From Chthonomonas calidirosea T49 (GTDB lineage: Bacteria; Armatimonadota; Chthonomonadetes; Chthonomonadales; Chthonomonadaceae), in the NCBI RefSeq assembly GCF_000427095.1, contig NC_021487.1, forward strand, positions 2,439,325 to 2,503,324: 64,000 bases of DNA. Direction: 5' to 3'. Positions 1-64,000 of this stretch are shown here, in pieces. The first letter of the stretch is position 1; each line of letters starts with the position of its first letter. The notes beneath the pieces are model-generated. The model searched no databases, was not told the origin of the DNA, and worked only from the letters and a program-made list of their open reading frames with translations. The position numbers were made by a program, and so were the translations under genes.

Positions 1-721
1 GATCGCCGCCGCCTCCGACAACCGGTGTTCCCTCTGCGAGGCCGGTTGCAGCAGCGGCTTCCGCCGTAATCCGCCCTGTTATCTCCGGCGATTCGTACAC
101 TTTGGGCATCCAGTCACGTGGGATGGCAATGGCGTCGAGCAGCTCTTCGGCCCAAGCGCGTTTCCTTACGTTGAAAAGCGCCGTTCCACTGGCGTCGGAG
201 ACCTCGGTGGCGTATTCGCCCGTAAGACGAAATCGTACATAGTCCTTTGGCAGCAGCACCTTGCGCACCCTTGCATAGTGGTGGGGTTCATGCTGACGCA
301 GCCAGATGATCTTGCCGGCGGTAAAGCCGGTTAGCACCGGATTCGATATAAGCTCTACCACCTTGTCGCGCCCCACCGTCTGCATAATCCAGTCGCACTC
401 GGCCTGAGTGCGTTGGTCGTTCCAGAGGATGGCGGGCCGGATGACCGCGTTGTTTTCATCGAGGAAAACGGAGCCATGCATCTGGCCCGAAAGTCCAATA
501 CCCTTTATCTCCTTGGGGTCTACTCCAGCATCGTGTAGCACCCGCCGCAACGTGGCGCAGGTCGCTTCCCACCAATCGTGCGGGTTCTGCTCGCTCCAAA
601 GTGGGTGAGGGGTGGAGAGCGGGTACTCGTAGGTAGCGCGCGCTTTTACCTGTCCGCTCTCATCTACCAAGATCGTTTTGGTGCCACTTGTTCCTATATC
701 CAGTCCGATGAGGAAGGGCAT
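1..721 (-). CDS. xylB: Xylulokinase (FGGY carbohydrate kinase), N-terminal part only
   Basis: The visible 240 residues are the N-terminal actin-like domain of an FGGY sugar kinase; the C-terminal half lies beyond the left edge. The protein opens with MPFLIGLDIGTSGTKTILVD, the phosphate-1 ATP-binding motif of the family, and contains GLSGQMHGSVFLD and ILWNDQRT, which are characteristic of D-xylulokinases (phosphorylation of D-xylulose to xylulose 5-phosphate in the cytoplasm). The ATG at 719-721 follows an AGGAG site at a normal distance. It is transcribed away from mntH, with a terminator in the gap. Another FGGY member (e.g. L-ribulokinase) is less likely because of the GQMHG segment. Confidence 0.88.
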   Translation of the reverse strand, partial: MPFLIGLDIGTSGTKTILVDESGQVKARATYEYPLSTPHPLWSEQNPHDWWEATCATLRRVLHDAGVDPKEIKGIGLSGQMHGSVFLDENNAVIRPAILWNDQRTQAECDWIMQTVGRDKVVELISNPVLTGFTAGKIIWLRQHEPHHYARVRKVLLPKDYVRFRLTGEYATEVSDASGTALFNVRKRAWAEELLDAIAIPRDWMPKVYESPEITGRITAEAAAATGLAEGTPVVGGGGD

Positions 722-735
722 AACATAGCTCCTAA

Positions 736-775
736 AAAGAAATGGGATGCTGCCGTTGGGGAACGCCGGCAGCAT
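736..775 (-). terminator. Rho-independent terminator after mntR-mntH
   Basis: A perfect 9-bp inverted repeat (ATGCTGCCG at 747-755, CGGCAGCAT at 767-775) is followed on the minus strand by CCCATTTCTTTTT. It lies just past the stop of the NRAMP gene and before the xylulokinase ribosome-binding site, so it probably insulates xylB from the metal operon. Confidence 0.7.
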
Positions 776-829
776 TGCTTTTAGATGTTACCTCAACAAG
801 ACGCGCTCTTGAAACGAGCCGCTTTCGCT

Positions 830-2197
830 CTAGTGGCCGCCGTGGAGGGAGGTGATGATGAGCCAGGCGTTAAGCACGACGATGAGCACGGCCAAAAGCA
901 CGCCAGTGATCTGCACAAGGCGGCTGTTGACAAGTGGCCCCATGCGCCGGCGGTCGCCTGTTATCTGAATCAAGGGAATAACGGCCAAGGGTAGCTGCAT
1001 GGAGAGCACAACCTGACTGAAGAGCATGAGCTGGTCTATACCGTGTGCTCCATAGAGGATAACGGCCGTGGCGGCGGGCACGATGGCCAGACCACGGGAG
1101 ATAAGGCGTCGCAGCCAAGGGGCAATACGGATGTGGAGGAAGCCCTCGAGAATGATCTGGCCGGCCAACGTTCCTGTGAGCGTGGAGTTCTGGCCTGAAG
1201 CGAGGAGCCCAATCGCAAAGAGAGGGGTGGCCAGAGAAACCCCGAGCAGCGGGGTGAGCATGCGGTAAGCGTCTTGGATGCCCGTGATATCATGATGGCC
1301 GGTGCGATAGAAGGTGGCTGCCGCGAGAATGAGGATAGCGGCGTTAACGAAGAGGGCCAGCATAAGCGCAACAAACGAATCGGTTTGTGCCATGCGCACG
1401 GCCTCTTTCTTATCCTCCCAGCTCTCGCCGAAATCGCGGGTTTGCACTATCGAGGAGTGAAGATAGAGGTTGTGCGGCATAACGGTGGCGCCCAGTATGC
1501 CGAGCGCGATATAGAGCATGCCGGCGTTTCGTACGATATCGCTGCCCGGCACAAAGCCAGCTAGCATCGCATGGAAAGAGGGGTGCGCATAGAACAGTTC
1601 GATGCAAAAGACCGCCATAATGGTGGCGATGAGCGTAATGACGAGACCTTCTATCCAGCGAAAGCCCTTATGCTGAAGGGCTAGCAGCAGAAGCACATCC
1701 AGACCGGTTAGAATCACGCCGGCGGCCAGGGGAATGTGAAACAAGAGGTTGAGCGCAATGGCAGCGCCTATGACCTCGGCGATATCGCAGGCCACAATGG
1801 CGATTTCGGCAGAGATCCACAAAAAAATGGCGACCGGTTTTTTATAGATGTCACGACAGGCCTGCGCCAGATCGCGCCCCGTGGCGATGCCGAGTTTGGC
1901 CGAGAGCGCTTGAAGGAATACGGCCATAAGACTGGAGATAAGCACCACGCTCAGCAGTCGATAGGCATAGGCTGCTCCACCACCAATGTCGGTGGCCCAG
2001 TTGCCTGGGTCCATATAACCCACCGCCACAAGATAGCCCGGCCCCACAAAGGCCAGCAGACGACGCCAGAAGGTGGCACTCTTAGGGACAGGTATGGAAC
2101 GAAAGACCTCCGGCAGGGAGGGAAGGCTCGGGAGGGATTGCCACCCGTTAAGTCCTATTCTCTCCGATGATTCTTGGCGAACGGTATCCACTTTCAC
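830..2197 (-). CDS. mntH: NRAMP-family divalent metal (Mn2+) transporter
   Basis: 455-residue polytopic membrane protein of the NRAMP family, which imports Mn2+ (and Fe2+) with protons across the inner membrane. Both metal-site motifs are visible: DPGN in helix 1 (GYMDPGNWATD) and MPHNLYLHS in helix 6. About eleven hydrophobic segments follow a soluble N-terminal tail of about 40 residues. The start is GTG at 2197, overlapping the stop of the upstream regulator by four bases; a second GTG at 2191 has better spacing from the GGAGG tract and could be the real start. Translational coupling with a DtxR-type repressor strongly supports manganese homeostasis. Confidence 0.93.
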   Translation of the reverse strand: MKVDTVRQESSERIGLNGWQSLPSLPSLPEVFRSIPVPKSATFWRRLLAFVGPGYLVAVGYMDPGNWATDIGGGAAYAYRLLSVVLISSLMAVFLQALSAKLGIATGRDLAQACRDIYKKPVAIFLWISAEIAIVACDIAEVIGAAIALNLLFHIPLAAGVILTGLDVLLLLALQHKGFRWIEGLVITLIATIMAVFCIELFYAHPSFHAMLAGFVPGSDIVRNAGMLYIALGILGATVMPHNLYLHSSIVQTRDFGESWEDKKEAVRMAQTDSFVALMLALFVNAAILILAAATFYRTGHHDITGIQDAYRMLTPLLGVSLATPLFAIGLLASGQNSTLTGTLAGQIILEGFLHIRIAPWLRRLISRGLAIVPAATAVILYGAHGIDQLMLFSQVVLSMQLPLAVIPLIQITGDRRRMGPLVNSRLVQITGVLLAVLIVVLNAWLIITSLHGGH

Positions 2198-2910
2198 TCC
2201 TCCTCTTTCTTGTCCTGACGATGTTGTTTTGTTGGTTCAGCAAAAGGTAGTACAAAAACCTGAGCGGCTGCTTTAGGAGCGATTCGCACCGTGTGCTGCC
2301 CCACCTTTGCCGTGAAGTCCCCTCCAAACGGCTCTCGTTCTAAAAGCGCCACCACGGAACCCGGAACAAGGTCGCGCTCTTTGAGATAACGCAATAGCAC
2401 GGGGTCCTCATCCACCACTTGGTCTACGATATAGCGTCCAGGAATCGCCATCTCACTGAGAGGACGACCGGTAGAGGGCGTTACCATGAGATTGCGTGAG
2501 GGAATAGGAGCCCCATGCGGGCAGGTTGTTGGATGACCCAGCAGGTCATCTATGCGCGATTCGAAATCCTCACTGATATGGTGCTCCAGCCGCTCGGCCT
2601 CGGCATGAACCTCTTCCCAGCTGTAGCCAAGGGCATCTACCAAGTAGCGTTCGAGAAGACGATGATGCCGAATAATTTCCAGAGCCACCTTGCGCCCTCG
2701 CTCCGTCAGCTGAATGGCATGGTAGGGCGTGTGCTCCACGAGCTGCAACTCCGTTAGGCGACGCAGCATCTTGCTGACGGCGGGCGCGCTCACGTTCAGT
2801 CTTGAGGCCAAATCGGCCGTGTTGGCAGAGAGACCCTCAAATTCCATGTTGTAGATGGCCTTGAGATAGTCCTCTACCGACTGTCCGGGAAGATGACTTT
2901 GTGTTTCCAT
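2194..2910 (-). CDS. mntR: DtxR/MntR-family metal-dependent transcriptional regulator
   Basis: 238 residues from the ATG at 2910, which has a GAGGTGA site six bases upstream; an open frame extends to 3060 but runs through the probable promoter and operators. The order is a winged HTH (SVEDYLKAIYNM, then SAPAVSKMLRRL), a metal-binding dimerisation domain with the expected His/Glu residues (RHHRLLERYLVDALGYSWEE, HAEAERLEHHISE), and a C-terminal SH3-like FeoA domain (about residues 150-225) ending in a charged tail. A domain of this kind suits a DtxR/IdeR-like or Thermus/Deinococcus-like MntR rather than the short Bacillus type. It overlaps mntH by 4 bp and probably represses its own operon when manganese is plentiful. 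Confidence 0.9.
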   Translation of the reverse strand: METQSHLPGQSVEDYLKAIYNMEFEGLSANTADLASRLNVSAPAVSKMLRRLTELQLVEHTPYHAIQLTERGRKVALEIIRHHRLLERYLVDALGYSWEEVHAEAERLEHHISEDFESRIDDLLGHPTTCPHGAPIPSRNLMVTPSTGRPLSEMAIPGRYIVDQVVDEDPVLLRYLKERDLVPGSVVALLEREPFGGDFTAKVGQHTVRIAPKAAAQVFVLPFAEPTKQHRQDKKEEE

Positions 2911-2939
2911 TGTTGTCACCTCGGGTTCACTTCTAATTA

Positions 2940-2985
2940 AACCATGGTTAATATACCATATTCCAAAATGGAAAGTTCCATTTTG
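2940..2985 (-). promoter_or_regulatory. Two palindromes in the mntR-mntH promoter region (candidate operators)
   Basis: A 10-bp palindrome AACCATGGTT (2940-2949) is followed by a perfect 22-bp inverted repeat, arms CAAAATGGAA (2964-2973) and TTCCATTTTG (2976-2985) separated by AG. They bracket an AT-rich segment that reads TATATT on the minus strand, a likely -10. The position immediately upstream of the regulator's start suggests autoregulation by the DtxR-family protein; which palindrome is bound is not known from sequence. Confidence 0.6.
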
Positions 2986-3058
2986 ATGGCTAGTCCATCC
3001 TGTTTTTAACGCATTTGATGACTTTAGAGAGCGGAAAACTAAGCGGTTGTTCTGCCTC

Positions 3059-3079
3059 ACCTCTGCAGGTGGCAGAGGT
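3059..3079 (-). terminator. Hairpin after the MFS permease gene
   Basis: Perfect 8-bp inverted repeat ACCTCTGC / GCAGAGGT with a 5-base loop, 35 bp beyond the permease stop. There is no T-tract on the minus strand, so termination by this element alone is uncertain. Confidence 0.35.
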
Positions 3080-3113
3080 AGAATGATTGGCTTTAGAGGA
3101 TAGGTTCTACAAT

Positions 3114-4334
3114 CTACCCTCCGTTTGTATTTGGAGAGGGCAGGTTGGCAAGGAGCAGGGCGCTAAGGCAGGCCAAGGAGGCCCCTAAGACAAAGGGGAG
3201 AAAGGCACGATATTGATAGAGCGCTCCTGCAATAAGGCTGGCAGGCAAAAGCGCGATCCCTACCACCATGTGATAGGCTCCTATCTGAGTGGCCAACTTG
3301 TCTGGGTCGGAAAAATCGGCGGTAAAGGCGCGTTGGACTCCCTGAGTAAGGGCGTAGTAGAGGCCGTACACCACAAAAAAGACGGCAAGGATGGCCTTGG
3401 ATGGAGCTAACCCGATGCCCAAGTAGACCACCGCGAAAACAAGGTAGCCGGCTATAACAAGGGGTCTGCGCCCAATGCGATCGCCGAGAATGCCGATATT
3501 GTAGTCCAAGAGCACCTCCACCACGTTGAAAAGCGCGTAAAGTGCCATAACTCCTGTAGCCGAGTAGCCGATATCTTGAGCACGCAGCAGGAGAAAAGCG
3601 TCGCTGAAATTGCCAAGGTTGAAGAGAAAGACGATAACAAGGAATCGCCGATAGAGCGGGCTTAGCTCCGACCATTTGGGTAGGGAAAGGGCCGTTGCCG
3701 GTTTTTGATAGGTAGAGGAGGGCTTTTCATGAACGAACAGCAGGAGGGTAAGAACGGCAAGGAGGCCAGGAATGCCGGCCAAAAGGAAGATGGTACGTAA
3801 CTGGTGCGATAGGTTGCCTCTTATCGCGTTCAAAATAAGAATGCCTAAAAGCGGCCCTATCACCGCACCAATGGTATCCATGGCACGATGCAGGCCGAAA
3901 GCCCGCCCTCGTAGCGCCATTGGGGTAGCTTCCGTGATGAGGGCATCGCGAGGTGCGGTGCGAATCCCCTTGCCTAACCTGTCTATAAGTCGGAGTAAAA
4001 GCGCGACAGGCCACAGGGTAACCGACGCCATGAGGGGCTTGGCCAAAGCGCTGCTGCCATAGCCGAAGACGGTGAGCGGCTTGCGCCGCCCAGAACGATC
4101 GGAGAGGTAGCCGGAAACAAGACGAAAAAGGCTGGCGACACTTTCCGCAAGCCCCTCGATAAGTCCCACGATAGAGGCTGGTACGCCCAACACAAGGGTA
4201 AGAAATCGAGGGATCTGCGTATAGGCCATCTCGGTGGATATATCCATGAAGAGGCTTACAAATCCGAGTGCGATCACTGTGTTGCTAAGGCGCTGCGGGG
4301 TTGTTTCAGCTTGTGTTTCCGTTTCGATAGACAT
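3114..4334 (-). CDS. Major facilitator superfamily permease
   Basis: 406-residue membrane protein with about twelve hydrophobic helices in two halves. The MFS loop 2-3 motif is seen as GYLSDRSGRRKPL and a related repeat in the second half as GILGDRIGRRPL. The segment DISTEMAYTQIPRFL near residue 30 is typical of a bacterial MFS subgroup annotated as drug or sugar exporters. The ATG at 4334 is chosen over the GTG at 4337 because it sits six bases from AAGGAG. It lies 62 bp downstream of a sugar isomerase/epimerase in the same direction and is probably cotranscribed. Substrate cannot be told from sequence. Confidence 0.85.
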   Translation of the reverse strand: MSIETETQAETTPQRLSNTVIALGFVSLFMDISTEMAYTQIPRFLTLVLGVPASIVGLIEGLAESVASLFRLVSGYLSDRSGRRKPLTVFGYGSSALAKPLMASVTLWPVALLLRLIDRLGKGIRTAPRDALITEATPMALRGRAFGLHRAMDTIGAVIGPLLGILILNAIRGNLSHQLRTIFLLAGIPGLLAVLTLLLFVHEKPSSTYQKPATALSLPKWSELSPLYRRFLVIVFLFNLGNFSDAFLLLRAQDIGYSATGVMALYALFNVVEVLLDYNIGILGDRIGRRPLVIAGYLVFAVVYLGIGLAPSKAILAVFFVVYGLYYALTQGVQRAFTADFSDPDKLATQIGAYHMVVGIALLPASLIAGALYQYRAFLPFVLGASLACLSALLLANLPSPNTNGG

Positions 4335-4396
4335 CACGAACTCCTTCGGTAGTCTCTCCTATATGGCGTATGGCGCTTTTTGGGGCACTATGCGGT

Positions 4397-5233
4397 CTAG
4401 ACTTCAGCTCCCTTTGCGGGAGTGAAGAGCAGGCGGAGCGTTTCCGCGATGTGTTTTAGCCCCAGCGTCTGCAAGGTACGATAGCCTTCTACCTCTGCAG
4501 TGATGGGGCCGTCGTAGCCGATCTCTTGAAGGGCTATGCCTACCCGCTCCCAAGGCACATCGCCTTGGGCTGGGTTGCAAAAACCATTGATATTGCCTAT
4601 AGTGGTTCGGAAATCCTTTACATGCACCTTGCGAATGCGTTTGTTCAAAATGCGGATCCACTGATCCGGATAGCCGAAGGCAAGCACATTGCCTACATCG
4701 AAGTAGGCTCCCACATAGGGGTGGGCTATGGTGTCGAGCAACTGAGCAAATTCGAGAGGTGACAGCAGAAAGCGATTCCACACGTTTTCCACTCCAATAT
4801 GCACGCCAAAACGCTCGGCTTCGGGGGCAAGGCGCTTTAACCCCTCTAAGGTGAGCCGGTAGACGACATCGTAGGGGGAATCGGGAGTCACCACGCCTGG
4901 CACCACAAGGGCGGTGTCGGCACCAAGCCAGTGTGCCACTTGAAGCTGACACCGTACCACCTCGAAGCCCTTCTCACGGAGGGTTGGGTCTGGTGCGGCG
5001 ATGGGGTACTTCCAACCGAGGCCCGTCGAAAGGCTAAGGAGTTTTATCCCACATCGCGCCGCATCTTCGGCGATGCGGCGGGCGCTTCGCTCGTCTAACT
5101 GTAAAGAGACCTCGCCCTCTTCAGCCAAGTTTACCTCCACGCAATCGAACCCGGCCGCTTTGGCCATTTCAAACGCCCGATGGAGCGGCAGGCCGGAGGG
5201 CAACGACCAAGCATTGATGCCGATAAGAGGCAT
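4397..5233 (-). CDS. Sugar phosphate isomerase/epimerase (xylose-isomerase-like TIM barrel)
   Basis: 278-residue TIM barrel of the AP-endonuclease 2 / sugar epimerase superfamily (UlaE, hexulose-phosphate isomerase and inosose dehydratase relatives). Likely metal ligands occur in the expected order: GVENVWN, GAYFDVGNVLAF, KVHVKDFRT and TAEVEGY. It starts ISINAW-like (MPLIGINAWSLP), common in L-ribulose-5-phosphate 3-epimerase-type members. It heads a two-gene unit with the MFS permease and is divergent from a PfkB kinase across 140 bp, so a carbohydrate role is likely; the exact substrate is not. Confidence 0.85.
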   Translation of the reverse strand: MPLIGINAWSLPSGLPLHRAFEMAKAAGFDCVEVNLAEEGEVSLQLDERSARRIAEDAARCGIKLLSLSTGLGWKYPIAAPDPTLREKGFEVVRCQLQVAHWLGADTALVVPGVVTPDSPYDVVYRLTLEGLKRLAPEAERFGVHIGVENVWNRFLLSPLEFAQLLDTIAHPYVGAYFDVGNVLAFGYPDQWIRILNKRIRKVHVKDFRTTIGNINGFCNPAQGDVPWERVGIALQEIGYDGPITAEVEGYRTLQTLGLKHIAETLRLLFTPAKGAEV

Positions 5234-5373
5234 GAACGTATCTCCTTCCCTTGTTTGATCGGCATTTCGGCAAAGCAGCGCTCAATTCCTACCTTGCTTT
5301 TCACTGGCGCCCTTGCAGGAGGATAGACGTTTGAGCAAGAATTAACTTTGCAGTTCGTAGAAGGAGGGCCGGA

Positions 5374-6330
5374 ATGATTGATGTGACCTGTGTAGGGGTG
5401 TTAGTTGCCGATGTGGTTGGGAAGCCCATCGATCGCTTCCCTGACAGAGGGAAGTTGGCTTTGGTGGAGCGGATCGAGCTGCACGCTGGAGGCGGGGTCT
5501 CCAATACCGGTACCGCGCTTGCGCGCTTAGGCATTTCGACGGCTGCCGTGGGAAAAGTAGGAAAGGACGGTTTTGGCGATTTTTTAACCCATCATCTTGC
5601 CGCACAGGGGCTTGATGTGTCGGGGATCGCGCGTGACGCACAGGAGGCCACCTCTTCAACCATGGTTTTGGTGCATAGCGACGGAGAGAGAAGTTTTCTG
5701 CACTATTTGGGAGCTAACGCCGCGCTTACTTTGGAGGATATTGATTTTCAAAAGATACAGCAAAGCCGTATCCTGCATATCGCCTATGCGTTTTTGCTGC
5801 CGGGGTTAGATGGTCATCCAATGGTAGATCTTCTGAAACGTTCGCGCGAAGCGGGAGTGCGCACGAGCCTCGATACGGCTTGGGACGCCAAGAACCGTTG
5901 GTTCTCCCTGATACAATCGTATCTGCCTTATGTAGACTACTTTGTGCCGAGTTGGGAAGAGGCGCGTAAAATGGCGGGAGATCGCGACGACCCACGAGAT
6001 GTCGCCAAGTTTTTTCTCGATCATGGGGTACATATTGTGGGCTTGAAGTTGGGGGAAAGGGGCTGCTACATACGATCTGCTGAGGGCGAAGAGGTGCAGC
6101 TTCCTGCCTTTAAGGTGCCTGCTGTGGACGCACTAGGAGCGGGAGATGCATGGGTGGCCGGCTTTTTAGCCGGCGTGGTAAAACAGCTGGATTTGGAGCG
6201 CTGCGCCTGGCTTGGCAACGCGGTGGGGGCTTCTTGCGTAATGTCTCTCGGAGCGACGAGCGGAGTGCGTGGGTGGGAAGAGACCTTAGAGCTGATCCGC
6301 CAGCACGGCGGCCCAAACTTCGAGCGCTGA
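5374..6330 (+). CDS. PfkB-family carbohydrate kinase
   Basis: 318-residue ribokinase-fold kinase that should phosphorylate a sugar or sugar phosphate with ATP. PfkB signature 1 is seen as GGGVSNTGTALARLG (about residues 35-49) and signature 2 as DALGAGDAWVAGFLAG (about residues 252-267), whose GAGD carries the catalytic Asp and anion hole. The ATG at 5374 follows GGAGGG. Its stop is one base before the start of a GT4 glycosyltransferase, so the three genes 5374-8644 look like one transcript. The substrate (ribose, fructose, 2-keto-3-deoxygluconate, adenosine) cannot be set from the sequence. Confidence 0.9.
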   Translation: MIDVTCVGVLVADVVGKPIDRFPDRGKLALVERIELHAGGGVSNTGTALARLGISTAAVGKVGKDGFGDFLTHHLAAQGLDVSGIARDAQEATSSTMVLVHSDGERSFLHYLGANAALTLEDIDFQKIQQSRILHIAYAFLLPGLDGHPMVDLLKRSREAGVRTSLDTAWDAKNRWFSLIQSYLPYVDYFVPSWEEARKMAGDRDDPRDVAKFFLDHGVHIVGLKLGERGCYIRSAEGEEVQLPAFKVPAVDALGAGDAWVAGFLAGVVKQLDLERCAWLGNAVGASCVMSLGATSGVRGWEETLELIRQHGGPNFER

Positions 6331-6331
6331 G

Positions 6332-7486
6332 ATGCCTGCCGAATCGTCACTTCGCATCGCTATGTTCACGCCCTGGAAGGCGCAGTGCGGCATTAGCGAT
6401 TACAGTCGCCATCTTGTAGAGGCTTTAAAAGCGCTTCCCGACGTGGAGGATGTGGTTATCGTGGAGCCGCCCAGCGATGCCGCTAAGCTCTCCACGTGGC
6501 AGGCGGTTTGGCGGCGAGGTGCACGCAGGCGGCTTTACCAATCCCTTGGGCAGCAGATGAGCCGGCAGGGCATCCATATCGCCCATATACAGCATCAGTA
6601 TTTCTTTTTTGGCGGCGTCTCTCCTTTAAAGAATCGCTTTCTTGACTTCCTCCAGGCGGTTCGCCCTCCCGTTGTCATGACGGTACATGAGCTTGCATTG
6701 CCCCAAGATTCCTCCTTGTTGAGAAGGCTTGCACTGACTAAAGTGAACCGAGTCTCCTTTCTCGCACCAAACCTTCAACGCCTCGTGGTTCACACGGAGG
6801 CCGATCGCGTGGCGCTACAGAATATCGGGTGCGATCCGGATAAGGTAATACGCATGCCGCATCCCGTTCCTCCGGCCGCACCCATGCCCGATGCAGCGCA
6901 GGCTAAACGCGTCTTGAATCTGCAGGGAAAGCAGGTGCTCACCATTTTTGGCTTTATCTCTAAGAAAAAGGGGCATTTCGTGGCTCTGGAGGCGCTGCGT
7001 CAGTTGCCTCCCAATGTGGTGCTTCTCCTTGCTGGAGGCAGGCACCCGGACGACCGCACCGACTATGTAGACCAGATTTATCGGCGCGCTGAAGCGTGGA
7101 ATTTAAGAGACCGCCTTGTAGTTACCGACTATCTGCCTGAGACCTCTATTCCCACTGTTATGGCGGCCACCGACATCGCCCTGGCACCCTACTTACAAAC
7201 GTCAGGCTCCGGCTCCTTGGCCAATCTGCTTGCCTATGGACGCGCCATTGTGGCCTCTAACATTCCGCCACATATCGAGATCGCCGCCTCCACCGATCCT
7301 GCCTGCCTCCATCTCGTTACCGTAGGCAACCCCACGGCGTTGGCGCGAGCCGTGGAGGGACTGCTTGGCGACCCGCATGGCCTGCGGATGCTACAAGAGG
7401 CGGCGTTGCGGTATGCAAAAGCTCACCCCTATTTGCAGATGGCCCGCAATTTGGTGACGCTCTACCGGGACCTGCTGCGGAGATGA
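6332..7486 (+). CDS. GT4-family glycosyltransferase
   Basis: 384-residue GT-B fold enzyme. The N-terminal domain starts LRIAMFTPWKAQCGISDYS, a typical GT4 acceptor-side start with a Gly-rich loop. The C-terminal nucleotide-sugar domain begins near residue 195 (VLTIFGFISKKKGHF), followed by VLLLAGG and a later APYLQTSGSGSLANLLAYG, which occupies the place of the usual E-x7-E sugar-nucleotide motif. It therefore belongs to a GT4 subgroup where that motif is altered. It is one base from the upstream PfkB gene and seven from the next glycosyltransferase. Likely a mannosyl- or glucosyltransferase in polysaccharide assembly; the substrate is unknown. Confidence 0.85.
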   Translation: MPAESSLRIAMFTPWKAQCGISDYSRHLVEALKALPDVEDVVIVEPPSDAAKLSTWQAVWRRGARRRLYQSLGQQMSRQGIHIAHIQHQYFFFGGVSPLKNRFLDFLQAVRPPVVMTVHELALPQDSSLLRRLALTKVNRVSFLAPNLQRLVVHTEADRVALQNIGCDPDKVIRMPHPVPPAAPMPDAAQAKRVLNLQGKQVLTIFGFISKKKGHFVALEALRQLPPNVVLLLAGGRHPDDRTDYVDQIYRRAEAWNLRDRLVVTDYLPETSIPTVMAATDIALAPYLQTSGSGSLANLLAYGRAIVASNIPPHIEIAASTDPACLHLVTVGNPTALARAVEGLLGDPHGLRMLQEAALRYAKAHPYLQMARNLVTLYRDLLRR

Positions 7487-7492
7487 GCTAAA

Positions 7493-8644
7493 GTGAACAA
7501 CCGTGTTGGCATAGATGGCCGAACCCTCACCGGCCCCTTTACGGGCGACCGCTCCTATTGGCGTGGCCTGCTCTCGGCCATCGCGCCGCTAGCTCCTGAC
7601 CTTCAGTTTTATGTTTACAGCCATCGTCCGTTTCCTGCAGGTGTGCTCCCTCCTGCATCAAACCTTGTTTTGCGCGTGATCCCTTCCCGTAACGAGCGAT
7701 TTTGGAGCCTGTTCACACTGCCGGCCTGCGCCCGAAATGACCGTTGTGCCCTGCTCCATGTGCAGTATAGCGTGCCTTTTGGCTGTTCCTGCCCGGTGAT
7801 TACCACGGTGCACGATATCTCTTTCCGTCTCCACCCAGAATGGTTTCCATGGAAGCATCGCCTCCTGCTCAACATCGGGGTAGCGCTCGCTATAAGGCGC
7901 GCAACGAAAGTGATTACGGTATCTGAGACATCACGTCAGGACATCTTGCGTCTATACCAATGCCCTCCCGATCGGGTGGTGGCTATTCCCAATGCCATCT
8001 CCCCCCTCTTTTTTCAGCCTATTGCCGTTACAGAGGCGCAGCGTTTGGTGCAAGAAAAGTACGGGGTCTCCACCCCCTTCGTGCTTGCCGTGGGGGTTTT
8101 ACAGCCAAGAAAGAATATCGAGACGCTTGCGGCCGCCTTTGGAATCGCCCATGCGAGATACGGCAAGCCCCTTGCCCTCGTGCTGGTGGGTAAGCAAGGA
8201 TGGGGAGTTCAAGAGGAGACGATTCGCGCACGAGTGGCTCAATATGGCGGCGCCAGCGCTGCCGATTCCCTTGTGTTTACGGGTTATGTGCCGGATGAGG
8301 ACTTGCCTTTCCTCTATACGGCCTGCACCGTTTTCGCCTATCCATCGCTTTATGAAGGCTTTGGCATCCCGCCACTCGAGGCCATGGCGTGCGGGGCACC
8401 GACTCTCGTGGCGCACGCGCCTCCCATGCCCGAGGTGGTGGATGAGGCAGCGCTCCTTATCTCTCCTAAAAATCCATGGGCATGGGCGGATGCTCTGCTT
8501 GCAGTGCTACAGGATGCAGACCTGCGAGATAGGCTGAGAGAAAAAGGGCCGATTCGCGCACGTTGTTTCTCCTGGGAAGAGAGTGCGCGTCGCACCTTGG
8601 TGCTCTATCGGCAGATACTCGCCACCGCATCTTCCTTAGCCTAG
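7493..8644 (+). CDS. GT4-family glycosyltransferase (mannosyltransferase-like)
   Basis: 383 residues. The start resembles GT4 mannosyltransferases (VGIDGRTLTGPFTGDRSY); the acceptor domain has TVHDISFRLHPEWFPW, and the donor domain opens with VLAVGVLQPRKNIETL. The canonical motif is complete (YEGFGIPPLEAMACGAP, the E-x7-E pair), followed by PEVVDEAALLISP. The start is GTG at 7493, with only a weak GGAG ten bases upstream, overlapping nothing but seven bases after the previous stop. This is the cleaner of the two GT4 enzymes and probably acts after it on the same glycan. Confidence 0.88.
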   Translation: MNNRVGIDGRTLTGPFTGDRSYWRGLLSAIAPLAPDLQFYVYSHRPFPAGVLPPASNLVLRVIPSRNERFWSLFTLPACARNDRCALLHVQYSVPFGCSCPVITTVHDISFRLHPEWFPWKHRLLLNIGVALAIRRATKVITVSETSRQDILRLYQCPPDRVVAIPNAISPLFFQPIAVTEAQRLVQEKYGVSTPFVLAVGVLQPRKNIETLAAAFGIAHARYGKPLALVLVGKQGWGVQEETIRARVAQYGGASAADSLVFTGYVPDEDLPFLYTACTVFAYPSLYEGFGIPPLEAMACGAPTLVAHAPPMPEVVDEAALLISPKNPWAWADALLAVLQDADLRDRLREKGPIRARCFSWEESARRTLVLYRQILATASSLA

Positions 8645-8747
8645 TTAGCAGAGACGACCCTTCCTCTGCCTGCTCCAAAATCCTCCCACCTCTGTACTTC
8701 AGTCACTATGCCTATTGGGCAGGGAGAATGTAGCTGGGAAAGTTCTG

Positions 8748-8773
8748 CAAAATTGGGACACAAGTACCAATAA
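8748..8773 (+). promoter_or_regulatory. Weak sigma-28-like promoter candidate upstream of flgF
   Basis: CAAA (8748-8751), 14-bp spacer, ACCAATAA (8766-8773). It resembles the flagellar sigma consensus TAAA-N15-GCCGATAA and the better candidate ahead of flhA, but has three mismatches and a short spacer. The rest of the 237-bp gap 8645-8881 holds a small inverted repeat (GCAGAG/CTCTGC, 8648-8669) after the glycosyltransferase. Confidence 0.22.
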
Positions 8774-8881
8774 TCCCCTTATGAAGGATGCAGCCTAGTG
8801 GCTTTCGAGAGAGTTTCTCGAAAAAGCCTCTCTGCACCTCACTATTCAAGATGAACTCTGAGCGTTTCAAGGAGTAACGTT

Positions 8882-9637
8882 ATGGAACGTGGGCTTTATG
8901 CCGCCGCTTCCGCCATGGTCGCTCAACAGACCATTCAAGACGTAATCGCGCAAAACGTTGCCAATGCGACGACGGTGGGTTATAAGCAGGACGTGCCCAC
9001 TTTTCGTTCGCTCACGGCTTTGGAGCTTGAGCGTCTGAACGGAAATAGCTCCCAAGGGGTGCCCATCGGAGAGCTTGGAACGGGAGTGATGCCCGACCGG
9101 ATCTATACGGACTGGAGCGTTGGCCCTATCGAGCAGACAGGCAATCCCTTGGATGCGAGCCTGGGTCAGGGGCTTTTCTTTGCGGTGAGCACTCCAGCCG
9201 GAGAACGCTACACGCGAGCTGGCAACTTCCGCTTAGATGGCCAAGGCAATCTCTATACGGCGGCCGGCTTTCCTGTGCTCGACGATCGGGGACAGCCGAT
9301 CAACGTGGGACGCGGGCCGAACGTAGCGATTGACCGCATGGGCAATGTTACGGTGAACAACAAGCCGGTGGCGCGCTTACGCATTGTGCGCATTGACCCC
9401 AACTTTCTACAAAAGCAGGGCGATTCGCTTTTCGCCCTTGTCGGCGGCCCGGCGCCTGTTCAAGTAAATAACCCACAGGTGCTGCCAGGAACCCTGGAGC
9501 AATCCAACGTCAACGTGGTAACGGGTTTGGTGGACCTCATTGTTGTACAGCGCAACTACGAGATGGCTCAGAAGGCCATTCTCACCCAAGATGAGCTGTT
9601 AAAGCAGACCACCAATAATGTGGGCAGTGTTTCTTAG
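8882..9637 (+). CDS. flgF: Flagellar proximal rod protein FlgF
   Basis: 251 residues of the flagellar rod/hook family. The N-terminal rod domain reads MERGLYAAASAMVAQQTIQD with the NVAN motif (IAQNVANATTVGYK); the C-terminal domain has SNVNVVTGLVDLIVVQRNYE, the coiled-coil that packs in the axial rod. The short middle domain (YTRAGNFRLDGQGNL) is shared by FlgF/FlgG/FlgE. FlgF is chosen because a clear FlgG follows immediately and this order is common. It has AAGGAG upstream of its ATG. It is exported through the flagellar type III system, hence no signal peptide. Confidence 0.88.
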   Translation: MERGLYAAASAMVAQQTIQDVIAQNVANATTVGYKQDVPTFRSLTALELERLNGNSSQGVPIGELGTGVMPDRIYTDWSVGPIEQTGNPLDASLGQGLFFAVSTPAGERYTRAGNFRLDGQGNLYTAAGFPVLDDRGQPINVGRGPNVAIDRMGNVTVNNKPVARLRIVRIDPNFLQKQGDSLFALVGGPAPVQVNNPQVLPGTLEQSNVNVVTGLVDLIVVQRNYEMAQKAILTQDELLKQTTNNVGSVS

Positions 9638-9660
9638 GTTACTTCTTAAGGTTTTCTTAG

Positions 9661-9702
9661 GCGTGCAAGCGTGCCTGGGAGCGCAAGCATCCCGCTTGCA
9701 TC
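9661..9702. repeat. Palindromic intergenic repeat-like element (copy A)
   Basis: The flgF-flgG gap has three possible GCAAGC/GCTTGC pairings: TGCAAGC (9664-9670) or GCAAGC (9683-9688) can pair with GCTTGC(A) at 9694-9700. The block GGGAG, six-base arm, ATCCC, six-base arm is echoed at 23131-23156 with a different arm sequence. A second hairpin follows (CCTTCG / CGAAGG, about 9716-9742). The gap of 200 bp carries no gene. Confidence 0.45.
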
Positions 9703-9839
9703 TATCTACGGCCGGACCTTCGGCATAGCGCGTGTCGAAGGAGGCCGTTCGCGCTCGTCCGATTGACAGCGCTCTACTCAACGCTTTTTAAGGGCATCTA
9801 GCCCCTAACAACTTTACATTTGGAGGAACGGCATCAACC

Positions 9840-10631
9840 ATGGATCGCGCGCTTTTTACCGCCGCAACAGGGCTTGCGGCACAACAGCTTAGTCTCGACG
9901 TCATCGCCAACAACCTTGCCAACGTCAGCACGGTAGGCTTTAAGGCCAGCCGAGTGGACTTCGAGGACCTTATCTACCAAACCCCCCAGGAGCCAGGAAC
10001 GCAGACCGGCCCGAACTCCATGCTGCCCACTGGTCAGCAGATAGGGCTTGGTGTCTCTTCTGGAACCACCACGACGGTAAATACACAAGGCACGTTCCAG
10101 CAGACAGGCCGGCAATACGACCTGGCCATCCAGGGAAACGGATACTTCAAAATTCTTATGCCAGATGGAACAACCGCCTACACCCGAGCGGGCAACTTCT
10201 CAGTGGACGGAACGGGCAAATTGGTTACACCAGATGGCTATGCGTTACAGCCGGAGATCGTGATACCGCCCGATGCGGTCTCCTTCTCTGTTAGCCCCGA
10301 TGGGCAGGTAAGTGTACGACGCGCCGGCCAGCAGCAGCCCACCGTTGTGGGGCAGCTTCAGCTCACTACATTTGTGAACCCGGCCGGCCTCCGTGCGATG
10401 GGCGGCAACCTCTTCATGCCCACGCCGGCCTCTGGCCCAGCGGTAGACAGCACACCGGGAACACAGGGGGCGGGCACACTGCAACAAGGGGTCATCGAAT
10501 CGTCCAACGTGGATATCGTCTCCGAGATGGTGCGGATGATCATTCTGCAACGGGCTTACGAGACAAACTCGAAGGTCATTCAATCCGCCGACAGCATGCT
10601 CGGCATTGCAAACTCTATCAAGCAGGGCTAG
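9840..10631 (+). CDS. flgG: Flagellar distal rod protein FlgG
   Basis: 263 residues, the usual FlgG length. It has the N-terminal signature LDVIANNLANVSTVGFKASR, the FlgG-specific DLIYQTPQEPG segment that lengthens the rod-specific loop, the IQGNGYFKI core motif and the C-terminal SNVDIVSEMVRMIILQRAYE coiled coil. GGAGG stands before the ATG. The product polymerises into the distal rod that passes through the P and L rings encoded just downstream. Confidence 0.95.
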   Translation: MDRALFTAATGLAAQQLSLDVIANNLANVSTVGFKASRVDFEDLIYQTPQEPGTQTGPNSMLPTGQQIGLGVSSGTTTTVNTQGTFQQTGRQYDLAIQGNGYFKILMPDGTTAYTRAGNFSVDGTGKLVTPDGYALQPEIVIPPDAVSFSVSPDGQVSVRRAGQQQPTVVGQLQLTTFVNPAGLRAMGGNLFMPTPASGPAVDSTPGTQGAGTLQQGVIESSNVDIVSEMVRMIILQRAYETNSKVIQSADSMLGIANSIKQG

Positions 10632-10635
10632 TGGT

Positions 10636-11628
10636 ATGAAGCGATGCACGTTCTTTCTGGGCCTTTGGCTCGTGTGCGGATTTCATAGCACGGGATATGC
10701 TGCCAAAAAGCCTGACAAGTCCGCGCCCACGGGAGTCACCATCGTTGCCAAAGCAGAAAGTGTTGTGAGCGGCAGCCTTATTCACGTGGGTGACATCGCC
10801 ACCATTCAAGGCGGAAGCCCTACGTTACAGCAGGCCATCGCTGCCGTTGTCGTTGGAGTAGCACCGCTTCCTGGACTGTCGCGCTCGATCATGGCGGGCG
10901 ATATATTAGTTCATCTGCGTGAAGCGCAGTTGGCCAGTCCTTCCATCCACATCAAAGCGCCAACCATGATTTTGGTGCGACGTGCCGCCAACAATGTGGC
11001 GGCCAACCAGATCGTGCAGGTCGCTTTAGCCGCCGCGCAAAAGGCTGTTCAGGGCATTGCAGGGGCCGTGATCGTGCCCGATCCTGTGGAAGGGAATATG
11101 GTGCTGCCAACAGGGCAGCTTCAGATAGTCGCCGGCCAGGTAGGCGGCGACCCTGGCCTCGGAACGCTCTTCGTGCCCGTTAACCTTTATGTGGACGACA
11201 AACTCGTGCAGGCCACCACCGTGACGTTTCATGTTCATCGAAGGTTGCAGGCCCTGGTGGCGAATCGAACGCTTGAACCGCGGGATATCCTGCAACCCGA
11301 CGATGTTTCGCTGGTGACCGTAGACCTCCCTCCTGGTTTTAACGACCCCATCACCGACGCCAAGGAGGCGATAGGAAAGCGGGCCACACGCCGCATTTTG
11401 GCCGGCGCGCCCATCCCAGCATCCGCTCTGGAGGTGCCGCCGGTAGTGCAGGCTGGAAATATCATCACCGTGCTATACGTTGTGGGGCAGGCGCGCATTA
11501 CCGCCTATGGCACCGCACAACAGTCGGCACGAATAGGCGATACCATCCACGTCTACATCACCTCAACTCATAAGATCATTGATGCGGTTGTGCTAGATGC
11601 GCATACCGCGGAGGTGATGAACAACTGA
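10636..11628 (+). CDS. flgA: Flagellar P-ring assembly chaperone FlgA
   Basis: 330 residues from the ATG at 10636, giving a Sec signal peptide (MKRCTFFLGLWLVCGFHSTG). The C-terminal half holds the SAF/FlgA domain (NRTLEPRDILQPDDVSLV, RATRRILAGAPIPASALE), which ends in a beta-rich SH3-like part (GNIITVLYVVGQARITAYG). FlgA escorts the P-ring protein FlgI in the periplasm. It sits four bases after flgG and overlaps a possible earlier ATG of flgH by one base. An upstream extension to 10606 exists in frame but would destroy the signal peptide. Confidence 0.9.
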   Translation: MKRCTFFLGLWLVCGFHSTGYAAKKPDKSAPTGVTIVAKAESVVSGSLIHVGDIATIQGGSPTLQQAIAAVVVGVAPLPGLSRSIMAGDILVHLREAQLASPSIHIKAPTMILVRRAANNVAANQIVQVALAAAQKAVQGIAGAVIVPDPVEGNMVLPTGQLQIVAGQVGGDPGLGTLFVPVNLYVDDKLVQATTVTFHVHRRLQALVANRTLEPRDILQPDDVSLVTVDLPPGFNDPITDAKEAIGKRATRRILAGAPIPASALEVPPVVQAGNIITVLYVVGQARITAYGTAQQSARIGDTIHVYITSTHKIIDAVVLDAHTAEVMNN

Positions 11629-11645
11629 TGAAAGGAGCTACAAAG

Positions 11646-12284
11646 ATGCGACGAAGCTTTCGGTGCTTTTTGGCTTTTGCTATTTTCGTGTTGGGACTGT
11701 CGCTAGCAGCCCCTCGAGTAAAGGCGCAGTCGCTCTTCCCAGTAAAAGAAGCCAACGAGGAGCTTAAAGGAAGCAGCAGTGCCTCCGCCGCCTCTCTTTT
11801 CAGCGACCTTCGTGCCCACAACGTTGGCGATGTCCTCACCATCACGGTAGCGGAGAGCACAACGGCCCAAACCACGGCGAGCACCAAGGCCTCACAAACC
11901 GATTCGGTAGATGCTTTTGGTGGGACAGGGCTTATCCACAACTTTTTCCGTAGCTTGGCTCTCTCGGCCTCGAACTCGCGTAACGCCACAGGCGATGGCA
12001 CCACATCGCGCTCCGGCACGTTTGTAACGACGCTGTCGGTGCGCGTAAAGAAGGTGCTCCCGAACGGGACACTGCTTGTGGAGGGCTCCCGCGTGATGAA
12101 AATCAACAAAGAGACTCAGAAGATCACCTTTACAGGCATCGTACGTCCAGAGGACATTGGGCCTGACAATACGGTGCCTTCAAGCCTAGTAGCCGATGTA
12201 AAGGTTGCCTACGATGGTAAAGGGATCGTGGGGGATACCCAGCATGAAGGCATTCTTACACGCATCTTTCGCTTCCTCTTTTAG
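11646..12284 (+). CDS. flgH: Flagellar L-ring protein FlgH (no lipobox)
   Basis: 212 residues from the ATG at 11646, which has AAAGGAG eight bases upstream; an ATG at 11628 is also in frame but poorly placed. The N-terminus is a Sec signal peptide ending near VKAQ. The FlgH core is present: SLFSDLRAHNVGDVLTITV, a Ser/Thr-rich segment, then LPNGTLLVEGSRVMKINKET and ITFTGIVRPEDIG. FlgH of enterobacteria is an outer-membrane lipoprotein, but this protein has no cysteine at all, so it should be cut by signal peptidase I and not lipidated. It lies between flgA and flgI, as expected. Confidence 0.9.
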   Translation: MRRSFRCFLAFAIFVLGLSLAAPRVKAQSLFPVKEANEELKGSSSASAASLFSDLRAHNVGDVLTITVAESTTAQTTASTKASQTDSVDAFGGTGLIHNFFRSLALSASNSRNATGDGTTSRSGTFVTTLSVRVKKVLPNGTLLVEGSRVMKINKETQKITFTGIVRPEDIGPDNTVPSSLVADVKVAYDGKGIVGDTQHEGILTRIFRFLF

Positions 12285-12308
12285 GCACGAAGAAGCACGA
12301 ATGGAGTA

Positions 12309-13541
12309 ATGAGGCAAAAAGAGATGGCACGACTTATCGTTCTATGGGTTGCTGGGGTAATGGCATTTGGGCTTTGTACCGCCGCCTGGGCCGATGCACC
12401 GCCCTCCAACGCTCCCGCTCAAAATACCTTGAAGCCCTCAGCGCCTACGTCCGCCCCCGCAGAGGCAACGGCCAACGCCGGTTTCGTTCCTATCAACGGG
12501 CTGACACGGGTGAAAGATATCGCGAACCTACAGGGGGTACGAGGAAACCAGCTCATCGGCTACGGTCTTGTCGTGGGGCTGGAAGGCACCGGCGACGGAC
12601 AGACCACCCAGTTTACGCAAGCCTCGCTGGTAAATATGCTGCGACGCTTTGGAATCGATGTGCCTGCCTCGACCGTAATGGTCAAAAATGTGGCGGCCGT
12701 TATGGTGACAGCCGACTTGCCTCCTTTCGTGAAGCCGGGTAGCCGCATTGATGTGGTGGTCTCCTCGATGGGCGACGCCAAATCGCTACAGGGGGGCACG
12801 CTTCTACAGACGCCCCTGCGTGCCGCCAACGGCCAAATCTACGCGGTAGCGCAAGGCCCTATTTCCATCGGGGGCTTTAACTATGAGGCGGGCGGCTCCA
12901 AAGTGCAGAAGAACGATGTCAACGTGGGGCGCATACCCGGAGGAGCCTATGTAGAGCAGGCCGTGCCGATGTCGCTAAGCCAAGATGGCACCACATTGGA
13001 GTTCACCCTGCAATCGCCAGACTTTACGACGGCAAGCCGTATGGCCAACGCCATTCGCCAGCAGCTCAATGTAAGCACATTAGCGGAGGATGGTGCCACC
13101 GTGGAGGTGGTGGTACCGAACCAATGGCGGCAGAACCTCGTGGGCTTCATCTCCAAAGTGGAAGAGGTGACCCTCACGCCGGATGTGGTGGCGCGAATCG
13201 TGGTGGATGAGCGCACCGGTACGGTGGTGATAGGTGGCAATGTGCGGCTTGGCACCGGGGCTGTGGCGCACGGCGATATCAATGTAGAGGTGAGCAATAC
13301 GCCTGTGGTGGTGCCGCCCCCTCCCTTTTCGGTCAACCCACCGCCAGCTACCGTGGTGCCGTTGAAGAGCACCCAAGCCACCGAGCATGGTGGGCAGCTC
13401 GCCGTTATTCCGCAAACAACAACGGTAGACCAGCTCGTGCATGCCCTCAATGCGCTAGGAGTGACTCCGCGCGACCTCATCGCCATTCTCCAAGGCATGC
13501 GTGCGGCCGGCATGATCCAGGCCGAGATAGATATTCAGTAA
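12309..13541 (+). CDS. flgI: Flagellar P-ring protein FlgI
   Basis: 410 residues, longer than the common 365 because of an Ala/Pro-rich linker after the signal peptide (about residues 30-60) and a proline-rich loop near residue 335. The FlgI core is clear: RVKDIANLQGVRGNQLIGYG, LVVGLEGTGDGQTTQFT, DLPPFVKPGSRIDVVVSS, IPGGAYVEQAV and the C-terminal LVHALNALGVTPRDLIAILQ. An ATG at 12324 could also be used. The P ring surrounds the rod in the peptidoglycan layer, so this cell should have a periplasm. It lies 24 bp after flgH and 11 before flgJ. Confidence 0.94.
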   Translation: MRQKEMARLIVLWVAGVMAFGLCTAAWADAPPSNAPAQNTLKPSAPTSAPAEATANAGFVPINGLTRVKDIANLQGVRGNQLIGYGLVVGLEGTGDGQTTQFTQASLVNMLRRFGIDVPASTVMVKNVAAVMVTADLPPFVKPGSRIDVVVSSMGDAKSLQGGTLLQTPLRAANGQIYAVAQGPISIGGFNYEAGGSKVQKNDVNVGRIPGGAYVEQAVPMSLSQDGTTLEFTLQSPDFTTASRMANAIRQQLNVSTLAEDGATVEVVVPNQWRQNLVGFISKVEEVTLTPDVVARIVVDERTGTVVIGGNVRLGTGAVAHGDINVEVSNTPVVVPPPPFSVNPPPATVVPLKSTQATEHGGQLAVIPQTTTVDQLVHALNALGVTPRDLIAILQGMRAAGMIQAEIDIQ

Positions 13542-13552
13542 GGAGTGCCATT

Positions 13553-13882
13553 ATGGATACAGTGTCCTCGCCAACATCGGCTGTTTCGACGACGCAGGGA
13601 GCTACCCCTCTACAGCAACAACAGGCGCGACTGAAGAAAGCGACGCAGGAGTTCGAGGCGCTCTTTCTCACCACACTGCTGCGCCCGACTTTGAAAGAGA
13701 TGGTGGGCGGCGATTCGCTTTCTGACAACAGCTATGAGATGGGCTACTACCAAGATATGATGGAGCATCGCCTTGCCGAAGTGCTCGCCAAGAACGGTGG
13801 TTTAGGCCTAGCAAAGACGCTCTATAACGAGCTTGCACCCCATCTTCGTGGGGTGAGCACCAACGCGGAAAGGAAGAAGTAG
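13553..13882 (+). CDS. flgJ: Rod-binding protein FlgJ, N-terminal domain only
   Basis: 109 residues that match only the rod-binding domain of FlgJ (KKATQEFEALFLTTLLRPTL, then YQDMMEHRLAEVLAKNGGLG). The muramidase domain found in enterobacterial FlgJ is absent, as in many non-gamma-proteobacteria, where a separate lytic enzyme opens the cell wall. It lies 11 bp after flgI and seven before flgN. Confidence 0.85.
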   Translation: MDTVSSPTSAVSTTQGATPLQQQQARLKKATQEFEALFLTTLLRPTLKEMVGGDSLSDNSYEMGYYQDMMEHRLAEVLAKNGGLGLAKTLYNELAPHLRGVSTNAERKK

Positions 13883-13888
13883 CCACCA

Positions 13889-14395
13889 ATGCCGACAACA
13901 TCCCCTGGACACTTGGCAACAAGCCTGCGTAAGGTGCTGCAACGCCAACTTGTGCTGTCGCAGCAACTGCTCGAACTTGCCAAAGAGCAGAATGCCGCAC
14001 TTGTGAAAAACGATATCGCCCTGCTGCAGCAGTTGAATGAGCGACAGCAGACCTGTCTAAGCGAACAAGAGGCGCTCGAGCGCACCCGTGTGGAGATCGC
14101 GTGCAAGTTGGGCAAGGCGTTTGGGCTAAAAGGGGTTCCGCCGCTGCAGCAGCTCTTACCGCATTTGACAAAATCCGACCAGGAGGCGCTGCTCGCACTG
14201 CGAGGGGAACTGTTTCGCGTGCATGACGAGATAACGGCCGTGCATGAGCGCAACCGCCTACTGCTTCGTAACGGCCTCAACTACATCGTCTTTAGTTTAC
14301 GCCTGCTCACTGCGGCTGCACTTCAGCCAGCCCGCTATGGAACGAATCTTAATGAAGTGGTGACACCCAGTTTTTACATAGACAGCAAGGCCTAA
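13889..14395 (+). CDS. flgN: FlgN-family flagellar export chaperone
   Basis: 168 residues, almost entirely helical and Gln/Leu-rich, with the two long antiparallel helices of FlgN (LQRQLVLSQQLLELAKEQNA and LQQLNERQQTCLSEQEALER). FlgN binds the C-termini of FlgK and FlgL and holds them for export; both partners are the next two genes. Sequence identity in the family is low, so the call rests on fold and neighbours. Confidence 0.75.
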   Translation: MPTTSPGHLATSLRKVLQRQLVLSQQLLELAKEQNAALVKNDIALLQQLNERQQTCLSEQEALERTRVEIACKLGKAFGLKGVPPLQQLLPHLTKSDQEALLALRGELFRVHDEITAVHERNRLLLRNGLNYIVFSLRLLTAAALQPARYGTNLNEVVTPSFYIDSKA

Positions 14396-14485
14396 AGGCT
14401 TTGCATGTGTTCTCAAACTTATGGACGCACGGAAGCGTTAGGGCCAAAAACACGGTTGGCCTACATCCTTCAAGGAGAAGAAACC

Positions 14486-15952
14486 ATGCCATCTAGCTTT
14501 TTCGGATTAGAGATCGGTTATTCGGCGCTGGCCTCCAGCCAGATCGCCCTCGATGTCGTTTCGAACAACGTGTCGAACATCAACACTCCTGGCTATGCAC
14601 GGGAAACGGTAACCTTCGATGAGACCGATCCGTTTACCTTGCCTGGACTCGACAGTTTCTCGCCAGGGCAACTGGGGACAGGTACCACGATCACAGCCAT
14701 CAACGAGGTGCGAGATCAGTTTCTTGATCGTCAAATTTTGGCGGCCAACTCCGATCAAAGCGCCTATAACACGCTTCAGCAGGTGCTTGGTCAGGCACAA
14801 ACGGCCTTCTCCGAGCCTAGCTCGAGCGGCATAGGACAGCAGCTAACAAACTTCTTTAACGCCTTTAGCAATCTCGCCGCTAATCCAGAGGACCCCGGCA
14901 TTCGCGCCACCGTTGTCAACCAAGCGGTAACCCTTACCAATGCATTCCATAACGTGAGCAATTCGCTGAGCCAACTGCTACCTAACCTCAATTCGCGCAT
15001 TCAGATGGATGTACAGCAGCTCAATAGCATCACAACGCAGATCGCCACTCTGAACCATCAGATCGGGGTGAGCATCGCTGCGGGGCAACATCCAAACGAT
15101 CTGATTGACAAGCGTAGCGCGTTGCTTTCTCAGCTTAGCGGCTTGGTGAACCTTCAGATTGTGGACGAGGTCAACCCTCAAACCGGGCAACCTAACGGGG
15201 AGATAGATGTGCATGTGGGAGGGTTTACTCTTGTTCAAGGCGATACCGCGGAGCCGCTTTCTTATACCTCAACCTCGGTCGGCAGTGCCAACACATTGGG
15301 GCTTGTGGACTCACAAGGAAACGCCATCCCACTTTTAGGGGGTGAGATTTACGGCCTTTTGAAGGCATCGGCGATGGTTCAGGGCTATCAGAGCCAGCTC
15401 GATACCCTTGCCTATAACCTCATCAACGCGGTGAATAGCATCCATCAAACGGGCATGGGGTTAGATGGCTCTACCGGCACCCTCTTCTTCTCTTCACCGC
15501 CTCCCCCTCCAGGTACCGGTGCGGCCGCCTCTATCTCGGTGAATTCGGCTATTATCGCCGACCCTCAAAAGATCGCAGCGGCCTCGGTTCCCACGCCACC
15601 CAATCCACTCGCACCAGGAAACGGGGATGTGGCAAGCCAAATTGCCAACCTGGCTAACACGGCCGTTATCGGCGGCGCCTCGTTAAACGATTACTATAAT
15701 GCGCTGATATCCACGATTGGCTCGGACACGCAGACGGCGCAATCGCAAGCCAATAACCAACAGCAGATCGTCTCGCAGTTGCAAAGTCAACAACAGTCGG
15801 TTTCGGGTGTGAACCTGGATGAGGAGCTAACCAACATGCTGCAGTACCAGCGAACCTACCAGGCGGCGGCACGGGTGATCAATATGGCCGATGCCTTCCT
15901 AGATACCATCATCAACGGGCTTGGTGCCAACAGCACTCCGGTGGCCGCCTAA
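14486..15952 (+). CDS. flgK: Flagellar hook-associated protein 1 (hook-filament junction)
   Basis: 488 residues from the ATG at 14486, nine bases after AAGGAG; the open frame upstream to 14405 has no good site. The N-terminal domain is diagnostic (ALASSQIALDVVSNNVSNIN, then TPGYARETV), as are the C-terminal VNLDEELTNMLQYQRTYQAA and VINMADAFLDTIINGL coiled coils. The middle holds the beta-rich D2/D3 insertion with a short proline run near residue 345. It follows its presumed chaperone gene flgN and precedes flgL. Confidence 0.94.
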   Translation: MPSSFFGLEIGYSALASSQIALDVVSNNVSNINTPGYARETVTFDETDPFTLPGLDSFSPGQLGTGTTITAINEVRDQFLDRQILAANSDQSAYNTLQQVLGQAQTAFSEPSSSGIGQQLTNFFNAFSNLAANPEDPGIRATVVNQAVTLTNAFHNVSNSLSQLLPNLNSRIQMDVQQLNSITTQIATLNHQIGVSIAAGQHPNDLIDKRSALLSQLSGLVNLQIVDEVNPQTGQPNGEIDVHVGGFTLVQGDTAEPLSYTSTSVGSANTLGLVDSQGNAIPLLGGEIYGLLKASAMVQGYQSQLDTLAYNLINAVNSIHQTGMGLDGSTGTLFFSSPPPPPGTGAAASISVNSAIIADPQKIAAASVPTPPNPLAPGNGDVASQIANLANTAVIGGASLNDYYNALISTIGSDTQTAQSQANNQQQIVSQLQSQQQSVSGVNLDEELTNMLQYQRTYQAAARVINMADAFLDTIINGLGANSTPVAA

Positions 15953-16044
15953 TTTTTTCCGATAATCTCTAGGGACAGACGGCATGGAGGCCGTTTTCTG
16001 TGGAACCGTTCGGGCGATTCGCCCCTCTGAAAGGAGTCAGGACC

Positions 16045-16938
16045 ATGCGAATTAGCACACAACAGATCGTACAAGATACCATTCTCGGCGTAGAAGACGC
16101 CTACTCGCGCTTTGGCGTGGCGGAAAAACAGGTAAGCACCGGCAAGCGGATCAATCAGCCTTCCGACGACCCGGTGGGCACAGGTGAGGTGCTGAAGCTG
16201 CAACAGCTTAACTCGCAAATTAATCAATATAATAACATCATTGACCTCGCCGTGAACTTCCTCTCCACCACCGACTCAGCGCTAAGCAGCACCAACAATC
16301 TGCTGCAGCAAGCGCGCACCATCGCTTTGCAAGCGGCTAACAGCAGCCTAGACGATTCGGCACGGGCAAACTTGGCCAATCAAATAGGCCAGATCATCAC
16401 GCAGGTCATCAGTTTGGGCAATAGCAGCTACGAGGGACGCTACATTTTTGCTGGTCAGCGCACGAAAACGGCGCCTCTCGCGCAAACGCCATCGGGATTT
16501 GTGTATTCCGGTGGTTCGGCAGCCACCGGGGATGGGAACATAAGTCTCGATGTCAATGTGGGCGAGTCGGTGACGATCAACGTTACCGGTGACCAGGTAT
16601 TTATGCCGATTCTAAGCACTTTGAAGTCGCTGCAGGACGACATCGCAAACGGGCAGCTCTCCACCATCTCCAATGTGGATGTGGCCAACATAGATACGCA
16701 ATTGGGCAATCTGTTGAGCGTGCGCGCAGGTGTCGGTGCCAAAATAGACATGCTGAACGGGGAAAAACTGCGGAACGAACAGGTTTCTATCGGCAATACC
16801 AGCCTGCTCTCTCAAGTGCAGGACACGGACATGGCGCAAGGAATGGTAGACCTGCAGACCGCCCAAACGGCCTATCAGGCGGCATTAATGGCCACGGCCC
16901 ACACCTATCAGTATAGCCTGCTGGATTTTCTCAGATAG
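16045..16938 (+). CDS. flgL: Flagellar hook-associated protein 3
   Basis: 297 residues from the ATG at 16045, eight bases after AAGGAG. The N-terminal flagellin-like domain reads MRISTQQIVQDTILGVEDAY, with VSTGKRINQPSDDPVGTGEV, and the C-terminus carries SQVQDTDMAQGMVDLQTAQT followed by the helix ending SLLDFLR. It is too short at the centre, and too FlgL-like at the C-terminus, to be flagellin. It forms the last ring of the hook-filament junction. Confidence 0.92.
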   Translation: MRISTQQIVQDTILGVEDAYSRFGVAEKQVSTGKRINQPSDDPVGTGEVLKLQQLNSQINQYNNIIDLAVNFLSTTDSALSSTNNLLQQARTIALQAANSSLDDSARANLANQIGQIITQVISLGNSSYEGRYIFAGQRTKTAPLAQTPSGFVYSGGSAATGDGNISLDVNVGESVTINVTGDQVFMPILSTLKSLQDDIANGQLSTISNVDVANIDTQLGNLLSVRAGVGAKIDMLNGEKLRNEQVSIGNTSLLSQVQDTDMAQGMVDLQTAQTAYQAALMATAHTYQYSLLDFLR

Positions 16939-16959
16939 GCCTGAGAACCTAATTCTACA

Positions 16960-17601
16960 ATGAAAGCGAAAAAGATGGTTATGGTACTTGATAAACAGGT
17001 TAACAATGCCGCCATATACGGCGTTTCGATGGAAGGAAAAGAGGTCGCTCAGGAGACATGTGCAACAAGCATAGCCTCTGCTACCTTATGTGTCGAGACG
17101 ACCCGCTTCGGCACGTTGGAGGTTGCATCCGATCTGGTGCTCACCTTTCCCGAGGGGCTTATCGGCTTCGAGATGTTCACGCGATACACGGTGGTCTCTA
17201 CGGACGATCAAGGTGCGTTGCGATGGCTACAGTCGCTGGATGAACCTGCCCTTGCTTTTCCTATTATCCAACCGGGAATCTTTCGACCGGACTATACGCC
17301 CACCATCTCGGATCAAGATGCACGCTTCTTAGGGCTTACACCGGAGATACCGGCGTTGGTTTTCGCCGTGGTGACGGTGCCACCAGGACGTCCCCGCGAG
17401 ATGACGGCCAATCTGCTTGGCCCGCTGGTGATCAATCCATTAACGCGCGTGGGCAAGCAGGTGATCGTGCAGGATGAGCGGTATAGCACAAAGCATTATA
17501 TTATGGAGGAGATTCTGCAAAATCTCACCGGAACCAACAGACCTTCTAGCGCGGTGCCCAGCCCCACCAAATCGCGTAAAAGGCGCCAGCGCATCGCTTA
17601 A
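16960..17601 (+). CDS. fliW: Flagellar assembly factor FliW
   Basis: 213 residues. The FliW domain starts near residue 46 (ETTRFGTLEVASDLVLTFPE), with GLIGFEMFTRYTVV, SLDEPALAFPIIQP and the C-terminal TANLLGPLVINPLTRVGKQV. In Bacillus and Campylobacter FliW binds flagellin and the translational repressor CsrA, coupling filament supply to translation. The first 45 residues here are an unusual extension; no good ribosome-binding site precedes the ATG at 16960, so the true start may be internal (e.g. Met at 17029). No csrA gene lies beside it, although the pair is often adjacent. Confidence 0.9.
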   Translation: MKAKKMVMVLDKQVNNAAIYGVSMEGKEVAQETCATSIASATLCVETTRFGTLEVASDLVLTFPEGLIGFEMFTRYTVVSTDDQGALRWLQSLDEPALAFPIIQPGIFRPDYTPTISDQDARFLGLTPEIPALVFAVVTVPPGRPREMTANLLGPLVINPLTRVGKQVIVQDERYSTKHYIMEEILQNLTGTNRPSSAVPSPTKSRKRRQRIA

Positions 17602-17698
17602 AAGCGTTTGTGCTTTCGTGCGAGTGCGCCCTGACCCTCGACGGGGTTGGTGGCGACAGCATGCTCGAAAGGGATAAGGACTAGATAGAGGCATCCTC

Positions 17699-17761
17699 GG
17701 GGCTAGCGAAGAGAGCAGAACCCAATGAAGGCTCTCTTCGCTAGCCCCATCTTCTTTTTTT
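17699..17761 (+). terminator. Strong Rho-independent terminator closing the flagellar operon
   Basis: A perfect 18-bp inverted repeat (arms 17699-17716 and 17731-17748, GGGGCTAGCG...GC and its complement) with a 14-base loop is followed by ATCTTC and then seven T. It lies 98 bp after the fliW stop. The rest of 17602-17885 has no gene. Confidence 0.9.
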
Positions 17762-17885
17762 GCTCCTATATTCCCAAAACGAAGAACAAACCTCTTCTTC
17801 CCGACGTACCGAAAAGGGAGAACCTAGCTTCCCTAGAAGCGGAGAAGCCTCTCTACGTTAACAAGGTTGCGAAGGAGCCATGGTC

Positions 17886-19274
17886 ATGTCGGAAGCCATT
17901 GAGGTGATCAATCCCTATACGGGGACGTGCGTGGGAAAGGTACCGCGTGGAGGTGCTGCCGAGGTAGACGCAGCGGTGCGTCGTGCGAAGGAGGCTATGC
18001 AGGCGATGCGCAACATGCCGTTGCATCGGCGCGCTGCCATTCTCAAGAAAACGTCGCAGTTGCTCCAGGAACGCGCCGAGGCCTTCGCCCAGCTCATCAC
18101 ACAAGAGTCGGGAAAAACCATTCGCGAGACGCGGGCCGAAGTTGCAAGAGCGGCGGCTATCTTTGAATATGCGGCGGAGGAGGCCCGGCGTCTGCATGGA
18201 GAGACTTTACCTTTTGACGCTTTCCCGAACGGAGAGAACCATATCGGTTTCTACCTTCGTGAGCCGGTTGGCATTGTAGGTGCCATTACGCCTTGGAACG
18301 TGCCTCTTGCCTTAGCCGCACATAAGATCGCACCGGCCTTGGCTTCTGGGAACTGCGTGGTGTTAAAGCCGGCAGAACAGACCCCCCTCAACGCGCTGCG
18401 TCTTGCCCAAGCTCTCCGGGAGGCGGGGCTTCCTGAGGGGGCTTTGGAGGTAGTGACCGGCTATGGTGAAGAGGCTGGCGATGCTTTGGTAACCCATCCT
18501 GATGTCGGTTTTCTCTCCTTCACCGGCAGTCGTGAAGTTGGGATAGGACTGCCCGCAAGAGCCGGCTATAAGCGTGTAGCCCTAGAGCTAGGCGGCAACA
18601 GCCCAATCATCGTAACCCAGAGCGCTGATATCGAGCGGGCTGCAGAGGCCATTGTACGAGGCGGCTATGCGGTGGCCGGTCAACTGTGCATCTCAGTTCA
18701 ACGCATTTTGGTGCACCGCACTGTCCGCGAGGTGCTTCTCGAAAAGCTAATCGCTCGCATCCGTCAGCTTCGGTTAGGTGATCCGCTGGATGAGGCTACC
18801 GATGTGGGCGTGCTCATCTCTAAAGAGGCTTGTGATCGCGTGGAGAAAGCCGTTCAAGAGGCTGTGCAGGCCGGGGCCAAAGCAGCCATCGGAGGGAAAC
18901 GCATTGGCCCTGCCGCTTTCGAGCCGACCCTCCTGACTGATGTTCGACAAGACATGCCGATTGCCATCAACGAGGCCTTTGCCCCGCTCACGCTCCTCAT
19001 CGAGTTCGACACGTTGGACGAGGCCATTGCCATGGCCAATGCCACTCCTTATGGCCTGAATGCTGGCATCTATACACGAGATATTGAGGAAGCTCTAAGT
19101 GCTGCAAACGCGATCGTGGCCGGCTCAGTGATGATCAATGAGGTGCCTACTTTCCGTTCCGATCTCATGCCCTATGGTGGTCGTAAGCAGAGCGGATTAG
19201 GGCGTGAAGGGGTGCGTTTCGCCATGGAGGAGATGACGGAGACGAAGGTGGTCTGTATCCAAAGGCTTATCTAA
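17886..19274 (+). CDS. NAD(P)-dependent aldehyde dehydrogenase
   Basis: 462-residue member of the ALDH superfamily. The cofactor-binding stretch is GAITPWNVPLALAAHKIAPA and NCVVLKPAEQTP; the general base lies in ALELGGNSPI (about residue 238) and the catalytic Cys in VAGQLCISVQR (about residue 270). The Q-x-C-x-S context and length are like lactaldehyde, phosphonoacetaldehyde and non-phosphorylating glyceraldehyde-3-phosphate dehydrogenases, so a short hydroxy- or phospho-aldehyde is plausible. The ATG at 17886 is chosen because it lies eight bases from AAGGAG, while the one at 17880 is too close. It is a single gene after the flagellar terminator. Confidence 0.9.
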   Translation: MSEAIEVINPYTGTCVGKVPRGGAAEVDAAVRRAKEAMQAMRNMPLHRRAAILKKTSQLLQERAEAFAQLITQESGKTIRETRAEVARAAAIFEYAAEEARRLHGETLPFDAFPNGENHIGFYLREPVGIVGAITPWNVPLALAAHKIAPALASGNCVVLKPAEQTPLNALRLAQALREAGLPEGALEVVTGYGEEAGDALVTHPDVGFLSFTGSREVGIGLPARAGYKRVALELGGNSPIIVTQSADIERAAEAIVRGGYAVAGQLCISVQRILVHRTVREVLLEKLIARIRQLRLGDPLDEATDVGVLISKEACDRVEKAVQEAVQAGAKAAIGGKRIGPAAFEPTLLTDVRQDMPIAINEAFAPLTLLIEFDTLDEAIAMANATPYGLNAGIYTRDIEEALSAANAIVAGSVMINEVPTFRSDLMPYGGRKQSGLGREGVRFAMEEMTETKVVCIQRLI

Positions 19275-19424
19275 GAGCGTCTTGCGTAGGCAGTGGGTTA
19301 GGAACGGAGGCGGCGCCTGCTATAACACCCTGCTTGTGGGGTAAGATTCTAAAGCGCAGTGATGTTGAAATCGTCACTTTGCGTTGCCATGCGAACAGGG
19401 TAGGAACTGTTGGAATGGCTCTAG

Positions 19425-19985
<561 letters not shown>

Positions 19986-20004
19986 GCGAGGGTGAACATC
20001 TTCG

Positions 20005-21582
20005 ATGAGAGGAGAGAGAGCCATTTTTTTACCACAGCAATGGTTCTTAGGATGTTGGTTGTTAGGCTTCATGATAGCGCCTATAGGCGCGTTCTGCCAG
20101 GTAAGCCCATCACGGACGATGCCCTCGGTCCCTCATACCGGCACTTCGGCGTCTCTAGAAGAGAGCTTTCAGCGGGCGGTTACGCTCTTCAATTCTGGTA
20201 AACTGGACGATGCGGAAGCCATTTTTCGTCGTTTGAACGCCTCTGATCCCAATAACGTGAGCGTTGTCACCTATTTAGGGCTCATTGCACTCCGCCGGCG
20301 TGACTATGCTGGTGCCTTAGAGCCTCTCAAGAGGGCGGTGCAACTTCAGCCTAACCAGCCCGAAACGCATATCAACCTTGGAAACGCCTACGACGGTCTG
20401 AAGCGCTATACGGATGCCATCGGCGAATTTCAGCGGGCGATTGCTCTCGATCCGAAATCTGTGAGCGCCTACTACGATCTAGGTAGCGTCTACTTTGAGA
20501 CCAAAGAGTATGCCAAGGCAGTGGATGCTTACCGCCGTGCGGCTAGCCTAAGCCCGAACGATCCTGAAGTTCAAAACAACTATGGTGTCGCTTTAGAGGC
20601 AGCAGGAAATCTCTCTGCGGCCGTACAGGCCTACACACGGGCGCACCAGCGCGACCCCCATAATGCGACTTATGCCCTCAATCTCGGCTTGGCGTTGCAG
20701 AAGATGGCACGTAAGGCGCAGGCAGCTCACAATCTTGACCGTGCTGGTGCCCTATGGAGGCAAGCGCGCATTGCCTTGGCCGACGCCGTGGCGCAGGAAC
20801 CCAACAACTATGCTTTGCGGGAAACCTATGCCGAGGCTCTAGACGAGATGGGCGAATACTCGTTGGCGGTTCCTCAGTTCCAGAAAGCACTTGCCCTGAA
20901 GCCCGAATCGTTTCGTACCTATTTTCATTTCGGCATAACCTTGGCGCATCTTGGCCGCTATGCACAAGCGGCGCCCGTGCTGCAGCATGCCTTAAGCCTA
21001 CATCCGGATGATCCACAGACGCTGCGGCTCATTGGGTTTGTTGAATATAAAATTGGGAACTATTCGGCCGCAGCGCATGCCTATCAACGCCTTACGGAAC
21101 TCGATCCACACGATCTAGCGGCCTGGAATAATCTTGGAGCTGCCCTACAACAGGCGGGAGACGAGGTAGGAGCTTTTGAAGCCTTGCAAAGCGCTCTCAA
21201 GCAAGGCGATGGACCCCAATTGGCTCCATTGCATCGTGCTGTCGGGTTCTATTATCTAAAAAAGGGCGATCCGCAAAGCCTACAGAAAGCGGAAAAGGAG
21301 TACCAGACGGCCATCCAAGAGTCGCCTGACAATGCCGACGGATATAACGGCCTTGGACTAGTGGAGGAGAAGGAGGACAAATTGCAGGCGGCACTGGAAG
21401 CGTTCCAGCATGCGATTCAACTGAACCCGAAATTTGCCGATGCTTATAACAATTTGGGCGTGGTCTACGAGCGTTTAGGCAAAAAAGATCAGGCGCTGGC
21501 CGCCTATCGCAAGGCCGTGGAGATTGACCCTAAAAACCGACCAGCCAGGGCGAACCTCAAGCGTCTTTCAGGAGAAAAGTAG
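20005..21582 (+). CDS. Exported or membrane-anchored TPR-repeat protein
   Basis: 525 residues: an N-terminal hydrophobic segment (about residues 12-31, WFLGCWLLGFMIAPIGAF) that is a signal peptide or anchor, a short linker, then about a dozen tetratricopeptide repeats to the C-terminus. Repeats such as PNQPETHINLGNAYDGLKRY, PKSVSAYYDLGSVYFETKEY and PKFADAYNNLGVVYERLGKK show the TPR consensus with a 34-residue period. TPR arrays bind other proteins; no enzyme domain is seen. The stop is two bases before the next start, so it forms a pair with the unknown exported protein that follows. Confidence 0.85.
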   Translation: MRGERAIFLPQQWFLGCWLLGFMIAPIGAFCQVSPSRTMPSVPHTGTSASLEESFQRAVTLFNSGKLDDAEAIFRRLNASDPNNVSVVTYLGLIALRRRDYAGALEPLKRAVQLQPNQPETHINLGNAYDGLKRYTDAIGEFQRAIALDPKSVSAYYDLGSVYFETKEYAKAVDAYRRAASLSPNDPEVQNNYGVALEAAGNLSAAVQAYTRAHQRDPHNATYALNLGLALQKMARKAQAAHNLDRAGALWRQARIALADAVAQEPNNYALRETYAEALDEMGEYSLAVPQFQKALALKPESFRTYFHFGITLAHLGRYAQAAPVLQHALSLHPDDPQTLRLIGFVEYKIGNYSAAAHAYQRLTELDPHDLAAWNNLGAALQQAGDEVGAFEALQSALKQGDGPQLAPLHRAVGFYYLKKGDPQSLQKAEKEYQTAIQESPDNADGYNGLGLVEEKEDKLQAALEAFQHAIQLNPKFADAYNNLGVVYERLGKKDQALAAYRKAVEIDPKNRPARANLKRLSGEK

Positions 21583-21584
21583 TC

Positions 21585-22880
21585 GTGCTACCCCAATGGG
21601 AATGCGGAAAGGGTGTACTATGCCTCGGACACACGGCATGGTCTCGACTCTTTAGTAAACCGGTTATCACCGCATGTCTTATCCTCTGGGTAATATCGCT
21701 AGGGCTGACGGCATCCTGCCGTGGGCCGGTTACGCCGCAAACAGCTTCTGCTTCGACGACGCAGCCCGATGTGGAGCTGTTCTATTTTGGAGAGGACTTG
21801 CTTAATCCCTCCAATTCGGGCGATGTGGTGCTGATGTGTGTGGTCTGTAATAGGGGAGATAGCCCCGTTCCAGCTAACAGCCTGCAGTTGCGTTGTCTTG
21901 CCCTATCTGGACTGGACTATACCTCCGGCGACATCACCCCTCTTCTGCCGGCATTGGCACCGCACCAGTTTGTGGTCTATCGGTGGCGTCTTGCTCCTAC
22001 AGGGGAGGGGCCTATGTTGGCGGCGGCTATCCTCCAATCGGCGCAAACACCGGCGGGATGCGTGCCCGCCGTGCTCCAGATCGCCTCAACAGCCCCACCT
22101 TCTCTACAAGCGCCGCCTCACTTCGGTGCCCCGTTGCCAACACAAAAGGCACCGGCGGCGGGCGTGGATCAACGAGGGGCTTGGATAGGCGCAAACCGAG
22201 TGGGGCTACGCCTCGTACGCACACAGGACGGGCGTCCACTTCTGTTGCTCACTACGCGTAACGGTTCGGTGTGGCAGATGGCGGGCATTGTATGGCCACT
22301 CTTTCGGGTCTGCTCCGCAGAGGATGCCATAAAGCCGTGGTGGCATGCGTTTTATTGGGAGGACACCCGTGTGCAGAGCACCAAGACGAGCGCTACGCTT
22401 ACCCTTATAGGTTCTGTGGGGAGGCTTTGGCGTGCGGAGATGAGCTTTACGGTTCAGCCGAACACAACCGCAGTGGCCTGTGCCCTCCGACTAGTTGCGC
22501 GCGCCAATCTGCGGGTGCACGCGTTGCAGCTGCCTCGGCTGTTTATCCCAAACACGTTTTCACCTCCACCGGCCAACGGCACGCCTTTGGTTCTTACCCA
22601 AGACGACCCTAGTCCCCTTGGACAGACGCCTCTTATCGCGGCCTATCATTACGGCTTCGTAACCAGCGGCATTGTCGCTTCTGTGGCACCGTTGGCCAAC
22701 TTGCAATGGGAGTGCCATCAGGGCAGCGCCGCCGATGTCTCCATTATCGCCCCCGAATGGAAGGCCAACGGCGACGATCCACTCGTTCTTGCAAAGGCCT
22801 CGCTCGTGGTAAACTTTCGGCTTTTTACCCTCGCACCTAGTCTCACGATTAGCGATGCGTTGCGCTTTCAGACTCCGTAA
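21585..22880 (+). CDS. Exported protein of unknown function, lipoprotein-like N-terminus
   Basis: 431 residues from a GTG start with GGAG ten bases upstream. After a cytoplasmic head of about 25 residues comes one hydrophobic segment (VITACLILWVISLGLTASC) whose last Cys could be a lipid-attachment site, although Thr at -3 is a poor fit. Residues about 55-160 look like a beta-sandwich (VELFYFGEDLLNPSNSGDVV) of the CARDB/adhesin type; the rest is beta-rich and not recognised. It is translationally close to the TPR gene and shares a theme with it, exported and non-enzymatic. I do not recognise a family. Confidence 0.7.
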   Translation: MLPQWECGKGVLCLGHTAWSRLFSKPVITACLILWVISLGLTASCRGPVTPQTASASTTQPDVELFYFGEDLLNPSNSGDVVLMCVVCNRGDSPVPANSLQLRCLALSGLDYTSGDITPLLPALAPHQFVVYRWRLAPTGEGPMLAAAILQSAQTPAGCVPAVLQIASTAPPSLQAPPHFGAPLPTQKAPAAGVDQRGAWIGANRVGLRLVRTQDGRPLLLLTTRNGSVWQMAGIVWPLFRVCSAEDAIKPWWHAFYWEDTRVQSTKTSATLTLIGSVGRLWRAEMSFTVQPNTTAVACALRLVARANLRVHALQLPRLFIPNTFSPPPANGTPLVLTQDDPSPLGQTPLIAAYHYGFVTSGIVASVAPLANLQWECHQGSAADVSIIAPEWKANGDDPLVLAKASLVVNFRLFTLAPSLTISDALRFQTP

Positions 22881-22954
22881 ACGACTACGCCTAAGGGCGG
22901 CTCTGCTCTGGCACGACAGACGAAACTGCCTCCAAGAAGTATGGCCGTTTACAG

Positions 22955-22977
22955 CGGCTCGGCTAGCAATAGAGCCG
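22955..22977. other. Gene-free stretch 22881-23165: one short inverted repeat
   Basis: The 285-bp gap before ispE contains a hairpin CGGCTC / GAGCCG (22955-22960 and 22972-22977), without a T-tract, and the palindromic repeat-like block at 23131-23156. Short open frames here look like shadows and have no ribosome-binding sites. No tRNA is visible. Confidence 0.4.
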
Positions 22978-23130
22978 GCCGCGATCCTATCCGCTAGCCC
23001 TGCCAAGCCGGAGGATATGCCAACAGAGAGAGGATTCCTGTGTCTTGCGATTTCTCTTTCGTACCATGCCTGTAAGCCAAACGGGTGCGAGGGTAGGAGC
23101 ACAGGGCCCTGCGCCTCTACTTAACAACGT

Positions 23131-23156
23131 GGGAGGGCGCGCTTCCTCCGCGCGCA
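23131..23156. repeat. Palindromic intergenic repeat-like element (copy B)
   Basis: GGGAGG, arm GCGCGC (23137-23142), TTCCTCC, arm GCGCGC (23150-23155). The frame of GGGAG, six-base arm, pyrimidine-rich loop with TCC, complementary arm and a closing CA is the same as at 9676-9700, but the arm sequence differs, so pairing rather than sequence is kept. It sits 10 bp before ispE and may also affect its translation. Confidence 0.4.
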
Positions 23157-23165
23157 CATTTATGC

Positions 23166-24089
23166 ATGAAGATACGCTGTTTTGCTAAAATCAATCTTAC
23201 GCTCGATGTATTCAGCAAGCGGGCCGATGGCTATCATTCGCTTGCCACTGTCATGCAGAGCATTGCACTGCATGACCTACTTGCGTTGTCGCCCTCGGAA
23301 GTGCCCGGCATTCACTTCATGTGTGAGGCACCCGATCAGATAGATGTTCCGGCCGATTCGAGCAATTTGGTTGTTCGGGCGGCGCATCTCCTTTGGGAGC
23401 GCGCTGCACAGAAGGAGTATCCCCTTCCTAGCGGTTTATCGCTGCATTTGCAAAAACGAGTGCCCTCTCAAGCCGGTTTAGGGGGTGGCAGCAGCGATGC
23501 GGCGGCGACCTTATGGGCGATGCAGCATTTTTTTCGACTTTCACTCAGTCCACAAGAGCTTCTTGAATGCGCTCAGGCACTGGGATCCGATGTGCCCTTT
23601 TTTCTGTTAGGGGGTACTGTGGTGGCCCGAGGACGCGGTGAGCAGCTTACCCCCCTTCCCGATATCCCGCCCTTTTGGTTAGTTATTGTCAAGCCAGATA
23701 TCGGCATCTCTACGAGATGGGCTTATGAAGCACTCGATGCTAGGCCGGATCGCCGTTCTCACCGAGCTACAAAGCGTATGGAGGAGGCGATTCTTCATGG
23801 GGATTTTGAACGCGTGATGGCCTTTCAGTGCAATGACTTTGAGCAAGTGGTTTTTGAGGCCTACCCGCAACTGGCCTGGCTCGCGGATGAAATACGGATG
23901 GCAGGGGCTCTCCAAACTCATCTTTGCGGCAGTGGTTCCGCTCTCTACGGCGTTTTCTCCGATCAACGCGCCGCCCTACATGGTGCCGAGCTGCTCGGCA
24001 AACGCTACTCCCACGTCTACGTTACACACACCTTAACGCGCGAACGTTTCCAGCAACTACGCCTTGCGGAGGAAGAATGCTCCCTGTAG
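23166..24089 (+). CDS. ispE: 4-diphosphocytidyl-2-C-methyl-D-erythritol kinase
   Basis: 307-residue GHMP kinase that phosphorylates CDP-methylerythritol in the non-mevalonate isoprenoid pathway. The IspE start KIRCFAKINLTLDVFSKRAD with GYHSLATVMQSI is diagnostic; the ATP loop is VPSQAGLGGGSSDAAATL (about residues 97-114), and the C-terminal domain carries LCGSGSALYGVF. Length is normal. It overlaps the following nucleotidyltransferase start by 13 bases. No clear ribosome-binding site precedes the ATG, where the upstream hairpin lies. Confidence 0.95.
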   Translation: MKIRCFAKINLTLDVFSKRADGYHSLATVMQSIALHDLLALSPSEVPGIHFMCEAPDQIDVPADSSNLVVRAAHLLWERAAQKEYPLPSGLSLHLQKRVPSQAGLGGGSSDAAATLWAMQHFFRLSLSPQELLECAQALGSDVPFFLLGGTVVARGRGEQLTPLPDIPPFWLVIVKPDIGISTRWAYEALDARPDRRSHRATKRMEEAILHGDFERVMAFQCNDFEQVVFEAYPQLAWLADEIRMAGALQTHLCGSGSALYGVFSDQRAALHGAELLGKRYSHVYVTHTLTRERFQQLRLAEEECSL

Positions 24090-24828
24090 TTATTTTGGCG
24101 GGCGGTAAGGCCAAGCCGGAACTGCAAGCGGCGATAGGCGGCCCGCATCGTGCCCTTGCCGTTGTCGGCGGCAAAACCCTGTTGGCGCATGTGGTAGAGG
24201 CGATGCAAGAGGCCGGTGCAACGTCTATCTGCGTTGTGGGGGATATGCCTACGAGTTTGTCCTACCACGTTCTGCCCGATCACGGCGATTTTGTGGCGAA
24301 CCTTTTGCTGGGCTGTCTTTCTTTAACGAAGAGCCTTTTGTGCTGATCTCTACATGCGATCTCCCCTTTCTTACCGGAAATGTTGTGTTGCGGTTTATGG
24401 AGGATTCTCTGCAGCTTGCAAAGCGCGAACATGCTGGTTTTATTTGGCCCGTTGTACCGGTTTCTCTCTGCTACGAGCGATTTCCACAGATACATCGTAC
24501 GTCCTTACGACTAAGTGAGGGTGTTTTTACCGGCGGCAACCTAGCTCTTATTGCGCCTAAGGCACTTCTCAAGCAACAAGCACGAATCGCATCGGCCTAT
24601 GCTGCCCGAAAAAGTCCTCTTCGCTTGGCGAAACTGCTGGGTGCTTCCGCCTTGCTCCGACTGCTTCTTTCGCAGACCCTCTTTCCGTCACTTCTAACCA
24701 TAGCGTGGTTGGAAGCGCGCGTTTCTAACCTGCTCGGCAGTCCAGCCCGCGCACTACGTTCGGAATACCCCGAATTAGCGACCGATCTTGACAGGCCCGA
24801 AGATTTTCGCGCTCTTAAGGTGCGATAA
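24077..24828 (+). pseudogene. MobA-like nucleotidyltransferase, interrupted by a frameshift
   Basis: The start MLPVVILAGGKAKPELQAAI is the Gly-rich nucleotide loop of the NTP_transf_3 family (MobA, IspD and GlmU relatives). That frame runs to a stop at 24346, but the rest of the protein is in another frame from about 24316: SFFNEEPFVLISTCDLPFLT restores the CDLPF metal-binding motif, and GVFTGGNLALI and the helical C-terminus follow to 24828. One missing base between 24313 and 24316 explains both. No slippery heptamer is seen, so it is a pseudogene, an assembly error or an unusual recoding. It begins inside the end of ispE, which suggests cotranscription. Confidence 0.8.
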
Positions 24829-24987
24829 AAGAGAGACCGGGCACAGTGAATGGAAAATAGTGCTGCCCTTATTGATCCCTATCCACTAAGCGGCATCCAC
24901 TAACCACTCTCCAACAGTTACTATCTCATTTACAAGCCGCAGGCTGGTCTCAACGATTCCACTCCAAGGACCGATCTCCCTACCCCG

Positions 24988-25016
24988 TAAAAATTCGTGC
25001 AGAATCGCGCCGAGAA
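24988..25016 (+). promoter_or_regulatory. Sigma-28-like promoter candidate before fliK
   Basis: TAAA (24988-24991) and GCCGAGAA (25009-25016) match TAAA and GCCGATAA at 11 of 12 positions, but the spacer is 17 bp instead of about 15. It stands at the head of the second flagellar operon in a 219-bp gap with no other gene, ending 31 bp before the chosen fliK ATG. Confidence 0.35.
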
Positions 25017-25047
25017 CGCCAACAATAGAAGCGAGGGAATATTTACG

Positions 25048-27126
25048 ATGAAAGGAGGTGATACCATCGTGGTAACCATTCTACCCTCGCTGCCACAACA
25101 GAGCGCCGCAGCGGTTCCAAAAGCCGCGAGCCCCAACGGCGATTCGGCAGACGTTCCATCCTTTGCCGACCACCTTCAAGAGGCTTTGCCGCAAGGTGCC
25201 GACACAGACCAAGGCACACCGAAACAGGGCACAGAAAAAACGCAGCTGCTGACGCCTGCCCAGGCCGATTCCTCCAAGCCAAGTGTGGAGGCACAAGCCG
25301 CTGAAGATGCGACCGAGCCGGCCCAGCAAGGCGTTACAAAGCGGGGGCCTGCAAAACCAGGTGCAGCGACTTCTGCCGCACCGGATCAAGTAACAGATCA
25401 GGTGTTGGCAGTGACGGCTGTCGTGCAGGCTCTTTCGCCACCCGCGGTGTTGGGTGGCACCTCTTCGGACGCAACGAACCCAAACACCGAGGCAGAAGCT
25501 GTTGGTACAAGGCCAACGTCCTTCTCCATGATACCCAACCTACCTCAAACGCACGGCATAGGCGATCAGGGTCTACGTATGACCTCGGTAGCATCAGGTC
25601 AGGAGATTCCCTCCGTCCTTGATAAGACCCCTGCAAGGCCCACCTCACCCGCGCCGGCGCTAAAGGAAGCGTCTGTAGGAGGGCCTGCCGCTGTGTCTTC
25701 AGCGATCGCATCGGCTCCACTAGCAGCGGCTTCTGAAGCTAAAGGTTATGTGCCTCTAAGCGCTGTGAATGGGGCGGAGAGCGTTGCTATACCGGCTCCA
25801 ACGAGCTCTTCTGAGGCACCGGTCAACGTGAAGGTTGCTGCTGGCAGCAATGTGACATCGAGTATCGCAGGTTCTCAAGCGCAAGTTATCATGGCGACGA
25901 CGGCGGTCTTCGACGGGAACGCGCAGAACGTCGCCGCAAAGCAGATCGGCGTGTCCGCGCAGTTGCATCAGGTTGCAGCAGAAGGAAACGACACCGACTC
26001 GTCGCCTACGGCGAGCGTGTTGCAGAGCGTACCTGGTGCGCAACCAGGTGTAGAAATTGCTACACAGAGTACAGAGCAGCCTAAGGCAGCTCAGGCGATA
26101 TATGGGATAGAGGCATCGCATCCCGCACAAACGCTGCAAGAGGGGCTTCTTCGCAGCACCGTGTTGGGAAAGGGCTCTCTACCTCAGCAAGTCGTACGAT
26201 TTTCTGGGCACCCCAGCATTGGCCTTGAGGGGGAGGGCGTCGGCCTTGAGGGGAAGGGCGTCGGCTTTGAAATGGCCAAAACCTCCACACCGAAAAACAA
26301 TTCGACGGAAGGGTTAAACGCGCCTGCACCGCATGAGATCGTGGGAGGTGCGGCAGACCCGAACCTGCTCTCCACAGAGGCACTGACAAAACCGACCTCT
26401 ATCGTGACAGCGCATGAGAACGTCGCCGATGTGCAGACAACGGTGCCATCTGTGGATGCATCGCCTAATTCGCAAAGCACAAGCGCCAGCGCAGACAGCA
26501 GCAACTCGACAGATGGAAACGCCGCGCAGCAACCGTGGCCCCATGCAAGCGTGACCATCCCAGCGCCGCAACAAAGCCAGCCCAACAACGTGCTAGGCTC
26601 GGCAGCTTTCTCCTCACCGAATGCCGTTGGGCTTTCGCAGGGCATACTCGATCGCGTTCAGGTAGCTCAGCAGGTGGTGCAGCATCTCGAGGCCGCTCGC
26701 TCGATGTTAGGCCGTGGCGAGATCACGTTGCGGCTAAGCCCACCCGAACTTGGCACACTGCGCATAGCGCTCAGCAGCGGTGCGCAAGGGGTAACGGCGC
26801 ATCTAGTTGCGGAAACAAGTCAGGTGCAGCGCGCCCTCATGGACGAACAGCACCGACTGCATGCCGCTCTCGAAGCGCAGGGCCTAAAGGTGCACTCGCT
26901 AGAGATAAGCGCCGGTAGCACGGGCCAGCAGAATCCAGCTCCGTTCGGCGGCTCATTGCAGATGCAGCATCAGGCAAGCGGTTATTCAGGGGGGAGCTAC
27001 GCTTCTGCAGGCCGTGAGAATGTCATGTCGTCCATCGAGCCGATGGAAGATGTCGGTACGGACGAAAAGCTTGGCCTTTCCACGGCGCTGTTCGTAGGTA
27101 CATCTCGCCTTAACTTTTTAGCGTAA
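25048..27126 (+). CDS. fliK: Flagellar hook-length control protein FliK
   Basis: 692 residues from the ATG at 25048. A perfect AAGGAGGTGAT at 25052-25062 lies inside the frame and suggests that the GTG at 25069 may be the real start, seven residues later. Residues 1-540 are low-complexity, rich in Ala, Ser, Pro, Gln and Thr, as expected for the molecular ruler. The conserved C-terminal Flg_hook domain begins near 560: GEITLRLSPPELGTLRIALS, GVTAHLVAETSQVQRALMDE, LHAALEAQGLKVHSLEIS. It sets hook length and switches export specificity. It heads the second flagellar operon, with flgD and flgE next. Confidence 0.9.
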   Translation: MKGGDTIVVTILPSLPQQSAAAVPKAASPNGDSADVPSFADHLQEALPQGADTDQGTPKQGTEKTQLLTPAQADSSKPSVEAQAAEDATEPAQQGVTKRGPAKPGAATSAAPDQVTDQVLAVTAVVQALSPPAVLGGTSSDATNPNTEAEAVGTRPTSFSMIPNLPQTHGIGDQGLRMTSVASGQEIPSVLDKTPARPTSPAPALKEASVGGPAAVSSAIASAPLAAASEAKGYVPLSAVNGAESVAIPAPTSSSEAPVNVKVAAGSNVTSSIAGSQAQVIMATTAVFDGNAQNVAAKQIGVSAQLHQVAAEGNDTDSSPTASVLQSVPGAQPGVEIATQSTEQPKAAQAIYGIEASHPAQTLQEGLLRSTVLGKGSLPQQVVRFSGHPSIGLEGEGVGLEGKGVGFEMAKTSTPKNNSTEGLNAPAPHEIVGGAADPNLLSTEALTKPTSIVTAHENVADVQTTVPSVDASPNSQSTSASADSSNSTDGNAAQQPWPHASVTIPAPQQSQPNNVLGSAAFSSPNAVGLSQGILDRVQVAQQVVQHLEAARSMLGRGEITLRLSPPELGTLRIALSSGAQGVTAHLVAETSQVQRALMDEQHRLHAALEAQGLKVHSLEISAGSTGQQNPAPFGGSLQMQHQASGYSGGSYASAGRENVMSSIEPMEDVGTDEKLGLSTALFVGTSRLNFLA
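26221..26270 (+). repeat. 21-bp tandem repeat inside fliK
   Basis: Two near-identical 21-bp units (26221-26241 and 26242-26262) and a partial third encode GLEGEGV, GLEGKGV and GFE in the ruler region. In-frame repeats of this type can change ruler length by slippage without breaking the frame. Confidence 0.75.
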
Positions 27127-27159
27127 CAACGACCTTAAGGTTTAGGAGATCAGACGAAA

Positions 27160-27576
27160 ATGGCTATTAGCCCAACAACCAATAGTAGCACGACCAACAG
27201 CGTCGCAACTCAAATCGGCGCTGCCGTGCAACAGGTTCAGAACAACCAGCAGGTTAGCGAGCAGGACTTTCTGCAAATGCTTACGACCCAGCTGTCCAAC
27301 CAGGACCCGACACAGCCAGTGGATGAGAACCAGATGCTAGCTCAGCTTGCCCAGTTCTCAACCGTGGAGGGTGTTAACAATCTGTTGAACTCGCAAACAC
27401 AGCAGCAGGCGATCAGTCTGCTTGGGCACACGGTTCAGGCTTTAGTAAGTACCAACAATAGCCCGCAGATGGTTAGCGGCAAGGTGGTTGGTGTAAGCTG
27501 GAACGGCAGTAAGGTCTCACTGACGTTAGATAACAACACATCGGTAACACTCGATGAGATAACACAGGTCTCTTGA
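27160..27576 (+). CDS. flgD: Hook-capping protein FlgD, short form
   Basis: 138 residues. The N-terminal FlgD export and cap domain is well kept: VSEQDFLQMLTTQLSNQDPT, QPVDENQMLAQLAQFSTVEG, then SLLGHTVQALV. The C-terminal Tudor/Ig-like domains of proteobacterial FlgD are missing; only a short beta-rich tail (SGKVVGVSWNGSKVSLTLDN) remains, as in several Firmicutes. It directs polymerisation of FlgE, encoded two genes on. GGAGAT precedes the ATG. Confidence 0.9.
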   Translation: MAISPTTNSSTTNSVATQIGAAVQQVQNNQQVSEQDFLQMLTTQLSNQDPTQPVDENQMLAQLAQFSTVEGVNNLLNSQTQQQAISLLGHTVQALVSTNNSPQMVSGKVVGVSWNGSKVSLTLDNNTSVTLDEITQVS

Positions 27577-27585
27577 GGTGCCGTT

Positions 27586-28017
27586 ATGTCTGAACCCATT
27601 CGCGTTCTGCCCGTAGGACAGGGAGTTGGTGCTCCCGACAGACCTCAGGAGAGTGCTACCAAACAGAGGACGTCGCAGCAACCCTCCTTTGCCGATCTTC
27701 TTCGCGCGCAACAGGGGATCGCACCGCTTGAGCCCACGCGTTCCAGCGGAGCACCTGAAGTGCCTGGATTGCGTTTTTCGGCTCACGCCCAGACCCGGAT
27801 GCATTCGCGGCAGATCACTTTGGAAGCTCAGCATGTGGAACGGTTGCAAAATGCGGTGCAGCGCGCAGAGGGAAAGGGAGCACGTGATGCGCTTATTCTC
27901 ATGGACAATATGGCCATGGTAGTAAGCATTAAAAATCGCACGGTGGTCACCGTGGTGGACCGCGATCACCTCAAGGAGAACGTGTTCACCAATATAGATA
28001 GTGCGGTTATCGCTTAG
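27586..28017 (+). CDS. Flagellar operon protein of the TIGR02530 family
   Basis: 143 residues. The C-terminal half matches the small family found between flgD and flgE in Firmicutes and spirochaetes: LRFSAHAQTRMHSRQITLEA, LQNAVQRAEGKGARDALILM, MVVSIKNRTVVTVVDRDHLK and the end VFTNIDSAVIA. The first 60 residues are an unstructured linker. The biochemical role is not established to my knowledge; a cap- or hook-related role is usually assumed from position. It starts nine bases after flgD. Confidence 0.85.
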   Translation: MSEPIRVLPVGQGVGAPDRPQESATKQRTSQQPSFADLLRAQQGIAPLEPTRSSGAPEVPGLRFSAHAQTRMHSRQITLEAQHVERLQNAVQRAEGKGARDALILMDNMAMVVSIKNRTVVTVVDRDHLKENVFTNIDSAVIA

Positions 28018-28030
28018 AGAGCCGCAGCAA

Positions 28031-28095
28031 TCAGGCCGGACCGTGGATGGACACCGCGGAGGCCTGAAACACTCTCCCCGAACGATAGAGGGGAG
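28031..28095 (+). other. Tandem hairpins in the leader of flgE
   Basis: Two inverted repeats lie in the 143-bp gap before flgE: TCAGGCC (28031-28037) with GGCCTGA (28061-28067), and CTCCCC (28074-28079) with GGGGAG (28090-28095). Neither has a T-tract. They may stabilise or process the flgE message, which needs a high level of product. Confidence 0.5.
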
Positions 28096-28160
28096 CTATA
28101 TCGTGAAAAAAAAGCGCTTAGCGCATCTATTTCACCAACAACAGGAGGTTCTATAGCAAG

Positions 28161-30299
28161 ATGCTTCAAGCTATGTTTTCAGGCGTAAGCGGACTTCAAG
28201 TCCACCAAACCGATCTTGACGTCATCGGCAACAACATCGCCAACATCAACACGGTAGGTTACAAGGCCGGTCGCGTCACCTTTGAGGATCAGCTCTCTCA
28301 AACCATTCGTGATGCAGCCAGTCCAGGAGCCAATGTAGGCGGCCAAAATCCCGCCCAAGTGGGACTCGGTGTCATGCTGGGCTCGGTAGACACGTTACAG
28401 ACACAAGGAAATCTTGAAACAACAGGGAAGAACACCGATCTCGCCATTCAAGGTTCAGGCTACTTTCTCGTCGGAGATGGAAGCACCGTCTACTACACAC
28501 GAGACGGTTCGTTCGACCTCGATAGCGCCGGCGAATTGGTGAACCCGGCGAACGGAGTGAAGTTATTAGGGTATCAGGCCGATGCGAACGGCAAAGTAGA
28601 TACCACCCAACCCATCACCGCAAACAGCGTTATCAAGATACCGGTAGGCACACTTACCGCTGTGAAACAGACGACGGAGGCTACCTTCCAGGGAAATCTG
28701 GACGCTTCCTCTTCGCTGCAGTCCACGACAGCTAAGCTCACAGGGAATTTAGACGTCTCTCAAACGCCCCCTGCCATCAACACCACCATCTACGACTCAC
28801 TGGGCAATGCTCACACCCTGCAGGTTGCCTTCTCCAATCCCGTGTTCAACCCGACCGGAGCCGGAGTCCCCGCAGGGGCCACACAGTCCTGGAAGGTAGC
28901 TCTGACTTTGGATGGGGCTACGACCAACGCGACGATCTATGCCGTTGGAGGCAAGTTCGTTTTCGCCAATAGCTCTGGGGCGGTTCTAGGTTCCTCCCAA
29001 GTACTTAACGTTATCGGTAGTGGAGGAGCGCCCAACTTCCCGATCACGGTGGATTTCAGCGGTCTTACCGATTCCTCTAACGTATCGGCCAGTGCGAACG
29101 GTCAGAATACCCCAACCAAGATCACCTCGACCCTCATGAGCCTTTCTGGCAATATGAATCTGGATAACCCACCGGCACCTATCACGACCACGGTTTACGA
29201 TTCGGCGGGCAACGCCTACCAGATTCAGACAACTTTTCTGAACCCTACCTACAACCCCACCGGTCCGAATGTACCCACCGGAGCGACGGCGGCCTATGAT
29301 GTGCAGATCAAAAACCTGACGACGGGCACCACGCTCTATGATAGTACGGTGGCAGGTAACAACGAATCGAAAGCCTACTATATCCCTGGCCAGGGCTTTG
29401 TGCTGGCCAACACCACGACCGGAGCTGTTTTAGGCAACACCATCCAGTTAAGCAGCGCGCCCGGAACCTACGGGCCCAACAACACGGGAGCCCAAGTGGT
29501 GGCTGGTATGCCGCTTACCGTGGATCTCAGCAAGCTCTCTACAACGAACACCACCGGAGCTGCAGATGGCCGCACCGGTAGTCAGCCGTCTTGGTCAACG
29601 GCTGTGCAGGTCTACGATAGCTTGGGGATGAGCCACCTCATCACGTTCAACTTTACGCGAGCGCTCGTTGGTTCCGGTGCCCCGTCAAACGCTGCGGCAC
29701 GGTGGGAGTGGACAGCCACGGAGAACGGGCAGGTCATCTCGAGCAGCACCAGCGCTGGCAATCAGGCGCTCTTTTTCGACTCCTCTGGCAACCTGATTGA
29801 TACAAATAACCAAACGATCAATATCACGCCGACCAACGGAGCCGCACCATTTAGTGTAAGCATCAACTTCAGTAATCTTACCCAGATCGCCGGTAACTCC
29901 AGCGTGGCGGCCACCTCTCAGGATGGGGCGCCAATGGGAGTGCTTCAAAGCTTCTCCATTGCACAGGACGGCACCATTACCGGAGTCTTCTCCAACGGAC
30001 AGACGCGCGTTTTGGGGCAGATTGCAACCGCCATCTTCTCGAACCCAGGCGGTCTGACGAAACAGGGACAAAACCTCTACTCGGCCTCCAGCAACTCTGG
30101 CTTGGCGCAAGTAGGGATGCCCAACCAGGGCGGGCGGGGTCAGATCAACGTGGGCTTCTTAGAGATGTCCAACGTAGACCTCTCCACAGAGTTCACGAAC
30201 CTGATCATCGCGGAGAGGGGCTTCCAAGCCAACACGCGCATCGTCACCACCGTAGATAACCTGCTTCAGGATGTTATCAACCTGAAACAGGGCGGCTAG
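28161..30299 (+). CDS. flgE: Flagellar hook protein FlgE, with repeated middle domain
   Basis: 712 residues, much longer than the 400-residue enterobacterial protein. The N-terminus (LQAMFSGVSGLQVHQTDLDV, IGNNIANINTVGYKAGRVTF) and C-terminus (SNVDLSTEFTNLIIAERGFQ) are standard. The middle FlaE (D2) unit occurs three times: about residues 186-308 (INTTIYDSLGNAHTLQ), 322-464 (ITTTVYDSAGNAYQIQ) and 478-585 (AVQVYDSLGMSHLITF). The first two are clearly recent duplicates, sharing NPTxNPTGxxVPxGAT. GGAGG lies nine bases before the start region. The product is the main subunit of the hook. Confidence 0.95.
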   Translation: MLQAMFSGVSGLQVHQTDLDVIGNNIANINTVGYKAGRVTFEDQLSQTIRDAASPGANVGGQNPAQVGLGVMLGSVDTLQTQGNLETTGKNTDLAIQGSGYFLVGDGSTVYYTRDGSFDLDSAGELVNPANGVKLLGYQADANGKVDTTQPITANSVIKIPVGTLTAVKQTTEATFQGNLDASSSLQSTTAKLTGNLDVSQTPPAINTTIYDSLGNAHTLQVAFSNPVFNPTGAGVPAGATQSWKVALTLDGATTNATIYAVGGKFVFANSSGAVLGSSQVLNVIGSGGAPNFPITVDFSGLTDSSNVSASANGQNTPTKITSTLMSLSGNMNLDNPPAPITTTVYDSAGNAYQIQTTFLNPTYNPTGPNVPTGATAAYDVQIKNLTTGTTLYDSTVAGNNESKAYYIPGQGFVLANTTTGAVLGNTIQLSSAPGTYGPNNTGAQVVAGMPLTVDLSKLSTTNTTGAADGRTGSQPSWSTAVQVYDSLGMSHLITFNFTRALVGSGAPSNAAARWEWTATENGQVISSSTSAGNQALFFDSSGNLIDTNNQTINITPTNGAAPFSVSINFSNLTQIAGNSSVAATSQDGAPMGVLQSFSIAQDGTITGVFSNGQTRVLGQIATAIFSNPGGLTKQGQNLYSASSNSGLAQVGMPNQGGRGQINVGFLEMSNVDLSTEFTNLIIAERGFQANTRIVTTVDNLLQDVINLKQGG

Positions 30300-30317
30300 A
30301 TTCTCTAACCAAGACAT

Positions 30318-30354
30318 AAGGGGTTTCGACAAGCACGAGCTTGTCGAGCCCCTT
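30318..30354 (+). other. Hairpin between flgE and flbD
   Basis: AAGGGG, TT, TCGACAAGC (30326-30334), ACGA, GCTTGTCGA (30339-30347), G, CCCCTT form a stem of about 15 pairs. There is no T-tract. TCGACAAGC-type hairpins occur as dispersed repeats in many genomes; here it may separate the level of flgE from that of the motor genes. Confidence 0.6.
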
Positions 30355-30367
30355 TGAGGAGTAAAGC

Positions 30368-30625
30368 ATGATACAAGTGACCCGTTTTAACCATACCGAA
30401 CTCTACATCAATGCCGACCTCATCGAGTTCGTTGAAAGCACACCCGATACCGTTATCTCGATGGTAAGCGGGCGTAAGGTGCTCGTTTTAGAAACGCCAG
30501 AGGAGGTACGTCGCAAAATTCTTGCCTATCGGCAGGAGGTTGGACCGCTGCTTCTGCGCGCAGGGATCGTCCAGCCGGAAACCGAGCAGGAGGAGAAAGA
30601 CGAAACCGTGATTTCGCCTCGCTAA
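30368..30625 (+). CDS. flbD: FlbD-family small flagellar protein
   Basis: 85 residues. The family core is the first 60: MIQVTRFNHTELYINADLIE, VESTPDTVISMVSGRKVLVL, then ETPEEVRRKILAYR; the remaining acidic tail is variable. FlbD stands between flgE and motA in spirochaetes and Firmicutes, as here. Its role is not settled. GAGGAG precedes the ATG. It is not the same as the Caulobacter regulator of that name. Confidence 0.85.
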   Translation: MIQVTRFNHTELYINADLIEFVESTPDTVISMVSGRKVLVLETPEEVRRKILAYRQEVGPLLLRAGIVQPETEQEEKDETVISPR

Positions 30626-30658
30626 GGTTTCGACACGAAAGGGAGTTAAGAAAGCAGC

Positions 30659-31441
30659 ATGGACCTTGCAACCGTTATCGGACTCGTTTTAGCATGGGGG
30701 GCGTTGTTAGGCGCTCTGCTCATGGAGGGGGGCGAGCTAAGGGTGATGATCAATCTCCCCGCCGCGCTGCTGGTTTTTGGTGGGACCATTGGAGCCGCCG
30801 TGATCAGTTTTCGAATGAATCAGCTCATGGAAGTGCCAAGCATTCTTTCCATCGCGTTTCGAGAGAAAACGCTGGAGCTACCGGACGTTATTCGGCAGTT
30901 GGTGCGTTTGGCCGAGAAGGCGCGCCGCGATGGTCTGCTTTCACTGGAGGAGGAGAGCCGGCGCCTTCATGACCCGTTCCTAAAACGCGGCCTACGCCTC
31001 GCCATTGATGGTACGGACCCCGAGCTTCTTCGAGGGGTTTTGGAGACGGAGATACAGCTTTTGCAGGCACGCCATCGTTCTGGCGAGTCGATCTTCATTA
31101 CCCTTGGCGGCTTTGCTCCTACATTAGGGATCATCGGTACCGTTATGGGGCTTATTCACATGTTGGCCAACCTCAGCGACCCGGGAAAGATGGGGCCGCT
31201 TATTGCGGGCGCTTTCATCGCCACACTCTATGGTGTTTCCAGCGCCAATTTAATCTTTTTGCCAATCGCCAACAAGTTGCGTACCCGTTCATCGGAGGAG
31301 GCGCTTGCGCGAGAGGTGATGCTAGAAGGCATTCTTTCTATTCAGGCGGGCGATAATCCGCGTCTTGTTGAGGAGAAACTAAAAGCCTACTTGGCCCCAC
31401 GGCTTCGCGGTCAGGGTGCCCTTGCAGGAGCACGACGATGA
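30659..31441 (+). CDS. motA: Flagellar stator protein MotA
   Basis: 260 residues with four transmembrane helices: two near the N-terminus (ATVIGLVLAWGALLGALL, INLPAALLVFGGTIGAAVIS) and two late (GFAPTLGIIGTVMGLIHMLA, GPLIAGAFIATLYGVSSANL). The TLGIIGTVMGLI segment with its Pro is the proton-channel part facing MotB; the cytoplasmic loop of about 100 residues holds charged residues that contact FliG. GGAG stands upstream of the ATG. The last codon overlaps motB in ATGA. Confidence 0.94.
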   Translation: MDLATVIGLVLAWGALLGALLMEGGELRVMINLPAALLVFGGTIGAAVISFRMNQLMEVPSILSIAFREKTLELPDVIRQLVRLAEKARRDGLLSLEEESRRLHDPFLKRGLRLAIDGTDPELLRGVLETEIQLLQARHRSGESIFITLGGFAPTLGIIGTVMGLIHMLANLSDPGKMGPLIAGAFIATLYGVSSANLIFLPIANKLRTRSSEEALAREVMLEGILSIQAGDNPRLVEEKLKAYLAPRLRGQGALAGARR

Positions 31442-32340
31442 ATCGCACCTGGTTGCGAGGCCGAGGGCAACCCGAACATCGAGAAAATTTAGAGCGATGG
31501 CTGCTTACTTATGCCGACATGATCACCCTGCTGATGGCTTTCTTCCTTATGCTCTATTCAATGTCGGTGATGAGCCGAGGCAAGTTTCAGCAGATGGCGA
31601 TCTCTGTACGACAGGGGTTCGACGGCGATAAGGCGGCAAAAGGGGTCGGTATCGGCACCGATTTAGCTGCAGAGAGAACCTACCAGCAGTACATGCAGTC
31701 CTTGCAAAAATTACGGCAGTATGTGGAACAACATCATTTGGAGGGAGCCATCCATATGAGCAACGACCGTCGTGGCATCGTGATCAGCGTGCTTACCGAC
31801 GGTTTGCTCTTCAAAAGCGGGCAGGCCACCTTGCAGCCTCAGAGCCTGCCGCTGCTACACCAGATCGCGGGGCTGTTACGGGTGCTGCCAAACGATGTGG
31901 TGGTTGAAGGCCATACCGACGATCGGCCCATTCATACCCTGCAGTTTGCCTCGAACTGGGAGCTTTCTGCCGCGCGGGCTGGGGCGGTGGTGCGCGATCT
32001 GATCTCGCAGGAGGGATTGCCCATACGGCGGTTCTCGGCTGCCGGCTATGCCGATACGCGCCCTCTCTATCCTAACGATACGCCCCAGCATCGAGCGCGC
32101 AACCGGCGGGTGGAGATCGTGCTGTTGCGCACGCAGCAAGAGGCGGAAGCCGAAATGCAGCGTCAACAAGAGATCGCCCGCATTACGGACGACAACAGTA
32201 AGGTCTCTACTGCTCCCTCTAATGGGCTTCCGATCCAGCCTGCGGCCCCGTCGCGCGCGGCGGATACGGGAGCGGTTCCTTCCGAGAATAGTAATGTGGA
32301 GACAACGAATCAGGACGAGGGCCGTATAGCGGAGCCTTAA
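31438..32340 (+). CDS. motB: Flagellar stator protein MotB
   Basis: 300 residues. The single transmembrane helix holds the essential proton-binding Asp in YADMITLLMAFFLMLYSMSV (about residue 24). A plug segment follows, then the OmpA-like peptidoglycan-binding domain (VVEGHTDDRPIHTLQFASNW, ELSAARAGAVVRDL, RRVEIVLL). The tail of about 70 residues after the domain is low-complexity. Coupled to motA by a 4-bp overlap; fliL follows after 25 bp. Confidence 0.95.
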   Translation: MNRTWLRGRGQPEHRENLERWLLTYADMITLLMAFFLMLYSMSVMSRGKFQQMAISVRQGFDGDKAAKGVGIGTDLAAERTYQQYMQSLQKLRQYVEQHHLEGAIHMSNDRRGIVISVLTDGLLFKSGQATLQPQSLPLLHQIAGLLRVLPNDVVVEGHTDDRPIHTLQFASNWELSAARAGAVVRDLISQEGLPIRRFSAAGYADTRPLYPNDTPQHRARNRRVEIVLLRTQQEAEAEMQRQQEIARITDDNSKVSTAPSNGLPIQPAAPSRAADTGAVPSENSNVETTNQDEGRIAEP

Positions 32341-32365
32341 AAACTGTTTGAGGAGAATGTACGTT

Positions 32366-32854
32366 ATGGTAGCGAAACCAGAAATGCGTCAACAAGCGGT
32401 TGAACAGGTAGAGGAGGCGCCAAAAAAGAGATCGAAGCGTCCTCTTTTGCTGTTCGGTGGATTGGTAGCCGTGTTGGTGGTTGCCCTGCTGGTCTTTCAT
32501 ATGATGGGTGGCAAGAAAGGTGCAGCAAAGAATGAGACCAAAAAAGAGTTGAAGGTCTCCTACTATCTGCCGCTAGATGACTTTTTGGTGAACCTTAGTG
32601 GAAGTGATGACCACTATCTGAAAGCGGGCATCACACTCGGCATGACCCAAAACATTTCGCAAGACGAGGCCAAGGACAAAACCGCCCCCATTCGGGATGC
32701 CATTATCACAGTTCTCAGCCACAAAACGCTGGCCGATGTTTCAAAGGAGGGGGCAAAAGAGGCCCTCAAGAAGGAGATTCAGGAAAAAGTGAACGAGGCT
32801 TTAAGTGGGCAAGATGTAGCGGCTGTCTATTTCACTTCGTTCGCCACCCAGTAG
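32366..32854 (+). CDS. fliL: Flagellar basal-body-associated protein FliL
   Basis: 162 residues from the ATG at 32366, ten bases after AGGAG; an upstream TTG at 32348 is in frame but less likely. A Lys/Arg-rich head is followed by one transmembrane helix (PLLLFGGLVAVLVVALLVFH) and a stomatin-like periplasmic domain (YYLPLDDFLVNLSGSDDHYL, KAGITLGM, APIRDAIITVLSHKTLADVS). FliL rings the stator and supports motor torque. Last gene of the operon. Confidence 0.92.
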   Translation: MVAKPEMRQQAVEQVEEAPKKRSKRPLLLFGGLVAVLVVALLVFHMMGGKKGAAKNETKKELKVSYYLPLDDFLVNLSGSDDHYLKAGITLGMTQNISQDEAKDKTAPIRDAIITVLSHKTLADVSKEGAKEALKKEIQEKVNEALSGQDVAAVYFTSFATQ

Positions 32855-32864
32855 ATTTCGGCTG

Positions 32865-32907
32865 AACCGTTTGCCTGCCGCCTTGCTCTGACGGCAGGCA
32901 AACGGTT
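32865..32907. terminator. Hairpin between convergent fliL and greA
   Basis: A perfect 16-bp inverted repeat (32865-32880 and 32892-32907, AACCGTTTGCCTGCCG and its complement) with an 11-base loop. It overlaps the greA stop by two bases. No T-tract on either strand, so it is an atypical terminator, probably serving both transcripts. Confidence 0.7.
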
Positions 32908-33379
32908 AGGAATAACTGACATCTTCAATCATGTAGACAACAGTGCGCCCGTTCGGCAGGCGAACCTCTACCTGTTCTCCGGCCTTGCGTTTAAGTAGCG
33001 CTTGACCAATGGGGGAGTCGTAGGAGATACGACGATTGAGCGGATCGGCCGAGTTTGCATCTACAATCACGTACTCAATCTGCTTGCCGCTCGCGTCTAC
33101 GAGTGTCACCTTAGAGCCAACGTCTATCCATCCTTTTTCCTCGACTTCTATCACTTTTGCCCGCTCCAACATCGCCTCAATCTCGGCGATCTTGCCGTTG
33201 AGAATGGCCTGTTCTCTGCGTGCCGCTTGATACTCGAAATTTTCTGAGAGATCGCCGTAGGAGCGTGCTTTACGTATGGCCTCAGCAATGCGCGCTCGTT
33301 CCACGGTGCGTAGACGATGAAGCTCTTCCTCAAGCTTTTTTTTGCTCTCTACGGTTAGAATGACCTCGTCTTTAGGCAT
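32906..33379 (-). CDS. greA: Transcription elongation factor GreA
   Basis: 157 residues, the standard length. The N-terminal coiled coil has GreA's tip with the acidic pair (ARSYGDLSENFEYQAAR), which reaches into the RNA polymerase channel and stimulates transcript cleavage. The C-terminal FKBP-like domain ends with ISYDSPIGQALLKRKAGEQV. Start ATG at 33379 with a good promoter about 90 bp upstream. Convergent with fliL. Confidence 0.95.
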   Translation of the reverse strand: MPKDEVILTVESKKKLEEELHRLRTVERARIAEAIRKARSYGDLSENFEYQAARREQAILNGKIAEIEAMLERAKVIEVEEKGWIDVGSKVTLVDASGKQIEYVIVDANSADPLNRRISYDSPIGQALLKRKAGEQVEVRLPNGRTVVYMIEDVSYS

Positions 33380-33470
33380 GGACTTCCTCTACACCCCTGA
33401 CGCTTACGGGAGTCGTTGGTCTTTTGGCGCACAAAAAGAGCGAAACGCCTCGGCGTATTCGCTGCTTATT

Positions 33471-33499
33471 AAAATACCCTAGTTGCGGCGCTGTGTCAA
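33471..33499 (-). promoter_or_regulatory. Sigma-70-type promoter of greA
   Basis: On the minus strand TTGACA (33499-33494), 17-bp spacer, TATTTT (33476-33471). The -35 is perfect and the spacer ideal. Confidence 0.75.
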
Positions 33500-33566
33500 C
33501 TTGATCTCCCTCTTACTCGTTTTATGAGAGGGATTTTGCTTGTCTGGTGTCGCCGCGGCACAATAT

Positions 33567-34139
33567 CTAGTGTGTTTGGCCAGACGAAACACCACGTTTT
33601 TCTTGATGGAGCGCATCGAGTTGCTCAAAGATGCGCTCGGCCTCTTCCGCCTTCAATCGGCCCGATTCCACCATCTGTAAAAGGCGTAGTCGCTCTTCCC
33701 TCCTCTGAATCTCTTCTGGAGAGGGCGTGTTGAGCGACGCGGCCTTGTTAGGTGAACCGCTGAAGCGAGAGCGCAGGTTAGACTTCATTTCGTTTAAACT
33801 GCGACTTGCCATCACCCTAAAGCCGCCCCAGGCATCTCTTGCGGCGCTTCTGGCCGATTCTTTCATGTAGGCTCCGATCACCTTCATAACGGCCGGCACC
33901 AAGGCTGGTGGCACCTCTATCGTTTCGTGCGTCCCATCGGGGCGAGGTATCTCCACTTTCTGAAAGTTTTGGCGCTCATTGGTTTTTGGCTTTTCTCTAG
34001 AAGGCTCGGGCGTGCTTGATGCCGCTGGTTGTGCCTGCTGCGCCCGCTGGAGGGCCTCGATCATACGGGCGCCCTCCTCGGGCGTGAGCACCCCCTCGGC
34101 AATAAGCCGTAGAATGCGCTCTTTCTCCGTCTCAGGCAT
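33567..34139 (-). CDS. Two-ended SHOCT-like domain protein of unknown function
   Basis: 190 residues. Both ends carry a short SHOCT-like helical motif: ERILRLIAEGVLTPEEGARM near residues 7-26 and RLRLLQMVESGRLKAEEAER near 150-170. The middle is a charged linker and a helical stretch (PPALVPAVMKVIGAYMKESA). Such motifs are thought to mediate protein-protein contact. It follows the DUF4097 gene by 15 bp and shares the N-terminal motif with it, so the two proteins may interact. Confidence 0.75.
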   Translation of the reverse strand: MPETEKERILRLIAEGVLTPEEGARMIEALQRAQQAQPAASSTPEPSREKPKTNERQNFQKVEIPRPDGTHETIEVPPALVPAVMKVIGAYMKESARSAARDAWGGFRVMASRSLNEMKSNLRSRFSGSPNKAASLNTPSPEEIQRREERLRLLQMVESGRLKAEEAERIFEQLDALHQEKRGVSSGQTH

Positions 34140-34154
34140 CGCTAAAAATCCTCC

Positions 34155-35591
34155 CTATACTGGGCTTGTGTGCTGAACGCGGGTGATGTGCACATCGCCC
34201 GACGTGGTTTGGACGTTGAGGGTCCCGGTGCCCTCGCCAAGGGTTCCTGTCCAGAGGGTTCCGGTGGCAGTTACCTCACGAGCATCATGTTCGCAACGGA
34301 GGGTTCCGGAGATGGTTCCTAAAGTGACGCGCAGATGGCTCTCTGGGGGTAGGCCGATGTCCACATCGCCGGAAACGGTGCTGGCCTGAAGCGCTCCGGA
34401 GAACGGTGTTTGAAAATCCACCGAAATATCGCCGCTTACCGACTGCGCTTGAAATCTCTCGGTGCGACCCACGTTTGCGAAGATGTTGCCAGAGACGATC
34501 TTAAGGGTTATCTGTCCGTGAACGTTGCTGAGGTAAACCTGGCCGCTAATCGATTCACAGACGATCTCCATCGGGCTTTTCGTGCCCACCTCTTCCACAC
34601 GCACATCGCCAGAGACCGACTTGCATTCAAGCCGTTCGCCTTCAATGGCTTTCGCGCGTATATCACCGCTTGCCGTGTTGGCCACGAGGCCGCGCGCGAT
34701 ATCGGAGGCCTCAATATTACCGCTCTTCGTGGCCGCCGAGGCCGTACCACGAATCTGTTTGAGGTGAATGGAGTCCGAGTTGGTTTGTACGCGCACGTTG
34801 CCTCCGATGTCTTCGAGGGATACAGAGCCGGAGTCTGTGACAACCTCAACGGTCCCATCCACGTGCGCTATCTCCACTTTACCAAAACGCGTTTTCACAT
34901 GGGTCATCCCCAGCGCACGCGGAACGGTGATTTCAAGGTCCACTGTGCCCTGATCGAAGTCCTCAGGGGCTTCTATGCGTATTTCGAGGCGAGAGTCGGT
35001 GCCGCTGATCTCCGTCTCGATGCGCTCTAGCCGATTTTTGATCTCGATTTCGTTGGGGGCCCAAACCGTGCTTTTCACCACCACCTTTGCGGGCGCATCC
35101 GCAACACCTGTGATCTTCACATCGCCAAGAGGGTTGTCAACAGACACATTCGCCCCGGATGCCAAGTAGAACTCCTGTTGCTGTGTTTCTGTGCGTTCTG
35201 GCAGATTGCTCTCGTTCTCCGGCCGCAGTGTCCCTAGTTTCGTCCAGGTGCGCATGCGTGCGACGAACGTGGAGGAGAAACGGCCGCCGCTTTTTGTGGC
35301 CAAACGCAGCTGCTCCTGAACGCGCTCGACGATCTTATCTACATCCACTTTGCTGATCGCTTTCGAGATGCGCTCGCCGAGGTCGCTAAGGCCGGCGAAA
35401 GGAGAGTGAGCGGAGCTCGTTTGCTTCTCTTCGGCTTTCTGCTCGCTTTTTGTTTGGGATTCTTTGGAGGTCTCCGAGGAGGTGGCTGTTTTGCTGCCGC
35501 CGCGCAAGGCGGCGATCAGCATTTCGGCCTCTTGTGCCGTAATTTTGCCCTCCTGCAGAAGCTCTAGAACCCGCATGACATTCTCATCCAT
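34155..35591 (-). CDS. DUF4097-family beta-repeat protein with N-terminal SHOCT-like motif
   Basis: 478 residues. The first 30 form the SHOCT-like helical hairpin (MRVLELLQEGKITAQEAEML). After a charged linker, residues from about 130 are a right-handed beta-solenoid of DUF4097 type, with repeated SGDI/SGDV turns: KSVSGDVRVEEVG, ESISGQVYLSNVHG, KIVSGNIFANVG, QSVSGDISVDF, STVSGDVDIGLP. No signal peptide or membrane helix is seen, so it may stay in the cytoplasm. It is the middle gene of a three-gene unit with a DUF2089 regulator upstream. No enzymatic activity is known for the family. Confidence 0.88.
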   Translation of the reverse strand: MDENVMRVLELLQEGKITAQEAEMLIAALRGGSKTATSSETSKESQTKSEQKAEEKQTSSAHSPFAGLSDLGERISKAISKVDVDKIVERVQEQLRLATKSGGRFSSTFVARMRTWTKLGTLRPENESNLPERTETQQQEFYLASGANVSVDNPLGDVKITGVADAPAKVVVKSTVWAPNEIEIKNRLERIETEISGTDSRLEIRIEAPEDFDQGTVDLEITVPRALGMTHVKTRFGKVEIAHVDGTVEVVTDSGSVSLEDIGGNVRVQTNSDSIHLKQIRGTASAATKSGNIEASDIARGLVANTASGDIRAKAIEGERLECKSVSGDVRVEEVGTKSPMEIVCESISGQVYLSNVHGQITLKIVSGNIFANVGRTERFQAQSVSGDISVDFQTPFSGALQASTVSGDVDIGLPPESHLRVTLGTISGTLRCEHDAREVTATGTLWTGTLGEGTGTLNVQTTSGDVHITRVQHTSPV

Positions 35592-35625
35592 CTTAAGGCT
35601 CCTTTCTAAGGGGCTTTGGTCGCCC

Positions 35626-36021
35626 CTAAATGAGTTGGCGTAACGCTTCTGCCGCCTCTGCGGCGTCTATCTCACCGTTTGCTAAAGCCTCGAGTATCTC
35701 AAGGCGCTGTGCACGAACGCTCGCCGTGGAGGACGAGTCTTCTGAAACGGAATCTCTTCCCTGAAGCCCTAACGCGACGAGGGCACTCTGAAGACGATTG
35801 CGCACTGTGGGGTAGGAGATACCCAACTCCCGCTCTACGCGGCTTAAGTTGCCCTCACAGCGCAGGAAGGTTTCAATGAAGCGCAAATGCTCTTCGGCAA
35901 GCCGGCAGAACCGGCAGCTGTCGAACGTTCCCCGCACACTGGTTTGACACTGAGGGCAGTGCAGCTCAGCTACGTGTAAGCTGTTGCCACAAACAGGGCA
36001 ACGAGTAAGCAGACTCGCCAT
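35626..36021 (-). CDS. DUF2089-family zinc-ribbon/HTH regulator
   Basis: 131 residues. A zinc ribbon opens the protein (CPVCGNSL, then CPQCQTSVRG), with a further CRFCRLAEE pair; next comes a helix-turn-helix (NLSRVERELGISYPTVRNRL), and the C-terminus is again a SHOCT-like helical hairpin (RLEILEALANGEIDAAEAAE). DUF2089 proteins often precede DUF4097 or SHOCT genes and are presumed transcriptional regulators of them. It is the first gene of the unit, with a strong promoter 30 bp upstream. Confidence 0.88.
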   Translation of the reverse strand: MASLLTRCPVCGNSLHVAELHCPQCQTSVRGTFDSCRFCRLAEEHLRFIETFLRCEGNLSRVERELGISYPTVRNRLQSALVALGLQGRDSVSEDSSSTASVRAQRLEILEALANGEIDAAEAAEALRQLI

Positions 36022-36051
36022 TCCCCCTCCTTACCAGAGGATTACGGAGCT

Positions 36052-36080
36052 ATTCTACATCCGGTTTCAAAAAAAGTCAA
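36052..36080 (-). promoter_or_regulatory. Sigma-70-type promoter of the DUF2089-DUF4097 operon
   Basis: On the minus strand TTGACT (36080-36075), 17-bp spacer, TAGAAT (36057-36052), 30 bp before the ATG, which has a GGAGGGGG site. The remaining divergent gap to 36318 is AT-rich and holds no gene. Confidence 0.8.
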
Positions 36081-36318
36081 TCCAATGATTATCTTTATAT
36101 GAAAATTTCTCAGCTGAAGATTGAAAGTTCTGAAGTTCGTTCACTTCCATATCCTCTGTATAGAATGCGGCAGCGCTGCGATGCCGTTTTTTACAGGTTT
36201 CCACTTTTTCAGCCTGAAAAGTATTGATTTAGATAGAAGCCACTTATTTTGTTCAATTATCGAGGTCAGCTTCATATAAAACGCCTATCTATATCTAGCA
36301 GAAGGAGATTGAACGAGA

Positions 36319-37084
36319 ATGCGAACTGTGAATGTGCTGCTGATGCTAGCGCTCGGCGCAACGCTGTTGGTGGGATGCGGAGGTGGAGGAGCGGCCCCTT
36401 CTATTCCGTGGTGGGTCCAATTCGGGAGGTTCCGGTTCCGGAGGAGTCACTCCCGCCACACACCTTCGATCGCCTAGGTCTGGAGATACCTACAACTACA
36501 CGTTGTCCGGAAAGCTGTGGGGCGTCGGAACGAATGTAAGCTATAGCTTCACGGACAGTTTGGTTGCGGGGTATAGCCAAACCAACTACAGTGGTGTAAA
36601 TGTGCTGATAGCCAATTACGCGTATAATTTGAACCTGAGCAATGGCCAAAGCATTGCCGTCAATCTTCAGTTCATCGACAGCAGCGATGCAAGTGGGAAC
36701 GTCATCAATTTAGCCGAAATTCAAAACGGAGCCCTGGCGACCTACAACCTACCTATCATCGATCTGCCGGCTACATGGAGCAATACGCTCTCACTCGATC
36801 AGCAAACGACCACCAGTTCCGGCGTATCCGAAGTATTTATCTTTAGCGTTGTCGGCGCCGAGAACGTGTCCACCCCGATAGGCACCTTCGCCTGTTGGAA
36901 GGTCAACTCTAGTGAGAACACTAGCACATCCACCAACACGAATGGAACGCTCTGGTACGCACCTGAAATGGGAGCTGCGCCCATTAAAATGTCTGCAACG
37001 GTTACTCTCGTCGGCAGCGATGGAAATACGTACACGATGACGCTGAACGGGGTGCTCAGCTCTACCAATGTACCCATCTCCTAA
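36319..37084 (+). pseudogene. Lipoprotein split by a frameshift
   Basis: The frame from ATG 36319 (AAGGAG upstream) encodes a lipoprotein signal, MRTVNVLLMLALGATLLVGC, followed by GGGG, then runs to a stop at 36477. The mature protein is in the +1 frame from about 36390 to 37084: GGSNSGGSGSGGVTPAT linker, then a beta-rich domain of about 200 residues (GDTYNYTLSGKLWGVGTNVS, FSVVGAENVSTPIGTFACWK, GTLWYAPEMGAAPIKMSA). The latter is like proteins that conjugate calibrated surface-exposed beta domains to a lipid anchor. A single-base indel in the G-rich linker (about 36377-36420) would rejoin them. Phase variation, decay or an error are all possible. Confidence 0.7.
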
Positions 37085-37159
37085 AAAATGCCGTTCCCAA
37101 TGGAGAGATCGGGCGCTTTTGCGGAACTTAGAAGGCCTCTTTCTCGCATAAGATTAGGG

Positions 37160-37165
37160 TATAAT
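37160..37165 (+). promoter_or_regulatory. -10 element of the small Cys-rich protein gene
   Basis: TATAAT preceded by GG (AGGGTATAAT), 49 bp before the ATG; no clear -35. The same GGTATAAT is seen at 42102 and 53389 in front of other genes, suggesting an extended -10 used in this genome. Confidence 0.5.
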
Positions 37166-37213
37166 ATTCCTGACGCCTCTTTGTGAGAGATCTGAAGGGA
37201 GGGCCTATTTCGT

Positions 37214-37390
37214 ATGGCAAAGAAGAAAGATACGTCCAAAACCAACGTTGCCGCACGCTTAGAGTCGAAAGCCCAACAGCAGGTTTGTCGCTTCTGCGGT
37301 CGCAAACCCGAAATGGTACGACAGTTGACCCCTAGCGGTAAAGTGCAGATGTTCCGCAAATGCTGTGCGGAAGCAGGCCTCGTGGCCTAG
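37214..37390 (+). CDS. Small basic Cys-rich protein (possible zinc knuckle), unknown
   Basis: 58 residues, reading MAKKKDTSKTNVAARLESKA, then QQQVCRFCGRKPEMVRQL and MFRKCCAEAGLVA. The C-x2-C pair and the later CC, with many Lys/Arg, look like a small zinc-binding, nucleic-acid-associated protein. Support for it being real: GGGAGGG site ahead of the ATG, its own -10, codon use like its neighbours and a stop just before the GH57 gene. I do not recognise a family; a ribosome-associated factor is one guess. Confidence 0.7.
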   Translation: MAKKKDTSKTNVAARLESKAQQQVCRFCGRKPEMVRQLTPSGKVQMFRKCCAEAGLVA

Positions 37391-37468
37391 CGTGGTTTGG
37401 AACGTTGTTGAGTCGGCCTGTCCTCTGTGAGAGGAGGACAGGCTTTCTCCTATCTGGAGCCTTGCTAC

Positions 37469-39214
37469 ATGCCGAAACCGCGCAAACAGGGCTATTTCGC
37501 CCTCGTCCTTCATTCCCATATCCCCTATGTGCTCGACCACGGGCGGTCACCTCACGGAACCGATTGGCTGTCGGAGGTCACCGCCGAAACCTATCTGCCA
37601 CTTCTCGACATGCTCTTCCGTCTTGTCTCTGAAGGCATCTCGCCCAAGATCACCCTAGGGTTTACCCCCATTCTCGTGGAGCAGCTTGCCGATGAGACGT
37701 TCCAACGCGATTTTGTGGGCTATCTCCAGCAGAGAATAGAGGCAGCACGCGAAAACCAGCGGCAGTTTCGCTATGAGGGCAATACCCACATGCGTGGCCT
37801 GGCCCATTTTTGGGAGGACTACTATCAGCAAAAGCTCGAGGCTTTCCTGGATATCTACAAAGGTGACCTCATTGGTGCCTTTCGGAGGCTTCAGGATGAA
37901 GGGCATATTGAGATACTAACCAGCGCGGCTACCCACGGCTATCTGCCTCTTTTGCTCACCGATAACAGCGTGCAGGCACAGATTCGTTTGGGTGTGGTCT
38001 CCTATAAGGAGCGTTTCGGGCGCGACCCACGCGGGTTTTGGTTGCCGGAGTGTGCCTATCGCCCGCGCTACGCCTGGAACCCGCCTATAGAGGTCTATCG
38101 TAGCCCGCGACCGCAGTTGCGAAAAGGTATTGAAGAGTTCTTAGCGGAGAGCGACCTTCGCTATTTCTTGGTGGATGCCCATCTTCTGCGAGGGGGGCAG
38201 ACACTTGGCGTCTATGCGGAACGTTTCAAGGGATTGCAAGAGCTGTGGGCGCAGTTTCAACGAGAGTACAACCCAGAACGGGCCGATCGCACGCCCTATG
38301 CACCCTACTTGGTCAACAGCAGTGGACTGCCTATGCAGCCGGTGGCTTGCTTTGCGCGCGATCCAAAAACCGGCATGCAGGTTTGGAGCGGCGCTCACGG
38401 CTACCCTGGGGATGAGTTCTACCTAGAGTTTCACAAAAAGCACTATCCGGGCAACCTACGCTATTGGCGGGTCTCTTGGCCTAAGGACGATTTGGGGGCT
38501 AAACAGCTCTATGAGCCTTATTTGGCGATGGGCCGTGTACATGATCATGCCAAGCACTTCGCTCAGCTGGTGTACCAGACGGTGGTATCTGCAACGACGG
38601 AAGGGGACCAGCCCCCCGTTGTGGTGGCGATGTACGACACCGAACTGTTTGGGCACTGGTGGTTCGAGGGGCCGGAGTTTCTCTATCATGCCTTGAAACA
38701 GCTGCACATGCACCCCCATGTAGAGCCGATCACATGCGACGCCTACTTGGAGAAGTACCCTCCCAAGACGGTAGTGGCGCTACCCGAAGGCTCGTGGGGC
38801 GAAGGAGGCTATCACTGGATATGGCTGAACGAGTGGACAGCGTGGACGTGGGAAAAGGTCTATGAGGCCGAACGGCTAATGATAGAACTGGCGCAAACCT
38901 ATGGAGATGTGGAGCAGGTACAAACCATTCTTCGACAGGCAGCGCGTGAGCTGCTGCTGCTCGAATCGTCGGACTGGCAGTTCAACATCAGCACCTTTAC
39001 CAGCCGTGACTATGCCGAGCAGAGGGTCAATTACCACTATTCTCGCTTTTTGCATCTAGCCTCTCTCGTTCAACGCGTTGCCGCGCAAGAGAGTATTCCC
39101 GTTGACGATTGGAACCTTCTTGGGGAGGCGGAAGAGCGCGACCGGTGTTTTGCTCAGCTGAACCCGAAATGGTGGGCTGCCGTCGAGTTCCCTGCGGCCG
39201 AGAGGGAGGAGTAG
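37469..39214 (+). CDS. GH57 1,4-alpha-glucan branching enzyme (DUF1957)
   Basis: 581 residues from the ATG at 37469, nine bases after GGAG. GH57 conserved regions are in order: HSHIPYVLDHGRS (region 1), the nucleophile in GFWLPECAYRPRYAW (about residue 200), and the acid/base Asp in AMYDTELFGHWWFEGPEF (about residue 395). The C-terminal part is the DUF1957 helical domain (ESSDWQFNISTFTSRDYAEQ). This subfamily (Thermus, Thermococcus) makes alpha-1,6 branches in glycogen. The next gene, a DNA glycosylase, begins 8 bp downstream. Confidence 0.93.
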   Translation: MPKPRKQGYFALVLHSHIPYVLDHGRSPHGTDWLSEVTAETYLPLLDMLFRLVSEGISPKITLGFTPILVEQLADETFQRDFVGYLQQRIEAARENQRQFRYEGNTHMRGLAHFWEDYYQQKLEAFLDIYKGDLIGAFRRLQDEGHIEILTSAATHGYLPLLLTDNSVQAQIRLGVVSYKERFGRDPRGFWLPECAYRPRYAWNPPIEVYRSPRPQLRKGIEEFLAESDLRYFLVDAHLLRGGQTLGVYAERFKGLQELWAQFQREYNPERADRTPYAPYLVNSSGLPMQPVACFARDPKTGMQVWSGAHGYPGDEFYLEFHKKHYPGNLRYWRVSWPKDDLGAKQLYEPYLAMGRVHDHAKHFAQLVYQTVVSATTEGDQPPVVVAMYDTELFGHWWFEGPEFLYHALKQLHMHPHVEPITCDAYLEKYPPKTVVALPEGSWGEGGYHWIWLNEWTAWTWEKVYEAERLMIELAQTYGDVEQVQTILRQAARELLLLESSDWQFNISTFTSRDYAEQRVNYHYSRFLHLASLVQRVAAQESIPVDDWNLLGEAEERDRCFAQLNPKWWAAVEFPAAEREE

Positions 39215-39221
39215 AGAAAGT

Positions 39222-40184
39222 TTGCGGCAGGTAACAACGCACAACTCACGCATCGCCTGGAGACGATTCGACTGCAGCAAATCGCCTCTCCATTTGGAAG
39301 CTACCTTGCGCACCGGCCAGAGTTTTCGATGGTGTCGGGATGCCAACGGGGTTTGGTGGGGCACTATAGAGTCGGTTGGTGTGGCCTTATGGCAGCCCGA
39401 TGGGGAGCCTTACGGCGATCTTTATTGGCAAACGTTCCCTGAGCCGGACTTATGGGAGGTGGTGGAGGACTACCTTCAGCTTCGCACCGACCTCGAATCG
39501 CTCTACTGCCGTTGGAGCTTCGCCGAGCCACGCCTCGCCGAGGTTTTTCGCGCTTTTGCCGGGCTACGGGTTTTACGACAACCGCCGGAGGAGTGTCTTT
39601 TTGCCTTTCTATGCGCCACAACCAACACGGTGACCAAGATCGAGCGGAGCGTACGCTATCTGGCCGAGCGCTATGGGGCTCGTATCTGCACCGGTCTCGA
39701 TAAGCCCGCGACCCTCTTTGCTTTCCCTTCGGTAAGCGCGCTTTCCGCGGCGGATGAGAGGGATTTGCGGGCTGGCCTGTGGGGCTATCGGGCCCCTTTT
39801 GTGATTAAAACGGCACAGAAGCTGCTACAGAAACCGCAGGGGTGGTTGAGGGCGCTAAGAGATGTGCCCTATGCGGAGGCTCATGAAGCCTTACTGGAGT
39901 TTCCTGGCGTTGGGCCAAAGGTGGCGGATTGTGTCTGCCTATTCGCCCTCGACAAATGGGAAGCAGTGCCGGTGGATAGGCATATCTACCGGCTGGGCGT
40001 TCGTCTCTTTCTTCCGCATTTTGAAGGCCGCTCGTTAACGCCGCGGCTCTACAAGGCAGTTGCTGAAGCCTTCCGCGAGCGCTTTGGGCCTATGGCGGGT
40101 TGGGCGCAGCAGACCCTTTTTTATGCGGAAGCGGGTCTATATAGAAGGCCAGACAAAGAGAGCTCAAGGCAGAGAAGGTTTTAG
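39222..40184 (+). CDS. ogg: 8-oxoguanine DNA glycosylase/AP lyase, OGG1 type
   Basis: 320 residues from a TTG at 39222, after GGAGGAG. The N-terminal OGG_N domain has the GQSFRWCRDANGVWWGTIES start typical of eukaryote-like OGG1; the HhH-GPD domain has the catalytic Lys in PGVGPKVADCVCLF and the catalytic Asp in PVDRHIYRLGV. It removes 8-oxoguanine opposite C and cleaves the strand by beta-elimination. OGG1-type enzymes in bacteria are rather scattered (clostridia, some thermophiles). Probably cotranscribed with the branching enzyme, without an obvious functional link. Confidence 0.92.
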   Translation: MRQVTTHNSRIAWRRFDCSKSPLHLEATLRTGQSFRWCRDANGVWWGTIESVGVALWQPDGEPYGDLYWQTFPEPDLWEVVEDYLQLRTDLESLYCRWSFAEPRLAEVFRAFAGLRVLRQPPEECLFAFLCATTNTVTKIERSVRYLAERYGARICTGLDKPATLFAFPSVSALSAADERDLRAGLWGYRAPFVIKTAQKLLQKPQGWLRALRDVPYAEAHEALLEFPGVGPKVADCVCLFALDKWEAVPVDRHIYRLGVRLFLPHFEGRSLTPRLYKAVAEAFRERFGPMAGWAQQTLFYAEAGLYRRPDKESSRQRRF

Positions 40185-40245
40185 GGAATAGCCTGGATCT
40201 GCGCCGTGGAATTTTGGTAGTCCACTCTCTTCGGCTTCCTCATGG

Positions 40246-41793
40246 TCACTGCTGCGCTTGCTCGAAGCGATTCAGCTGCTGTTGAGCCACGTAGGCCACA
40301 TCTGCATCGGAGCTTTTGGCCAGCTGCTCTAGGATGTCCTTGGCGCCAGCCAAATCGGTGTTTCCGAGCGCGACGGCAGCCCATCGTTGCAGGGTGGGGT
40401 TGGCGCTCTTCAGCGCCGTTGCAAGCTGCATAAGAATTTCATGACCATAATCCGACCCTAGCAGATCACCCAGAGCGGTGGAGGCGTAGTAGGCGGTTGT
40501 GCCGCCTTTTGCCAGCAGGGAGATCAGCGTAGGGGCGGCTGCAGGGCCGATCTGCCCAAGCGCTTGTGTAGCGGCCTCAGCGACGGTTCCGCTGGGGTCG
40601 TTTAAGGCGGCCACGAGGGGCGCGATGCCACCTCGATTTCCAGGAAAACCTAGGGCTTTGGCGGCGGCGGCACGCACGTCTGCATCCTGTGTATCGGTTT
40701 GTAGCAACCGAGCAAGGCTGGGATCGGTTTCCGGATCGTGCACGGGAATGAGCGCCTGGGCAACGCCGAGGCGTATCTCTTTTTGGGGATTGGCCAGGGC
40801 CTGGATAAGTTGCTGTACAACCGCATGGTTTGGAGGGCTATCTTCTCCTGGGCGGGCTGCCACGGAGAGGGCGGAGATGGCCGCCGTTCGTAAGTTGAGG
40901 TCGTAATCGGTAAGCGTTTTGAGAAGCGTGGAGATGGCATGCGGCGTTGCGATGCGCCCTAAACCGGCGGCGGCCTGAGCGCGAGCCTCTGAATCGACCG
41001 AAGGGTCAAGTACCGCTTGGGCAAGTACCGGCTCACTGGAGGGATCGGCGATAAGCCCAATGGCGGCGATGACGGCGGTGCGCACTTGCGTAGTGGTGGC
41101 TGGGTTCTGAAGTACGGCGATAAGCTTAGGCACGGCATGTGGGTCCCCTATTTTCCCAAGCGCGTTGGCAGCGCCGATCTTTACCCCATCATCTTTATCA
41201 TCGAGGAGAGCCATCAGCGCGGGAACACTGCGATTGTTGGCCGCGGGGTCGAACGCTTTACTGCTTAGCACGTCACCTACGGGGCCGCGGGCGTCACTGC
41301 TCGATTTCAGTTCGTTCACGAGGGCCTGCACCACGTCGGGGTTTTGGCGTGGCCCTATGCCGTCCGGGTCGGTGAGGGCACGGATAACGCCCTGACGCAC
41401 GTTGATGTCGCTATCGCTTAGGCCATCCACAAGGGCTTTAATGTTATCTGCAGAGGCTGCACCGATCTGTTTCAGGGTACGTAGGGCCTGATCGCGCACG
41501 ATCTTATCCTGATCTTTCAGCATCTGTACGGCCTGTTTCACGGCGTCGGCGTTGCCGAGATCGGCAAGGGCAATGGCGGCTTGGGCGCGCATCTCCTTCG
41601 TTTCGCCGGCGATGGTGTCGGAGAACTGCTCTTCGGCGATCAGCTCCTTGGCCGCAGCGGCGCGCTGAGCCGGCGTCCCGTGTGTGAGATTGTAGAGCAG
41701 TTGATGCATGTGGTGGCTATGCAGAGCGGCTAGGCCCACAACCACGAGAACGATTCCGCCAAAAATAAGATAGTTCAGATATTTCTGTATCAC
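40246..41793 (-). CDS. Membrane-anchored HEAT-repeat protein
   Basis: 515 residues: an N-terminal transmembrane helix (LNYLIFGGIVLVVVGLAALH) and then about a dozen HEAT / PBS-lyase-type repeats of about 38 residues (AQAAIALADLGNADAVKQAV, AANALGKIGDPHAVPKLIAV, AAAGLGRIATPHAISTLLKT, AAAKALGFPGNRGGIAPLVA). HEAT arrays are scaffolds; no catalytic residues of the phycobilin lyases can be seen. Convergent with the glycosylase gene and divergent from the pilin cluster. A TAGAAT -10-like box (41851-41846) lies 53 bp upstream on the minus strand. Confidence 0.85.
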   Translation of the reverse strand: MIQKYLNYLIFGGIVLVVVGLAALHSHHMHQLLYNLTHGTPAQRAAAAKELIAEEQFSDTIAGETKEMRAQAAIALADLGNADAVKQAVQMLKDQDKIVRDQALRTLKQIGAASADNIKALVDGLSDSDINVRQGVIRALTDPDGIGPRQNPDVVQALVNELKSSSDARGPVGDVLSSKAFDPAANNRSVPALMALLDDKDDGVKIGAANALGKIGDPHAVPKLIAVLQNPATTTQVRTAVIAAIGLIADPSSEPVLAQAVLDPSVDSEARAQAAAGLGRIATPHAISTLLKTLTDYDLNLRTAAISALSVAARPGEDSPPNHAVVQQLIQALANPQKEIRLGVAQALIPVHDPETDPSLARLLQTDTQDADVRAAAAKALGFPGNRGGIAPLVAALNDPSGTVAEAATQALGQIGPAAAPTLISLLAKGGTTAYYASTALGDLLGSDYGHEILMQLATALKSANPTLQRWAAVALGNTDLAGAKDILEQLAKSSDADVAYVAQQQLNRFEQAQQ

Positions 41794-41882
41794 GTTCCCA
41801 CGCTCCCCAAGAGCAACTCTTTAAAGGATAGATGTTACTTCAAGCATTCTACCTGAATTCGCCCATTTCCTGCCCCTCTACA

Positions 41883-41903
41883 CGTTCCTCAAAAATAGGA
41901 ACG
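41883..41903. other. Inverted repeat in the HEAT/pilin divergent gap
   Basis: Perfect 7-bp arms CGTTCCT / AGGAACG with a 7-base loop, between the two divergent promoters. Could be an operator; no T-tract on the plus strand. Confidence 0.4.
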
Positions 41904-41976
41904 GAGGAGATTTGTCATTTGTTCTTGTGTTCCTTTGTGTAATATGACAGGAATCTGGCGAGAAGCGATAAAAAAG

Positions 41977-42005
41977 TTGCACTTTTGAGGTTTTCGTGTT
42001 ATAAT
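41977..42005 (+). promoter_or_regulatory. Strong sigma-70-type promoter (P1) upstream of the structured leader
   Basis: TTGCAC (41977-41982), 17-bp spacer, TATAAT (42000-42005). Near-consensus. The expected transcript would start close to 42012 and meet the terminator at 42153-42200, giving an RNA of about 190 bases. Confidence 0.75.
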
Positions 42006-42080
42006 AAAAGCATCCTTTCCTAAAGGAAGGCCAAGCAGATCTCTGTTTGGAGAAATTGAGGTAGTGGGGGAAACTGCGTG

Positions 42081-42109
42081 TGGACGGCAAAAACGTTTTC
42101 GGGTATAAT
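42081..42109 (+). promoter_or_regulatory. Second promoter (P2) at the structured leader
   Basis: TGGACG (42081-42086), 17-bp spacer, TATAAT (42104-42109), with the GGTATAAT context. The start would be near 42116, at the first base of the hairpin region. Confidence 0.6.
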
Positions 42110-42114
42110 CCAAT

Positions 42115-42211
42115 CCGTTCTACAAACGGTTTCCTTCAGCACTCTGGCGCAGCTGCCGGTTCCTTTTCCGTATACAATGGGGTAGGTTCCGGCAGTTTTT
42201 CTGTTTGTAGA
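42115..42211 (+). ncRNA. Structured leader or small RNA with alternative pairings
   Basis: CCGTT (42115-42119) pairs with AACGG (42125-42129) in a tight hairpin, but the overlapping TCTACAAAC (42119-42127) pairs perfectly with GTTTGTAGA (42203-42211), closing a long domain. The two are mutually exclusive. Inside the domain lies the terminator hairpin 42153-42195. Such a layout is that of an attenuator or riboswitch expression platform, or of a self-contained small RNA. It does not match riboswitch classes I can recognise (SAM, TPP, cobalamin, c-di-GMP-I, purine, T-box). Confidence 0.5.
42153..42200 (+). terminator. Rho-independent terminator inside the leader
   Basis: CTGCCGG (42153-42159), TT, CCTTTTCC (42162-42169), 9-base loop, GGGGTAGG (42179-42186), TT, CCGGCAG (42189-42195), then five T. 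Symmetric internal TT/TT. It ends 98 bases before the pilin-like start. Confidence 0.8.
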
Positions 42212-42298
42212 GGTTCCTCTCTACATCGGCAAAGAGAGAAAGAAGGTGTCTAAGACACACAGCAGCTTGATTCAGTGGCTTCGGAGGAAAAACAACAG

Positions 42299-43144
42299 AT
42301 GAATCGTAAAAACGCTTTCACGCTCATTGAGTTGCTTGTCGTTATCGCTATAATAGCGATACTGGCAGCAATCCTGTTCCCTGTCTTTTCCCAGGCGAGA
42401 GATAAGGCGCGGCAAACGGTAGATATATCCAATCAGAAACAGATACTGCTCGCTATCCTTGCTTACACGCAAGATTATGATGAGATGTTACCGTTGGGAC
42501 AGGTGGGCCCGGTGCACTGGGATGGAAACATTAACTCTGATGCGGAGGGTGATGGAATTAATGACGAGATAGACCCCTATATCAAAGCGGGCGTGCCTTG
42601 GGGGCCGGAGCGGAAGTCGAGTATTTGGGCCGATCCGTCCGACTCCTACCAGCGTGACGACTGCGATGGTGCCCCAGGGATAGGAGTAGGCTACGATATT
42701 AGCTATGGATTTACACGCTACGACCCTGACCAACCCCTCTTAGGTTTTGGAGTCTTCGGATATCGTTTTGAGTCGGATGGATCAGACTGGTCTTCTTTAA
42801 CGCTAGCTGGAGTTCCCAAACCGGGAAGCACCATCATTATGTTCCCCTGGTGGAATCCAAATAACTATTCCCGTTTTTACGCCACAACGCGCTACAATAT
42901 GGGAGACCTGCTTGTTTTTCCCGTCTATCCGAAAGCTTTAAGTATCGGAGATGTATGTGGAGATGGCTATAACTGGCTTTTCTCTATAGGAGGCCATAAC
43001 GGAATCTCTGATTTCGGCTTTCTCGACGGCCATGTAAAGGCGATGCCGGCTTCCCGTCTGTGGAACGTAAATCCTACAACCGGTCTGTGGAACCAGCAGC
43101 CACCTAACATGATGGCGTGGAGCGATCAATATAATACGAACTAA
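42299..43144 (+). CDS. Type IV pilin-like protein with H-X9-DG C-terminal motif
   Basis: 281 residues from the ATG at 42299 (GGAGG eleven bases upstream). The N-terminus is a prepilin signal: MNRKNAFTLIELLVVIAIIA, with Ala instead of Gly before the FTLIE cut site, Glu at +5 and the ILFPVFSQARDKAR extension common in Planctomycetes and Armatimonadota. The C-terminus has GGHNGISDFGFLDGHVK, an exact H-x9-DG. The family (DUF1559/GspG-like) is expanded in these phyla and its role is unknown; processing by a prepilin peptidase is expected. It opens a cluster with a small membrane protein, a TPR protein and a CRTAC1 protein. Confidence 0.9.
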   Translation: MNRKNAFTLIELLVVIAIIAILAAILFPVFSQARDKARQTVDISNQKQILLAILAYTQDYDEMLPLGQVGPVHWDGNINSDAEGDGINDEIDPYIKAGVPWGPERKSSIWADPSDSYQRDDCDGAPGIGVGYDISYGFTRYDPDQPLLGFGVFGYRFESDGSDWSSLTLAGVPKPGSTIIMFPWWNPNNYSRFYATTRYNMGDLLVFPVYPKALSIGDVCGDGYNWLFSIGGHNGISDFGFLDGHVKAMPASRLWNVNPTTGLWNQQPPNMMAWSDQYNTN

Positions 43145-43157
43145 ATAGATACGCGCC

Positions 43158-43209
43158 TGTTCTCCCTACCTGCCGACTATTTAACCAACGCCTGGCGGTA
43201 GGGAGAACA
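43158..43209 (+). terminator. Hairpin after the pilin-like gene
   Basis: Perfect 13-bp arms TGTTCTCCCTACC (43158-43170) and GGTAGGGAGAACA (43197-43209). No T-tract follows on the plus strand, so it may act as an mRNA-stabilising 3' structure and let part of the transcription go through to the next genes. Confidence 0.6.
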
Positions 43210-43238
43210 AAAAACAGGAATATTTCGGAGGAAAACGT

Positions 43239-43490
43239 ATGTCTACGCGGGATAGAAATCTGCTGATCTTAGCGGTAGTGCTGATCCTTGCAGCGGCAGG
43301 CTTCATGGTCTATGCCTATCGTAAGAATCAACCTCAGGTCGTTAAAAGCGTCCATGTTGACCCAAACTCTTTTCCGAAAGTACAGTGGATGAAAGAGCAT
43401 AAAGCCGGAGTAAATCCGAACGCTCCTGAATCCGGTGCAGGGGCTTTTGGAACTCCACAGGGTGGAACCATCCAGAATGCCAATCAGTAG
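43239..43490 (+). CDS. Small single-pass membrane protein, unknown
   Basis: 83 residues. A short basic head (MSTRDRN), one transmembrane helix (LLILAVVLILAAAGFMVYAY), then RKN and a polar, Pro/Gly/Asn-rich tail outside. CGGAGGA precedes the ATG. No family recognised. Its place between the pilin-like and TPR proteins suggests a role in the same envelope structure. Confidence 0.7.
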   Translation: MSTRDRNLLILAVVLILAAAGFMVYAYRKNQPQVVKSVHVDPNSFPKVQWMKEHKAGVNPNAPESGAGAFGTPQGGTIQNANQ

Positions 43491-43532
43491 CTCGCCCCGT
43501 TTTTAAAAGGTTTGGGGTTAATACTGCAGGTA

Positions 43533-43553
43533 GTAGAGATTGTTAATCTCTAC
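43533..43553. other. Perfect hairpin before the TPR gene
   Basis: GTAGAGATT, GTT, AATCTCTAC; 9-bp stem with a 3-base loop, 24 bp before the TPR start. It may regulate translation or be a processing site. Confidence 0.5.
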
Positions 43554-43576
43554 ACCTCCCTGTTTTAGGACTGTCC

Positions 43577-44605
43577 ATGACCCTGAGCACGGGTAGGCGA
43601 CTACTGCTATTTGGCGCTCTTTTAATAGCCTTAATAGGTGCGATCTACCTCCGTTCGTATTTGTACAGGCATTCGATGCCTCCGATCTCTAAGGACCTAG
43701 CTACAGTAGGCCTTTATGCGCGTGCCCACCCTAATGATCCGACGGCACAGATCGCATGGGGAAATGCACTTATGTTGCACAACCACCCCAACGAAGCCAT
43801 GCAGGTTTTTGCTGATGCAGCACAGCGATGGCCACACGATGCCCGTCCCTATATTGGCTTAGGGGCACTTGCCCTACAGCAGCATCGTGATGCGATTGCG
43901 CAGGTGAATTTTGAACAGGCCGTCCGCTGTGATCCGCGAAATGCCCTTGTTTGGCATCTTCTAGGGGAAGTTTACGAGCGGCGCCATGAGCCTCTAGCGG
44001 CGATTCATGCCTATATGGAAGCCACCAAGCTAGCTCCAAACGATGAGGTCGCATGGCGACAGCTCGGGGTGCTCGAAACCAAACGTAAGCTCTATGCTGC
44101 AGGCTATGCGGCCTTACAGCGCGCAACCGCTTTAAACCCAAAGGATGCACGAGCGCAGATCGATTTTGGCAATATCGCCCTTGTACAAGGGCAGCTCGCG
44201 ATCGCCCAACAGGCTTTTACCAAAGCATTGCAACTTCAGCCTCATGCTCCTGATGCTCTGATCGGGTTGGCCAACGCGAATATGCTGCTTGATTCTTCTC
44301 CCTCGGGGCTAGCGAATGACCTATCTCTCATCCAGCAGATTGCTGATCCCGCACATAACGCCATTGCTTGCGAAACTCGCGGACACATTTACCTGTTGCA
44401 AAGGCGATATTTATTAGCCATAAAATCTCTCCAAGAGGCCATAAGGGCCAACCCGAAGCGGACAACCGCCTACGTGCTGCTTTCCCAGGCCTATGCCGCA
44501 GTGGGCAACGCACAAGCGGCCGAAAAAGCAGCAAAAACCTATCAGCAGCTGTTGCAGACGGAGGGGGCCGATGAGACAGCTCCTCCGGTAGGAATGGGGC
44601 ATTGA
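43577..44605 (+). CDS. Membrane-anchored TPR protein
   Basis: 342 residues: an N-terminal transmembrane helix (RRLLLFGALLIALIGAIYLR), then seven to eight TPR units (PNDPTAQIAWGNALMLHNHP, PRNALVWHLLGEVYERRHEP, PKDARAQIDFGNIALVQGQL, PKRTTAYVLLSQAYAAVGNA). It is expected to face the periplasm. Its stop overlaps the start of the CRTAC1 gene (TTGA), so the two are made together. Pairs of this kind are common in Acidobacteriota and Planctomycetota. Confidence 0.85.
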   Translation: MTLSTGRRLLLFGALLIALIGAIYLRSYLYRHSMPPISKDLATVGLYARAHPNDPTAQIAWGNALMLHNHPNEAMQVFADAAQRWPHDARPYIGLGALALQQHRDAIAQVNFEQAVRCDPRNALVWHLLGEVYERRHEPLAAIHAYMEATKLAPNDEVAWRQLGVLETKRKLYAAGYAALQRATALNPKDARAQIDFGNIALVQGQLAIAQQAFTKALQLQPHAPDALIGLANANMLLDSSPSGLANDLSLIQQIADPAHNAIACETRGHIYLLQRRYLLAIKSLQEAIRANPKRTTAYVLLSQAYAAVGNAQAAEKAAKTYQQLLQTEGADETAPPVGMGH

Positions 44606-46308
44606 GTCGCGATATTGCCCGCCGTGAGGCATTGGGAATTTTCTTGGGCGCCGTTCTGGGAAGTTTAAGCGATGGATGTAGACGTGATCCCATTCCTAGA
44701 GCGGTGAAAACTAGCCAGCGTTTTCTCTTTCGCGACGTGGCTGCGGAAGCTGGCATAGACTTTGCACTTGGGCATACGAGCCTTACGCAGGTGAATGCCC
44801 TTGAAGCTATTGGGCATGGATGCGCTTTTTTAGATTACGACCGCGATGGTCATCTCGACGTTCTACTCGTTAGTAGCCAACGCCCTCGACTTTATCGTAA
44901 CTTAGGGAATGGACGGTTTACAGAGGTCACAGAAACAGTACTTCCCACGCCACCTCCTCATGCCCATTTTTTGGGTTGTTCCGTAGCAGACTACGACCGT
45001 GACGGCTATCCGGATATTTTGCTTACCGGCTATGGCACGCTTGCGCTTTACCATAACGAGAGCGGTAAAAAGTTCCGCGATGTAACATCGGGGTCGGGGT
45101 TAGAGGCGCATGGTCCTTATGATTGGAGCACCAGTGCCGCTTGGGCCGATATAGATGGCAGCGGCCATCTTTGCGTCTACATAGGTCGCTATGTGCGCTT
45201 TACTCCCTACAGCAAACAGCTTTGCTCCTATAGAGGTATTGATGGTTCCCCTGTCATGATGGCTTGCACGCCGGACAGTTATCCGAGCGAGCGCGGAGCG
45301 CTTTTTCGTCATGACGGTAACGGGCATTTTGTAGATATCACAGAACAGTCCGGTGTGATATCCCATGGCAATACTTTGGGATGTCTGTTTTGTGATTTCA
45401 ATAACGATGGGCTTCCCGATCTCTATCTGGCCAACGATCTTGAGCCTGCCGACCTTTTCTTAAATCTAGGAGACGGACGCTTCACCAACATTGCGGTGGC
45501 CTCTGGGACGGCTTACGGCGCTGACGCCTCCCTGCAGTCAGGGATGGGTATTGATTGGGGTGACTATGATAATGACGGACGTTTCGATCTTCTCGTGGCA
45601 AACTACGCCCAAAAGCCGAAGAGCCTGTTTCATAACGAAGGGCATAACCTCTTTACCAATCAATCCTATCCAAGTGGCATCGGGGCGGCTTCCTTATTGC
45701 CTCTTGCCTTCGGAGCCGTCTTTGTAGATTTCGATAATGATGGCCTCCTCGATATCGTTTTTACGAACGGTCATGTGGAAAGCCAGATCGAAAAGGTAGA
45801 TCCGGCTCAAACGTATCGGCAAAGCGCCCAACTGTTTCGAAATCTCGATGGAGCCCATTTCGTGGATATCAGCGCGCTGGCCGGCCCCGATTTTACGCGG
45901 CGTATCGTGGGTAGAGGCATTGCCGTAGGGGACTATGATAACGATGGACTGCTTGACCTCCTTGTTGTGGATGAAGAAGGGGGAGCTCTTCTGCTTCACA
46001 ACGAGGGGCCTTCTGCTAACCATTGGATTCGCTTCCGCTGCGTGGAGGGGGCGAAAGAGGCCTATGCGATCGGTACAAAAGTTGTCATTGAGTCTAAAAT
46101 AGGCAGGCGGATCGCAGAGGTGCGGGCGGGTGGTAGCTATCTCTCCACAAATGAGCCGGATGTCCATTTTGGTTTAGGCCAAGCGACGACCGTGGATACC
46201 GTACACATTTTTTGGCCTAACGGACAGAAGCATCTGTTTTATAAGCTGCCTGCCGACAAGCTGTACCGCATCCATCGCGAAACAAAAACCTTAGAGCCGT
46301 TATTTTAG
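44602..46308 (+). CDS. CRTAC1-family protein with VCBS/FG-GAP repeats and ASPIC/UnbV domain
   Basis: 568 residues from a TTG at 44602 that overlaps the TPR stop. The N-terminus has a twin-arginine (ARREALGIFLGAVLGSL) followed by SDGC, so it may be a Tat-exported lipoprotein. The body is a beta-propeller of FG-GAP-like repeats with calcium loops (DYDRDGHLDVLLV, DYDRDGYPDILLT, DFNNDGLPDLYLA, DYDNDGRFDLLVA, DFDNDGLLDIVFT). The C-terminal ASPIC/UnbV module follows (NHWIRFRC, GGSYLSTNEPDVHFGLGQAT, VHIFWPNGQ). Function in bacteria is not known; binding of calcium and extracellular ligands is likely. Confidence 0.9.
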   Translation: MSRDIARREALGIFLGAVLGSLSDGCRRDPIPRAVKTSQRFLFRDVAAEAGIDFALGHTSLTQVNALEAIGHGCAFLDYDRDGHLDVLLVSSQRPRLYRNLGNGRFTEVTETVLPTPPPHAHFLGCSVADYDRDGYPDILLTGYGTLALYHNESGKKFRDVTSGSGLEAHGPYDWSTSAAWADIDGSGHLCVYIGRYVRFTPYSKQLCSYRGIDGSPVMMACTPDSYPSERGALFRHDGNGHFVDITEQSGVISHGNTLGCLFCDFNNDGLPDLYLANDLEPADLFLNLGDGRFTNIAVASGTAYGADASLQSGMGIDWGDYDNDGRFDLLVANYAQKPKSLFHNEGHNLFTNQSYPSGIGAASLLPLAFGAVFVDFDNDGLLDIVFTNGHVESQIEKVDPAQTYRQSAQLFRNLDGAHFVDISALAGPDFTRRIVGRGIAVGDYDNDGLLDLLVVDEEGGALLLHNEGPSANHWIRFRCVEGAKEAYAIGTKVVIESKIGRRIAEVRAGGSYLSTNEPDVHFGLGQATTVDTVHIFWPNGQKHLFYKLPADKLYRIHRETKTLEPLF

Positions 46309-46346
46309 AAAAATAAAAGAGATATGTGCAGCACACAAGGGTATCT

Positions 46347-47159
46347 TTACCTCGTTTCCTCGCAATAGGGTAGCAGGCTATCGTACATCCGTTTGGCGGC
46401 TTCGAGTGGTGGAAGTGCCCAAAGCTCCTTGCTGAACATCTCAATGGAGTAGTAACCTTTATACCCATAACGCTCTAGGGCATCAAAAATAGCTCGAAGG
46501 TCTAAACATCCTTGCCCCGGAAGCACGCGATCGTCATTGCAATGGGAGAGTTCACCCGGCTTGTCCCGCATATCGTCTACATGCACGTGGTAAATATGAG
46601 CTACTGAGGTGGCGTTGATCTGCTCGAACTTGGTGGGGGTGCAATGGTAGTGAGCGGGGTCGAACAACACCCCAACGTTCGCCCTGCCGGTGCGCTGCAC
46701 CACCTCCACCGCCGTACGTAACGACTTCACCAAGGGAGACCAGTTGAACTCCAAACAGAGTCTCACGTCGGTATCGGCTATGGCGTCGGCCACTGTAGCA
46801 AAAGCCTCTGCAAGAACGCCGATGGGATCGGCTCCTGCATGGGTTGGACCATCGGTACCCACAACCAGGCAACAACGAGAACCCAGCTGCGCCAACAGCC
46901 GGGCGTTCTCGATGACGCGTGCATGGTTGGCCGCACGCTGCTCTCTATCGGAAAAAGCCTCTAAGCCCGTCTCAAATCCTCCAATACAGCGCAGCCTATG
47001 CCGCTGTAAGAGATGACGAAGCTCCGATACCGGGCGATCGCGAACCTGTCCTAGTGCGAACTCTACGTTCTCAAAGCCAGCTTCGGCGCAGGCCGCTAAA
47101 ATCTCCTCTAAACTGCCTCTTAACGATACCGTGTTGATAGCAAGTTGTGAACGATGCAT
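46347..47159 (-). CDS. Sugar phosphate isomerase/epimerase (TIM barrel)
   Basis: 270 residues from the ATG at 47159, which follows GAGGAAGAGGG; the longer frame to 47216 is not supported. It is of the xylose-isomerase-like family, with possible metal ligands in CLEFNW, VGVLFDPAHYH, YHVHVDDM and the C-terminal YYSIEMFSKEL. It resembles the enzyme at 4397-5233 only at family level. Convergent with the CRTAC1 gene across 38 bp; a small AT-rich hairpin (TTATTTT/AAAATAA) lies there. Substrate unknown. Confidence 0.85.
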   Translation of the reverse strand: MHRSQLAINTVSLRGSLEEILAACAEAGFENVEFALGQVRDRPVSELRHLLQRHRLRCIGGFETGLEAFSDREQRAANHARVIENARLLAQLGSRCCLVVGTDGPTHAGADPIGVLAEAFATVADAIADTDVRLCLEFNWSPLVKSLRTAVEVVQRTGRANVGVLFDPAHYHCTPTKFEQINATSVAHIYHVHVDDMRDKPGELSHCNDDRVLPGQGCLDLRAIFDALERYGYKGYYSIEMFSKELWALPPLEAAKRMYDSLLPYCEETR

Positions 47160-47755
47160 TCCCTCTTCCTCAATCGGTGTCGTACCTCGCCCAGAGCGGC
47201 GATACCGTCCGGGCACTATTTATTGTCCATATATTCATGGTGGGCAAGGTTATTTCCTCTTCAAAAGTCAACCCCATCGCCAAAATGCGAAAGGGTTTGT
47301 CCCTGATGGAAATTATTTGTTTCCTCTCGGAACCTCGAATGCTAATAGTTCACCTCCTGCTCTCAGATTCAACATCACGTGGAAGTGGCATTGGCCTCAA
47401 AGCCACAACGAACACCTTCCAACTTCTCCTGGCTCTTCCAATAGGCGCTTCGCCTTCAGGTAACAGCCCTGTGTGTTCTTATGGATGCAGGATTCGCGAG
47501 GGCAGATCGTGAAACTTCAAAATAAAATCGTGTGTGCTGGCCTAATGGAAACTTTCTTGGCCCGATTTCGGTCTTTTAAAATAGGGGGGAACGCAAAGGT
47601 TGAAAGCAGTTCTTCATGCCTTATCGAAGAGGTGGTGCTGCAACGATATCGTATTGGTTAAGGTTTATTGTTCGTGACACAAGGAAGCGACACAGATAAT
47701 CCGTAAATCCAAATCTTTTCAAAAGAGTAGTCTTAGGAGACAATCGAACCTTCTC
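47160..47755. other. Gene-poor stretch; possible pilin remnant
   Basis: About 600 bp without a convincing gene between divergent transcripts. One piece, from ATG 47285, reads MRKGLSLMEIICFL, which resembles a prepilin signal (G before LSLME, Glu at +5), but the hydrophobic helix is broken by SEPR and the frame (to 47512) has no ribosome-binding site. It may be a decayed pilin gene or chance. No tRNA or repeat seen. Confidence 0.3.
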
Positions 47756-49519
47756 ATGCAAATGCAGAGAATATCGTCTTGGTACGAACCGGAAGCGCAA
47801 GGGACTTCCTTGCATCGTGGGCAAGATCTTTCCGGTTCTTTACGACGCCCACTAACCGTGCAACAACAACAGATCACCGACAACCTCGATCAGCTTCTAG
47901 AAACCCTTCCGCCCGACATCCGCAAGTATCTCGAGCAAGAGCCGTCCTTGAACGACCTGCTAGAGATCGTAATGGACCTTGGGCGCATCCCGGAGGCTCG
48001 TTTCCCCGAAAGGGTTGTGGAGCTAGGGACAGAGCCGGTTTCTGCTCAGCAGATCGAGTACGTGGTAAGTCGTGTAGGCGCTTTCGGCAAGGATAATCGG
48101 GCCGGCATTGAACGCACCTTGCATCGCATTTCGGCCATACGCAATCGTCAGGGGCGCATTATCGGCCTTACCTGCCGAATCGGTCGGGCCGTTTTTGGCA
48201 CCATAGATATCATCCAAGATGTGGTGGAAAGCGGCAAATCCATACTGTTACTGGGGCGCCCAGGGCGGGGTAAAACCACGAAACTTCGCGAGGTGGCCCG
48301 CGTGCTCTCCTCCGAACTGAACAAGCGTGTGGTGATCGTGGACACCAGCAACGAGATCGCCGGAGATGGGGACATTCCGCACCCCGGCATCGGACGTGCG
48401 CGAAGAATGCAGGTGAGCTCTCCTGAAGAGCAGCACAACGTGATGATCGAGGCGGTGGAGAACCATATGCCGGAGGTCATCATTATTGATGAGATCGGCA
48501 CCGAGCAGGAGGCATTTGCCGCCCGAACCATTGCAGAAAGAGGGGTACAGCTCATCGGTACCGCGCACGGCAACAGCTTGGAAAACCTGCTGCTCAACCC
48601 CACCCTCTCCGATCTCGTGGGGGGTATCCATGCCGTGACGCTTTCCGACGACGAGGCACGTCGGCGCGGCACCCAGAAAACGGTTCTCGAGCGCAAAGCG
48701 CCACCAACTTTCGACGTGGTGATCGAGATCATGGATGTGGATAAGCTGGCGATCCATATGGACGTGGAGAAAACGGTGGACCGCATGCTACGCGGCATCC
48801 CACCACGTCCTGAGATACGGATACGCACTCCCGATGGTCGTATCGAGATCGTGCAGCGCTCCAACGAGTTTCAGCCCACCCTTCATGAGGTGCCCGAACC
48901 TGTAGAAGGGACAGAGGAGACTCTCTATACGATTCCACGGGTGGCTCGCAATGGCGATGCAAAAGCCGCGGCTCCCGAAAAAGGGCGCGACGGGGAGGAG
49001 ATCGCACGTCCGGCAAGGCCGCTTCCTTCCACGGTTCGCATCTTTCCCTATGGCGTGAGTCGGAGCCGACTAGATAGGGCCATAGCGGAGCTGCACGTTT
49101 CGGCCTTCATCGCTCGTGATGTAAGCGATGCCGATGCCGTGATCGCCTTGAAGGCCTCCTACAAGCGGGAGCCGGCAAAGATGCGGGAGATCGCGCAGCG
49201 ACGCCTTCCTATCTACACCATAAAGAGCAACACCTACGCGCAAATAGCGGGCTGTTTGCGTGAGATTTTCCGCATGGGGAACGGCGGAATGGGGCCTGAA
49301 GAGCTCGAAGAGGAGTTCGATATGGAAAATGCGGCGCTTCAAGAAGCGCGGGAGGCCATCGAGATCGTGAAACAGACCCACACAGCGGTGGAGCTGTCTC
49401 CGGCAAGTCCCCAAATACGTCGTCTACAGCATCTCCTTGCGGAACGATACCAGCTAGCTTCTGAGAGCGTAGGGGTTGAACCGCAGCGCCGTGTGCGCAT
49501 CCTGCCTATCGGCGCGTGA
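47756..49519 (+). CDS. SpoIIIAA/Ycf45-type ATPase with R3H domain
   Basis: 587 residues. The AAA-type ATPase core is like SpoIIIAA and cyanobacterial/plastid Ycf45: Walker A in [20 protein letters not shown] (about residue 165), Walker B in [20 protein letters not shown], and [20 protein letters not shown]. The C-terminus has the single-stranded nucleic acid-binding R3H motif ([20 protein letters not shown]). The function is not established; a role with RNA or ssDNA is likely. ATG at 47756 has AGGAG about 18 bases upstream, so the second Met (47762) is equally possible. The tmk gene follows after 8 bp. Confidence 0.85.
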
Positions 49520-49527
49520 GTCTCACC

Positions 49528-50169
49528 ATGCTGTCCAACGGCCGGCTCATTACGTTTGAAGGGATTGATGGCGCAGGAAAGAGCACGCAGCTCTCTCTCC
49601 TGCGCCAAGTGCTACAGCAGAAAGGTTATGAGGTGTTGGTAACCCGCGAACCAGGCGGGGATGCCGTCGGCGAGGAGGTGCGACGTCTCTTACTGCAGCA
49701 ATGCATGGTTCCTCGCGCCGAACTCCTGCTATTTCTCGCCTCTCGCGCCCAAAACACCGAGGTCGTTATTCGCCCCGCCCTTGCTTCTGGTATCATAGTT
49801 TTGTGCGACCGCTACATCGATTCGAGTGTGGCCTATCAAGGCTATGGCAGAGACCTCCATCCAGAGACCATAGAGCAGCTCAACAACTTCGCTACGAACT
49901 CGCTTGTGCCCGACCTTACCATACTGCTCGATCTGCCGCCGGAGATCGGCTTGGAGCGCCAAACGCAGAAAAATCGCATGGAGGAAGCAGGCCTAACGTT
50001 CCTACAGCGTGTTCGCGAAGGGTATCTGCTGTTGGCACAAAAGTATCCTGAGCGCATCCGCACCCTCGACGCCCGTCGGCCTCCCGAGGAGATACATCGG
50101 GAAGTATGCACACTTGTTTTCGAGCTATTGGCCGGTCGCACCATGGAAACACGAGGTAGCAAAGTATGA
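49528..50169 (+). CDS. tmk: Thymidylate kinase
   Basis: 213 residues from the ATG at 49528 (a GTG at 49516, overlapping the previous stop, is also possible). P-loop RLITFEGIDGAGKSTQLSLL, the DR(Y/H) motif in CDRYIDSSVAYQGYGR, and the lid segment TQKNRMEEAGLTFLQRVREG. It converts dTMP to dTDP with ATP. Overlaps the c-di-AMP receptor gene by four bases, a linkage that is conserved in Firmicutes. Confidence 0.94.
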   Translation: MLSNGRLITFEGIDGAGKSTQLSLLRQVLQQKGYEVLVTREPGGDAVGEEVRRLLLQQCMVPRAELLLFLASRAQNTEVVIRPALASGIIVLCDRYIDSSVAYQGYGRDLHPETIEQLNNFATNSLVPDLTILLDLPPEIGLERQTQKNRMEEAGLTFLQRVREGYLLLAQKYPERIRTLDARRPPEEIHREVCTLVFELLAGRTMETRGSKV

Positions 50170-50495
50170 AATTGGTTATTACGGTTGTCCACGATCGTGA
50201 TAAGAATCGAATTACCGAGGCGCTTCTGCGCAACGGCTTTCAATTTACCAAGATTGCCAGCACAGGCGGGTTTCTTCGAGAAGGCAACGTAACACTGCTG
50301 ATCGGTGTCGAGTCCAAAGATGTAGATAAAGTCATTGATGTGATCGGGGAGAGCTGCAAAACACGGGAGCAGTTTGTTAACGTGCTTCCCCCCGATGCGG
50401 CGCCCGTAGGCACCTTTATGCCGAGCCCAGTAAAGGTGTTGGTAGGCGGTGCGGTCTGTTTTGTGCTCGATGTCGAACGTTTTGAACGTTTTTAA
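50166..50495 (+). CDS. darA: Cyclic di-AMP receptor DarA/PstA (PII-like, DUF970)
   Basis: 109 residues, the standard length. The PII-like fold family is diagnostic from MKLVITVVHDRDKNRITEAL, FTKIASTGGFLREGNVTLLI and VGGAVCFVLDVERFERF, where TGGFL contacts c-di-AMP in the Bacillus and Staphylococcus proteins. It implies that the cell makes c-di-AMP. The target is unknown. The overlap with tmk (ATGA) suggests translational coupling. Confidence 0.92.
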   Translation: MKLVITVVHDRDKNRITEALLRNGFQFTKIASTGGFLREGNVTLLIGVESKDVDKVIDVIGESCKTREQFVNVLPPDAAPVGTFMPSPVKVLVGGAVCFVLDVERFERF

Positions 50496-50510
50496 GAGGA
50501 GGTCACGACA

Positions 50511-50981
50511 TTGGCGTTACCTGAGACCATTGCCACTGCTTGTAAACCGCTCTTCGATGCCGTACCTTTGGAGCAGGCCATGCCCCATCTGTTAGGCAGT
50601 CATCCACATCATACCGAACTCGTAGAACAGGTGCTTCAGCGGCCGGCTCTGCAAAACCGCCCCGATCTGGCTGCAGGGCTTTGGCTCTACGTGGATGATC
50701 TGCAGCGTTGTCACGCCATCTGCCAAAACCTTCCCGACCCCACTGGCGCCTTCTGGCATGGCATTATGCATCGGCGAGAGGGTGATTTCTCCAACAGTCA
50801 CTACTGGATGCGTCGGGCGGCCTCTCACCCTCTGCTTCGGGAGCGACCGGAGTTAAAACCTGCTGAGTTTGTTGACCTCGTCGCTAGGGCAGGTGGAAGG
50901 GATGTTCCCGAGCTTGTAGCCCATCAACGTGCTGAGTGGCTGGCTCTGTTTGAATGGTGTGCTCAGAACCCCCTGCGCTAG
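50511..50981 (+). CDS. Conserved protein of unknown function
   Basis: 156 residues from a TTG start with a strong AGGAGGT eight bases upstream. Mostly helical; the segment ending FWHGIMHRREGDFSNSHYWM is similar to hypothetical proteins in Acidobacteriota and Planctomycetota. His and Trp residues cluster there, suggesting a ligand site. No membrane segment. It takes the place that yaaR or holB holds after darA in Firmicutes, but I see no similarity with either. Confidence 0.65.
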   Translation: MALPETIATACKPLFDAVPLEQAMPHLLGSHPHHTELVEQVLQRPALQNRPDLAAGLWLYVDDLQRCHAICQNLPDPTGAFWHGIMHRREGDFSNSHYWMRRAASHPLLRERPELKPAEFVDLVARAGGRDVPELVAHQRAEWLALFEWCAQNPLR

Positions 50982-51069
50982 CACGTTGCGCTCCTTTCTG
51001 GTGGGCAATCTTGTCCGCGTTCTCAGGCAAGATACCCACGTTCCTAAATAGTGGCCTAAATTCTCCCCT

Positions 51070-51096
51070 GAAAACAGGTCATCCCCTTACCGATAA
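51070..51096 (+). promoter_or_regulatory. Sigma-28-like promoter of flhA
   Basis: GAAA (51070-51073), exactly 15 bp, ACCGATAA (51089-51096); 10 of 12 bases match TAAA-N15-GCCGATAA. It ends 58 bp before the flhA start. Confidence 0.5.
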
Positions 51097-51154
51097 TGAA
51101 AGATAGACCACCTTAGGGTCTCTTTCAGGCTCAATAGGAGATGACAGCGATAGG

Positions 51155-53275
51155 ATGACCTCGGCCCCCTCTTCACTCTCACAAGGTTTTGCTTCTTTCC
51201 TCCAGCGGATCACGCGCAGTGCCGATATGGTACTGGCCATTCTGTTCATTTTGGTGCTCGGCATGCTCATCGTGCCGCTGCCTGAATGGCTGCTGGACCT
51301 GCTCTTGGTGGTGGATATCGGAGGCTCTGCCCTTATTCTCTTGTCAGCCTTCTACACGGTAGAGCCGCTTCAGTTCAGCATCTTTCCGTCGCTACTGCTG
51401 ATCATGACGCTCTTTCGCTTGGCTCTCGATGTGGCCGCCACGAAACTGATTTTGGGTACCGGCCATGCCGGTGAGGTGATCTCGGCTTTCGGAAAGTTCG
51501 TGGTGGGTGGCAACTACATTGTGGGCATTATCGCTTTTCTAATTCTTGTGGTGGTGCAGTTTGTGGTGATCACCAACGGTGCTGGGCGCGTGGCGGAAGT
51601 GGCCGCCCGTTTTACTTTGGATGCCATGCCCGGCAAACAGATGGCCATTGATGCCGACCTCAATGCGGGGCTGATCAACGAGGAGCAGGCGAAAGAACGA
51701 CGGAAGCAGATCGAGCTAGAGGCCGATTTTTATGGGGCAATGGACGGTGCGAGCAAGTTTGTGCGAGGCGATGCCATCGCCGCTATCTTGATCATTATCA
51801 TCAATATTGTAGGTGGGTTTGCTTTGGGGTTGAGCCGTGGAGGCGACGTGATGAGTGTTCTGCAGTCCTATACCCTACTCACCATTGGTGAAGGACTCGT
51901 CAGCCAAATTCCTGCACTCTTGATCTCCACCGCGACAGGCCTCATCGTCACACGGGCTGGCTCTGAAAAACCGATCGCTCAGGCCTTTTTCCAGCAGCTG
52001 TTTCAAGGCACACGCCCTCTCATCCTTGTCTCCGGTCTAATGGCTCTGTTGGCGTTATTACCGGGCTTTCCTAAGCTTCAACTGCTCTTCTTGGCGGCGG
52101 CTGCCGGCGGTGGCGCTCTCTTCTTAACGCGGCGCGCGGAGGAAGAGCAGAAACGCGCGCTGAAAGAGAGCGAGAAGCAGAAGCTTGCCGCTAGCGCCGC
52201 CCCCAAAGGGCCGGAGGCCGTGCTGCCGCTTTTGAATGTAGAGACCATCGAGCTGGAACTCGGCAGCGGGCTGGTGCCTTTAGCGCTTCCAGAGGAGGGC
52301 GGCGACTTGGCAGATCGGATAGGAGGGGTGCGCAAGCAGATCGCTATGGAGCTTGGGATTGTACTGCCAACCGTTCGTATTCGAGACAATCTCCAGCTGC
52401 GCCCCAATCAATACCAAATTAAGATCAAGGGCGCACCGGTAGCGAGCCATGAGCTGCTCTTAGGCTACATTTTGGCTTTGGATACGGGCATGGTGCGTCA
52501 GCAGTTCGAGGGCATTCCCACCACAGAGCCGGCCATGGGGACGCCTGCCATCTGGATCAATCGGTCGCTCAAAGATCGCGCTGAGCTGGCCGGTTACATC
52601 ACCGTAGATCCGGCTACGGTGCTTGTAACCCATCTTACGGAGGTCATCAAAGCTCACGCGGCCGAGTTGCTCACGCGCCAAGAGACCCAAAAGCTCGTTG
52701 ATCAGGTACGAAAACGCGATGAGGCCGTTGTAAACGAGTTGATTCCTAACGTTCTAACTCTGGGAGAGGTGCAGAAGGTGCTGCAAAGCCTCTTGAAGGA
52801 GCGGGTAGGCATTCGTGACCTCACCACCATTTTGGAGACGCTGGCCGATTACGCTCCTCGCACACGCGATATTGACGCTTTGAACGAGTTTGTGCGGGGG
52901 GCGCTTGCGCGGCAGATCTGCCGACAGTATCAGGATGAGGACGGTGTGCTGCGGGTTATCACACTGGCCGCCTCTTTAGAACAGGAGTTGCGAGGTGCCG
53001 TTCAGCCTACCCCGACCGGCCTTATGCTCGCCATCGATCCTCACCTCGCTCAAGCTCTCTTACGGAGTTTGAAGGAGCAGATGGACCAGGCTTCTGAGGA
53101 GGGGCATGTGCCGGTTTTGCTCTGTTCGGGCCAGATCCGTCTGCCTTTAAAGAGGCTGATCGAACGCAGCCTGCCTCACTTGGCCGTTTTGGCTTACACC
53201 GAGATCGTGCCAGGCGTTGATGTGGAAGTTGTGGGCACCGTTGATGTGACTCTTAGTCTCAGTGGAACTACATAG
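51155..53275 (+). CDS. flhA: Flagellar export gate protein FlhA
   Basis: 706 residues. Eight transmembrane helices occupy residues about 25-330, with the FHIPEP signature part FRLALDVAATKLIL, and GRVAEVAARFTLDAMPGKQM, AIDADLNAG. The cytoplasmic domain (about 360-700) has NQYQIKIKGAPVASHELLLG and the ring-forming segments VRKRDEAVVNELIPNVLTLG and LTTILETLADYAPRTRD. It forms the nonameric export gate for rod, hook and filament proteins. The gene is alone here: flhB, fliP, fliQ and fliR are not in the window. Confidence 0.95.
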   Translation: MTSAPSSLSQGFASFLQRITRSADMVLAILFILVLGMLIVPLPEWLLDLLLVVDIGGSALILLSAFYTVEPLQFSIFPSLLLIMTLFRLALDVAATKLILGTGHAGEVISAFGKFVVGGNYIVGIIAFLILVVVQFVVITNGAGRVAEVAARFTLDAMPGKQMAIDADLNAGLINEEQAKERRKQIELEADFYGAMDGASKFVRGDAIAAILIIIINIVGGFALGLSRGGDVMSVLQSYTLLTIGEGLVSQIPALLISTATGLIVTRAGSEKPIAQAFFQQLFQGTRPLILVSGLMALLALLPGFPKLQLLFLAAAAGGGALFLTRRAEEEQKRALKESEKQKLAASAAPKGPEAVLPLLNVETIELELGSGLVPLALPEEGGDLADRIGGVRKQIAMELGIVLPTVRIRDNLQLRPNQYQIKIKGAPVASHELLLGYILALDTGMVRQQFEGIPTTEPAMGTPAIWINRSLKDRAELAGYITVDPATVLVTHLTEVIKAHAAELLTRQETQKLVDQVRKRDEAVVNELIPNVLTLGEVQKVLQSLLKERVGIRDLTTILETLADYAPRTRDIDALNEFVRGALARQICRQYQDEDGVLRVITLAASLEQELRGAVQPTPTGLMLAIDPHLAQALLRSLKEQMDQASEEGHVPVLLCSGQIRLPLKRLIERSLPHLAVLAYTEIVPGVDVEVVGTVDVTLSLSGTT

Positions 53276-53390
53276 CGACCCATCTATGAAGTGGGAGGCG
53301 TCAGGACAATAGATAGAATAGAAGAGATTTGGGCTTGAGCTTGGAAGCCGAATGCAGCATAGCTTCTGAAGTCGGTTTGAAACATTAAGG

Positions 53391-53396
53391 TATAAT
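53391..53396 (+). promoter_or_regulatory. -10 element of uvrA
   Basis: TATAAT in the GGTATAAT context, 38 bp before the chosen ATG. No clear -35 at 17 bp. No SOS box of the CGAAC-N4-GTTCG or CTGT-N8-ACAG type is obvious. Confidence 0.5.
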
Positions 53397-53433
53397 GCGC
53401 CTGTGAATCGTTGCCACAGGGAGTTGCTTGAGG

Positions 53434-56415
53434 ATGGAACCGACGGTATCGCTGCTGCAGGGGGCAAAGCCCGAAGAGTCTCCGTTGCCAGAAAATGGAG
53501 GAGACAGCCAGGCCAATCCATCCCGATCAGTTGTTACAGGTGCGTTCCAGAGCACTGCTGCCAGCAGTTTCATTCGTATTCGTGGAGCGCGTCAAAACAA
53601 CCTTAAAAACATCGATCTCGACATCCCTCGTGATAAGTTGGTGGTGATAACCGGCCTGAGTGGGTCGGGAAAATCCTCCTTAGCCTTCGATACCCTCTAT
53701 GCTGAAGGGCAGCGCCGTTATGTAGAAAGCCTCTCGGCGTATGCCCGCCAGTTTCTCGGTCTTCAGGAGAAACCGGATGTAGACCAGATTGATGGGCTCA
53801 GCCCTGCCGTCTCGATAGACCAGAAGTCCACCAGTAAGAACCCTCGATCTACCGTCGGCACGGTTACGGAGGTTTACGACTATCTTCGCCTCCTATTTGC
53901 GCGCATTGGGGTTCCTCACGACCCCAAAACCGGCCAGCCGCTCAGCAAGCAATCTCTTGAGGAGATGATAGACCGTGTGCTTGCCCTACCGGAGGGCAGC
54001 CGTGTGCAGATACTTGCCCCCATTGTACGTGGGCGTAAGGGGGAGTACCGTAAGGAGCTCGAGGAGATTCGAAAGGAGGGCTTTACCCGTGCCCGCATTG
54101 ATGGGGAGACCGTAGACCTCAGCGAGGAGATACCCTCTCTGGAACGCTATAAGCAGCACACCATTGAGATCGTCATTGATCGATTGGTCATTCGGGAGGG
54201 CATTCGTACACGCGTTGCCGACTCGATGGAGCAGGCTTTGAAGCGTGGCAAGGGCGTCGTCGTGGTTCATGTGTTGGCTCAAGAGGGGCAGTCGGAGCAG
54301 GAGCTGCGTTTCAGCGAAAAGTTTTCATCGGATGAAGAGGGCTTTAACTTTGACGAGATCGAGCCACGTCTCTTTTCTTTCAACTCGCCCTATGGCGCCT
54401 GTCCAGAATGCCATGGATTAGGCTTTATGCAGGAGTTCGACCCCCAGCTTATTGCACCCGATCGCCGCCTTTCCATTCATCAAGGGGCGCTTCGGCCCTT
54501 CACACCAAAATCGGGCACGGGCGGTCTGCACGATTATCAGCGAAGCCTGTTTGAGGCCGCGGCACGCCGACTTGGCTTCACGCTGGATACACCTCTTAAT
54601 GCGCTCTCCGAGTCGCAGTTTCATGCGCTCATGTACGGTGTAGAGGGCAATGTAACGGTGGAGTTCAGAAATCGGTGGGGGCGGGTTCGCCATTTCGATA
54701 CCGAGTTCCCCGGCGTTATCCCCATGTTGGAGCGGCGGCTACAGGAGACAAGCAGTGACCTTGTTCGTGAGGAACTTGCGCAGTATCAGAGTGAGCGACC
54801 CTGCCCTGCCTGCCGAGGAAAACGGCTCAAGCCCGAAGCCCTCTGCGTGCTTGTAGGCGGCAAGAACATCGCGGAGCTATGCGCAATGCCGTTAGATAAG
54901 CTGCAGGCCTTTTTCGACCAGCTCACGCTTTCCGACAGAGAGGCGATGATCGCACGTCAGATTATTCGTGAGATCAAGGCACGACTAGGGTTCCTATTGA
55001 ATGTGGGGCTAGACTATCTTACACTGGATAGGAGTGCCCGCACTTTGGCGGGAGGGGAGGCTCAGCGTATTCGCCTCGCAACCCAGATCGGTTCGGGCCT
55101 TATGGGAGTGCTCTACATTCTCGACGAGCCCTCCATCGGCCTGCATCAGCGGGATAACACGCGGTTAATTAACACCCTCAAAAGCCTAAGAGATCTCGGT
55201 AACACGGTGCTTGTGGTCGAACACGATCAGGAGACGATGGAGGCGGCCGACTGGATTATTGACATTGGCCCCGGTGCCGGCGAACATGGTGGGCAGGTAG
55301 TAGCGCAGGGAACGATTGAGGATATTCGCTGTCATCCTACCTCTATCACCGGCCAGTATCTCAGCGGCCGCCGTCGCATTGCCGTGCCGGAACAGCGCCG
55401 TGCGCCCAAAGAGGCTTGGTTGGAGCTGATAGGCGCTCGCCAGCACAACCTCAAAAATGTAACGCTTCGCGTGCCGCTAGGTCTTTTTGTGGTGGTAACC
55501 GGAGTCAGTGGCAGCGGGAAATCAACCCTCATCCAAGAGACCCTCTACCCGCTGCTCATGCACCATATCTATGGTACGCACGCAGTGTGGGGGGCGTACG
55601 AAGCGATCCGTGGTTTAGAGTTTGTGGATAAGGTTGTAGATATTGACCAAGCGCCCATCGGACGTACCCCCCGCTCTAATCCCGCCACCTACACGGGCGC
55701 CTTCGATCTGATTCGCGATCTCTTCAGCCGCACGCCAGATGCGCGAATGCGCGGCTATGAGCCTGGTCGCTTTTCTTTCAATGTGAAAGGTGGGCGCTGT
55801 GAAAACTGTAAGGGAGATGGCATTCTCAAGATAGAAATGCAGTTTCTGCCAGACGTCTATATTCCCTGTGAAGTCTGTAAGGGCAAACGTTACAACCGTG
55901 AAACACTTGAGGTGAAGTATCGCGGGAAATCTATTGCCGATGTGCTCGATATGACGGTATCGGAAGCCCTACAGCTTTTTGAGAATCTGCCGCCTTTGGT
56001 GCGGAAGCTCAAAACGCTGCACGATGTTGGGCTGGACTATATTCGGCTTGGGCAGCCGGCGACCACTCTTTCCGGTGGTGAGGCTCAGCGCGTGAAGCTC
56101 GCCACCGAATTGGCCAAGAGGCCAACCGGCCGTACCATCTATATTCTTGATGAGCCGACGACCGGTCTTCATTTCGCCGATGTGGAGAAGCTTATCGGTG
56201 TGTTGAATCGGTTGGTAGATGCCGGCAACACCGTTTTGGTTATTGAGCACAACCTCGATGTCATCAAAACAGCGGATTGGGTTGTGGACTTGGGGCCGGA
56301 GGGAGGCGATGCCGGTGGACGCATTATTGCCGAAGGACCGCCGGAGAAGGTAGCTGAAGTGCCCGAAAGCCACACCGGCCGCTATTTGCGTAAGGTGTTA
56401 GGCCTAGATGGATAG
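53434..56415 (+). CDS. uvrA: Excinuclease ABC subunit A
   Basis: 993 residues from the ATG at 53434 (TTG at 53428 also in frame). UvrA proper begins near residue 45 ([20 protein letters not shown]); the first 45 residues are a polar extension. Two ABC modules are seen: Walker [21 protein letters not shown] and [18 protein letters not shown]; signatures [18 protein letters not shown] and [19 protein letters not shown]; Walker [16 protein letters not shown] and [14 protein letters not shown]. Zinc motifs are CPECHGLG with CPACRGKRL and CENCKGDG with CEVCKGKRY. It recognises bulky DNA lesions in nucleotide excision repair with UvrB. Confidence 0.96.
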
Positions 56416-56467
56416 CCTGACTGTCGTTTTGGCCTTTTACTTTACATGGGCAGCCTAAGAGGGGCCC

Positions 56468-57709
56468 TTAAGGAGCCGAGGAGCCTTGCTCGACATAACG
56501 CTCTGCCCGATGAAGCAGGTCACTTAAGGCCGTTTGGAGGCGTATAAAAGCCTCAAAGAGGGAGCCGTAGGCACTAAAGTACTGATGGACATCTCCATCG
56601 CTCAGGGCTTTTGTTGAAAGGTAGTAGAGATGGTCGCTTGTCTGCAGCAGGCGCCAAGTGCGCAAAAACTCTGGGTGGCCCGTGGCACGAATGGGCTTCT
56701 CCATGCGCTTGATCTCTTCAAAAGCAAACTGTTGCATCTCATTGCCCAACCAAGCGGAGGTATCGCGCTCTTTGTCTGCCCATGAAATGGTTGCGAAATC
56801 GTGGACGTGGATGGTACCCACGCGAGGCAGACGATGAATGGCCTCTGTGGGCGTGACAAACTCGAGTTGCGGGTGACGCTTAATGGCTCCAGGAAGATTG
56901 CGCAGAAAGTCGAAGATGCCCGTATCCGCCCAGATGTGCTCTCCGAAAGCCTCGTAGTCCATAGCCAAGAGCACGTTCATATCGGTGTTGGTAGAGAGCC
57001 AGAAGGCAAACTTTTCGGCATCTAAAGGCCACTGATCCCAATGACGGTTTGGAAAACGATAGGCAATATCGTCGGAGAGGCGGTAGTTTCGCAGCAGCAC
57101 GGGCAGGCCACAGGGCGCTTCATAGACGAAATCCGGCGAGCGCCATCCCTCCAAAACCCAGTCCACGCCCTCCGTGATAATGCCCTGATAGCCCATTTGT
57201 TGTACATGCCATGCTACCGAGTCGTTGTAAAGGCACTCCGTGTTGCGAAAAACGGTGGGACGTCTGCCAAATAGTCTCTCGATGGTGTCGGCATGAAGCC
57301 GACACTGCTCATGGAACTCGGTCTTATCTCCAGGGAAAAGGCTACTTAAGGAGTGGTAGTAGGTCTCACCGGTGAACTCCACACAACCGGTGGCCGCAAG
57401 CTCTTGCCAAAGCGCAATAACCCCTGGATCGTAGCGTTGAGCCTGCTCTAAAAGCGTCCCGGAGAGCCCAAAAGCAAACTTAAACGGTTTTTCCGTGTCC
57501 TTGTGCTCACGAATAAGCTCTAGCAGGAGCCTGGAAGCCGGGTAGTAGCATTTTTCGGCAACACGGTGAAATATCTGTCGGTTCAGAGTATCGTCAAAGT
57601 AGGTATCGTAAAACTTCTCTGGAGCCAGGTCGCGATGTGAACCGCGCTGCTCATACGCGCTAAGACGAAACGGTTGATGAGCGAAAAAAAAGAAGGTGAC
57701 AAGGGTCAC
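56468..57709 (-). CDS. GH57 alpha-amylase-type glycoside hydrolase
   Basis: 413 residues from a GTG at 57709, which gives VTLVTFFFFAHQPFRLSAYE, the classical GH57 start (VHQPFR); the open frame goes on to 57793 but adds an unlikely head. Catalytic residues: nucleophile Glu in VFRNTECLYND (region 3) and Asp in LLAMDYEAFGEHIWADTG (region 4). Other conserved points are FTGETYYHSLSSLF and HDFATISWADKERDTSAWLG. It should act on alpha-1,4-glucans such as starch or glycogen in the cytoplasm. Convergent with uvrA, divergent from the large exported protein at 57818. Confidence 0.9.
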   Translation of the reverse strand: MTLVTFFFFAHQPFRLSAYEQRGSHRDLAPEKFYDTYFDDTLNRQIFHRVAEKCYYPASRLLLELIREHKDTEKPFKFAFGLSGTLLEQAQRYDPGVIALWQELAATGCVEFTGETYYHSLSSLFPGDKTEFHEQCRLHADTIERLFGRRPTVFRNTECLYNDSVAWHVQQMGYQGIITEGVDWVLEGWRSPDFVYEAPCGLPVLLRNYRLSDDIAYRFPNRHWDQWPLDAEKFAFWLSTNTDMNVLLAMDYEAFGEHIWADTGIFDFLRNLPGAIKRHPQLEFVTPTEAIHRLPRVGTIHVHDFATISWADKERDTSAWLGNEMQQFAFEEIKRMEKPIRATGHPEFLRTWRLLQTSDHLYYLSTKALSDGDVHQYFSAYGSLFEAFIRLQTALSDLLHRAERYVEQGSSAP

Positions 57710-57817
57710 AGATCGCTGTTCCTTTCTGATGGAGCAGGCAGGAGAAAAGCCTCTCCCAATGTAAGTATATCTGCGAACACCGTACAAATACAATATCCCT
57801 TTTGAGAGGTTTCGCCG

Positions 57818-60544
57818 ATGTCTAACATGTACTGCCTACCACTATCCTTAGGCCGCTTCGACCTTTATCTCATTCTCGCTCTGCTTGTTTGCGGTATGGT
57901 TTGTGTTAACGGCGCCGCTGCGCAAGAGGTCGTGCGATTTGATCTTCGCCAAAGCCAGTATGCCCAGCAGTGGCAACCGACGCATGACATTGCCGGTCTA
58001 TCGCAAACGGCTGAAGGTTTGCAGATACGCATTGGAGGGGAAGACCCCTACCTCTTTGGCCCTGTTTTCGACTATCCACAGAACCAACCGCTCTGGTTTT
58101 CCATTCGTCTCTATTCAGATCAAGGAGGTGTTGGTCAGCTTTTTTACTTTCCTGCAGGCACCTCACCAACAGAACCAGCATCCGTTCGATTCCCCGTACC
58201 TGCAAAACGATGGGTAACGCTGCGGATACCGGTGCCGTCGTTTGGGCTTAACTACCAGATTCGCTTTGACCCTCCAGGCGATCACGGCACCTGTACCGTT
58301 GCCTGGATGGCTTTTGAAAAGCGGGATATTCTCCGCCCACCTGAATGGCCACATCCTACGGCACCTGTTCTCTCACCCAAAGCGCTTCTCCTTCGAAGCG
58401 GCTCCTTAGAGCTTTTGCATAATCCGGATAAGATGGGTGACTTTGTGGTGAGGTTTAAAGGCACCACCATGGCCGCCGGTGATAATAAAGCCCTTATCGG
58501 TTATATAGAGAACGGTAAGACACGTTTTATTCCTCTCCAAGGTAAGACTTCTGTGCAGAAAGAGGGGGATAGGTTAAAGGTACAGACAACGCTGCAAGAC
58601 CCCGATGGGGCACTATGGACGCTAAGCCAGCGGTTTTCCGCTCCTGCTCCCAACCTTATTCAAGTGGATGTGGAGGTTAGAGTTAATCTGCCACGCAACG
58701 TCATCTTCCTGCCGGTCTTTCTTCTGTTTCCAGGCTTGGGCAGCTTTGGGGAGCACAAAACTCAAGCGCTTTTTCCCGGTCTAGAGTACCTTGGGCCGGA
58801 TGAGCCCTCTAGCAGTCAGGCCGACATTCGCGGGCCGCAGGCCAATCGCCAAGTTCCGGATACCGAGAAGATAACGTTCCCGCTCATGGTGGTGGCCGCG
58901 CAGAATCACTGGATCGCTCTTTCCTGGCAGATGGCGCCGAACGTGTGCGCTCTCTTCGATACTCCAGATAGGCAGTTTCACTCTGGCGCCCAGGTAATGG
59001 GGGTCCTCTTCCCCGGGTCTAACGGTCTGAATCGAGAGGAGGGGAGCCTGCTTCCCTACGATGGCAACGTAATCTCTCCAGAAAAACCCTTCCATAGTAC
59101 GGCCTACATTCTTTGTGGGGACGGGCAAACCGTAGTCCCGGCCATTCAGCGCTACGTAAGCCTATGGGGACTGCCTCACCTCCCCGATGCGCATCTAGAT
59201 TGGCAGGGGTGCCTTCACTTGGCTGCATCGGGGTGGCTTCATTCCGGCATTGTAGAGGGAGATAGGTTGCGCCACGCCTATCCCAACTTTGGCCCTCAAC
59301 CAGTTGCCGATGCGCCCACCATGATGCTTTACGCCGCGGCGCAAGGGGCCGATACCGCGTTAGCCCAAGAGCTTGAAGAGGGAGCTCAGCGCTATCTCTC
59401 GGCTGTCCCTCCGCAGGATTTCAACAGTGCGGGGATAGGCCATGTGCGTTTTCCTGTACCCTCCCTCGTTTTTGGGCATGTGATAGAGAACGCTGACACT
59501 GCGGCCGCAACAGCCCGCAGTACTCTGTCGCAATTTACACCGGAGGGCACTATCCTCTATAATCCACCGCCCCATGGGGAAGATTTGGCGAGCACCAACC
59601 CAACACGAACAGCAAACGGGCTTACCGCCAGCGTGGTGGTGAATCTTCTGTATAACGCTATTGCCTCTGGCGATCCCACGCTCATCGCCCTGGCTCTGCA
59701 ACATCTGCGCGCTCTCGAGCGATTTGACAACACGGTGCCTCGAGGTGCTCAGTCATGGGAGGTGCCGCTGCATACGCCCGATATTTTAGCCTCTGCCCAC
59801 CTCGTGCGGGCGTTTGTGTTGGGATATATGCTCAGCGGAGATAAGGCGTTTCTCGAACGCGCTAAAGCTTGGGCGTGGACGGGGCTTCCATTTGTCTATC
59901 TCTATAATCCTACCGGCCATGCCGTCGGGCCTTATGCCACTCCACCCGTCTTCGGTGCAACGCATTGGGTGGCTCCAAACTGGATGGGCCTACCGGTGCA
60001 ATGGTGTGGCCTTGTCTATGCAAGCGCCCTGTATCAGCTTGCTCCGTTTGACCCCAAAGGGCCGTGGCGTCAGATCGCCGACGGAATCACGATCTCCGGC
60101 ATTCAACAGACCTGGCCGATAGGCTCCGACCCGTTACGACAGGGGCTGCTGCCCGACTCCTTCAATCTGAAAGGCCAAATCCGCAACGACCCTGCCATCA
60201 ATCCCTGCACCCTCTTTGCTGAACTTCCTTTCCTCTTCCGTAAAACGCCCCTCTATTCGTTTCATGCCTTCCTAAAGCCTCATCTACTGCTGCAGGCACC
60301 AGGGGAGATCAAGGCGTTGCGCGAAACCAGCAACAGTGTGACCTGTGAGGTGAATGGCTGGCCAATAAAGAGATACTACGTGCTGATGAGTGGCTTCCAA
60401 ACAAAACCGGAGGTGTTGATAAACGGCAAGCCTGCACCCACAGATGCCCTAACTTTCGACCAACCGACAGGAAGGTTAGTTGTCGCATTAGAAGAAAAAT
60501 CCACATTAACGATAAAGGTTCGGTCACAAAGTGCCGAGCGCTAG
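57818..60544 (+). CDS. Large exported protein of unknown function, possible glycan-active fold
   Basis: 908 residues with a Sec signal (LYLILALLVCGMVCVNGAAA, cut near AAAQ). Residues about 40-170 look like a carbohydrate-binding beta-sandwich; about 185-330 are beta-rich (GH-supersandwich-like); about 440-760 are helical with the regular pattern of an (alpha/alpha) toroid (LVRAFVLGYMLSGDKAFLER, AKAWAWTGLPFVYLY), and the C-terminus is again beta. That architecture suggests a polysaccharide hydrolase or lyase, but no catalytic signature is recognised. GAGAGG lies eight bases before the ATG. Not in an operon; divergent from a GH57 enzyme. Confidence 0.7.
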   Translation: MSNMYCLPLSLGRFDLYLILALLVCGMVCVNGAAAQEVVRFDLRQSQYAQQWQPTHDIAGLSQTAEGLQIRIGGEDPYLFGPVFDYPQNQPLWFSIRLYSDQGGVGQLFYFPAGTSPTEPASVRFPVPAKRWVTLRIPVPSFGLNYQIRFDPPGDHGTCTVAWMAFEKRDILRPPEWPHPTAPVLSPKALLLRSGSLELLHNPDKMGDFVVRFKGTTMAAGDNKALIGYIENGKTRFIPLQGKTSVQKEGDRLKVQTTLQDPDGALWTLSQRFSAPAPNLIQVDVEVRVNLPRNVIFLPVFLLFPGLGSFGEHKTQALFPGLEYLGPDEPSSSQADIRGPQANRQVPDTEKITFPLMVVAAQNHWIALSWQMAPNVCALFDTPDRQFHSGAQVMGVLFPGSNGLNREEGSLLPYDGNVISPEKPFHSTAYILCGDGQTVVPAIQRYVSLWGLPHLPDAHLDWQGCLHLAASGWLHSGIVEGDRLRHAYPNFGPQPVADAPTMMLYAAAQGADTALAQELEEGAQRYLSAVPPQDFNSAGIGHVRFPVPSLVFGHVIENADTAAATARSTLSQFTPEGTILYNPPPHGEDLASTNPTRTANGLTASVVVNLLYNAIASGDPTLIALALQHLRALERFDNTVPRGAQSWEVPLHTPDILASAHLVRAFVLGYMLSGDKAFLERAKAWAWTGLPFVYLYNPTGHAVGPYATPPVFGATHWVAPNWMGLPVQWCGLVYASALYQLAPFDPKGPWRQIADGITISGIQQTWPIGSDPLRQGLLPDSFNLKGQIRNDPAINPCTLFAELPFLFRKTPLYSFHAFLKPHLLLQAPGEIKALRETSNSVTCEVNGWPIKRYYVLMSGFQTKPEVLINGKPAPTDALTFDQPTGRLVVALEEKSTLTIKVRSQSAER

Positions 60545-60550
60545 CGATTA
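60534..60550 (+). repeat. 17-bp direct repeat, copy 1
   Basis: CCGAGCGCTAGCGATTA overlapping the end of the 908-residue protein gene. An exact second copy lies at 60607-60623. Confidence 0.8.
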
Positions 60551-60589
60551 AAAAGCAGCCCTCCTGATCGGTCACGATGAGGAGGGCTG
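60551..60589 (-). terminator. Rho-independent terminator of the small helical protein gene
   Basis: Arms CAGCCCTCCT (60556-60565) and AGGAGGGCTG (60580-60589); on the minus strand it is followed by CTTTTTAATC. It could also act on the plus-strand gene ending at 60544. Confidence 0.75.
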
Positions 60590-60606
60590 TAAGAGGTTGC
60601 AAAATA

Positions 60607-60623
60607 CCGAGCGCTAGCGATTA
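60607..60623 (+). repeat. 17-bp direct repeat, copy 2
   Basis: Exact copy of 60534-60550, 73 bp away, overlapping the stop of the small minus-strand gene. The two copies flank the terminator. Confidence 0.8.
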
Positions 60624-60823
60624 GAGGGCGGACTTGCGGTACGTTGCTCTATCTCTTCTAAAAGGTGGGCTTGAACCAACATTCGCAACTCGGCTAGTGC
60701 CGCTAGCATCTTATCTACGTCACGGCGTGGGCTGGCCGGGTCGTCTTGCCAATCGCGGAGAGCGCGCTCAGCACGCTTGAGGGCATTTGCAGCTTTTTGG
60801 GCGGGAGTTAAAATGGATCGCAT
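60614..60823 (-). CDS. Small helical protein, unknown
   Basis: 69 residues from the ATG at 60823, preceded by an AGGTGATC site; an upstream Met at 60850 is in frame but less well placed. Sequence: MRSILTPAQKAANALKRAER, ALRDWQDDP, then a second helix (VDKMLAALAELRMLVQAHLL). Two amphipathic helices joined by a Pro-rich turn; no family recognised. It has its own promoter and terminator, so it is likely real. Confidence 0.65.
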   Translation of the reverse strand: MRSILTPAQKAANALKRAERALRDWQDDPASPRRDVDKMLAALAELRMLVQAHLLEEIEQRTASPPSNR

Positions 60824-60864
60824 GGACAGATCACCTGCGCATTTTATCAAAATGGTGTAAGTAC

Positions 60865-60893
60865 ATTATACGACGTTCTTTTCAATTGCGCAA
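60865..60893 (-). promoter_or_regulatory. Promoter of the small helical protein gene
   Basis: On the minus strand TTGCGC (60893-60888), 17-bp spacer, TATAAT (60870-60865), 42 bp before the ATG. Confidence 0.7.
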
Positions 60894-60995
60894 GCATATA
60901 TTTGTCTAGGGGATAGGTACGGGCTCTCCGTAACGGCTGGGAAAGCTAAAATCAGTTAATTGGCAATTTTGTAATATAAAGCAACATTATATTAA

Positions 60996-63900
60996 TCATA
61001 ATTGGTACGCGATGACAACAGATGGTTTCTCGATTTCTAAACGTTTTAACTCTTGCTGAAGGGTTGAGGCGACCACACGATAGTCATGGCGCTGCTTTAA
61101 AAACAGACGCGCCTGTTCGCCTCGTGCATCGGCCTCTGTTGGATTATCGAGAGCGAGGCGCATCTGCCGGCTGAGATCGGCCTCGTCAATATCAATCCAG
61201 CGCCCTTCACGAAGCCACGGCTTCTCTAAAGCGGCCACGAAGTTCACAGGCGTTTCTATGGCCTGCACCGGATAGCCCGTCTCCTCTGAAAGAAGCTCCT
61301 GCATGGCCCCCCAAGCCGGCGCGATCACCGGTCGGCTATAGGCCATGGCCTCAAGAACCGAACGTTTTATATCGGCCGTTCGCGCCACAGAGACAAAACA
61401 GTGACATGCACGATAAAGCGCCCGCAAAAGCTCCGGTTCCAAGGGCGTCGTCTGCAGCACAATGCTAGGATGGTGTCGAGCGCCCAACATAGGGAGAAGG
61501 CACTGGGCTAACTCCTGTCGCATCCGCTGAGCGGCGTTTTCCTGTAGGGCAAAAGGATGGAGCACAAGGGCGACGTCTTCCTCCGGTCGAAATGCTTGAA
61601 GGAAGGCACGGACGAGCGTCTCCCAAGCATATGTACGGCTCCATTCGAAGTGCGCCAGGAAGTTGAAGCGGCGCATGCCCTTTAACGGAGGGGTTTGTGG
61701 CTGCCCTTTTGTCTGAGGCCGATAACGGTCACAGTTAACTGCGAGTGGCACCACACCTACTTTTTCGGCCTCTATGCCGACTTCGAGGAGCCTCTCACGC
61801 TGAGAGGAGGTGGGCACCCAAATACGGTCGAGCTTTTGGCAGGCAGCGATCCATGCAGAGGATGGAAGCAAGGTTGGCCACTGCAGCCGCCCAATGTGAA
61901 TGTCGGCTTCTATGGAGGGCTCTTCATAAGGGGCAAACGTTATAAGCAGATCGGCTTTCGCGGCACCCTCCTCAATCAGGTGCGCTTTCATTAAAGCCGC
62001 CTCCAGTAGAGGATATTGTGGGGCTTGTGAACTGCACGGTTGCGCCCATAACTGGGGCGTTATGCCAGCTTGCCTCCAGGCGAAAAGAAGGGCATCGGGA
62101 GCCTCGCGTGTTTCATGAAGGGTTTGCAATAGCGGATCCGATGTTTTTACATCGGCCGAGGAGGCAAAGAAATAGGGCGAGAGCGGACGATCTAGATGCT
62201 CCACGTGTGGTGCCGGTTCCGATGGCGATTCCGCTGCCGTGCTCTCTTGGAGTTCGGCGAGCCATTGAGAGAAGCGCGGCCAGCCATTGGGATACCAGGC
62301 GTTATTCGATAGGTTCCCCCCGGTAAGGAAGGCGATGGCGGACAGCCCAAACCGAAACTCACGATTCTCTGGATGATTCAGCAGGCCCCAGCGCAGACAG
62401 TCAATACTTTCTGCCAGCTCTCCCTGTTCAAAACGCGCTAAGGCTTCGGAATAGAGTTGCAGGGAATCTTGAGTTTCCACTGTGTATATCCACTCTTGGG
62501 TGCGTCCCCCCTTACGTCGGTATACCCAGCGTCCCAAAGAGGTATAGGTGGCGTCGGCATGGTAGATAAGGCTGTCCGCAAGATGACCTATGGAGTAACC
62601 CATAGCTCTACAGCGGCGAGAAAAGTCGATATCCTCTTCTTCACCGACTTTTAAGTGGTCGTTCCAGCGCACCATCCGAGCCACTTCAGCGCGCATAAGA
62701 GAGGCCCCTCCTGTGGCATAGATAGCGTGGTCCTCTTCTCCTTCACAGAGAATCATTTGGCCACGCTGTGGTGCCTTTGTGGCACGATCCCAGTAGCGCG
62801 TGCCGTCTGGCATGCGCACCTGCATGGTGAGCACGTCGAACGTGTCGGGGCCTTTGAGGAGATGAACATACCATTCTGAATCTAGGATACAATCGTCGTC
62901 TAAAAAGACTAGGGTCTCATAACGCGCCCGTGCGATACCATGGTTGCGCATAGCGCCTAGCCTTCCTTGCGCGGCGAGGTCGGGGCAAGGGAGAAGGATA
63001 ACGTCTTCTCCTTCGAACTGAAGCCCTTCGCAGTTCCCGCAGATCAGCACCTCGTACTTGGGGATGCGCTGCTTGCGAATGCTTTGAACGAGCAGGGCGA
63101 TGAGGTTTTGCCGTTTTCCACCGGTAATTACGATGAAGGAGAGAGCGCTTTTGTCAGCTTTACGCCCCTCTGGTGAAAGAAGCGATTGCGGACTTGCTTT
63201 GCTCCAAGAGTGTTGCACCTGATCGGGCGGCAGCAGTTCGGGCAGCACGCGCACCACGGGATGGCGCAAAGTTCCTACAGAGAGATTTAGCGTTTGTGGG
63301 ATGGGAGCCGATCGAATCACATTAAGATTTTGAAGTGCAAGGGGAATGCCGAAGAGCGCAAGCTTTTCGAATGCTGCCGTGGCCTCCTTTGTGTTGCCTT
63401 TCAGCCATGCGAGAACCGCCAAATTATTTAATAGAATGGGGTGGTCGCCGATAAGGGTTCTTGCCTCTTCGTAGAGGGACTCTACAAACCCAATCTCTGC
63501 GGGGACACTCGAGGCCACGAGCAGAGAGCGCGCATAGTCCATGAGAGCGGCGGCGCGGGCGAAGGCATCGTTTTTCCATTCGCCATTCAAGTCCGGGTAG
63601 ATATCTTCAAGGGGGATTGTGGAGCGATGACGACGTAGCACCTGCAGCGTCTCTTTGACGCATGCATCGCTGCTATTCATTGAGAGGCCTCCTGCTCGAA
63701 ACAGCCCCAAAATCTCTGGCAGGTGGTAGGCTCCGCAGCGGTGCGCGATCCGCAGAAAAAGGTCGTAATCCCCCACTATGGAAAGACTTGGATCAAAGAG
63801 ACCGACTTTCTCGTGTACCTCGCGCCGCCACATGGGTTGAGGTCCGAACATAGCGTACATGAGCGCTTGACGTAGGCTGTATTCGGGCCACCGAAAAACA

Positions 63901-64000
63901 GCGTGGGCGTTGTGGTTGGCAAAGGTCTCGTTCTCGCCATGCGTAATAAGACTATCCGCGTAGACAAGCCCGATGTTGGGATGGGTTTCAAGCGCTTGCA
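60996..64000 (-). CDS. Very large multi-domain glycosyltransferase (GT2, GT2 and GT4 units), N-terminus missing
   Basis: The frame is open from 60998 to the right edge; 1000 residues are visible and the start is beyond 64000. Visible residues 1-110 are the end of a GT2 domain (HPNIGLVYADSLITHGENET, VGLFDPSLSIVGDYDLFLRI). A helical TPR-like linker follows. From about 285 is a second GT2 domain (LSFIVITGGKRQNLIALLVQ, with the DxD in TLVFLDDDCILDSEWYV and VGEEEDIDFSRRCRAMGYSI). After another linker, residues about 690-1000 form a GT4-like GT-B domain (RIWVPTSSQRERLLEVGIEA, VAVARTADIKRSVLEAMAYS-like segment, RPVIAPAWGAMQELLSEETG). Such proteins build cell-surface or protein-linked glycans. Substrates are unknown. 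Confidence 0.87.
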   Translation of the reverse strand, partial: QALETHPNIGLVYADSLITHGENETFANHNAHAVFRWPEYSLRQALMYAMFGPQPMWRREVHEKVGLFDPSLSIVGDYDLFLRIAHRCGAYHLPEILGLFRAGGLSMNSSDACVKETLQVLRRHRSTIPLEDIYPDLNGEWKNDAFARAAALMDYARSLLVASSVPAEIGFVESLYEEARTLIGDHPILLNNLAVLAWLKGNTKEATAAFEKLALFGIPLALQNLNVIRSAPIPQTLNLSVGTLRHPVVRVLPELLPPDQVQHSWSKASPQSLLSPEGRKADKSALSFIVITGGKRQNLIALLVQSIRKQRIPKYEVLICGNCEGLQFEGEDVILLPCPDLAAQGRLGAMRNHGIARARYETLVFLDDDCILDSEWYVHLLKGPDTFDVLTMQVRMPDGTRYWDRATKAPQRGQMILCEGEEDHAIYATGGASLMRAEVARMVRWNDHLKVGEEEDIDFSRRCRAMGYSIGHLADSLIYHADATYTSLGRWVYRRKGGRTQEWIYTVETQDSLQLYSEALARFEQGELAESIDCLRWGLLNHPENREFRFGLSAIAFLTGGNLSNNAWYPNGWPRFSQWLAELQESTAAESPSEPAPHVEHLDRPLSPYFFASSADVKTSDPLLQTLHETREAPDALLFAWRQAGITPQLWAQPCSSQAPQYPLLEAALMKAHLIEEGAAKADLLITFAPYEEPSIEADIHIGRLQWPTLLPSSAWIAACQKLDRIWVPTSSQRERLLEVGIEAEKVGVVPLAVNCDRYRPQTKGQPQTPPLKGMRRFNFLAHFEWSRTYAWETLVRAFLQAFRPEEDVALVLHPFALQENAAQRMRQELAQCLLPMLGARHHPSIVLQTTPLEPELLRALYRACHCFVSVARTADIKRSVLEAMAYSRPVIAPAWGAMQELLSEETGYPVQAIETPVNFVAALEKPWLREGRWIDIDEADLSRQMRLALDNPTEADARGEQARLFLKQRHDYRVVASTLQQELKRLEIEKPSVVIAYQL

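Follow-up and report, generated by a model that had tools for sequence, protein, structure and literature searches.

The intergenic region upstream of a pilin-like gene in Chthonomonas calidirosea, a thermophilic soil bacterium of the Armatimonadota (PMC4959169), is best read as the promoter region of a pilin-like operon together with its 5′ leader, into which a strong terminator is built; read-through of this terminator would make the pilin mRNA. We hold this reading to be fairly probable. The terminator probably cuts most transcripts short and thereby releases a small RNA, and the element would be of a familiar kind, namely a lineage-specific premature terminator that doubles as the 3′ end of a small RNA. 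From the sequence, we infer the existence of transcripts from the promoters P1 and P2, read-through as the source of the pilin mRNA, and any regulation at this site.

The window, that is, the whole stretch of 64 kb analysed here (G000:C1:2439325–2503324), belongs to a single-contig genome (G000) of 3.44 Mb. In it, 505 bases separate a HEAT-repeat gene from the pilin-like gene, whose product (42299–43144) matches PF07963 (E 3.5e-9) and exceeds the cut-off of TIGR02532. The features on which the main argument rests are the following (window positions):

40246–41793, − strand: HEAT-repeat protein gene, divergent; no + strand gene lies 5′ of the terminator and needs it
41977–42005, + strand: promoter P1, TTGCAC-17 nt-TATAAT, with TG before it (extended −10); start site expected at ~42012
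42081–42109, + strand: promoter P2, TGGACG-17 nt-TATAAT; start site expected at ~42116
42151–42202, + strand: intrinsic terminator, internal-loop stem 42151–42197, T-run to 42200–42202; z −5.7, pairing probability near 1
42284–42288, + strand: Shine-Dalgarno region (GGAGG) of the pilin-like gene, from sequence
42299–43144, + strand: gene for a pilin-like protein of 281 aa that has an N-terminal methylation motif and, close to its C-terminus, H-X9-DG

Two sigma-70-like promoters and a strong terminator precede the start codon

An earlier note on this DNA had named two good promoters in the region, and both proved correctly placed and beyond chance. P1 is the top sigma-70-like site in 41800–42298 and was equalled by 0/200 shuffles, while P2 matches the consensus at 10 of 12 positions and was equalled in a single case among 200 shuffles of a short region; both tests were run over short regions chosen beforehand. 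Transcription would thus begin at P1 (~42012) or P2 (~42116). As the upstream gene is divergent, only transcripts from these two promoters can meet the terminator.

Folding was modelled at 37 °C and at 68 °C, which we take to be the growth temperature of the host. The strong terminator that the same note had placed at 42153–42200 is present there, with a hairpin z of −5.7 at 37 °C and −4.9 at 68 °C. Its folding energy of −25.8 kcal/mol compares with −19.1 kcal/mol for the best of 200 shuffles of 41900–42298, none of which reached −20 kcal/mol or lower. Across all ten transcript/temperature combinations modelled, the stem had a pairing probability of 0.93–1.0, and holding its 3′ arm single-stranded would cost 14–18 kcal/mol at 37 °C and 6–8 kcal/mol at 68 °C. 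Of the 48 pilin-like leaders of the genome, none has a stronger terminator or a lower fold z than this one. On inspection, one of two further strong terminator calls in divergent gaps (184 kb of genome) was a coding stretch that had been miscalled, the other a repeat region. As a separate observation, positions 2560–2880 of another locus of this genome (L237) hold intergenic, REP-like GGGCAGGCACGGGGGCCTGCCCCTAC repeats.

Most polymerases would halt at 42200–42202 and free RNAs of ~191 nt (from P1) and ~87 nt (from P2), and the fraction reading through would be the source of the pilin operon mRNA. The terminator would in this way reduce expression of the operon and supply a short RNA with a stable 3′ end. 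In the 100 bases 3′ of the terminator, a sigma-70-like scan stayed at chance (148/200 shuffles equal the best score); with no promoter detectable there, the pilin mRNA should come from read-through. A premature leader terminator is the economical reading because no + strand upstream gene needs a terminator and no promoter-like sequence follows it. The scan would miss a promoter for an extracytoplasmic-function sigma factor 3′ of the terminator, and C. calidirosea has been reported to have many such factors (PMC4959169).

Such a promoter enters the first alternative, in which P1 or P2 and the terminator delimit a stand-alone small-RNA gene and the pilin operon has a non-sigma-70 promoter of its own in 42203–42290. 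An orphan promoter and a terminator with no substantial ORF between them do form the layout of a small-RNA gene; moreover, the ~87-nt P2 product would combine a pyrimidine-rich single-stranded linker with a terminator bearing a T-run, and the genome encodes Hfq (99.9 bits) as well as CsrA. We nevertheless consider this alternative doubtful, given that promoter-like sequence is lacking 3′ of the terminator and that the promoters of orthologous genes lie 133–186 nt upstream, near the position of P2 here.

The proposed hairpin switch is at chance level

The earlier note had described the leader as a set of mutually exclusive hairpins, ascribing to it the layout of an attenuator, a riboswitch or a small RNA of 85–190 bases. 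The two pairings concerned are:

42115–42129, + strand: short hairpin CCGTT/AACGG (CCGTTCTACAAACGG), claimed in the earlier note; the sequence is present
42119–42211, + strand: 9-bp pairing TCTACAAAC/GTTTGTAGA, 42119–42127 with 42203–42211; exact complement, enclosing the terminator

Their coordinates are right and the two do exclude each other, but neither exceeds chance expectation or competes with the terminator. The 5-bp hairpin is predicted to form at 0.7–0.9 in P2 RNA at 37 °C, at ~0.08 at 68 °C, and at 0 in P1 RNA. The 9-bp pairing is possible only in read-through RNA, since its 3′ arm sits downstream of the T-run and is transcribed only once polymerase has passed, and in full-length leaders it is replaced by other pairings; a perfect inverted repeat as long was present in 6/100 shuffles of 42110–42298. 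Once the terminator hairpin is taken out, no excess structure remains in the P2 leader (z −0.2). Two further short hairpins noted before the start codon (~42216–42237 and ~42248–42260) do not rise above chance either, the stretch 3′ of the terminator that includes them having a z of +0.5.

The terminator stem shares no base with the 5-bp hairpin or the 9-bp helix and forms at ≥0.93, so the named pairings cannot be an antiterminator, and no antiterminator sharing bases with the stem appeared in the folds predicted for the ten transcript/temperature combinations. As a terminator switch, the mutually exclusive hairpins are thus a chance-level feature that, in the modelled folds, could not switch it. 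With no antiterminator visible, control, if there is any, would depend on a bound factor, on translation or on promoter choice.

A dedicated attenuator or riboswitch, in which a ligand, a protein or a translated upstream ORF picks termination or read-through, is the second alternative. The terminator does sit within the leader, between promoter and start codon, as in an attenuator; the P1-specific RNA is over-structured (42012–42149, z −3.4, 2/200 shuffles), including a long helix described below; a chance-sized GTG upstream ORF (42080–42253) spans the terminator; and another pilin-like gene in the genome follows a real TPP riboswitch and terminator. However, no pairing of comparable energy rivals the terminator arm (14–18 kcal/mol at 37 °C), and covariance models recovered no conserved aptamer in relatives. 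Rfam 15, riboswitches, T-box and ribosomal leaders included, gave no match at gathering score in the 64-kb window, in agreement with the earlier statement that no riboswitch class was recognised, and at E up to 10 only the eukaryotic families snoU83D and U6atac matched 41900–42400, far under their cut-offs. Leader-peptide attenuation was rejected, the only candidates being two GTG ORFs, 35 and 57 aa long, that look like chance occurrences and hold no regulatory codon run. A dedicated device of this type is hence unlikely. Of the layouts proposed earlier, a leader with termination, or a short RNA, still stands; in view of the missing antiterminator and the lack of fit to any riboswitch family, we class it neither as a riboswitch nor as a classical attenuator.

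Other structure and motifs in the leader

Besides these pairings, the leader contains the following elements:

42015–42050, + strand: two small hairpins of P1 RNA (42015–42030 and 42031–42050), present in minimum-energy folds from 37 to 68 °C
42065–42138, + strand: long interrupted helix, 42065–42087 with 42115–42138, in P1 RNA only; encloses P2 and occupies 42119–42137
42130–42137, + strand: TTTCCTTC, complement of the Shine-Dalgarno region (42283–42290), predicted to pair there in P2 read-through RNA
42043–42053, + strand: CTGTTTGTAGA local motif copy, 1 mismatch
42119–42129, − strand: CTGTTTGTAGA local motif copy, 1 mismatch, inverted
42201–42211, + strand: CTGTTTGTAGA local motif copy, exact

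The long helix, overlooked in the earlier note, is stronger than the pairings named there (21 bp, duplex energy −32.7 kcal/mol); 1/1000 shuffles equalled it, a figure to be read with the helix having been picked after the fold was seen.

The CTGTTTGTAGA copies raise the possibility of a DNA operator, with the 9-bp inverted match as half-sites and the three copies binding a regulator around P2. These are indeed the only three copies with ≤1 mismatch in the 64-kb window and all fall within 170 bp of this leader, and a repeat test over any 11-mer was equalled by 2/200 shuffles. Their spacing is irregular, though, and the motif shows no enrichment across the genome (14 matches vs. 12 for the reversed pattern), 10 of the 11 copies elsewhere lying inside long open frames. 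The motif is accordingly a locally repeated sequence rather than the mark of a regulon, and an operator is very unlikely.

Another candidate mechanism would let the choice between P1 and P2 control translation, with TTTCCTTC blocking the Shine-Dalgarno region in P2 RNA and the long helix capturing TTTCCTTC in P1 RNA, which would leave the Shine-Dalgarno region accessible. At 37 °C, the predicted probability of an open Shine-Dalgarno region is 0.03 in P2 RNA vs. 0.52 in P1 RNA, as this would demand, but the contrast shrinks to 0.14 vs. 0.33 at 68 °C, 5/60 shuffles were as closed as the P2 RNA, and homologues with a comparable leader are absent among the relatives, making the mechanism very improbable. 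More broadly, the 16-nt strand 42119–42134 would have three alternative partners: the upstream arm in P1 RNA, the local hairpin in P2 RNA and the downstream arm after read-through. That promoter choice should through this strand set both short-RNA output and pilin translation, which would constitute a new kind of dual-promoter leader, seems to us very improbable.

Relatives and conservation

The leader with a premature terminator appears, on sequence comparison, confined to one lineage as far as the compared genomes reach. A DNA search (BLAST) of 40 relatives, all outside the genus, gave chance matches only. Three other strains of C. calidirosea have been sequenced, with up to 1.17% divergence (PMC4959169). 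Single-sequence covariance models of the P1 RNA (R1) and of the P2 terminator with its outer helix (R2) recovered only themselves in 41 genomes, with no match in any orthologous pilin or HEAT locus; one match in another genome (G006; 22 bits, E 0.2) was discarded as unrelated sequence in which pilin context was not seen.

Orthologues of the pilin were found in four species from three other genera of the family, with 63–72% identity over the whole length; in the genome-collection and viral scans, further candidates were distant or N-terminal matches only. The orthologous genes have a −10-like TATAAT/TACAAT box 133–186 nt upstream (109 nt in a nearer homologue), and a long leader is therefore normal for this pilin gene. 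Their leaders carry neither a terminator nor excess structure, and the window leader aligned with them not clearly above shuffles. No homologous leader in which the pairings could be compared for covariation was found among the 40 relatives, either with BLAST or with the covariance models. Selection on the leader terminator is thus not supported, as it has no homologue in these relatives and the orthologous leaders lack excess structure.

A different leader block, TCCCGAC-N-GTCTGGCACCACCCA.G.TAT ... GCTAGAAT..AGGAGGG, is kept in three species of a sister genus. It occurs as a single copy in each genome, 60–150 nt before pilin-like genes (L088, G014:C558; L089, G011:C46; L254, G001:C13). The G001 copy stands before a different pilin body, which looks as though the leader had been retained through a change of protein.

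Comparison with known systems

One of the closest schemes is that of Rli51 in the mpl 5′ leader of Listeria (PMC11394854), where, as here, a promoter and a premature terminator lie in a long 5′ leader; a 121-nt short RNA is released there and read-through makes the mRNA, which is the scheme predicted for the pilin leader. For Rli51, however, a more stable alternative antiterminator fold was predicted, whereas we found no antiterminator, and a trans RNA with trans targets has been demonstrated, whereas the pilin leader is known from its sequence. The premature 3′ ends that Term-seq located in 5′ UTRs of E. coli (PMC7815308) are of the same general kind and yield cis regulators and small RNAs, although those transcripts were observed by experiment and ours are predicted. 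A terminator in a pilin-gene leader also occurs in the c-di-GMP-II riboswitch Cdi-2-4 of Clostridioides difficile pilA1 (PMC6366702), which, unlike the leader studied here, has a conserved ligand-binding aptamer; the latter matches no Rfam riboswitch.

Within the same genome and pilin-like gene family, the TPP riboswitch leader at G000:C1:434117–434217 likewise contains a terminator. Unlike the leader of the gene at 42299, it has an aptamer that is recognised (79.1 bits), and the operon downstream of it is thiamine-related.

That second locus (L062, − strand) merits description in its own right. An RF00059 TPP riboswitch is followed by a terminator and then by a pilin-like gene, and the downstream ORFs, named by reading the sequence, resemble thiamine pyrophosphokinase and a sodium-solute symporter. 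It is odd for a pilin-like gene to head an operon under thiamine control.

If the P1 and P2 transcripts exist, the leader of the gene at 42299 would provide a candidate small RNA and an attenuated leader in the Armatimonadota, a phylum for which a full-text literature search on small RNAs and riboswitches gave no paper, and it would connect a large family of pilin-like genes with control at the RNA level. At present it amounts to a single, ordinary leader terminator that is not conserved, and its interest is local.

Genomic surroundings of the pilin-like gene

The pilin N-terminus has 54 matches in the 3.44-Mb genome, spread around the chromosome. In the window, genes for a TPR protein and an ASPIC/UnbV FG-GAP protein lie 3′ of the pilin-like gene. 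Reading by eye also suggests a small ORF there (43239–43490) with a single transmembrane-like segment, and similar small ORFs apparently follow pilin relatives at five further loci (L087, L090, L091, L092 and L058; likewise by eye).
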